From NCBI GenBank assembly GCA_036383255.1, contig DASVOS010000009.1, positions 212,110-248,027 on the forward strand: a stretch of DNA of 35,918 nt. The letters are read 5' to 3'. Positions 1 through 35,918 of this stretch are shown one piece after another. The notes under the pieces are model-generated. The model did not search any database, was not told where the DNA came from, and saw only the letters and a list, made by a program, of their open reading frames with translations. A program made the translations under genes and the position numbers. Positions within the stretch are counted from its first letter, which is position 1. Every line of letters starts with the position of its first letter. Source of the DNA: Gammaproteobacteria bacterium. Its GTDB lineage: Bacteria > Pseudomonadota > Gammaproteobacteria > Natronospirales > REEB76.

Positions 1-109
1 GGGTCTCGAGTTCGCCGTAGCTCAGGTGCTCGTCCTGCAGCACCACCGCCGTCGCGTCGCCACGGCGGGCAGCCTCGCCCGTCACCCAGTGATGGAGCAT
101 CTCGGTCAT
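1..109 (-). CDS. AMP-dependent acyl-CoA ligase, N-terminal fragment (exosortase A-associated type)
   Basis: Only the first 36 codons are inside the window; the gene runs off the left edge. The visible protein starts MTEMLHHWVTGEAARRGDAT and continues with an AVVLQDEHLSYGELE-like stretch, the usual N-terminal opening of ANL-superfamily adenylating enzymes, where a D-x-x-L-T/S-Y-x-E-L strand follows a substrate-free first helix. ATG at 109 is taken as start; a second in-frame ATG lies at 100. The gene begins 22 bases after the glycosyltransferase stop and is the last visible member of the EPS operon. In XrtA/PEP-CTERM loci an acyl-CoA ligase of this kind is a regular neighbour, which supports the subfamily guess. 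The catalytic region is not visible, so substrate is unknown. Confidence 0.6.
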   Translation of the reverse strand, partial: MTEMLHHWVTGEAARRGDATAVVLQDEHLSYGELET

Positions 110-131
110 GTCGGTCTCGGTAGATAGATCG

Positions 132-1364
132 TCAGGCGGTGCGGCGCATGCCCTTGCCCGCCAGGATGCCGCGGTAAAGGTCTTCGGTGCGGCGTACCAC
201 CGCCTCGAATGAGAACTCGTTGACGGCGCGCATGCGGGCCTGCCGGCCCAGCCGCTCCGCCAACAGTGAATCGTCCAGGATGGCGCGCACCGCATTGGCC
301 ACCGCCTGGGCATCACCGGAGGGCGCCAGCAAGCCGTGGCGTCGGTCGGTGATGAGCTCTGGAGTGCCTCCCACGCGGGTCGCCACCACCGGAACGCCTG
401 CGGCCATGGATTCCAGCAACGTGTTGGAGATGCCTTCGCTTTGGGAGGTCAGCACCGACACCGCGGCCGAGGCGAGTACCTGGGGTACGTCCCTGCGCAT
501 GCCGGTAAAACGGAAGCACCCCGCGAGCCCCAGGCTCGTGACCTTGTCCATGAGTTCCTTGCGGTATTCATGGTGCACGCGGATCGCGCCGTTGTCGTCG
601 CGGGTGAAAGCCTCACCCACGGCGAGGAAGCAAGCCTCGGGGCGTACAGGGTGGATGCGAGCCGCCGCCTCGATGAAGCATTCGATACCTTTCTTGGGGT
701 TGAGCCTGGCCAGCATCACAACCAGTGGAGCCTTGGCCGGCAGGTTAAATTCGCGGCGCAGCTCGGCGCCGTCGCCGCGCGGCCCGAAGCGGGAGGTATC
801 AACGCCGTTGCGTATCACCACAACCTTGCGCTCGTCATAGCCTTCGCTCACCAGCCAGTCGCGGATCGCACCTGCATTGACCACCACCCGGTCGGCGAGC
901 TTGCAGACCCAGCGCTGCATCATGAGCTGGAACGGGGTGTTGTAGATACCCATGTCCCGAATCGAGGCCACCACGGCCGGCACCCCGGCGAGCCTGGCGG
1001 CAGGGACACCGAACATGTTGCCGTAGAAGTTGTAGCTGTGGACGACCTGCACGCCGTCACGGCGCAATGCGCGTGCGAAGCGGAACTGCTGGCGAAGGGC
1101 GTTGGGCTCATAGAAGCTGCTTAGCGGGTACTCCGTCACCGCGATGCCCTGCTGGCCCTCGACGTCGTCGAGCAGCGCGCCCCAACGGGTGAAGCAGGCG
1201 AAGCTCAGGTCGAAAGCGCGGCGGTCCATGCGCTTCGTGAGGTTCACCACCTGCTTCTCGGTACCACCCACGCCGAACATGGCCAGGAATTTCACCAGAC
1301 GGATGCGTTCGGCCGTCTCGGCCACGGTCTCTTCCCGGAGCGGCCAAGTCTGGGTGCGGCTCAT
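132..1364 (-). CDS. GT4-family glycosyltransferase of the EPS operon
   Basis: A 410-residue GT-B fold enzyme that should transfer a sugar from a nucleotide donor to a lipid-linked EPS intermediate at the inner face of the inner membrane. Residues about 20-200 form the acceptor-side Rossmann domain, opening with a glycine-rich GVGGTEKQV loop. Residues about 205-390 are the donor-binding domain with PLVVMLARLNPKKG and the retaining-GT4 E-x7-E signature SEGISNTLLE near residue 309, followed by AAGVPVVAT. Its ATG shares ATGA with the stop of the upstream O-antigen ligase gene (4-base overlap), indicating translational coupling. Family membership is clear; donor and acceptor sugars cannot be read from the sequence. 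Confidence 0.9.
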   Translation of the reverse strand: MSRTQTWPLREETVAETAERIRLVKFLAMFGVGGTEKQVVNLTKRMDRRAFDLSFACFTRWGALLDDVEGQQGIAVTEYPLSSFYEPNALRQQFRFARALRRDGVQVVHSYNFYGNMFGVPAARLAGVPAVVASIRDMGIYNTPFQLMMQRWVCKLADRVVVNAGAIRDWLVSEGYDERKVVVIRNGVDTSRFGPRGDGAELRREFNLPAKAPLVVMLARLNPKKGIECFIEAAARIHPVRPEACFLAVGEAFTRDDNGAIRVHHEYRKELMDKVTSLGLAGCFRFTGMRRDVPQVLASAAVSVLTSQSEGISNTLLESMAAGVPVVATRVGGTPELITDRRHGLLAPSGDAQAVANAVRAILDDSLLAERLGRQARMRAVNEFSFEAVVRRTEDLYRGILAGKGMRRTA

Positions 1365-2695
1365 GCCGGCATCTCTTTCGCAACATTGCGGCGGGCCGTT
1401 ATGGCGATCCCTGCCACCGCGAGGCCCGCCATGTAGTAGAAGTAGAACTGGTAGGCATCGGGGTAGAACAGCGCAGCCAACATGAAGCCGACGAGGCTCA
1501 CGCTAATGCCCTCCAGCAGCGCATGCAGCTCGATGCCGCCGGGTTCGGTGGCTGCCTGCCGGCGCGCCCGACCGAGGTCGCGCATGATGGCGCGCAGCAG
1601 CAGCAGGAACAGCGCTACACCCGGCACGCCGAGGTCGACGGCGTATTCCAGGTACACGTCGTGCACCTTGGTCCAGGTCTCGCCGCGCGCCTCGTTGAGC
1701 GCCAGGATATCCATGCCGATGCCGGCACCCATGAGCGGGTGCTCCACCACGTAGCCTGCCGCAGTGAGATAGTCACGGTAGCGGGTCTGGGCGGAATTGG
1801 TCTTGTCCGCCTGGATGTTGGTGATGGTGCTGAGACGCTCCAGGTAGGAGGACGGCAGCATCGCCGCTGCCATCATGGCTCCCGCGATGACCAGCAGCGC
1901 GAGGCCGTGCATGCGTCTCCGGAACAGGATGCAGAGGTAGATGAAGCCGGTCATGCCTAGCACCAGGAAGCCCGCACGGGAGAAGCTGGCGACGATGGCG
2001 ATGCCGTCCAGCGCGATCAGCCCCACCAGCAGCAGGCGAGGGACCAGGCTGCGGGTGGACAGGAACAGCGCGATGCTGAGGGGCAGGATCAGGTTCAGCA
2101 TCAGCGCCAGGTCGTTGGGGTTTGCGGTGAGCGAGCCGTTATAACCCATGATCCGGTCCAGACCCTCGGAGAGCGCCTCCGCGCGGCCGCCGCCCGAGAC
2201 ATAGTTCTTGATGGCCGCCAGGGAGAGCGGCGCCGCCAGCAGGCTCAGGGTCCAGGCCAGGGTCTTGAGACGCGGCAAGCTGTCCACCACCCCGGCCAGC
2301 AGCGCGAACACCACCAGCGCCTTGAAGTAGATGCCGAAGAAGAACTTGACGCTGCCGCCGGGCCAGAGAGACATGGGTACGGTCAGCGCCGCCCATGCCG
2401 CCAGCATCAACGCGAGGCGCATGGGAGGCGTGAGGTCCACGAGCCGCTCATGCCGGGACAGCCGGTCCGACACGTAAGCCCCGCCCGCCACCAGCGCGCA
2501 GAGCAACGGCAGGTGCAACGCGCCCAAGGCCGGGATGAAGGACTGCGGCGCCAGCAGCAAGAGGCAGGTGAAAGCCACCAGTGCGCCGAAGGCCACCACC
2601 CCGCCGCGGGAGGCGAACTGCTCGCCGCCCGCGACCGCTGGGCTGGTGGCTGCCGCCGCGGCAGGCCGCCACCAGCCGGTGACCTCTGTCCTCAC
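1361..2695 (-). CDS. O-antigen ligase/polymerase-like membrane protein (Wzy_C family)
   Basis: A 444-residue polytopic inner-membrane protein with roughly ten to twelve hydrophobic segments and a large periplasmic loop. The conserved Wzy_C part spans about residues 190-370, with the SFSRAG motif and, in the loop, the TRYRDYLTAAGYVVEHPLMG and VHDVYLEYAVDLG stretches typical of WaaL/Wzy proteins. It probably polymerises lipid-linked EPS repeat units in the periplasm. I chose GTG at 2695 because it overlaps the stop of the upstream dehydrogenase gene as GTGA; a longer reading from 2824 would run far into that gene. Downstream it overlaps the glycosyltransferase by 4 bases. Polymerase is preferred over ligase from the EPS context, but the two cannot be separated by sequence here. 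Confidence 0.87.
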   Translation of the reverse strand: MRTEVTGWWRPAAAAATSPAVAGGEQFASRGGVVAFGALVAFTCLLLLAPQSFIPALGALHLPLLCALVAGGAYVSDRLSRHERLVDLTPPMRLALMLAAWAALTVPMSLWPGGSVKFFFGIYFKALVVFALLAGVVDSLPRLKTLAWTLSLLAAPLSLAAIKNYVSGGGRAEALSEGLDRIMGYNGSLTANPNDLALMLNLILPLSIALFLSTRSLVPRLLLVGLIALDGIAIVASFSRAGFLVLGMTGFIYLCILFRRRMHGLALLVIAGAMMAAAMLPSSYLERLSTITNIQADKTNSAQTRYRDYLTAAGYVVEHPLMGAGIGMDILALNEARGETWTKVHDVYLEYAVDLGVPGVALFLLLLRAIMRDLGRARRQAATEPGGIELHALLEGISVSLVGFMLAALFYPDAYQFYFYYMAGLAVAGIAITARRNVAKEMPA

Positions 2696-4002
2696 AGCCG
2701 GATCACCTCGGCCTTGGGATTGAGGATCCCCCAAGTCGCGTTGCGGGTATCCACCACCAGCGACGCCGAGCTGGCGATGCGCTTGTAGTCGAACTCGCTG
2801 TGATCGGTGAGGATCACCACGCAATCGGCATCACGATAGGCCTTCTCGTCCGCCACCACAGCGTCGAGCTGGGTGCCATTGAAAGCGACCTTCGGCACAT
2901 GGGGGTCCGCGTAGCACACGTCGGCACCGCGCTCCTGCAGCTGGTGTATGACCTCAAGCGCCGGCGACTCGCGGACATCACCCACGTTCGGCTTGTAGGC
3001 CACGCCCAGCGCCAGCACCTTGGCGCCATTGAGGGAGCGCTGCCGCTTGTTGAGCGCATCGGAGAGCATCTGCACCACGCGCGTGGGCATGGACTGGTTG
3101 ATCTCCTCGGCCAGGTGGATGAAGCGGGCATCATAGCCGTTGAGCTTCATCTTCCAGGCGAGGTAGGCCGAGTCGATGCCGATGCAGTGGCCGCCCACGC
3201 CCGGGCCCGGGTGGAACGGCATGAAGCCGAAGGGCTTGGTGGCGGCCGCGTCTATCACCTCGCGGGTATTGACACCCAGGCGGTGGCACATCAGCGCCAG
3301 CTCGTTGGCGAGCGCGATGTTGACGTTGCGGAACACGTTCTCGTAGAGCTTGGCCATCTCGGCCACGCGCGGGCTGGAGACCTCCAGCACGTTCGGCACG
3401 ACCTGACGGTACAGCGAGGCCGCGAGGCGCGAGCACTCGTTGGTGACGCCGCCCACGACCTTCGGGATGTCGCGCACCTTGAACTTGGGGTTGGCCGGGT
3501 CGATACGCTCCGGCGAGAACGCCAGGAAGAAGTCCACGCCCGCCACGCCGCCGTGGTCCGAGAACAGCGGCAGCAGGATCTCCTCGGTGGTGCCGGGATA
3601 GGTGGTGGATTCAAGCACGACCAGCTGGCCCGGATGCAGGTGCTGGGCAACCTCCTCGGAGGCCGCCATGACGTAGGAGATGTCCGGATCCTTGGTCTTG
3701 CGCAGCGGCGTGGGCACGCAGATGATGGCCACGTCCGAATCCGCCAGCACCGCGAAGTCACGGGTCGCGGTGTAATGGCCGGATTCGCGCAGCTTCTGCA
3801 GTTCCTCGTGCGGCACGTCCGGGATGGGCGAACGGCCCTGGTTGAGGGAGTCAACCTTCTCCGGGCTGGAATCCAGGCCCGTCACCTTGTAGCCGGCATG
3901 GGCGAAGGCGATCGCCAGCGGCAGGCCGACATAGCCCTGGCCGATGACGGTCACCCGCGCGGTGCGGTTCTGGATGCGTTCACTCAAAGCATTGGCGTTC
4001 AT
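2692..4002 (-). CDS. Nucleotide-sugar dehydrogenase, UDP-N-acetylglucosamine 6-dehydrogenase (WbpA) type
   Basis: A 436-residue cytoplasmic NAD-dependent enzyme that oxidises C6 of a UDP-sugar to the uronic acid, supplying an acidic sugar for the polysaccharide. The N-terminal NAD site reads VIGQGYVGLPLA; the catalytic loop GPGVGGHCIGID places the thiohemiacetal cysteine at residue 273; the C-terminal UDP-binding domain contains ALGVAYKPNVGDVRESPA. The surrounding AWKMKLNGYDARFIHLAEEI region resembles WbpA-type UDP-GlcNAc dehydrogenases more than UDP-glucose dehydrogenases, though the usual I-P-I-D-P after the cysteine is I-G-I-D-S here. ATG at 4002 overlaps the upstream YvcK-like stop by one base (TAATG), which decides against a longer start at 4050. 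Confidence 0.9.
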   Translation of the reverse strand: MNANALSERIQNRTARVTVIGQGYVGLPLAIAFAHAGYKVTGLDSSPEKVDSLNQGRSPIPDVPHEELQKLRESGHYTATRDFAVLADSDVAIICVPTPLRKTKDPDISYVMAASEEVAQHLHPGQLVVLESTTYPGTTEEILLPLFSDHGGVAGVDFFLAFSPERIDPANPKFKVRDIPKVVGGVTNECSRLAASLYRQVVPNVLEVSSPRVAEMAKLYENVFRNVNIALANELALMCHRLGVNTREVIDAAATKPFGFMPFHPGPGVGGHCIGIDSAYLAWKMKLNGYDARFIHLAEEINQSMPTRVVQMLSDALNKRQRSLNGAKVLALGVAYKPNVGDVRESPALEVIHQLQERGADVCYADPHVPKVAFNGTQLDAVVADEKAYRDADCVVILTDHSEFDYKRIASSASLVVDTRNATWGILNPKAEVIRL

Positions 4003-5054
4003 TAGGTTTCCTCTAAAGCCAGGTTCAGGAGTGCCTTGGCCAGCTTGCACGGCTCATGGCGGACCATCGGTCCATCACCGAGCAGGTCGCATTTGAGCGC
4101 GCGGCAGCCCAAGGCCTTGATGAAAACAGAGTCTGCGGTGATCGGTTCGGAACCCTCGGCGGCATAGCGTCGCAGCTGCTCCCCCGAGGGCCGCGTGCTG
4201 TTGAACAGCACCGCGTGGATGGGGAGCTCAGGGGCATGGTCACGCAGCGCGTTGACCACGTCGGCGGCACCGTAGCCGTCGGTCTCACCGGGCTCGGTCA
4301 TGAGGTTCATGACCACCACCACCTTGGCCCCGGAATCGGCGATGGCCTCCGCGATGCCTTTCACCAGCAGCACCGGTATAAGGCTGGTGTAGAGGCTGCC
4401 GGGACCGAGGACCACCAGGTGCGAGCCGGCGATGGCGTGTACCGCCTGGGGCAGCGCCTGTATGTGGCGCGGCACCAGGGAGACCCGCTTGATGCGCCGG
4501 CCGGCAGCGGTGATGCAGGACTCGCCCATGCTGCAGCTGCCGTCGGCGAACTCCGCCAATAGCTGCACGTCGTCCAGGGTGGCTGGCAGCACGCGGCCGC
4601 GGATATCGAGCAGGCGGCCAGCCCGCTCCACCGCTCGGCCGAAGTCTTTCTCCAGCAGGGCCAGCGCCGTCAGCATCAGGTTACCGAGGCTATGGCCGCC
4701 GAGCTTCGAGTCGAAGCGGAAGTTGAACAGCTCCTGCAGCGTGGGGTCCGCGTCCGAGAGCGCGAGCAGGCAGTTGCGGATGTCGCCCGGCGCGAGGATG
4801 TTGTAGCCGCGGCGTAGCGCGCCCGAGCTGCCACCGTCGTCCGCCACCGTCACGATGGCGGTGAGCCGGTCCTGGTCCGAGGCATCGCGCATCCCTACCG
4901 GGAAGTGCATCACCCTCAGGCCCTGCAACAAGGCCGCGAGGCCGGTACCGCCGCCGAGCGCCGTGATACGCAGCGGCGTGCTGCGCGCCTCCAGGAACTC
5001 TGCGTCGCCGAGGCGGTTGCCGACGGCGTAGTCGAGCGTCGATTCCAGCATCAT
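4002..5054 (-). CDS. YvcK/CofD-like protein (gluconeogenesis factor family) inside the EPS operon
   Basis: A 350-residue protein of the YvcK/YbhK family. Diagnostic motifs are LGGGTGLAALLQGLR near residue 20, VADDGGSSGALRR, APGDIRNCLLALSD, GGHSLGNLML, and LGPGSLYTSLIPVLLV followed by VVVMNLMTEPGETDGY. In Gram-positives YvcK affects cell-wall synthesis and carbon use and has been reported to bind UDP-sugars; it is not a true CofD. Here it sits between the initiating sugar transferase and the UDP-sugar dehydrogenase, 16 bases after the former and overlapping the latter by one base. That placement hints at a role in UDP-sugar supply (inference). Start taken at the ATG-ATG pair 5054/5051; no strong Shine-Dalgarno sequence precedes it. 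Confidence 0.88.
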   Translation of the reverse strand: MMLESTLDYAVGNRLGDAEFLEARSTPLRITALGGGTGLAALLQGLRVMHFPVGMRDASDQDRLTAIVTVADDGGSSGALRRGYNILAPGDIRNCLLALSDADPTLQELFNFRFDSKLGGHSLGNLMLTALALLEKDFGRAVERAGRLLDIRGRVLPATLDDVQLLAEFADGSCSMGESCITAAGRRIKRVSLVPRHIQALPQAVHAIAGSHLVVLGPGSLYTSLIPVLLVKGIAEAIADSGAKVVVVMNLMTEPGETDGYGAADVVNALRDHAPELPIHAVLFNSTRPSGEQLRRYAAEGSEPITADSVFIKALGCRALKCDLLGDGPMVRHEPCKLAKALLNLALEET

Positions 5055-5070
5055 GGACGGGTATCGCCGC

Positions 5071-6228
5071 TCACGGCGCCCCCAGGCTGCTGCCGGAATC
5101 CAGCCGCACGCCGGACCCACCCACGGGCGGTTGCGGCGGATGAGCCTCCAGCGCCTCCGCCAGACCCGGCAGCAGTGGCTGACTGGGCTCGAAGGCGGGC
5201 TCCTCCTCCAGCACCGGCAGAGGGCCGCGCGCCTGGCTGCGGTGGCCGAGCAGCACCACCTTCACGGTCTCCAGCAGGATTTTGAGATCCATGAGCAGCG
5301 AGTAATGCTTGATGTAGTACAGGTCATAACGCAGTTTCTCTATCTCTTCGTCCAGGCCGTTCGCGTACTTGTAGCGGACCTGTGCCCAGCCGGTGATGCC
5401 GGGCCTGATGGACGAGCGCAGCGAGTAATACGGTATGGTCTCGCCGCATTCCGGCGTGTTGCGTGACACCAGGATGAACAGGCGGCGGTTGCTGTCCGGG
5501 TGCGGCCGCGGCCCCACCAGGTTCATGTCGCCGCGCAGCACATTGATGAACTGCGGCAGCTCGTCGAGCCGGAACTTCCGCAGCCATTTCCCGGTGCGGG
5601 TGATGCGACTTTCGTTGTCCGCGGCCCACTCGCTGTGGGCGCCGTGCGCGGCGCGCATGCTGCGGAACTTGAGCAGCTTGAAGCGCCGGCCGCCCAGACC
5701 CACCCGCTCCTGCACGAACAGCACGGGGCCGGGTGACTCGAGACGCACAGCCAGGGCCAGCAAGCCCATCAGAGGAAGGAACAGGATGAGCCCAAGCACC
5801 GCCGCCAGCAGGCTGTAGGCGCGGGCGCATGCGAGCGCGGCGCGCGAAGGACGGAAACGCTCCGAGAAAAGCACCGCCTTGGCGGTGAGGGATTCGATGG
5901 CGAGCTTGCCGGTGATGCGCTCGTAGGCATCCATGCCGGTCTCGACGCTGACGCGTCCATCCGCTTCCAGCTCCAGCAGCAGGTCGGCGTTGAGCCGGCC
6001 GTACTGCTCCTCCATCGCCACGATCACCCGTTGCGGACGTTCGTCGGCGAGGATGGACTGCAGGTCCTGGAGTGAACCCAGGTGCCGGCAACCGAACTCG
6101 GGTTCCGCCTCGGGATGCTCGCTGATCACGCCAAGCAGCGTGGCGCGCCCGCCGGGCAGCGCCAGCAGCTCCGCCGTCAGCTTGGCTGCCAGCGGGCCCG
6201 TGCCGAGGATGACGATCCGTTCAGCCAT
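5071..6228 (-). CDS. Initiating sugar-phosphate transferase (bacterial sugar transferase family), short form
   Basis: About 385 residues. It should move a sugar-1-phosphate onto undecaprenyl phosphate, starting each repeat unit. Residues 1-115 are a Rossmann-like domain beginning directly with RIVILGTGPLAAKL; a hydrophobic hairpin at about 133-158 anchors the catalytic domain, which shows GPVLFVQERVGLGGRRFKLL, KFRSMR, DELPQFINVLRGDMNLVGPR and RPGITGWAQV. Most EPS/PEP-CTERM-type relatives carry four transmembrane helices before the Rossmann domain; these are absent. The last 50 residues are a Pro/Glu/Gly-rich tail. ATG at 6228 (GTG at 6231 also possible) overlaps the kinase gene by 8 bases. 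The catalytic core looks complete, so activity is expected. Confidence 0.9.
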   Translation of the reverse strand: MAERIVILGTGPLAAKLTAELLALPGGRATLLGVISEHPEAEPEFGCRHLGSLQDLQSILADERPQRVIVAMEEQYGRLNADLLLELEADGRVSVETGMDAYERITGKLAIESLTAKAVLFSERFRPSRAALACARAYSLLAAVLGLILFLPLMGLLALAVRLESPGPVLFVQERVGLGGRRFKLLKFRSMRAAHGAHSEWAADNESRITRTGKWLRKFRLDELPQFINVLRGDMNLVGPRPHPDSNRRLFILVSRNTPECGETIPYYSLRSSIRPGITGWAQVRYKYANGLDEEIEKLRYDLYYIKHYSLLMDLKILLETVKVVLLGHRSQARGPLPVLEEEPAFEPSQPLLPGLAEALEAHPPQPPVGGSGVRLDSGSSLGAP

Positions 6229-7102
6229 CACCCGGGATGCCCTGTACCGAGACTCGCGGCGTGCGGCGCGCGATGTTGTCGCGCATCGGCTTGCCGTAGC
6301 GGTAGTAGCCGTAGTAGCTGCGCGGCATCAGGTCGCCGCGGTTGAAGACCAATCCCAGGAGTTTGTCCGGGCCGATCAGGTCGAGGGCCTCCTCGAGCAT
6401 GGGCCGCGGCGTACGGTGGGCGGAGACCACCATCAGGAAGCTTTCCACCAGCCGCGCGATGACGCGGCAATCCGACACCGGCACCACCGGCGGCGCATCC
6501 AGTACCACATAGGTGTAATGGCGGGTCGCCTCGGCGATCAGCGTCTCCAGGCGCGGTGAGCGCAGGAGCTCATAGGGCGCGGAAGTGCGGGTACCGGTCA
6601 GCACCACCGAGAGGTTGGTGCCGCCCAGGGGACGGGTCACGTCCTGCAGCGAGAGGCCGTCGAGGATCGCGTCGGTGAGACCGAGGCCGCCGGGGGTACC
6701 GAGGTTGAGATGGGCCTTGAGGCTGACGGACTCGCGGCGCAGGTCCACGTCTATGAGGATCACCTTGGAGTCGCGCGCCTGAGCCAGCGCGGCAGCCAGG
6801 TTGGTCGCGGTGAGGGATTTGCCGTCCCCAGCCGCTGGGCTGCACACGCCGATGACCATGCTCTTGCCGGGCTTGCGCTTCTCCTCCAGCACGTAGCGCA
6901 GCTTGCGGTACTGCTCGGCCTCATAGGAATCCGGCTCGGTCACGCTCACCAGGTGCTGGTCCACCTGCCGGGTGTTGATCTCCTGCAGGTGGCGGCGCTC
7001 CTTCTGCTCCAGCTTGGGCTCGGTCTTCTGTTCGGCCCGCACCTGGGGCGGCGCGGCCCGGCCAGTGGTGACCTTGATGGTGTGCTCGTTGGGTGTCGTC
7101 AT
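6221..7102 (-). CDS. Tyrosine autokinase of the EPS system (CpsD/CapB type)
   Basis: A 293-residue cytoplasmic BY-kinase-like ATPase that would partner the separately encoded Wzz protein just upstream to control chain length and export. Walker A is CSPAAGDGKSL (about 88-97), Walker A' VILIDVDLRR (114-122) and Walker B VVLDAPPV (about 199-206). A tyrosine cluster, YYGYYRYG (Tyr 263, 264, 266, 267, 269), lies near the C-terminus and is the likely autophosphorylation site. The first 45 residues are charged and low in complexity. An AGGAG ribosome-binding site sits 8 bases before the ATG at 7102. It matches the XrtA-associated tyrosine kinase type by context; the exact subfamily was not tested. 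Confidence 0.9.
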   Translation of the reverse strand: MTTPNEHTIKVTTGRAAPPQVRAEQKTEPKLEQKERRHLQEINTRQVDQHLVSVTEPDSYEAEQYRKLRYVLEEKRKPGKSMVIGVCSPAAGDGKSLTATNLAAALAQARDSKVILIDVDLRRESVSLKAHLNLGTPGGLGLTDAILDGLSLQDVTRPLGGTNLSVVLTGTRTSAPYELLRSPRLETLIAEATRHYTYVVLDAPPVVPVSDCRVIARLVESFLMVVSAHRTPRPMLEEALDLIGPDKLLGLVFNRGDLMPRSYYGYYRYGKPMRDNIARRTPRVSVQGIPGDG

Positions 7103-7136
7103 GGGCGTATCTCCTGAGTTCCTTGTGGGCGGCGCG

Positions 7137-8615
7137 TCACTGCGCCCGGTGACGCGACAGCATCCAGACCAGGTCCTGGTTGCCGTGACCCAGGAAGGAT
7201 GAGAACTGCGTGAGCAGGATCAGCGCCACCACCACCGAAGCCACCGCGAAGCCGAAGCGCAGCCGGCCGCGCCAGACGTCGGCGGGCGTCACGATGAGGG
7301 GGATGTTCGCCAGCACCGGCAGGCGGGTATAGGCGCGCAGCTCCTCGACGCTATGGAACGAGAGGTCGAACTGCTCCATTAGGAACACCACGCCCGCCGT
7401 CAGTCCCAAGCAGAGCATGAGGCTGACGAGGAGGAGCTTGAGCCGGCCCGGCCCCGAGGCATCGGTCGGCGGCACTGCGGTCTCCAGCACCCGGTACTGC
7501 CCCGCCACGCCGCCCGGCAGGGGCGTCTCCTCGTAGCGCTTGAGCAGCGAGGAATATACGTCGCGGGTCTCGCCGTAGCCCTGCATCAGCGCAGCCAGCT
7601 GCTGGGTGCGTAGCGGCGCGTTCTCGAGGCGGGCCTGGTACTCGGAGATCTGCTGACGCAGGCGGCCATCCTCGGCGCGGAACGAACTGACGTCCTCGTC
7701 GATGGAATCCTGTTGGGGCTTCGCGGTGCTTCCCTGTGCCGCCTGCTGGCGCTTCAAGGCGGCGATCTGGGCCTTGAGCTGGATCACGTCCGGATAGGCA
7801 TCGGTGTAGCGGGTACGCAGGCTGGCGAGCTGCTGTTCCAGCTGGGGCAGGTCCGCATCATAGGAATCTGCCGGCGAGCCGGATATGGGGCGCTGCAGGG
7901 CCTGGCCCATGGCCTCGTTGTTCTCATGCAGCTGCGTGCTGAGCTGCTGCAGCATCGCGAGGTTCGCGGTCTGCTGCTCCGGCAGGTCGGCCATGTGGGC
8001 GCTGCGGAAGGCATTGATCTTGGCTTCCTGGGCGTCCAGCTTCTTCTTCACGTCCGACATCTGCGCTTCCAGAGCCTTGAGCGTGGCGGAGGACTGGGAG
8101 GCGCGCATCCGGTTGTTCTCGTCCACATAAGAGGTGGCCAGGGCGTTGGTCACCTTCGCCACCGTCTGCGGGTCCCAGCCCTGGTAGCTCAGGGTGAAGG
8201 CGAAGGTCGGATCCTGGCCCCACTGCTGCTGGCCGGACTTGCGCTCGAGGTGGATGTCCTGGCGCATCTGCGTGAGCAAGGCCTCGTCGGAGGCGCTGCG
8301 GCGCAGCTCGGGATAGAGGTCGAACTTGGTGACCATCTTCAGCAGCCGGTCACGGCTCATGACCTGCTCGCTCACGGAGTCGAGCTTGCTGTCGGAACCG
8401 TTCTGGTTCGGCCCGGAGGTGTCTTGCGCCAGCGCCTGCGGGTTGACCAGTACCGTGGCCTGGGCACTGTAGATGTCCGGCAATGCGGAGATGAAGCTCG
8501 CAGCGGCGGCGAAAGTGATCACGAACACCGCGATCGCGAGCCAGCGGCGGCGTTTCCACAGTCGGCCGAGGGTGCCGAGAGGGCTGTCGTTCTGGGTGGA
8601 TTGCTGTACCTGCAT
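7137..8615 (-). CDS. Wzz/GNVR-type polysaccharide chain-length determinant
   Basis: A 492-residue inner-membrane co-polymerase. TM1 is at about 28-48 (WLAIAVFVITFAAAASFI); a long periplasmic region rich in predicted coiled coil runs over about 160-370; then TM2 (LLLVSLMLCLGLTAGVVFLM, about 397-416) and a further hydrophobic segment near 450-470 (FAVASVVVALILLTQ). The N-terminal Wzz domain contains DIYSAQATVLVNPQ. The kinase is not fused to it but follows 34 bases downstream, the two-protein arrangement seen in XrtA loci. GGAG lies a few bases before ATG 8615. Role: sets polymer length together with the O-antigen ligase/polymerase and the export lipoprotein. Confidence 0.92.
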   Translation of the reverse strand: MQVQQSTQNDSPLGTLGRLWKRRRWLAIAVFVITFAAAASFISALPDIYSAQATVLVNPQALAQDTSGPNQNGSDSKLDSVSEQVMSRDRLLKMVTKFDLYPELRRSASDEALLTQMRQDIHLERKSGQQQWGQDPTFAFTLSYQGWDPQTVAKVTNALATSYVDENNRMRASQSSATLKALEAQMSDVKKKLDAQEAKINAFRSAHMADLPEQQTANLAMLQQLSTQLHENNEAMGQALQRPISGSPADSYDADLPQLEQQLASLRTRYTDAYPDVIQLKAQIAALKRQQAAQGSTAKPQQDSIDEDVSSFRAEDGRLRQQISEYQARLENAPLRTQQLAALMQGYGETRDVYSSLLKRYEETPLPGGVAGQYRVLETAVPPTDASGPGRLKLLLVSLMLCLGLTAGVVFLMEQFDLSFHSVEELRAYTRLPVLANIPLIVTPADVWRGRLRFGFAVASVVVALILLTQFSSFLGHGNQDLVWMLSRHRAQ

Positions 8616-8632
8616 GGTGTCTGGCTCCGGTG

Positions 8633-9232
8633 TCAGGGAACGGTGATGATGTCGCCGGGGCGGACGTAGAAGGGCTGGGCGCTGTTGCTGTACACCGCGT
8701 CATCGTAGTCGAACAGGATGCGGCGCTTGGAGCCGTCCTGGTCACGAAGCACCACGATGCGCGACGGTGAGGCGAACTCGGTGAGCCCGCCGGCCTGAGC
8801 CAGCACGTCCAGTACGGTGGCCTGTCCCTTGAGCTCGTAGCGCCCCGGGGTCTTGACCTCGCCCAGCACCGAGACCGCGTAGCTGTGCACCTCTTGCACC
8901 ACCACCGAGACTTCCGGTTCCGACATGTACTGCTTGAGCTTGTCGGTGAGGGTCTTCTGCAGCTGCTGCGGTGTCTGGCCGCTGGCCTGCACGTCGTTCA
9001 CCAGCGGGAACGAGATCATGCCGTCAGGCCGCACGGTGATGACGCGGTCCAGGCCCTGATCCTTCCACACAGAGACGTGCAGCACGTCGCCGGGGCCGAT
9101 CAGGTACTTGTCCACGCGGCAGTTGTCGCCGTGGCATTGGGCGTTATCCGCCATCGTGGGCTGGTCTGCACAGGCCGCGAGGCCGAGCAGCAGCACCCCG
9201 GCCGCCATACAAGCAAGTTCTTGGAGTTTCAT
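8633..9232 (-). CDS. Polysaccharide export lipoprotein (Wza-like)
   Basis: A 199-residue outer-membrane export protein. A lipoprotein signal peptide ends in the lipobox LAAC with Cys21 as the acylated residue. A poly_export domain follows, with YLIGPGDVLHVSVWKDQGLDRVITVRPDGMISFPLV (given here across about residues 44-80), then an SLBB-like region around VSVLGEVKTPGRYELKG and VLDVLAQAGGLTEFA. It is much shorter than E. coli Wza (about 380 residues), the usual size for the short exosortase-associated export proteins. It lies 16 bases after the beta-barrel gene and 17 before wzz, so the three envelope-spanning components are encoded together. It probably works with the beta-barrel protein to get polymer through the outer membrane. 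Confidence 0.9.
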   Translation of the reverse strand: MKLQELACMAAGVLLLGLAACADQPTMADNAQCHGDNCRVDKYLIGPGDVLHVSVWKDQGLDRVITVRPDGMISFPLVNDVQASGQTPQQLQKTLTDKLKQYMSEPEVSVVVQEVHSYAVSVLGEVKTPGRYELKGQATVLDVLAQAGGLTEFASPSRIVVLRDQDGSKRRILFDYDDAVYSNSAQPFYVRPGDIITVP

Positions 9233-9248
9233 GTCTTGACCCTTCGAT

Positions 9249-10523
9249 CTAAGGGGTGGGGGAATCGTCGTCCGGATAGGGAGTCGGCACGAGGTCCGAC
9301 GAGGGAGGCAGGTTCTCGTTGCGGCGCGGCGTGGGCCACAGGGTCTCGAACGGAGTGCGGCGCCGCTCGTCGAACACGCGCCCGCCGGCGGAGGGAGCGG
9401 AGAATACGAGACCTATATATAGAACGTTGTCCCGGATCTCTTGGTCGCCGCCGCCCAGGAGGCCGCGCTGCAGGCTGTACTGGTAGGAACCCACCAGCGA
9501 GGTGATGCGCCCGAGCCGGTAGGCCATGCTGAGGTTGAAGCGGAGCACCTCCGCCTTGGTGCTGCCGATGGTGTCGCTGGCATAGGACGGCGCCACCTGG
9601 ATCTCCACATCCTGTCCCAGGCCCGAGTCGTAATTCGCGCTGAGGCTGCGGGTCTCCACCACCCCTACCTGCCCCACCACCACGGTCTGGCTGCGTGCGG
9701 CATCCACGGTGAAGTAGCCGTCGTCCAGCACGCGCCTCAAGCCCGCCCTCACCTCGGCATTGACGCTGCCCTCGGTGTCGCGCGGCCCGGCGGCGAAAGA
9801 GAAGCTGGTCTGGGGAGTGAGCGCGTGGGTCCAATCGAATGTGAGCACCCGCGAGTCCACCTGCTCGCGGTTATCGCCGAAGTCGTAGCGGCTGGCCGCG
9901 AGGTCCACACCGAGGATGTTGCGGGGATCCAGGGTGTGGTCCAGGCCCAGCATGGCGGTATCCACGTTGGTGTCCGCGCCTTGCGCCACGGTCTCGTGGC
10001 TGTAGCTGTACCCTGCCCGCCCGGTATAGGTCTCGCCGAAGAGATAGGACAGGGACGGGTTGACGTTGAAGAACGTCGCGTGGGCCCGCCCTACGAGACT
10101 GGTCTGGGGCGATATCTCCGAAGGCGTCTCGGTGCTGGTGTAATCGCTGTCTAGCGCGAGGCCCAGGCGCGGTGTGGCGCGCCAGCCCATGTCCAGCGCC
10201 GCGTTGCGGCGCACGGCATTGCCGTTTAAGCCGGGATGCTTGTTGTAGCGTTCAGCGTCGAAGGTGTAGAAGCCATCCAGGTTGAAATCCGCGGAGTCAT
10301 AGCCCGCTTCCAGCGCGGGGCTCACCCTCAGGATCTCGTCGTCCTCCCGCGCCACCGGCGCGGAGAAGATGTTGTCGTCATAGACGGCGCCGACAGCGAG
10401 AGATGGCGTGAGGTAGCCGGTGGTGTCCGCTGGCGCGGGCACGGGAAGGCCGCAAGCCAGGAGCGCGCAGGCGAAGAGTAGGCGGGCGACGGCGACCCGG
10501 AAGCCGGAATATTCGCGCGTCAT
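9249..10523 (-). CDS. Outer-membrane beta-barrel protein of the EPS locus (BBP2-like)
   Basis: A 424-residue exported protein. A signal peptide (RLLFACALLACGLPVPAPA) ends near residue 32. The mature part is a series of alternating amphipathic strands, opening with YLTPSLAVGAVYDDNIF and closing with NVLYIGLVFS near residue 380, a pattern of putative beta-barrel porin 2 proteins that accompany EPS genes. A Pro/Arg/Asp-rich tail of about 45 residues follows the last strand, which is unusual because barrels normally end with the final strand. ATG at 10523 overlaps the nusG-like stop as ATGA; longer readings to 11012 would run through the nusG-like gene and are rejected. Function as a secretion pore or barrel partner is inferred from context. 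Confidence 0.82.
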   Translation of the reverse strand: MTREYSGFRVAVARLLFACALLACGLPVPAPADTTGYLTPSLAVGAVYDDNIFSAPVAREDDEILRVSPALEAGYDSADFNLDGFYTFDAERYNKHPGLNGNAVRRNAALDMGWRATPRLGLALDSDYTSTETPSEISPQTSLVGRAHATFFNVNPSLSYLFGETYTGRAGYSYSHETVAQGADTNVDTAMLGLDHTLDPRNILGVDLAASRYDFGDNREQVDSRVLTFDWTHALTPQTSFSFAAGPRDTEGSVNAEVRAGLRRVLDDGYFTVDAARSQTVVVGQVGVVETRSLSANYDSGLGQDVEIQVAPSYASDTIGSTKAEVLRFNLSMAYRLGRITSLVGSYQYSLQRGLLGGGDQEIRDNVLYIGLVFSAPSAGGRVFDERRRTPFETLWPTPRRNENLPPSSDLVPTPYPDDDSPTP

Positions 10524-11125
10524 ACCGCCGCCACCAGCGTGCAATCTATCTCCACCGCCAGGCTGCGGCGCAGCAGTTCGATGGACAGCACCAGCAGTCC
10601 CCGCTTGGATTCTTCTTTCACGAATACACCCTCGACGTTCGCCAATGGGCCGCTCACGATGCGGACCGTCTGCCCGACCTTGAGGTAGGGGTGAGGCATC
10701 CGCGGCATGTCGGACATGTTCACGCGGCGGATGGATTCGATCTCGCGGTCCGGCACGGTCGCGAGCTTGTCCCAGCGCTCGCCCAGGATCCGCACCAGGC
10801 CGCGTGCCTTGCAGATCTCGATGTAGCTGGACTTGTCTATCGCGTGATGGACGAAAAGGTACCCGGGGAACAGCGGCGCCCGGTAGAGGCAGCGCGTGTG
10901 CTTGCGGCGGGACCATTTGTCCACGGTGGGCAGCAGCACCTCGAAGCCGCTCGCCGCCAGTTGCTGGTACACGGATTGCTCGCAGTTGCTCTTGGTCCAG
11001 AGCACGTGCCACTGCGGCCCCAGGCCGGCTATCCCGTCCGCCCAGGCTTTCTCCTGTCGCTCACTGGCTGAATACGACAAAGCTCCGCCCCTTCGGTTCT
11101 CTCCTGAGGAGAACCATGAAGTCAT
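10520..11125 (-). CDS. Specialised NusG paralogue (RfaH/LoaP-like transcription elongation factor)
   Basis: A 201-residue protein with a NusG N-terminal domain at about 38-130 (QWHVLWTKSNCEQSVYQQL, then LFPGYLFVHHAI) and a KOW domain at about 148-185 (KVGQTVRIVSGPLANVEGVF). NusG paralogues at the head of long polysaccharide operons bind paused RNA polymerase and suppress termination. Here it is the first gene of an operon of at least 11 kb and overlaps the next gene by 4 bases. About 36 residues precede the NGN domain. ATG 11125 has only a weak GTGGG upstream; an internal TTG preceded by a purine-rich AGGGGCGGAGC could give a shorter protein, so the start is uncertain. The KOW domain keeps a standard beta-barrel look. 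Confidence 0.85.
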   Translation of the reverse strand: MTSWFSSGENRRGGALSYSASERQEKAWADGIAGLGPQWHVLWTKSNCEQSVYQQLAASGFEVLLPTVDKWSRRKHTRCLYRAPLFPGYLFVHHAIDKSSYIEICKARGLVRILGERWDKLATVPDREIESIRRVNMSDMPRMPHPYLKVGQTVRIVSGPLANVEGVFVKEESKRGLLVLSIELLRRSLAVEIDCTLVAAV

Positions 11126-11147
11126 CCCACGTTGCTGGTCTTGCTGC

Positions 11148-11188
11148 GACGCTCACTCGCGTCCCGGAGCGAGGTTTTCGTGCTCCGG
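11148..11188 (-). promoter_or_regulatory. Two abutting hairpins in the leader of the EPS operon
   Basis: In the 186-base gap before the nusG-like gene, two inverted repeats touch each other. The first in transcription order has 7-base arms CCGGAGC/GCTCCGG (11164-11170 and 11182-11188) around an 11-base loop. The second has 5-base arms GACGC/GCGTC (11148-11152 and 11159-11163) around a 6-base loop. Neither is followed by a T-run, so neither looks like a standard terminator. RfaH and LoaP act through hairpins in operon leaders, so a recruitment or pause site is a reasonable inference. No ops-like GGCGGTAGC was found. Confidence 0.5.
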
Positions 11189-11311
11189 CGCATCTCGATC
11201 CCACATCCTCGCCGCGGACCATTACCCCATTTACGGGATGAGTATCCAATCGGGGAAACACCCACTTTGTCATGGTAGAAAACCTTCACTGACGTATCCG
11301 TTACACGACGT

Positions 11312-11860
11312 TCAAACATGCCGAGCGTTCATCCGCATCAGCGCTGCTTGACGTTCATAACGCGACATCATGGCGGGCAGTATCTCGGGCAGCGGCATGT
11401 CGTTCCGTGAGCAGGCGACGAGCTGACTTAGGTGCGCATGCCAGCCCGCGCCGATCTTCGAGATCAGCTTCGGCGGAAGGCCGGAATGCACGAGTCTCAG
11501 CTTCGTGCCCGCTTCGCGCTCCATGAGCGTGAAACTGACTGAGGTGACGGCTGTGCCGAAGTGGGGCTTCTGCACGTCGCGTGAGGCGTCCATCCACGAG
11601 TAGGCGAGCAAGCGATAAGGCTCGTAGCGCGCCACCAGGCCATGCACCAGTGCGCCGCAGCTGGAGCGCACCGGCGCGTCCGCCTTCAGGAAACGCAGCT
11701 TCACGCCGCCGCCGGTACGCGGTTCGATCGAACCTTCCGCAAGCCAGGCACGCAGGCCTTCCGGCCGGGTCAGGTAATACCAGGCACGGTCAGCCGGCCC
11801 GCTCAGCTCGCAATCGAGGCTGATGGTATGGATGTCGATGATGAGGCCGAGGTTGATCAT
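11312..11860 (-). CDS. SRPBCC/AHSA1-like domain protein of unknown role
   Basis: A 182-residue single-domain protein resembling the SRPBCC (START/Bet v1) fold, AHSA1-like branch: an early strand DCELSGPADRAWYYLTRPEG, then LRAWLAEGSIEPRTGGGVKLRF, and a late VSFTLMEREAGTKLRLVHSG. Such proteins bind small hydrophobic ligands in a central cavity; some accompany ArsR-type regulators. No such regulator is next to it. ATG at 11860 is chosen because GGAGGG stands 6 bases before it; the in-frame ATG at 11893 has no such site. It is transcribed toward the EPS operon, but the 186-base gap with its own hairpins argues for a separate unit. The ligand is unknown. Confidence 0.72.
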   Translation of the reverse strand: MINLGLIIDIHTISLDCELSGPADRAWYYLTRPEGLRAWLAEGSIEPRTGGGVKLRFLKADAPVRSSCGALVHGLVARYEPYRLLAYSWMDASRDVQKPHFGTAVTSVSFTLMEREAGTKLRLVHSGLPPKLISKIGAGWHAHLSQLVACSRNDMPLPEILPAMMSRYERQAALMRMNARHV

Positions 11861-12120
11861 GGCGATCCCTCCGTGGATGTTGTGATGCCGCATCCTGCGG
11901 CGTTATCCGATGTGTCGTTTAACTGTTACGCAGCGCAGCATCGCAAGCGCGGCTGTTTCAGACCATCGGGTATTACCCCCAAACCGTCGTGGTAATTCAC
12001 GCAGGTTAAATCGTCGCAAGCATCTGAGGTGCTATACGTGCCACGAATGCGGGTTTTACCGGATTCGGTCCTGCACTGCGACGGACTATGGTCTTTACAC
12101 GACCTTCTCCCGGATGGGGA

Positions 12121-13302
12121 ATGAACATGGATCAGCAGCCAGGGATCACGGCGCCCCCGAGCGTGCGCAAACCTCACCCCGCGTTGCTCGCGGAGGAACC
12201 CGACACGATCCCGCTGCGGGACGCCAGCGCGCCGGCCTGCTTGGGTGCACCGCCCTACCCCCGCTTCCCCTTGCCCCCATCGCTCGGCGCCGAGTGGGAT
12301 GCGCTGGCCATGCGCCTTTCGGCCGTGCCTTACCTGCAGCTAGGTTGGGCGGAAGCCTGGTGCCGTGCCTTCAGCACCGGCGAACCCGAGTTGCGCACCC
12401 TCTGGCGCGGCGGGCGGCTCGCGGGCGTGATGCCGATGGTGCGGCAGCGCAAGCGGCTCGAGTCGGCCGCCAACGAGCACACGCCGGGCTTCGGCCTGCT
12501 GGCGGAGGACCGGGCCGCGGGCCTCGCCCTCGCACGCGGGCTATTCGAAGACCGGCCACTGCACATCTCGCTCGCCTCTCTCGATCCTGCCGGTGAGACG
12601 CTGGCGGTGTGCCGGCAGGCCGCGGAGGAAGCGGGGTACCGCATCTTCATCCGCCCGGGCGAGCGGTCCCTGTACCTGGAGACCGATGACGGCTGGGACG
12701 GGTACCAGGCCGGGCTCGGCCGCAACCTGCTGCGCAACCTCAAGCGCGCACGGCGGCAGCTCGGCCAGGAGGGCGAGGTCACGATGGAGGTGGTCACGGG
12801 CGGCGAACAGCTCGACGAGCGCCTGCGGGAGGCGTTCCTGGTGGAGGCCTTGAGCTGGAAAGGCGATGCCGGCACCGCGATCCAGTCGCACCCCCGTACG
12901 CACCGCTTCTATACCGCGGTGGGCCGCTGGGCTGCCGAGCGAGGCAAGCTCCGCCTCTACCTGCTGCGCACCGGTCGGCGGCCGCTCGCCATGTACTTCG
13001 CGCTGCTGGACCAGGGCGTGTGCTATCTGCACAAGGGCGGCTACGATCCGGCCTTCGGACGCCATTCCCCAGGCAAGCTGCTGATGCACGACGTGCTGAA
13101 GGATTGCTTCGAGAGCGGCGTCACGCGCGTCGAGTTCAACGGCGACGCGGAGCCGTACAAGTTCTGCTGGGCGGGTTCGGTGCGTGAGTATCAGCGGCTG
13201 GAAGCCTTCGCCCCCACGATGGCTGGCCAGCTCGCATGGGCGGCTTTCACCTACAGCCGGCCGGTGGCGAACCACCTGCGTCTGGGACTGGGACTCGAGT
13301 AG
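12121..13302 (+). CDS. CelD/BcsL-type (FemAB-like, GNAT-fold) acyltransferase
   Basis: About 393 residues. The C-terminal half resembles the Acetyltransf_6/CelD family: LGRNLLRNLKRARRQL at about 200-215, HRFYTAVGRWAAERGKLRLY, MYFALLDQGVCYLHKGGYDP and HSPGKLLMHDVLKDCFESG, ending with VEFNGDAEPYKFCWA. Proteins of this type are common near EPS and exosortase loci and are thought to acylate sugars or peptides, but biochemical proof is scarce. It is transcribed away from the SRPBCC gene. Start at ATG 12121 or 12127; GGGGA just before 12121 gives better spacing to 12127, so the first two residues are uncertain. The first 50 residues are Pro/Ala-rich and not conserved-looking. Confidence 0.78.
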   Translation: MNMDQQPGITAPPSVRKPHPALLAEEPDTIPLRDASAPACLGAPPYPRFPLPPSLGAEWDALAMRLSAVPYLQLGWAEAWCRAFSTGEPELRTLWRGGRLAGVMPMVRQRKRLESAANEHTPGFGLLAEDRAAGLALARGLFEDRPLHISLASLDPAGETLAVCRQAAEEAGYRIFIRPGERSLYLETDDGWDGYQAGLGRNLLRNLKRARRQLGQEGEVTMEVVTGGEQLDERLREAFLVEALSWKGDAGTAIQSHPRTHRFYTAVGRWAAERGKLRLYLLRTGRRPLAMYFALLDQGVCYLHKGGYDPAFGRHSPGKLLMHDVLKDCFESGVTRVEFNGDAEPYKFCWAGSVREYQRLEAFAPTMAGQLAWAAFTYSRPVANHLRLGLGLE

Positions 13303-13312
13303 GGTTAGGACA

Positions 13313-13330
13313 GGCGGGCGGCCGCCCGCC
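13313..13330. repeat. 18-base perfect GC palindrome between convergent genes
   Basis: GGCGGGCGGCCGCCCGCC is fully self-complementary and fills most of the 36-base gap between the convergent acyltransferase and diguanylate cyclase genes. It could stop or slow transcription from both sides, but there is no T-run on either strand, so an intrinsic terminator is not secure. Confidence 0.45.
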
Positions 13331-13338
13331 CGCGCAAA

Positions 13339-14421
13339 TCAGCGGATGGGCTTGGGTCGCAGGGTGCCGCGCACGGTCACCGGGTTCATCTGGCCGTCCT
13401 CGCGCCGTTCGTGCTTGGTCATGTACATGAGCTGGTCGGTCCGGGTGATGAGCAGCGGCACGCTCTCGTGGCTGTCCGCCTCGCATACGCCGGTAGAGAT
13501 GGAGAGCATCTGCCCATGGGTGTTGCGTTCGGCTACCGCCGCCTCGATGCGCCGCGCCACCTCTTCCGCCACCGGCAGCCGTGTCTGCGGCAGTAATACC
13601 GCGAACTCGTCGCCTCCCAGCCGGTACACGATGTCGGACTTGCGCACCTTGAGCCTCGCCGACAGCGCCACCTGCCTCAGTGCCTCGTCGCCAGCCGAAT
13701 GTCCATAGACGTCGTTGATGACCTTGAGGCCGTCCACGTCGAACAGGATCAGGCAATAGGGCTGCTGGTGGTTGACCTGCTCCTTCTTGAGCATGCGCGC
13801 GTGCTCCTCGAAGGCGCGCCGGTTGAGGAGCTCGGTCAGCGCATCCTCGCGGCTCTCGCGTATGGCCTGATCGTACTGGCGCGCGTTCTGGATTGCGGAG
13901 CCCACCAGGTCTGCGAAGATCTGGATGGTCTCCTCGTCCTCCTCGGTGAAGGCATCCGGCGACTGGGAAGCCACGTGCAGTACCCCGGCCACCTCCCGCC
14001 GCGGATCGAACGCGAATGGCGCACTCACGCAGGAACGTGTGCCGCTGCGGGAGGACACCCGCCGCAGGGTCTGGTCCGCCAGCTCCTCGCCGGTGCAGCG
14101 CACCGCATGCTTGAGCCTCACCGCATGGCTGGGAGAGCCGTTGCCGAGCGGAAGTTCCAGCATGGCAAAACCCAGGATTCCGACGGCGGACTTGGCGCTC
14201 AGGCGCTGGTTCTCGACCATGAAGATCGTGGCGCCGTCTGCCCGGGTGAGCCTTGCGCACTCCTCCGCCACCACGTCCATCACCGCCTGCAGGCTGCCTG
14301 ACACGGCCATGACCTTGCCGATGCTGGCGATGATCTCCAGCAGCCGTTCCCGGCTCACTCGCTGGCCCACCGCCAGCTCGCCGAGCGGGGTCTCCACCTT
14401 CCTCTGCTCAGGCGCTGACAT
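13339..14421 (-). CDS. GAF-GGDEF diguanylate cyclase
   Basis: A 360-residue soluble enzyme that makes c-di-GMP from two GTP. A GAF domain covers about residues 30-180 (ending near FTEEDEETIQIFADLVGSAI); the GGDEF domain covers about 195-345 with FDVDGLKVINDVYGHSAGDE and the intact signature LGGDEFAVL (GGDEF at 269-273). An RxxD product-inhibition site, RKSD at 260-263, stands exactly five residues before it, so feedback control is likely. ATG 14421 overlaps the EAL gene by 14 bases; a reading from 14508 would lengthen the overlap to about 100 bases and is less likely. The GAF ligand is not known. Confidence 0.92.
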   Translation of the reverse strand: MSAPEQRKVETPLGELAVGQRVSRERLLEIIASIGKVMAVSGSLQAVMDVVAEECARLTRADGATIFMVENQRLSAKSAVGILGFAMLELPLGNGSPSHAVRLKHAVRCTGEELADQTLRRVSSRSGTRSCVSAPFAFDPRREVAGVLHVASQSPDAFTEEDEETIQIFADLVGSAIQNARQYDQAIRESREDALTELLNRRAFEEHARMLKKEQVNHQQPYCLILFDVDGLKVINDVYGHSAGDEALRQVALSARLKVRKSDIVYRLGGDEFAVLLPQTRLPVAEEVARRIEAAVAERNTHGQMLSISTGVCEADSHESVPLLITRTDQLMYMTKHERREDGQMNPVTVRGTLRPKPIR

Positions 14422-15598
14422 GCATGACTCCCTTGACGGCCGCGAGGCTGCCGAGCGATGTGCGCAGGAACGCCGGGACGGAGCCCGGCTCCTGCGCACG
14501 TTGCGCATCCCTGAGCTGCGCGATCATCTGCGATGCCGGGACCGGCCGGCCGTAGTAGTAGCCCTGGGCCTCATCGCAGCCATAATCCGTGAGCATGCGC
14601 GCCTGCGAGGGAGTCTCGACGCCCTCGGCGAGCACCGCGGCACCCAGGTTGTGGCCCAGGGCGATGACCGTCTTGATGAGCTCCTGGCTGTTGCGATTCT
14701 CCGGCAGGTCCACGATGAAGGAACGGTCTATCTTCAGGCAGTCGATGGGCAACCGCTGCAGGCGACTCAGGGAGGAATACCCGGTACCAAAATCGTCCAG
14801 TGACACGCGCATGCCTGCCTGCTTCACCTGCTGCAGTATCCGCAGGGTGAACTCCTGGTCATTCATGGTCAGGCTCTCGGTGAGCTCCAACTCCAGGTGC
14901 CTGGCATAGCCGCGGTCCGGGCCCAGCGCCTGGTCGATATGCCGCAGGAAATCCTGCTTACCGAGCTGGGCATTGGAGACGTTCACCGAGACGTTGAGGG
15001 GCGGCAGCCCCGCCTGCGTGCATTCCCGCAGGAACGCCACGCTGCGCGCCAGCACCCAGCGGCCGATCTCGACGATGAGGCCGGAATGTTCGGCGATACC
15101 TATGAAAGCGGCGGGTTGCACCAGACCATGGCTGGGATGCTGCCAGCGCAACAGCGCCTCGCAGCCGATGATGCCGTCGCTGCCCAGCGCGACCCGTGGC
15201 TGGAAGAACAGCAGCAGCTCGTCCCGCTCCAGCGCACGCTTCAAGCCCTTCTCGAGCGTCATGCGGTGGGCGAGCTGCCCCGCCGCCTCGCGCGAGAGCC
15301 GGTTGCTGTGGCCTGGGCCAGTCAGGGGATGCGACGGCTTGTGGACATGTGTACGGCCAGGGCCGCCGCGCTGCAGGAACAGCGCCAGCAGCGCGCCCGT
15401 GAGGGCTGCTACCAGCGCACCGCGCAGTGCCAGGAAGTAGCCCAGCCATTCTGATCCCGCCATGGCGAGCAGCAGCATGTCCGAGAGGGCGATGGCGGCG
15501 CCGGCCAGCACTGCGCAGGCGAGCAGCATGCGTGGAGTGCCGCGGCGCTCGTAAAGAGGAGCGGACATGCGGTGCAGGAAAGACGGGTACCCATCCAT
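14408..15598 (-). CDS. EAL-domain c-di-GMP phosphodiesterase with N-terminal membrane segments
   Basis: A 396-residue protein with two hydrophobic segments near the N-terminus (about 24-48 and 55-76) and a complete EAL domain from about 110 to 370. Catalytic elements are present: CEALLRW (EAL at about 147-149), NVSVNVSNAQL, LELTES, SLDDFGTGYSSLS, LKIDRSFI, LAEGVET and QGYYYGRP. It should hydrolyse c-di-GMP to pGpG at the membrane. AAGGA stands 8 bases before ATG 15598. It is the first gene of a two-gene unit with the diguanylate cyclase, so the cell makes and breaks the messenger from one transcript, probably with different input signals. The proximity of the EPS operon suggests the target process. 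Confidence 0.92.
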   Translation of the reverse strand: MDGYPSFLHRMSAPLYERRGTPRMLLACAVLAGAAIALSDMLLLAMAGSEWLGYFLALRGALVAALTGALLALFLQRGGPGRTHVHKPSHPLTGPGHSNRLSREAAGQLAHRMTLEKGLKRALERDELLLFFQPRVALGSDGIIGCEALLRWQHPSHGLVQPAAFIGIAEHSGLIVEIGRWVLARSVAFLRECTQAGLPPLNVSVNVSNAQLGKQDFLRHIDQALGPDRGYARHLELELTESLTMNDQEFTLRILQQVKQAGMRVSLDDFGTGYSSLSRLQRLPIDCLKIDRSFIVDLPENRNSQELIKTVIALGHNLGAAVLAEGVETPSQARMLTDYGCDEAQGYYYGRPVPASQMIAQLRDAQRAQEPGSVPAFLRTSLGSLAAVKGVMHVSA

Positions 15599-15632
15599 GG
15601 CCACGTCCTTTTGACAGTTTTTACCCTGCGTC

Positions 15633-15684
15633 AATCTATTAGGGATGGCCCGTGGGCAGAATGAGGTAAAGACCCTAATCGATT
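15633..15684. repeat. Inverted repeat upstream of the EAL-GGDEF genes
   Basis: AATCTATTAGGG (15633-15644) faces CCCTAATCGATT (15673-15684); 11 of 12 bases are complementary, with a 28-base spacer. It lies 35-86 bases upstream of the EAL start codon, in a locally AT-rich stretch, a position suited to a regulator-binding site. The right arm also contains most of a perfect TAATCGATTA palindrome (15676-15685). Confidence 0.55.
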
Positions 15685-15698
15685 AAAGGTAAAGACCC
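15665..15698 (+). repeat. Direct repeat GGTAAAGACCC, two copies, around a palindrome
   Basis: GGTAAAGACCC occurs at 15665-15675 and again at 15688-15698, 23 bases start to start, close to two helical turns. The perfect palindrome TAATCGATTA (15676-15685) sits between. A related GGGTAAAAAC lies on the opposite strand near 15617-15626. The layout resembles a multi-site operator for the divergent EAL and small-membrane-protein genes; the regulator is unknown. Confidence 0.6.
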
Positions 15699-15841
15699 CG
15701 GTTTTTCCATAACCATGCTTGGGCGGGCAGATACGGTCAAATCAGGGGGTTCACAGTCGTACCAGGGAACTGACTTAGATCATCACAGCCATCCCCTGTT
15801 TGAGCGATGCTCCCCACTAAGACGGAAAAGGGAGCACTTAC

Positions 15842-16063
15842 ATGAACCGCAGAACTGCCTTGTTACTGGTCTTTGGGATCAGCGTCGTCGGTGTGCTCTT
15901 TTCGGGCACCCTCACCTATCGTGAGTTCGCGGCGCAGGCCTCCGCCTGTGGACCGGTAGGCCAGCCCGGCACGGTATTTGGCTACCCGGCCTGCGTCTAT
16001 GGGTTGGTGATGTATGCGGTGCTGGGCTTGGTGTCCGCCTGGGGACTGGCGGCGAAGCGGTGA
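15842..16063 (+). CDS. Small membrane protein with a conserved-looking cysteine pair
   Basis: A 73-residue protein with two hydrophobic segments, about 6-24 and 50-69, joined by a short loop carrying Cys36 and Cys51 (ACGPVGQPGTVFGYPACVYG). GGGAG stands 7 bases before the ATG. The G-Y-P-A-C-V-Y-G ending recalls small VKOR-like or thiol-redox membrane proteins, but this is only a resemblance. The gene stands alone between the c-di-GMP pair (divergent) and the tRNA-Ser cluster. Codon use and the clear ribosome-binding site support a real gene. Function unknown. Confidence 0.65.
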   Translation: MNRRTALLLVFGISVVGVLFSGTLTYREFAAQASACGPVGQPGTVFGYPACVYGLVMYAVLGLVSAWGLAAKR

Positions 16064-16098
16064 AATCCCTAAACAACGTGACCTGTGAACCTGGAATA

Positions 16099-16202
16099 TG
16101 GCGGAGGGAGTGAGATTCGAACTCACGAAGGACTTCCGCCCTTGCCGGTTTTCAAGCCGCGCGACGCATGCGTCGCGCCTTAACCCGCTCGGCCAGCGAA
16201 TT
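16099..16202 (-). pseudogene. Degenerate tRNA-Ser (UGA) copy
   Basis: On the minus strand the D-arm start TGGCCGAGCGGG, the loop CTTGAAAA with anticodon TGA, a variable arm, the T-arm GTGAGTTCGAATCTCAC and a 3' end CCCTCCGCCA are all recognisable. However, the seven bases before the D-arm do not pair with the 3' acceptor strand (GGAGGGA would be required), the anticodon stem has mismatches, and a perfect 20-base palindrome (16159-16178) lies between D-arm and anticodon arm. It is very unlikely to give a functional tRNA. Confidence 0.75.
16159..16178. repeat. Perfect 20-base palindrome inside the tRNA-Ser remnant
   Basis: GCGCGACGCATGCGTCGCGC is identical to its reverse complement over all 20 bases. 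In the intact tRNA-Ser nearby the same place (between the D-loop and the anticodon stem) has only a few bases, so the palindrome looks inserted or expanded. Confidence 0.7.
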
Positions 16203-16211
16203 TAGAAAAGG

Positions 16212-16316
16212 TGGCGGAGGGGGTGGGATTACTCCGGGCATCCCTGCCCTTCGCCCCTACGGGGCCCGCGCTTCGCGCGGTTCCAAATCGCTCCCGGCGA
16301 TTTTGTCGAACCCACG
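16212..16316 (-). pseudogene. tRNA-Ser 3' fragment interrupted by a 75-base hairpin array
   Basis: The plus-strand pieces TGGCGGAGGGGGTGGGATT (16212-16230) and TCGAACCCACG (16306-16316) together make the T-arm and 3' acceptor end of a serine-type tRNA read on the minus strand. They are split inside the T-loop by about 75 bases (16231-16305). Nothing of the anticodon or D-arm remains next to it. Confidence 0.65.
16231..16305. repeat. REP-like insert of four consecutive hairpins
   Basis: Four inverted repeats follow each other: GGGCA/TGCCC (16236-16249, loop 4), GCCCC/GGGGC (16253-16265, loop 3), CCGCGC/GCGCGG (16266-16280, loop 3) and AAATCGC/GCGATTT (16285-16303, loop 5). The dense, short-loop layout resembles REP/BIME-type palindromic elements. 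It carries no coding potential I would trust. Relationship to named families was not tested. Confidence 0.6.
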
Positions 16317-16325
16317 ATAGTGAAT

Positions 16326-16415
16326 TGGCGGAGAGGGTGAGATTCGAACTCACGAGAAGCTTACGCCTCTGGCGGTTTTCAAGACCGCTGCCTTAGACCG
16401 CTCGGCCACCTCTCC
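16326..16415 (-). tRNA. tRNA-Ser (anticodon UGA)
   Basis: A complete class II tRNA of 90 bases with encoded CCA. The acceptor stem GGAGAGG pairs with CCTCTCC; the D-arm reads TGGCCGAGCGG; the anticodon loop CTTGAAA gives anticodon TGA, decoding UCN serine codons; a long variable arm and the T-arm GTGAGTTCGAATCTCAC follow. It starts 11 bases after the serS stop on the same strand, so enzyme and tRNA may be cotranscribed. Confidence 0.95.
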
Positions 16416-16426
16416 GAATGTGACGA

Positions 16427-19015
<2,589 letters not shown>

Positions 19016-19038
<23 letters not shown>

Positions 19039-19408
19039 CGATGATCGAGAGACGCACACGTGTGAGCCAGCGGGCTGGATACCAGAGGCCCACCGCCGCG
19101 CCAGCGCAGTCCGCAGCCCAGTCCAGCCACTCGGCGTCGCGGCCGGTGTAGGCCTGCGCGATCTCGATGAGCCCCCCCGCCGCGGCGAAGACGAGCCCGA
19201 TCCAGAGCCAGCGGCGCGGTGCGGCTGCGGTGAACCACGCGGTGAGGATGAGGTAGGCGCTGAAGTGCTCGAGCTTGTCCACGTGCATGAACGGCGGCTC
19301 GATGTCCGGCGGCGAGGGCGTGAGGCTGCCCCACACCACCAGCGCCACCAGCGCCCAGCCAGCTGCGAGCCAGAGATGCGCCGCCGGGGCGGCGCGGGTC
19401 TCAGCCAC
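19016..19408 (-). CDS. VanZ-like small membrane protein
   Basis: A 130-residue protein with about four hydrophobic segments: [20 protein letters not shown], a central [38 protein letters not shown], and a C-terminal [15 protein letters not shown]. The sequence K-x-x-H-F-x-A-Y and the following E-I-x-Q-x-Y are characteristic of VanZ-family proteins, whose function outside teicoplanin resistance is mostly unknown. It overlaps lolA by 8 bases upstream and rarA by 23 downstream, so it is translated as part of the same run. A cell-envelope role is plausible but not shown. Confidence 0.8.
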
Positions 19409-20042
19409 GGGGTTTGCCGTCGCCCGTGTCGCCGATCACGTCGGCGCCGGCGGGCGGCGCGAACTGGAAGCTGGCTTCGTCCACCGCGGGATTGCGCTGC
19501 ACGTGGTCGAAGCTGATGCGGGTGGTGTTGCCGAGGTTGTCCTTGAGTTCCATCACTGCCACGTCCTTGTCCTTGAAGCCGAGCTTGACGCTGTCGAAGT
19601 CCGTATCCTTGACCTTGGGGGTGAGACCGACCCAGACGAGGCCGTCCTTCTCACCCATGTCCGTCACCTTGAAGGTCTTGTCCACTTCGTTGGAGCCGGC
19701 CAGCAGCACCGCCGGGCTCGCCGCCAGGGTGTCATTCAGGGGCTTCACCGTGACCTGTTGCAGCGCCACATCGTAGAGCCACAGGTGCCTGCCGTCGGCC
19801 ACGATGGTCTGCTCATCCGGCTTGGCGTAGTCCCACCGGAAGCGGTCCGGGCGCTTGATGGCGAGGGTACCCACGGACTGCTTCACCAGCTTCTGGTTGG
19901 AATCCAGCACCACTTGGGTGAAGCCGGCCTTGAGGCTGTGCACGTCCTTCAGGAACGCGCGCAAGCGGTCCACGCCGGAATCGGCGGCCTGGAGCGGCAG
20001 GGAGACAAGCAGCAGTAGCGCACTCAAGACAAGACGTGTCAT
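19401..20042 (-). CDS. lolA: Outer-membrane lipoprotein carrier LolA
   Basis: A 213-residue periplasmic chaperone that takes lipoproteins from LolCDE to LolB. A signal peptide, [19 protein letters not shown], is followed by the mature protein with the LolA hallmarks [22 protein letters not shown] (holding the conserved Arg/Trp near 65-70) and [15 protein letters not shown] 20042 is chosen because AGAGG precedes it and it opens the signal peptide; a reading from 20069 adds a hydrophilic stretch before the signal. It follows ftsK by 16 bases. The Wza-like protein of this window is one likely client. Confidence 0.95.
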
Positions 20043-20058
20043 GGGGACCTCTATATGT

Positions 20059-22386
20059 CTATTCGTCACTTCCGGGCGGCGGCGCGGCCACCAGCACCTC
20101 GCGGGCGCCGTTGGACTGGAGGGGACCCACGATGCCGCGGGTCTCCATCTCCTCGATCATGCGCGCGGCTCGGTTATAGCCGATCTTGAGCCGGCGCTGC
20201 ACGCCGGAGATCGAGGCCTTGCGGCTTTCGGTGACGATGCGCACCGCCTGGTCGTACAGGGGATCCGCCTCGCCGCTGGCCTCCCCTTCCTCGCCCGGCT
20301 CGGCCGGGAACCCCGGGATGGCCTCGCTGGGACCGGACAGTATCTCTTCTATGTAGTGCGGCTGGCCCTTGCGCTTGAGGTGCGCCACCACCTTGTGCAC
20401 TTCCTGGTCGCTGACGAAGGCGCCATGGATGCGGGTCGGCACCGAGGTGCCGGAAGGCAGGTACAGCATGTCGCCGTGGCCCAGCAGCGACTCGGCGCCC
20501 TGCTGGTCCAGGATGGTGCGGGAATCCACCCGCGCCGAGACCTGGAAGGCGATGCGGGTCGGGATGTTGGCCTTGATGAGGCCGGTGATCACGTCCACCG
20601 AGGGGCGCTGCGTGGCGAGCACCAGGTGGATGCCGGAAGCGCGCGCCTTCTGGGCCAGGCGTGCGATCAGCTCCTCCACCTTCTTGCCCACCACCATCAT
20701 CATGTCGGCGAGTTCGTCCACCACCACCACGATGTTGGGCATGGGCTGGAGGCGCGGGATGTCGGAATCCGGCAGCAGCGCGAGCTTCTCGGCGCTCAGC
20801 AAGGGATCGATGATGGGCTTCTTGGCCTCGATGGCCTCCTTCACCTTGCGGTTATAGCCCGCGAGGTTGCGCACGCCCAGGGCCGCCATCAGCTTATAGC
20901 GGCGCTCCATCTCCGCCACGCACCAGCGCAGTGCGTTGGAGGCCTCCTTCATGTCCGTCACGACCGGCGCCAGGAGATGCGGGATGCCCTCATACACCGA
21001 GAGCTCCAGCATCTTGGGATCGATCATGATCATGCGGGTGTGCTCGGCGGTTGCCTTGTACACCAGGCTCAGGATCATGGCGTTGATGCCCACCGACTTG
21101 CCGGAGCCGGTGGTGCCGGCGATAAGCAGGTGCGGCATCTTCTCCAGGTCCGCGACCATGGAATTGCCGCCGATATCCTTGCCCAGGGCGAGCGTCAGCG
21201 GCGAGCCGCTCTTGTCGAATTCTTCGGACCGGATGATCTCACCGAGCGTGACCAATTGCCGCGCCTCGTTGGGGATCTCCAGGCCCACTACGGACTTGCC
21301 GGGGATGACTTCCACCACACGCACGCTGATGGCCGAGAGGCCGCGCGCCAGGTCCTTGGCGAGGTTGGTGATCTGGCTCACCTTCACGCCCGGCGCCGGC
21401 TGCAGCTCGAAGCGCGTGACCACCGGGCCCGGGTTCACCGCCACCACCTGCACGTCCACGCCGAAGTCCTTGAGCTTGATCTCGACGGTGCGGGACATGG
21501 CCTCCAGCGCCGCCTCCGAGTAACCCTCCACCTTCGGTGGCTTGTCGTCCAGCAGCGAGAGCGGCGGCAGCTCGGAGTCCGAGGGCGGCTCGAACAGCGG
21601 CACCTGGCGCTCGCGCTCGGCGCGCGGGCTCGGCGCGGCCGGCTTGGCGATGGGCTCGATGCGCGGCTTGGGCTTCTTCTTGACCTCTTCCTGGTGGACC
21701 TTCACCACCTCCACGTGCTGCTCGCGCACGCGCCGTGCCTGGATGGTCTCCTGCAGCCAGGCCAGGCGGTTACGCAGCTTCTCAAGGAGGAGCAGCGTCC
21801 AGTGGCCGGTGCGGTCCATGAGCGCGAGCCAGGAGAGGCCCGTGAACACCGTGACCGCGCCCAGGAACACCGCCAGCAGCACCAGTGTGGCGCCGAGCGG
21901 GCTCAACGCATGCGCCAGGTTCTTGCCGACCAGGTCGCCCAGCACGCCGCCCGCGTCCACCGGCATCTGGCCGGGGTCGGTGTTGGAGTTGATGGAGGCG
22001 AGCGCGCTCGCGGTGATGAGCGATAGCAGGAGGCCGCCGATGCGGGCGGTCAGGTGCCACTTGTTCACGGGCTCGGTGGACTTGCGGGCCCGGAAGATGA
22101 GCCAGCCGGACCAGATCAGCAGCGCCGCCAGGAGATACGCGGGGTAGCCGATCAGGAAGTACAGGAAGTCGGCGAGCCAGGCCCCGGCCGGGCCGATGGC
22201 GTTCTGCACCTTGCCACCGTCCCCGCTGTAGGAGAACCCGGGGTCGTGCGGGCTGTAGGTAGAGAGCGCAAGCAACAGCACGAGACCCGCCACCAGGAAC
22301 ATCCAGAGGGCAGCTTCCTTGAACCCCTGCGCCAGATGTATGGCCAGAGGGGAGCGTTCGTTCTCGTTGCGTGTCGCTTGCGCCAC
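20059..22386 (-). CDS. ftsK: DNA translocase FtsK
   Basis: A 775-residue septal DNA pump that clears chromosomes and activates XerCD at dif. About four transmembrane helices occupy residues 25-190; a short charged linker rich in Lys, Pro and Glu runs over about 215-280, much shorter than in E. coli. The motor has Walker [17 protein letters not shown] (about 420-435) and Walker [15 protein letters not shown]. The C-terminal winged-helix gamma domain ([20 protein letters not shown]) reads KOPS signals. Start is GTG 22386 with AGGA 5 bases before; no ATG fits. It lies 18 bases after ald and leads into lolA. Confidence 0.97.
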
Positions 22387-22404
22387 GGCTTTCCTGGTGC
22401 CGCG

Positions 22405-23460
22405 CTACTTCAGCAGCGCAGGATGCACCACCTTGCCGCCTTCCACGTTGATGCCCTTGCGCAGGGACTCGAGGTCGCGCCAACCGCCGGCCGCGAGCTT
22501 GACCGCGTAGGGGGTGATGGCGGCCGAGAGCGCCTGGGACGAGGTGCGAGGCACCGCGCCCGGCATGTTGGTGACTGTGAAGTGGGTGACGCCTTCCCAC
22601 ACGTAGGTGGGGTTGTCCCAGGTGGTCGGCTTGGTGGTCTCCACGCAGCCGCCCTGGTCCACGGAGATGTCCGCGACCACGGAACCCGGCTGCATGCTGC
22701 GCACCATGTCAGCGGTGACCACGTGCGGCGCCTTGGCGCCGGTGACCAGCACCGCGCCCACCACGATGTCGGCGTACTTCACCGCCTCGGCGATGTCGGC
22801 GCTGTGGGGGTAGAGAGCGGTCACGTTGGGACCGAGGTCGCGCATGCGCTCCATGCGGTCGCGCGAGATATCGAACACCGTCACCTGCGCGCCCATGCCG
22901 GCGGCCACGGTGGCGGAGGCACCACCGGCCACGCCGGCACCGACGATGACCACTCGGCCGCGCTTGGCGGCGGGCACGCCGCCCAGCAGGATGCCCTTGC
23001 CGCCCATAGGCTGGTGCAGGAGATGCGTACCGACCTGGATGGAGAGGCGCCCGGCGATGTCGCTCATGGGCGCGAGCAGCGGCAGCCGGCCGTCTTCCTC
23101 GACGGTCTCGAAGGCGACCGCGGTGCAGCCGATCTTCTTCAGGCTCTCGGTGAGCTCCGGCAGGGCCGCGAGATGCAGGTAGCAGAACAGCAGGTGGTCC
23201 TTGCGCAGCAGCTCGAGGTCGGCCTTGATGGGCTCCTTGACCTTCACGATCATCTCCGCCTTGCCGTACACGTCGGCAGCGCTGTTCAGCACCTCGACGC
23301 CAACGCTGCGGAAGTTGTCGTCGCTGTAGCCGCTCTTGATGCCGGCGTTCTTCTCGATGAACACCTGGTGGCCGTGGCGGACGAGCTCCGCGGCAGCGGC
23401 CGGGATCAGGCCGACGCGGCCTTCGAGCGGCTTCAGCTCGCGGGGAATACCGATGCGCAT
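22405..23460 (-). CDS. ald: Alanine dehydrogenase
   Basis: A 351-residue NAD-dependent enzyme interconverting L-alanine and pyruvate plus ammonia. It opens MRIGIPRELKPLEGRVGL, with the pyruvate-contact lysine region MIVKVKEP at about 68-75 and the catalytic histidine in FCYLHLAALPEL. The nucleotide fold is VVIVGAGVAGGASATVAAGMG at about 170-190. The C-terminus is about 20 residues shorter than typical Ald. AGGAG stands 7 bases before the ATG. A TTTCG-n8-CGAAA inverted repeat lies 25-50 bases upstream of it and could be a control site. It is divergent from trxB and 18 bases ahead of ftsK. Confidence 0.95.
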   Translation of the reverse strand: MRIGIPRELKPLEGRVGLIPAAAAELVRHGHQVFIEKNAGIKSGYSDDNFRSVGVEVLNSAADVYGKAEMIVKVKEPIKADLELLRKDHLLFCYLHLAALPELTESLKKIGCTAVAFETVEEDGRLPLLAPMSDIAGRLSIQVGTHLLHQPMGGKGILLGGVPAAKRGRVVIVGAGVAGGASATVAAGMGAQVTVFDISRDRMERMRDLGPNVTALYPHSADIAEAVKYADIVVGAVLVTGAKAPHVVTADMVRSMQPGSVVADISVDQGGCVETTKPTTWDNPTYVWEGVTHFTVTNMPGAVPRTSSQALSAAITPYAVKLAAGGWRDLESLRKGINVEGGKVVHPALLK

Positions 23461-24687
<1,227 letters not shown>

Positions 24688-24705
24688 CGCTAAGCTACCT
24701 GTACT

Positions 24706-25863
24706 GTGAAAGTGCAGGTCCACGACAGTATCGACGGCATCTCCCCCGCGGAGTGGAACAGACTCGCGGGAGACAACCCCTTCCTGAACCATGCATTCCT
24801 GGCAGCACTCGAGCACAGCGGTTCCGCCGATGCCACCAGCGGCTGGCGGGCGCTCCACCTCAGCTGCCGCGACGAGACCGGCTCCCTGCTAGGTGCCCTG
24901 CCCCTTTATCTCAAGTCTCACTCCTACGGCGAGTTCGTGTTCGATTGGGCCTGGGCTGATGCCTACCAACGGCATGGCCTCTCCTACTATCCCAAGCTGG
25001 TCTCGGCAGCGCCCTTCTCCCCCGTGCCGGGCCCCCGCCTGCTGGTGATGCCGGGGGCGGAGCGTGGCGGGGTGGTTGCAGCACTGCTGGAAGAGCTGCG
25101 CGCGCTGGCCAAGGGGTATGAGGCATCATCCGTGCATTGCCTCTTCCCCGTGGAGCAGGAACTGCCGGCCTGGAACCAGGCCGGCTTCCTCACCCGCCGC
25201 GATACCCAGTTCCACTGGCACAACCGGGACTACAGCGATTTCGAGCACTTCCTGGCGGAGTTCACCGCCGACAAGCGCAAGAAGGTGCGCCGGGAACGGC
25301 GCCGCATCGCGGAAGCGGGCATCGAGATGCGCATGCTTGCGGGTGGCGAGCTCGACGCGCCGCTCATGGATGCGCTGTACCGCTTCTATCTCTCCACCTA
25401 CGAGAAGCGCGGGCGGATGGCTTATCTGGAGAAAGGGTTCTTCGAGGAGCTGCGCCGTACGATGCCGGATGCCCTGCGGGTGTGCTTCGCGTTCCTGCGG
25501 GGCGAACCGGTGGCCGCCGCCATCTGCCTGCAGGGCGGCGACACGCTCTACGGCCGCCATTGGGGCTCGGAGCAGGAGTTCCATAGCCTGCATTTCGAGG
25601 CTTGCTACTACCAAGGCATCGAGTACTGCATCAAGACCGGTCTACGACATTTCAACCCCGGCACCCAGGGGGAACACAAGATCAGCCGGGGCTTCGAGCC
25701 CACCTTCACCTGGTCCACCCACTGGCTGGCGCGGCCGGAGTTCCACGCGGCCATTGACGAATACCTCCGGCGGGAACAGCATCTTGTGACAGCCTACCGC
25801 CGCGAGACGGAGGCACACCTGCCGTTCCACGCGGAGCGGCCGGCCCGGGGACACGACGACTGA
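24706..25863 (+). CDS. COG3146-type (DUF482/FemAB-like) predicted N-acyltransferase
   Basis: A 385-residue protein of the peptidoglycan-biosynthesis-like PF04339 group: PFLNHAFLAALEHSGSA near residue 25, the long SYYPKLVSAAPFSPVPGPRL stretch near 105, RDTQFHWHNRDYSDFEHFLA, KRKKVRRERRRIAEAGIE, and YGRHWGSEQEFHSLHFEACY. The fold is a double GNAT; substrate is unknown. The start is GTG 24706, without a strong ribosome-binding site. It sits between trxB and aat, a conserved neighbourhood. Because neighbours Aat and Bpt also modify amino termini with aminoacyl-tRNA, a link to protein or peptide acylation is tempting but unproven. Confidence 0.85.
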   Translation: MKVQVHDSIDGISPAEWNRLAGDNPFLNHAFLAALEHSGSADATSGWRALHLSCRDETGSLLGALPLYLKSHSYGEFVFDWAWADAYQRHGLSYYPKLVSAAPFSPVPGPRLLVMPGAERGGVVAALLEELRALAKGYEASSVHCLFPVEQELPAWNQAGFLTRRDTQFHWHNRDYSDFEHFLAEFTADKRKKVRRERRRIAEAGIEMRMLAGGELDAPLMDALYRFYLSTYEKRGRMAYLEKGFFEELRRTMPDALRVCFAFLRGEPVAAAICLQGGDTLYGRHWGSEQEFHSLHFEACYYQGIEYCIKTGLRHFNPGTQGEHKISRGFEPTFTWSTHWLARPEFHAAIDEYLRREQHLVTAYRRETEAHLPFHAERPARGHDD

Positions 25864-25886
25864 GGCCGAGAGTCTCATATATATAG

Positions 25887-26594
25887 ATGCACGCACCGCC
25901 CTTGAGACGCCTGCGCCCGGAGGACCCGCCGGAAGCCTTCCCGGATCCGGCGCTGGCCTTGCGCGAGCCCGACGGCCTGCTGGCGGTGGGCGGCGACCTC
26001 TCTCCGCAACGTCTGCTCTACGCCTACCGCCACGGCATCTTCCCCTGGTACGACGCCGAACTGCCCATCCTCTGGTGGTCGCCGGACCCGCGCGCGGTGA
26101 TCTTCCCGGATGGCCTGCACGTGAGCCGCTCGCTACACCGGCGCCTGAAGCGCGGCGGCTTCGAGCTCAGCTTCGACCGCGCCTTCGACGCGGTGATGCA
26201 GGCCTGTGCCGGACCCCGCCCCCAGTATCCGGAGGGCGGCACCTGGATCAACGCCGAGATGATGGAGGCTTACCGGCGCCTGCACGCGCTCGGCCATGCC
26301 CACTCCGTGGAGGTGTGGATGGAGGGGACGCTCGCGGGCGGCCTCTATGGCGTCGCCATCGGCCAGGTGTTCTTCGGCGAATCCATGTTCAGCCGCGTCA
26401 CGGACGGCTCCAAGATCGCGCTGGTCTCGCTGGCGCGGCGGCTGTGGGACTGGGGCTACGCGTTCATCGACTGCCAGGTGCATTCCGAGCACCTGGCGAG
26501 CCTCGGCAGCGCCCGGGTGCCGCGCGGCGAGTTCCTGCGGCTGCTGGAGCGGCATTGTGCCGGCGCCGTGAGTGCCTCCGCCTGGAGCGCCTGA
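25887..26594 (+). CDS. aat: Leucyl/phenylalanyl-tRNA--protein transferase
   Basis: A 235-residue cytoplasmic enzyme that adds Leu or Phe from tRNA to proteins starting with Lys or Arg, creating N-degrons. Signature stretches are [20 protein letters not shown] at about 51-70, [35 protein letters not shown] at about 151-169, and [15 protein letters not shown] 25887 is preceded by CATATATATAG with no Shine-Dalgarno sequence close by; the AT-rich run could serve as promoter or as an unstructured initiation region. Bpt follows after a single base. Family assignment is secure. Confidence 0.97.
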
Positions 26595-26595
26595 C

Positions 26596-27315
26596 ATGCG
26601 CGACACCGCCCGCCTCGACCTCATGATCACGCCGGAGCACCCCTGCAACTACCTGCCGGACCGAACCGCCCGCACCGTGTTCGTGGATCCCCGTGTCTCC
26701 ATGGACCAGGCGCTCTACACCGAGCTCGCACAGCACGGCTTCCGCCGCAGCGGGCCGCACGTGTACCGCCCCCACTGCGGCGAGTGCCGCGCCTGCGTGC
26801 CGTTGCGCGTGCCGGTGCAGGCGTTCCGGCCGGACCGCACCCAGAAGCGCGTGTACCGGCGCAACTCCGACCTGCGCCTCAGCCTGCGTCCGGCGGAGTT
26901 CGACCCGGAGCACTTCCGGCTCTATGGCCGCTACCTCGCAGCCCGCCACCCGGAAGGCGGCATGGACGGCGACAGCGAGGCGGACTACCGCCAGTTCCTG
27001 CTCAGTCCCTGGGGCCGCACCGCTCTCATGGAGATGCGGCTCGACGGCGCCCTGGTGGCGGTGGCCGTCACCGACGAACTCAAGGACGCCTTCTCGGCCG
27101 TCTACACCTTCTATGACCCGGCGCTCACGGAGCGCAGCCTCGGCACCTATGCGGTGTTGATGCAGATAGACGAGGCCCGGCGCCGGGGCCTGGAATGGCT
27201 GTACCTGGGCTACTGGATCGAGGCGAGCCGCAAGATGTCGTACAAGACCCGCTTCCACCCTTTCGAGACGCTGGGGGCGGATGGCTGGCTGCCGGGCGGC
27301 GTGCGTGTTGAATAG
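26596..27315 (+). CDS. bpt: Aspartate/glutamate leucyltransferase (Bpt; bacterial arginyltransferase family)
   Basis: A 239-residue enzyme that adds Leu to proteins starting with Asp or Glu, the acidic branch of the bacterial N-degron pathway. It shows [18 protein letters not shown] near the N-terminus, the cysteine motif [13 protein letters not shown] at about 57-69, [10 protein letters not shown], and [20 protein letters not shown] near 205-224. ATG 26596 follows the aat stop by one base; GGAG lies 9 bases before it. infA follows 50 bases later. Eukaryotic-like Ate1 arginyl transfer is the alternative, but bacterial homologues next to aat are generally Bpt. Confidence 0.95.
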
Positions 27316-27365
27316 CGGGCGGGATTCCGTCAGAATCTGCGCGCCCCAAATCAACCGGCAGGATT

Positions 27366-27584
27366 ATGGCTAAAGAAGAGAGCATCCAGATGGAAGGCAA
27401 GGTGGTGGAGACCCTCCCCAACACCACTTTCCGCGTCGAGCTGGACAACGGCCATGTGGTCCTCGCCCACATCTCCGGACGCATGCGCAAGCACTATATT
27501 CGTATTCTCACCGGTGATCGCGTGACGGTGGAGCTGACCCCGTACGACCTCACGAAGGGCCGCATCGTATTTCGCGGTAAGTAG
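27366..27584 (+). CDS. infA: Translation initiation factor IF-1
   Basis: A 72-residue OB-fold protein that binds the ribosomal A site during initiation. The sequence [20 protein letters not shown], then [20 protein letters not shown] and [12 protein letters not shown], is nearly identical to known proteobacterial IF-1. It lies between bpt and a strong terminator, convergent with clpA; aat-infA-clpA proximity is widespread in this class. Confidence 0.99.
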
Positions 27585-27603
27585 GACTGCGACGAACTCA
27601 ATG

Positions 27604-27631
27604 AAAAAGCCGGGGCAAGCCCCGGCTTTTT
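27604..27631. terminator. Strong bidirectional rho-independent terminator
   Basis: A-run, then GCCGGGGC (27609-27616), AA, GCCCCGGC (27619-27626), then TTTTT (27627-27631). The 8-base GC stem with flanking A and T runs can end both infA (plus) and clpA (minus) transcripts; it lies 20 bases after infA and 16 after clpA. Confidence 0.95.
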
Positions 27632-27646
27632 CGTTTGCGGTCGCTC

Positions 27647-29935
27647 TTACTCTTCTTCGGAGTGAGCCGGCGCCGGCAGCTTGGGGGTGGCGGGCTCGAT
27701 ATCCATGTGGAACTCCCCGTCCCGCACGCTCACCCGCACATGCCCGCCCTGGGCCAGGCGGCCGAACAGCAGCTCCTCCGCCAGCGGCTTCTTGAGGGTG
27801 TCCTGGATCATGCGTGACATGGGCCGCGCGCCCATCTTGGGGTCGTAACCGCGCTCGGCGATGAGCCGGCGCGCCGCCTCGTCCACCACCAGGGTCACGC
27901 CCTTCTGCTGGAGCTGCTCCTCCATCTCGATCACGAACTTGTCCACCACCTTGGCCACGGTGCGCGGGTCGAGGCTGTTGAAGTGGATGATCGCGTCCAG
28001 GCGGTTGCGGAACTCCGGGCTGAACATGCGCTTGATGGCCTGCATGCCGTCCGGCGAGGCGTCCTGCGGGGTGAAGCCGATGCCGGAGCGGGCCATCTCC
28101 TCCGCGCCGGCGTTGGTGGTCATCACCAGGATCACGTTGCGGAAGTCCGCCTTGCGGCCGTTGTTGTCGGTGAGGGTGCCGTGGTCCATCACCTGCAGCA
28201 GCAGGTTGAAGACCTCGGGGTGCGCCTTCTCGATCTCATCCAGCAGCAGCACGCAATGGGGCTGCTTGAGGATGGCCTCGGTGAGCAGTCCGCCCTGGTC
28301 GAAACCCACATAGCCAGGAGGCGCGCCGATCAGCCGCGAGACGGTGTGGCGCTCCATGTACTCAGACATGTCGAAGCGCACCAGTTCGATGCCCATGATG
28401 AGGGCGAGCTGGCGGGTGACCTCGGTCTTGCCGACACCGGTGGGGCCGGCGAACAGGAACGAACCGATGGGTTTCTGCTCGTTGCCCAGGCCCGAGCGCG
28501 CCATCTTGATGGCGGCGCCCAGGGATTCGACGGCCTTGTCCTGCCCGTAGATGACGAGCTTGAGGTCCCGCTCCAGGTTGCGCAGGCTCTCCTTGTCGGA
28601 GGCCGAGACGCTCTTGGCGGGGATGCGGGCGATCTTCGCCACGATCTCCTCGATGTCCTGCACCGTCACGGTGCGGCGGCGCTTGGCCTGGGGCTTCAGG
28701 CGCATGTTCGCGCCAGCCTCGTCGATGACGTCGATGGCCTTGTCCGGCAGATGCCGGTCGTTGATGAAGCGCGCCGCGAGATCGGCGGCGGTCTCCAGCA
28801 CCTTGTTCGGGTACTTCACCCCGTGGTGCTCCTCGAACTTGTGCCGCAGTCCCTTGAGGATGCGCGAGGTCTCCTCCACCGTGGGTTCCGGCACGTCGAT
28901 CTTCTGGAAGCGGCGCGCCAGCGCCCGGTCCTTCTCGAAGATGCCGCGGTACTCCTGGTAGGTGGTGGAGCCGATGCAGCGCAGGTTGCCGTTGGCCAGC
29001 ACCGGCTTGATGAGGTTGGATGCATCCATCACGCCGCCGGAAGCCGCGCCGGCGCCGATCACGGTGTGGATCTCGTCGATGAACAGGATCGCGTCCGGGT
29101 CCTTCTTGAGGTCGGCCATCACGCCCTTGAGGCGCTTCTCGAAGTCGCCGCGGTACTTGGTGCCGGCGATGAGCGCGCCCATGTCGAGGGAGTAGACGGT
29201 GGCCTTCTCCAGTACTTCCGGCACCTTCTTCTCGACGATGAGCAGGGCCAGCCCCTCGGCCAGGGCGGTCTTGCCGACGCCGGCTTCGCCCACGAACAAC
29301 GGGTTGTTCTTGCGGCGGCGGCACAGGATCTGCACGGTGCGCTCGATCTCGTGCTCGCGGCCGATGAGCGGGTCCAGCTTGCCCTCGCGGGCGAGCTGGT
29401 TGAGGTTCGAGGTATAGGTCTCGAGCGGGCTGCGCCCGCTGCGGGAAGACCCCTCTTCCTCGTCCTCTCCGGTCTCGGTCGGCGCCTCGCGCGGGTCGTC
29501 CTCGTGGATCTTGGAGATGCCGTGGGAGATGTAGTTGACGATGTCCAGGCGTGTCACGCCGTGGCGGCCGAGCAGGTAGACCGCGTGGGACTCCTTCTCG
29601 CCGAACAGGGCCACCAGCACGTTGAGGCCGGTGACCTCCTTCTTGCCGGAGGACTGGATGTGGAACACCGCGCGCTGCAGCACCCGTTGGAACCCCAGGG
29701 TCGGCTGCACGTCCGGCTCCTCGGAGTCGACGAGCGGCGTGGTCTCGCGGATGAAGTCGCTGAGCTCGCGCCGCAGGCCATCGAGGCCCGCGCCGCAGGC
29801 CTTCAGCACGTCGCTCACGCTCGGCACGTCCAGCAGCGCCAGCAAGAGGTGCTCGACGGTGATGAACTCGTGGCGCTGCGCGCGCGCCTCCTTGAAGGCG
29901 GCGTTGAGGCAGTATTCCAGTTCCTTGCTCAGCAT
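27647..29935 (-). CDS. clpA: ClpA, ATPase subunit of ClpAP protease
   Basis: A 762-residue double-AAA+ unfoldase. The Clp N-domain opens [21 protein letters not shown]1 Walker A is [13 protein letters not shown] (about 214-226) with Walker [16 protein letters not shown]2 Walker A is [13 protein letters not shown] (about 495-507) with [14 protein letters not shown]. An acidic Asp/Glu stretch (about 150-165) links N-domain and D1. ATG 29935 follows clpS by 5 bases with AGGAGG 10 bases before it. It works with ClpP (not in this window) and receives N-degron substrates from ClpS, whose gene is just upstream. Confidence 0.98.
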
Positions 29936-29940
29936 GGGCT

Positions 29941-30264
29941 CTAAGCCTCCTCGAGGGTGCAGAGCAGCGGATGCTGGTGCTTGCGCGAGTAGTCGTTCAC
30001 GTTGGCGGCCTTGGTCTCGGCGATCTCGTAGGTGAACACCCCGCACACGCCCTTGCCACGGGTGTGGACATGGAGCATGACCTGGGTGGCCTTGTGGCGG
30101 TCCATGCGGAAGAAGTTCTGCAGGATCTCCACCACGAACTCCATGGGGGTGTAATCGTCGTTTAACAAGACCACCTTGTAGAGCGGGGGCTTCTTGAGGC
30201 GCGGCTTGGCCTCCTCCACCACCAGGCCCTGGCGCTGTTCCTCGTCGCGTCGTTCGGTCGCCAT
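29941..30264 (-). CDS. clpS: ClpS, N-degron adaptor of ClpAP
   Basis: A 107-residue adaptor that binds N-terminal Leu, Phe, Tyr or Trp and passes the protein to ClpA. It contains [20 protein letters not shown] at about 29-48, with the N-degron pocket residues N-D-D and the later H in [10 protein letters not shown] (about 64-73). ATG 30264 fits the family length; there is no Shine-Dalgarno sequence on this strand. Upstream lies a 7-base-arm inverted repeat at 30297-30319 that could regulate the clpS-clpA unit. Confidence 0.97.
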
Positions 30265-30296
30265 GAGGAGAATTTTAGCCGAAACAGGTGGGCGGC

Positions 30297-30319
30297 AAAC
30301 ACCTGAAAATACGGTGTTT
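30297..30319. promoter_or_regulatory. Inverted repeat upstream of clpS
   Basis: AAACACC (30297-30303) and GGTGTTT (30313-30319) are perfectly complementary 7-base arms around a 9-base AT-rich spacer. The centre lies about 45 bases upstream of the clpS start, in the promoter zone. It could be an operator; no matching regulator is identified. Confidence 0.5.
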
Positions 30320-30382
30320 ACGCCCCGAGAGGCGCAGTTCACATGGCGCCGGGAAGTGTCACGTGGATTTCTGTAATGCCGG

Positions 30383-30412
30383 TTACTTTGTCTTGAACGT
30401 GAGTCCGGCACA
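30383..30412 (-). pseudogene. Possible remnant of a duplicated cyclase 3' end
   Basis: About 52 bases beyond the cyclase stop, the minus strand reads [10 protein letters not shown]-stop; the cyclase itself ends [10 protein letters not shown]-stop. Over the last six codons 15 of 18 bases are identical and all three differences are synonymous third-position changes. This fits the scar of a lost tandem paralogue, though the stretch is short and chance cannot be excluded. Confidence 0.35.
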
Positions 30413-30434
30413 CCAGGGACGGCTAAGAACCTCT

Positions 30435-32660
30435 TTATTTCGTCTTAAACGTAAACACGCCGTCCCAACCGGCGCCCGGCGGGTGCGAGCGGAAATACGC
30501 GACGCGGTCCAAGTACATGCCATAGAGCGCGCGGCCGGGGTTGGACTGCTGCAGCGAGAAGAACTCCTTCTCCGCGCCGTCCCAATCCTGGTTGCGGTAG
30601 GCGGCGAGCGCCTGCTTATGTCTCAGCAGCAGCGCTTTCAGCTCCTTGTCCACCTTGTCCTTATGGCAGAGCGGCTCGTAGATGCTGACCGGCTTGTCCT
30701 TGCCCTTCACCCGCACCTTATCCAGCTCCACATACTGGAATTCCGGCGCCGCGTCCTTGGTCATCTCGCTGCAGAGGATCTGGACCTTGTATTCCTTGGT
30801 CAGGCCCTCGAGGCGCGAGCTCAGGTTCACCGCATCGCCCATCACGGTGTAGGCACGCCGGAACTCGGAGCCCATGTCGCCCACGCTCATCACGCCGGTG
30901 GTGATGCCGACGCCGATCCGCAGCTCCGGCCAACCCTTGGCCTTGAACGCCTGGTTCAGTTCCTTGAGGGTCTCGGTCATCTTGAGCGCGGTCTCCACCG
31001 CGTAGCGGGCATGCTCGGGATAGTGCATCGGTGCGCCCCAGAAGGACATGATGGCGTCGCCCATGTACTTGTCGATGGTGCCCCGGTGGGTATGGATGAC
31101 CTGCGTCATGGGCGTCAGGTACTCGTTCATGAGCTGGGACAGGTCCTTGGGCTGCATCGCCTCGGAGATGCTGGTGAAGTCACGCACATCTGCGAACATC
31201 ACCGTGAGCTCGCGGCTCTCGCTCTCCATGGAGGCGGTGTCCTTGCGGTTATCCATCTCCTCCACCAGCTCCGGTGGGATGTACTGGCTGAACATGCGCG
31301 AGAGATGGCGCTTGCCGCGGGACTCGATGAAGAAACCGTACAGCGAGTGCAACACATAGAGAGTGAGCAGGAAGATCAGCGGCGAGGCCAGCGGGAACAC
31401 CACCGTCCCGTAGCGCCACAATGCCAAGTTGCCGAACAAGATCGCTACCGCGGTGCCCAGCATCACCAGGGTACCTGTGATGACGGACTTGCGGATGGCG
31501 ACCCAGGTGATGAGCACGGCGATCAGGAGCAGCAGGATCACCTGCGAGCCTCTGAGGTACTGCGGCTGGGCCTGCATGACGCGCCCATCCAGGACGCCGG
31601 ACAGCAGGTTGGCATGCACCTCCACCCCGGGATAGACGTTGCCGACTGGCGTCGAACGCAAGTCCTGCAGCCCGGGTGACGAGGTACCCACGTATACGAT
31701 CGCATCCTTAAGGACGGCGGCATCGGCCGTGCCCTTGATGACATCGGTCGCCGATACATAGGGGAAGCTGCCGACCGGTCCGCGATAAGGCACGAGACTA
31801 TTCATCGCGTCATCCACCGGTATCGCGTAGCGTCCGACGGTGACTGTTTCCAGGTGTGGCATGTCCTGGACGTTGCCCTCGAAGCCGAAGCCCACCGATG
31901 CATCCTTCTCCAGCACCTGCAGCATGGCGAGGTCGAGGGAGGCATAGACGCCGTCGTCGTACTCCTGCAGCAGGTTCACCCGGCGCATGGAGCCGTCCTC
32001 ATCCGCCGGATTGGAGAAGAAGCCGTGCCCGGCCGCCGCCTGTGCCAACACCGGCAAGTTGGCGGTGTAGCCCACGGACTGGGGGAACGTCACCAGCGGG
32101 TAGCGCCGGGAGGCACCGGGAATCGCGGGCGGCGGCAGCAGGCCGAGCTTCTGGTCGGCCTGCCGTGCTTTCGCCGGATAGAACACATAGCCCAACACCA
32201 CCGGGCGGCCCGTCAGGCTCGCGGCGAAGATCTTGTCACGCTCCAGCGTGGGGCGCAGCTTGCTGGCCTGACTCATGAATGCCGGGTCGCCCTTCAGGGG
32301 GCCGGACTCGAGCTGGTCAAGCAGCGCCAGGTCGAAACTGCGGTCGGCGTCAGGGAACTCCACGTCGAAGCCCACCACCTTGACGTGATAGCCGTCGAAC
32401 AGCTTGTCCAGCATCTGTGCGAACTTGTCGCGCGGGAGGGGCCATTGGCCCTGCTCCTGCAACGTCTTGTCGTCGATATCCACGATCACGATGCGGGGAT
32501 CCGTCGTCCGGCTGGCGGTGAGGCGCACCCGCGCGTCGTAGGCGGAATGCTCCAACTGGTCCACCAGCCCAAGCGGGAGGCCACCGTTGATGTAGGTGAC
32601 GAAAACGATGAACAGCGCCAGGCTGATGGCGACCCTGATGAGATGGCGTGCGGTGAACAA
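30435..32660 (-). CDS. CHASE2-domain class III adenylate cyclase
   Basis: A 741-residue membrane receptor cyclase. TM1 is at about 8-26; a periplasmic CHASE2 sensor spans about 30-365 ([52 protein letters not shown]); three TM helices lie at about 370-445. The catalytic domain has FADVRDF (about 487-493), [15 protein letters not shown] (about 530-544) and [16 protein letters not shown] (near 602-617). The two metal-binding Asp, the adenine-contact Lys, and Thr at the second base contact place it in class IIIb, so cAMP is the expected product. A helical tail follows. The start must be TTG 32660: an in-frame stop lies 10 codons earlier and no other start is near. The signal sensed is unknown. 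Confidence 0.93.
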
Positions 32661-32781
32661 GATGGTCGCCCCTGGGATACGTTCTTATGTCGCCTAGTGT
32701 AGCCGAAGGAAATTCGGAGGATTTGCCCGCGGCTTCCGGGACTTACGCCCCTTGAGGCCCTGAGGGGGGCGCCGCTATGAT

Positions 32782-32807
32782 GGGGTATTTGCCGGACGAC
32801 ATACCCC
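32782..32807 (+). promoter_or_regulatory. Inverted repeat in the gspC leader
   Basis: GGGGTAT (32782-32788) and ATACCCC (32801-32807) are perfect 7-base arms separated by 12 bases, ending 26 bases before the preferred gspC ATG. It could be an operator or an RNA hairpin. Its presence is one reason to prefer the later start codon for gspC. Confidence 0.45.
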
Positions 32808-32833
32808 GGCAACACCCCCATACTGGTTCCGCT

Positions 32834-33784
32834 ATGCAAACCTTTCCGCTCCGCAACCCCGGCATGGAAGCCACCCTGCGGCGCTGGACCTCGTCCCTGC
32901 AGAACTCGGGCCCGGCGGTGGTCATGGTGATCCTGATCCTGGTATTGGCCTGGCTGCTCGCCGATCTCACCTGGTCCTTCATCCCCCGCAAACAGGACCA
33001 GGCCGCGGCTCCTGCCGCCGCGCTGCCGGCCGCCGCGCGCCAGGTGGACGCCGCCGATGTCGCGGCCAAGCACCTCTTCGGCAACGCCGCCGCTCCCGCT
33101 GCCAATACCGCCAATGCTCCGGACACGACCCTGGCCCTGACCCTGCACGGCATCGTCGCGGGCAAGCGCGCGGCGGACTCGCGCGCCCTCATCGTCGCGA
33201 ACGGCGACGAGCAGCCCTACGCGATCGGCGCGCAGCTCCCAGGCGGCGTGATGATCCGCGCCATCTACCCGGACCGGGTGCTGCTGGAACGGGACGGCCG
33301 GGTGGAAGCGCTACGCCTGCCGAAGATCGGCGACAGCAGCGGTGGCTTGGCCACGGCGCCGCAGGCGGCCATGCGCGGCCAGTCCGCACCGCCCCAGAAC
33401 CTGGGCCAGCTGCGCCAGGAGATCATGAACAACCCGCAGCGGCTCATGGACGTGGTGCGTGCCATGCCGGTGATGGACCATGGCAAGCTGACGGGCTACC
33501 GGATCTACCCTTCCGGCAACCCTTCGGCCTTCAACCAGCTGGGCCTCAGGCCAGGGGATGTGGTGACCTCGGTCAACGGCATCCCGCTCACGGACCCGGC
33601 CCAGAGCATGCGGGTGCTGTCGAGCCTCAAGACCAGCGAGCAGATCAGCATCGGGCTGGTGCGCAACGGCCAGGTCCAGACCCAGGTGCTGCAGATGCCC
33701 CCGCCGGGCCTGCAGGAGAACCTGCAACAGCAGCAGGACACGGATGACAACTCCGACGATGAGAACCCGGACGATTCACCATGA
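32834..33784 (+). CDS. gspC: Type II secretion protein C (inner-membrane clamp)
   Basis: About 316 residues. A short cytoplasmic N-terminus precedes one TM helix (AVVMVILILVLAWLLADLTW, about 28-47); a Pro/Ala-rich linker, then the homology region (HLFG, LALTLHGIVAG, DRVLLERDGRVEALRLPK) at about 75-165 that contacts GspD; then a PDZ domain at about 210-295 (YRIYPSGNPSAFNQLGLRPG, VTSVNGIPLTDP). The tail is Gln/Asp-rich. ATG 32834 is preferred; 32777 and 32864 are possible. gspD follows after 40 bases. It links the inner-membrane platform to the secretin. Confidence 0.92.
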   Translation: MQTFPLRNPGMEATLRRWTSSLQNSGPAVVMVILILVLAWLLADLTWSFIPRKQDQAAAPAAALPAAARQVDAADVAAKHLFGNAAAPAANTANAPDTTLALTLHGIVAGKRAADSRALIVANGDEQPYAIGAQLPGGVMIRAIYPDRVLLERDGRVEALRLPKIGDSSGGLATAPQAAMRGQSAPPQNLGQLRQEIMNNPQRLMDVVRAMPVMDHGKLTGYRIYPSGNPSAFNQLGLRPGDVVTSVNGIPLTDPAQSMRVLSSLKTSEQISIGLVRNGQVQTQVLQMPPPGLQENLQQQQDTDDNSDDENPDDSP

Positions 33785-33824
33785 AACATGGCGCCATGAC
33801 ATCCATATATATTAAGGTGTGCGC

Positions 33825-35918
33825 GTGACACACACCCCGCATACCCCCCGCCCCCGGCGCCTGCCCGCCCTGGTCCTGGGCGCGCTGCTCGCGTCCGCAC
33901 TGTTGCCGGCACGGGCCGCCGACGAGGGCGGCATCACCTTGAACTTCAAGGACGCGGACATCCGCGAGGTGGCGGCCACCATCGGCCAGATCACCCACCG
34001 CAACTTCATCATCGACCCGCGCGTGCAGGGCCGCGTCACGGTGGTCTCGTCCAAGCCGGTGAGCGCGGACGCGGTCTACGCCACCTTCCTGTCTGTGCTG
34101 GAGGTGCATGGCCTCGCCGCTGCGCCCGCCGGCCAGGTCATCAAGATCGTGCCTTCGCTGGAAGCGCGCCAGATGCCGGGACCGGACTACAACTCCAACA
34201 CGCCGGGCGACGCGGTGGTGACGGAGGTGGTGCAGATCAGCAACGTGTCCGCCACCCAGTTGGTGCCGGTGCTCCGCCCGCTGATGTCCACCGAGGCGCA
34301 GCTCGCCGCCTACCCCGCCTCCAACGTGCTGATCATGTCGGACCGGGCCAGCAACATCACCCGCATGCTGGAGATCATCCAGCGCATCGACCAGGCCACC
34401 GCCAACGACGTGGAGGTGATGACGCTGCAGAACGCGCCGGCCTCCGACGTGGTGCAGGTGCTGACCACGCTGATGCAGGCGGACGCCAGCGGCCAGAACG
34501 GCGCGCCGCTAAAGCTCGTGGCGGACGAGCGCACCAACAGCATCCTGGTGAGCGGCGACCGCGGCCAGCGCCTGCACGTACGCGCGCTCGTCACCCAGCT
34601 CGACATGCCGCTGGAGAGCGGGAACACCCAGGTGGTGTACCTGCGCTACGCCAAGTCCAAGGACATCTCCGACGAGCTCAAGGGCTACGTCACCGACCTG
34701 CAGAAGCAGGGCGGTGGCGGCGGCAAACCGGCGGCGGGCGGAGGCGGCGGTGCCGCCAACGCCGACATCTCGGTGATCCCGGACGACCGCACCAATTCGC
34801 TCATCATCACCGCGCCGCCCAAGCTCATGCGCTCCATCCAGGACGTGCTGGCCAAGCTCGACATCCGCCGCGCCCAGGTGCTGGTGCAGGCGATCGAGGC
34901 GGAACTCACCTCCGACCGCTCCGCCGAGCTCGGCGTCACCTGGGTGGCGGACGCGGCCAACAACGGCGGCGTCGGCCTCACGGACTTCAGCAATACCGGC
35001 GCCGGCATCATCGGCGTGGGCCAGGGAGCGCTGGCGGCGAGCCAGGGCGGCGGCACCACCGGCTTCACCCCGCCCCAGGGCCTCACCCTCGGCGTCGGCA
35101 AGATCGGCAGCAACGGCTTCAACTTCGCGGCCCTGCTGCGCGCCCTCTCCGGCGACGGCGAGACCAACATCCTCTCCACCCCCAGCGTGGTGACCCTGGA
35201 CAACCAGGAAGCCACCATCAAGGTCACCCAGAAGGTGCCCTTCGTCACCGGCCAGTACACGGGCGCCACCACCGGCAGTTCCACCAACACCGGCAGCGCG
35301 GTTATCAATCCATTCCAGACCGTGGACCGGGAGGACGTGGGCATCACCCTCAAGATCACGCCGCAGATCAACGAAGGCGACTCGGTGCAGCTCAAGATCG
35401 ATCAGACCGTCTCGAACCTCACCGCCACCAGCGTCGGCGGCCAGCCGGTCACGGACGAACGTGAGATCACCACCAACGTGCTGGCCAAGAACGGCGAGAT
35501 CGTGGTGCTGGGCGGCCTCATCGACCATGCACTCACCGAATCGCAGCAGCAGGTGCCGGTGCTCGGCAGCATCCCGCTCATCGGCAACCTGTTCAAGTAC
35601 CGCAGCACCTCCAACATCAAGCGCAACCTGATGGTGTTCATCCAGCCCACCATCCTGCGCGACAGCGAGACCTCGCAGCGCTACACCAACGACCGCTACA
35701 ACTACCTGCGCAACATGCAGCTCAAGGACCGCAGCGACGTGCAGCTGATGCCGGGCCAGGAGCGCCCGCTGCTGAACGACCTGCAGAAGCTGGACAGCGC
35801 GCGGACCCCGGCTGGCCCCGCCGCCCCGCAGGAGCAGCGCGTGCCGGCGCCGGTGCCGGCCACCGTGCCCAACGCACAACGTGCCAGGCCCGCCGCGCCC
35901 ACGCCGGTACCGCCGGCC
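33825..35918 (+). CDS. gspD: Type II secretion secretin GspD, 3' end beyond the window
   Basis: 698 codons visible, reading frame open at the right edge. The start is GTG 33825 with AAGG 8 bases before it, giving the signal peptide RLPALVLGALLASALLPARA. N0 (ITLNFKDADIREVAATIGQI) and three N-domain repeats (VVTEVVQISNVSATQLVPVL; DVEVMTLQNAPASDVVQVL; TQVVYLRYAKSKDISDEL) follow, with a Gly-rich loop near residue 305. The secretin core includes NILSTPSVVTLDNQEA, VGITLKITPQINEGD and VPVLGSIPLIGNLFKYR. The visible end is a Pro/Ala-rich tail. It forms the outer-membrane channel of the system with GspC; other gsp genes should follow outside. Confidence 0.97.
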   Translation, partial: MTHTPHTPRPRRLPALVLGALLASALLPARAADEGGITLNFKDADIREVAATIGQITHRNFIIDPRVQGRVTVVSSKPVSADAVYATFLSVLEVHGLAAAPAGQVIKIVPSLEARQMPGPDYNSNTPGDAVVTEVVQISNVSATQLVPVLRPLMSTEAQLAAYPASNVLIMSDRASNITRMLEIIQRIDQATANDVEVMTLQNAPASDVVQVLTTLMQADASGQNGAPLKLVADERTNSILVSGDRGQRLHVRALVTQLDMPLESGNTQVVYLRYAKSKDISDELKGYVTDLQKQGGGGGKPAAGGGGGAANADISVIPDDRTNSLIITAPPKLMRSIQDVLAKLDIRRAQVLVQAIEAELTSDRSAELGVTWVADAANNGGVGLTDFSNTGAGIIGVGQGALAASQGGGTTGFTPPQGLTLGVGKIGSNGFNFAALLRALSGDGETNILSTPSVVTLDNQEATIKVTQKVPFVTGQYTGATTGSSTNTGSAVINPFQTVDREDVGITLKITPQINEGDSVQLKIDQTVSNLTATSVGGQPVTDEREITTNVLAKNGEIVVLGGLIDHALTESQQQVPVLGSIPLIGNLFKYRSTSNIKRNLMVFIQPTILRDSETSQRYTNDRYNYLRNMQLKDRSDVQLMPGQERPLLNDLQKLDSARTPAGPAAPQEQRVPAPVPATVPNAQRARPAAPTPVPPA

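Follow-up and report, generated by a model that had tools for sequence, protein, structure and literature searches.

The window analysed here is a stretch of 35,918 nucleotides from a gammaproteobacterial genome (G000), and the functional orientation of the locus is its minus strand. Read in this direction, serS lies directly upstream of an intact tRNA-Ser(UGA) gene, and a second copy of the 3' end of this tRNA follows a few nucleotides further on (Table 1). The copy is split within its T-loop: from 16316 down to 16212 the order is CGTGGGTTCGA, CAAAATCGCCGGGAGCGATTTGGAACCGCGCGAAGCGCGGGCCCCGTAGGGGCGAAGGGCAGGGATGCCCGGAGTA and ATCCCACCCCCTCCGCCA, where CAAAATCGCCGGGAGCGATTTGGAACCGCGCGAAGCGCGGGCCCCGTAGGGGCGAAGGGCAGGGATGCCCGGAGTA is the insert, in the following called E. 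When the insert is removed, the flanks join to ...GTGGGTTCGAATCCCAC..., which is a perfect T-arm. E itself forms four successive stems of 7, 6, 5 and 5 bp (minus strand, 5' to 3') and folds at -35.1 kcal/mol (z = -3.6), a value equalled by none of 200 shuffled sequences. The original prediction of a four-hairpin insert placed exactly in a tRNA-Ser T-loop is thus borne out. Its extent had been given as 75 bases (16231-16305); here, E comprises 76 nt (16230-16305), and one A can be assigned to either side.

Table 1. Features of the tRNA-Ser(UGA) locus in window coordinates.
Feature	Position	Strand	Evidence
serS (seryl-tRNA synthetase)	16427..17698	-	TIGR00414, 546.8 bits; shared synteny
Intact tRNA-Ser, anticodon UGA; its 3' end is copied by the unit	16326..16415	-	ARAGORN; Rfam RF00005, 58.6 bits
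9-nt spacer that separates the unit from the CCA end of the tRNA	16317..16325	-	sequence
Copy of the T-arm 5' half, CGTGGGTTCGA	16306..16316	-	sequence
Element E, 76 nt with four hairpins; splits the T-loop between positions 58 and 59	16230..16305	-	covariance model R1, 104.5 bits; alignments A1 and A2; covariation
Hairpin H1, AAATCGC/GCGATTT, loop CGGGA (contains GGA)	16285..16303	-	folding
Hairpin H2, CCGCGC/GCGCGG, triloop GAA	16266..16280	-	folding
Hairpin H3, GCCCC/GGGGC, triloop GTA	16253..16265	-	folding
Hairpin H4, GGGCA/TGCCC, loop GGGA (contains GGA)	16236..16249	-	folding
18-nt copy of the tRNA 3' end (T-loop position 59 to CCA), the TLR hallmark	16212..16229	-	sequence
Degenerate second tRNA-Ser(UGA)-like sequence; T-arm, 3' end and CCA intact	16098..16201	-	sequence

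That a tRNA-Ser is interrupted holds for the T-arm only. The split copy consists of the T-arm, the 3' acceptor strand and CCA, while the D and anticodon arms are absent; it is therefore a split tRNA 3'-end copy and not an interrupted whole tRNA. At this locus, ARAGORN and Rfam call only the neighbouring tRNA and not the split copy. The 3'-end copy ATCCCACCCCCTCCGCCA is identical to the corresponding end of the neighbour, ATCTCACCCTCTCCGCCA, at 16 of 18 positions, with two mismatches. An Rfam match to sX4 (34 bits, against a gathering score of 70) was dropped, as its best-aligned part is the tRNA-Ser. Beyond the unit, the degenerate tRNA-Ser-like sequence shows a 67-nt match to the tRNA query and a weak match to the tRNA-Sec model, and ARAGORN makes no call there. 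Between its D-arm and anticodon stem, at 16159-16178, lies a 20-bp perfect palindrome, GCGCGACGCATGCGTCGCGC, which occurs once in the window.

The window's own genome contains five copies of E. A search of the assembly placed units downstream of tRNA-Ser(CGA) on contig C5 (86% identity, E-value 5e-26) and of tRNA-Ser(GCU) on contig C11 (78%, 2e-15). The covariance model added a copy downstream of tRNA-Ser(GGA) on contig C17 and another near tRNA-Arg(ACG), which is interrupted by a further hairpin insertion. The boundaries are identical each time, ...TTCGA, E, ATC.... Since related copies adjoin other tRNAs in this and in many other genomes, the unit in the window is not a chance arrangement. 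In one own-genome copy (L004 1355-1530, contig C11) and one copy from another genome of the family (L348, G005), the H1 loop of E is in turn split by another small element of several hairpins that ends in ...CCGAGCTTAGAACG, is common to both genomes and contributes more hairpins, one of them with a GGA loop.

Alignments of 18 copies (A1) and of 50 diverse copies (A2) describe E as a dispersed multi-copy family under structural constraint. The units are approximately 65-95 nt long, have four hairpins and follow the consensus CAAAATCGCCGGGAGCGATTTTGAAC-hairpin 2-GGCCC(n)GGGCG-AGGGCAGGATGCCCGGAGTA. Compensatory changes occur in 19 of the 21 base pairs of A2, among them all five of the family's H2, and 96.5% of the cells are paired, compared to 74.5% in shuffled and 29-45% in slid controls. 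The scarcity of G-U pairs was considered as a sign of constraint at the DNA level and discarded, because tRNA acceptor stems at the same loci are equally low (1.9%).

Model R1, which includes the window sequence scored in Table 1, finds E in 169 of 369 sampled Gammaproteobacteria genomes (about 46%). The first genome-wide counts were made with a model that carries the flank GGTTCGA and is thus biased towards T-loops; R1 and a contig pattern search likewise favour TCGA flanks. With the flank-free model R2, which contains no E. coli sequence, E was found in 83 genomes of a phylum-wide sample of 398, among which are members of families beyond the Gammaproteobacteria. The suggested search in the own and related genomes thus returned many copies, a good number of them in tRNA-like sequence. 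As the unit does occur elsewhere, the objection that it might be confined to this locus fails, and its mobility stands. Copy numbers are highest in G263 (64) and G153 (53); both genomes contain runs of identical copies, and E was therefore active there recently. Many copies in G263 and G139 are embedded in larger repeats and may owe their spread to these. A phage collection yielded no match to E. In an E. coli genome collection, the window sequence had no match and a relative (L002) used as query did match. One family within the phylum and outside the class (f208) has many copies, often several per genome. Unannotated E-like copies with 76-79% identity also occur on large Pantoea plasmids (24 records), e.g., that of P. 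agglomerans (L368, NZ_CP143420.1).

It was originally proposed that E is a REP/BIME-like repeat, and a RAYT-type transposase, i.e., a Y1 HUH enzyme, was to be sought as its mover. E does resemble REP, BIME and REPIN sequences in that it is small, palindromic, multi-copy, dispersed and mostly extragenic, and Y1 proteins are encoded in 25 of 28 E-rich genomes. Against this stands the complete lack of Y1_Tnp (PF01797) matches in the window's own genome, with its five copies, and in G315 and G316, with 12 and 13 copies; for the own genome, a RAYT is excluded as mover on this ground. A REP, as defined in part in PMC3733652, is a single palindrome of 20-40 bp that bears GTAG or CGTC as a tag at one of its ends. 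E has four hairpins in 65-95 nt and enters tRNA loops in sense at GA^A (the caret marks the insertion point), and the window copy carries neither tag, its 76 nt beginning with CAAAA... and ending with ...GAGTA. With respect to the lagging-strand template, into which single-strand transposition of the IS200/IS605 type would insert, copies away from tRNAs are divided 55 to 41 (six genomes, terminus assumed opposite dnaA), which is no significant bias. The REP/BIME identity is thus not upheld, and we regard movement of the family by a RAYT as highly improbable. A MITE of a DDE transposon is not indicated either, with no terminal inverted repeat in E and no duplication at the empty helicase site described below.

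The insertion sites follow a clear pattern. Among 259 unique copies, 104 sit in a second 3'-end copy of an intact upstream tRNA, which may be a tRNA for Ser, Gln, Arg, Tyr, Pro, Val, Lys, Glu or Leu. Such units usually lie 50-90 nt 3' of the intact tRNA, and in most relatives this interval often holds a terminator, plus an inverted T-arm copy. Copies in T-loops adjoin at least 16 tRNA species. The last 18 nt agree completely with the unit's own upstream tRNA in 67 of 90 relatives, compared to a mean of 11.3 of 18 positions against other tRNAs. At other loci, the spare tRNA sequence is a 5' copy that precedes the intact tRNA, and E occupies the D-loop (TGGTCGA^A) or the anticodon loop (CTTGA^AAA, CTCGA^AAT) of tRNA-Ser; one spare tRNA (L231) carries E in both its D-loop and its T-loop. 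Copies of 5S rRNA and tmRNA 3' ends are occupied as well. Throughout, the insertion point is GA^A, without target duplication and mostly in sense. At T-loop-like sites, the sense orientation is strict (121 of 121, none antisense), even though TTCGAA is identical on both strands. When 12 genomes were scanned with the flank-free R2, 70 copies emerged, of which 23 have a tRNA at a distance of up to 300 bp, 20 of these in sense and three in antisense.

Two tmRNA loci were observed (L065 and L125), in both of which E stands behind the intact tmRNA; in L065, a 42-bp near-perfect palindromic terminator is followed by E and then by a diverged copy of the tmRNA 3' end. In three genomes (L202-L211 in G263, L266 in G326, L273 in G037), E is located amid an unrelated palindromic repeat, CCCTCTCCC...GGGA^E^...GGGAGAGGG.

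Exact empty sites in relatives document that E is an insertion between GA and A without target-site duplication. In a gene for a RapA-like helicase, one locus (L219) contains a 75-nt in-frame E between conserved helicase motifs, as placed by comparison with RapA. Two orthologues (L106 and L166, approximately 90% identity) are without it and read CGTGA^(A/G)AAGGCC across the join, so that the net difference is +75 nt with no duplication. A second E in the helicase gene is common to four genomes. Together with the multi-copy occurrence and the strong preference for tRNA genes, these sites support the view of a small palindromic mobile element that targets tRNA sequence. Two loci of G153 (L219 and L221, about 1.268-1.283 Mb) form a cluster of in-frame copies in the helicase gene and a neighbouring ORF.

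The shared synteny of serS and tRNA-Ser(UGA) allows the same comparison at the counterpart of the window locus. In G008 and G010, (G)AATCCATATCGCGTGAAAAC comes directly after the CCA of the tRNA and there is no second 3' end. In G003, the flank AATCCATATCGCGTGAAAAC comes after a second CCA, and the extra piece consists of a spacer, an inverted T-arm, GGTTCGA, E and a repeat of the tRNA 3' end. The latter has thus arrived together with the unit. It had been argued that E entered a redundant copy beside the intact gene, where it would be tolerated: the intact gene does adjoin, but in this best-resolved case the copy did not exist beforehand. Insertions at stable RNA genes bring along a duplicated piece of the RNA concerned, so that the essential RNA stays intact.

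Duplicated tRNA 3' ends are typical of integrative elements, and whole units are found in tandem arrays at two loci (L021 and L024). The second 3' end might hence be an att-site scar of a phage or island, or a product of tandem slippage, in which the hairpins drifted or were inserted later. This explanation would have to cope with cores of E in T-, D- and anticodon loops, in 5S copies and in coding genes, with 3' ends that match across 16 tRNA species, with empty-site loci that show no prior duplication, and with the phage collection that gave no match. We consider it quite unlikely.

The arrangement in the window has a counterpart in E. coli, in the sequences known as tRNA-linked repeats (TLRs). 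These have been on record since Egan and Landy in 1978 and Rudd in 1999, both as summarised in PMC8144298, and have been a puzzle ever since 1978. In the available part of that paper, TLRs appear as sequences in tRNA and rRNA operons, an E. coli or enterobacterial peculiarity whose function is called not known. E. coli K-12 has 22 of them, and the terminal 18-19 bp of each agree fully with the tRNA or rRNA upstream (PMC8144298). Among the E. coli TLRs, rttR at tyrTV, the arg operon repeats and those in the T1-T2 spacers of rrnA, rrnB and rrnD match the covariance model of the E family: R2 scores the three rrn spacers at 72.3 bits, rttR at 29 bits (E-value 8.5e-6) and the arg TLR at 23.9 bits (1.2e-4). 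As in the window, rttR and the arg TLR carry the same core at the T-loop position and an approximately 18-nt copy of the upstream tRNA at the 3' end. The window unit, too, lies 3' of an RNA gene on the same strand, 9 nt beyond tRNA-Ser(UGA). It differs from the E. coli tRNA TLRs and from most relatives in its brevity, with only these 9 nt as spacer, no terminator in them and no inverted T-arm, and from the former in its imperfect 18-nt match and in both GGA loops, which they have lost. From the R2 scores and the shared published traits, it follows that the window unit is a TLR, albeit a shortened one that has diverged slightly from its tRNA. The locus belongs with the E. coli TLRs, a category absent from the first reading. 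A motif upstream of the units, GGATGAGAA, is frequent among the relatives' loci and is also present in rttR.

The rrn spacers encode RrA, RrB and RrF (rrnA, rrnB and rrnD), which are transcribed by read-through of T1 (PMC8144298). They share with the window the core of E, the GGA loops and a copied RNA 3' end downstream of the intact RNA, whereas their target is 5S rRNA. In the available part of PMC8144298, they are described as conserved in Enterobacteriales only, while the core E found here is distributed over the Gammaproteobacteria and beyond. The E. coli rrnG operon provides a further syntenic empty site: its 5S is followed by the terminator AAGGCCATCCTGACGGATGGCC. In rrnA, rrnB and rrnD, 5S is followed by T1, by E lodged in a repeated 5S 3' end, and lastly by a terminator nearly the same as AAGGCCATCCTGACGGATGGCC. 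T1 plus E is therefore the difference between these operons, with T1 of rrnB inside the inserted piece and T2 as the ancestral terminator, which rrnG also shows. In K-12, the rrnB spacer between T1 and T2 (L374 840-912; also L370 and L371), which is part of many laboratory expression and cloning vectors, is hence a copy of a mobile element, and T1 itself lies within the piece that distinguishes rrnA, rrnB and rrnD from rrnG.

The position of T1 would also suit a module for RNA processing or termination, in which the copied 3' end guides an RNase, the terminator or inverted T-arm ends tRNA or rRNA transcription, and E is a spacer. Many relatives have a terminator between the tRNA and E, and a reading of the 3' repeat by RNase E has been proposed (PMC8144298). 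On the other hand, the window copy is preceded by 9 nt without a terminator, E occurs elsewhere without any 3'-end copy, and the most conserved letters of the family are in the loops of E. We therefore judge a role of this kind to be unlikely.

The conserved loop letters may point to an RNA-binding protein. GGA is present in the H1 loop of 256 and in the H4 loop of 253 of 268 copies, and in both loops of 247, whereas shuffled loop letters predict 22% for loop 1 and 30% for loop 4. The two GGA motifs are lost jointly (Fisher p = 8e-6, a value that is indicative only, the copies being related). GGA in hairpin loops is the signature of CsrA, and the window copy presents it in two apical loops, CGGGA of H1 and GGGA of H4. 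As GGA is near-invariant in loops 1 and 4, we infer that the ancestral module was probably a two-site CsrA-binding RNA. RrB binds CsrA in vitro in a manner that depends on the GGA motif (PMC8144298). Our best guess, drawn from sequence features, is that E acts as a CsrA-binding RNA module expressed by read-through. The presence of csrA was dropped as a predictor of E, as the gene is found in G000 and all E-positive genomes tested and also in nearly all E-negative ones. CsrA binding may not be the reason why the family persists: most E. coli tRNA TLRs are without GGA loops, their scores as CsrA RNAs are lower than 0.01, and deletion of RrA, RrB and RrF has modest effects only (PMC8144298). The GGA motifs could instead be needed for mobility.

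A rival view holds E to be a DNA element of a purely selfish kind, which would jump into hairpin loops or GA^A sites; its hairpins would serve mobility, and RNA binding would be incidental. Rickettsia palindromic elements offer a model, likened to E by description and not by sequence: they are small palindromic repeats that also occur in frame within protein genes. E does so in relatives, though not in the window copy: besides the helicase insertion, which L106 and L166 lack, the neighbouring ORF in G153 harbours three copies within a single frame of 368 aa, and copies away from tRNAs in this genome often measure 72 or 75 nt and are free of stop codons in at least one frame. A selfish element would further account for the copies amid other palindromic repeats, for the copy numbers of G263 and G153, and for direct E-E tandem arrays without spacer, which run head-to-tail (G142:C1:1407156-1407426, G153:C1:3570672-3571031, L159 and L163) and suggest either that new copies enter where an older one ends or that an intermediate is circular or multimeric. 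GNA triloops, which are stable in single-stranded DNA, make up 315 of the 443 triloops in hairpins of E copies. However, the Rickettsia elements belong to different bacteria, and E also targets the loops of tRNA genes. The constraint on GGA in loops 1 and 4 goes far beyond what palindrome mobility would obviously need, the two motifs are lost jointly, and stable RNA genes are hit preferentially in sense. We hold a purely selfish nature to be possible, yet doubtful.

For the window, we thus favour, at a probability of roughly 0.7, a TLR built from a mobile four-hairpin element of about 65-95 nt that occupies the T-loop between positions 58 and 59 of a second tRNA 3'-end copy and represents a putative CsrA-binding RNA. 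Read-through of the tRNA gene would transcribe E, and the GGA-bearing apical loops of H1 and H4 would offer two sites to CsrA/RsmA in the resulting RNA. Growth-coupled tRNA and rRNA promoters may in this way release a small RNA that titrates CsrA. The target of insertion may be the exposed non-template strand or the RNA itself, since the sense orientation is strict in RNA genes and loops are preferred.

A wider proposal is more tentative, and we hold it at slightly below even odds: TLRs, the E. coli rrn T1-T2 sRNAs and the in-frame coding repeats would constitute one mobile module. It would enter exposed loops of structured RNA genes at GA^A, namely the T-, D- and anticodon loops of tRNAs and 3'-end copies of 5S rRNA and tmRNA, spare the essential RNA by a duplicated target piece, and thereby seed CsrA-binding sRNAs under tRNA and rRNA promoters across the Gammaproteobacteria. 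The E. coli TLRs, RrA, RrB and RrF, and the binding of RrB to CsrA were already published (PMC8144298). Measured against the available part of that literature, the occurrence throughout the class and beyond, the tmRNA loci, the sites in D- and anticodon loops, in other palindromes and in frame in coding genes, the exact empty sites and the near-universal GGA loops are new; copies in D-loops, anticodon loops and coding genes are absent from its description of TLRs. With the TLRs placed in a class-wide mobile family that has defined insertion sites, empty-site controls, coding copies and GGA loops, their origin and function become directly testable.

As to the duplicated piece, a fold-back duplication at insertion would be a lead to follow. 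It is suggested by spacers that are long perfect palindromes in many loci (e.g., L065, L002, L003 and rrnB T1) and stand next to an inverted RNA-end copy; the statistics are mixed. The inverted T-arm is clear in many relatives, scores above 95% of the null in only 36% of 89 class-a loci, and the inverted 5S copy beyond the T1 stem of E. coli rrnB is weak (41 of 1000 shuffles as good); as a general rule it was dropped on these grounds.

Finally, csrA lies no more than a few hundred bases from copies of E at tRNA-Ser(GCU) or tRNA-Arg, both in G000 itself (G000:C11:185526-185945) and in G013, G027, G033, G142, G163, G263 and G326, where these copies follow the gene order csrA-tRNA-Ser-tRNA-Arg.
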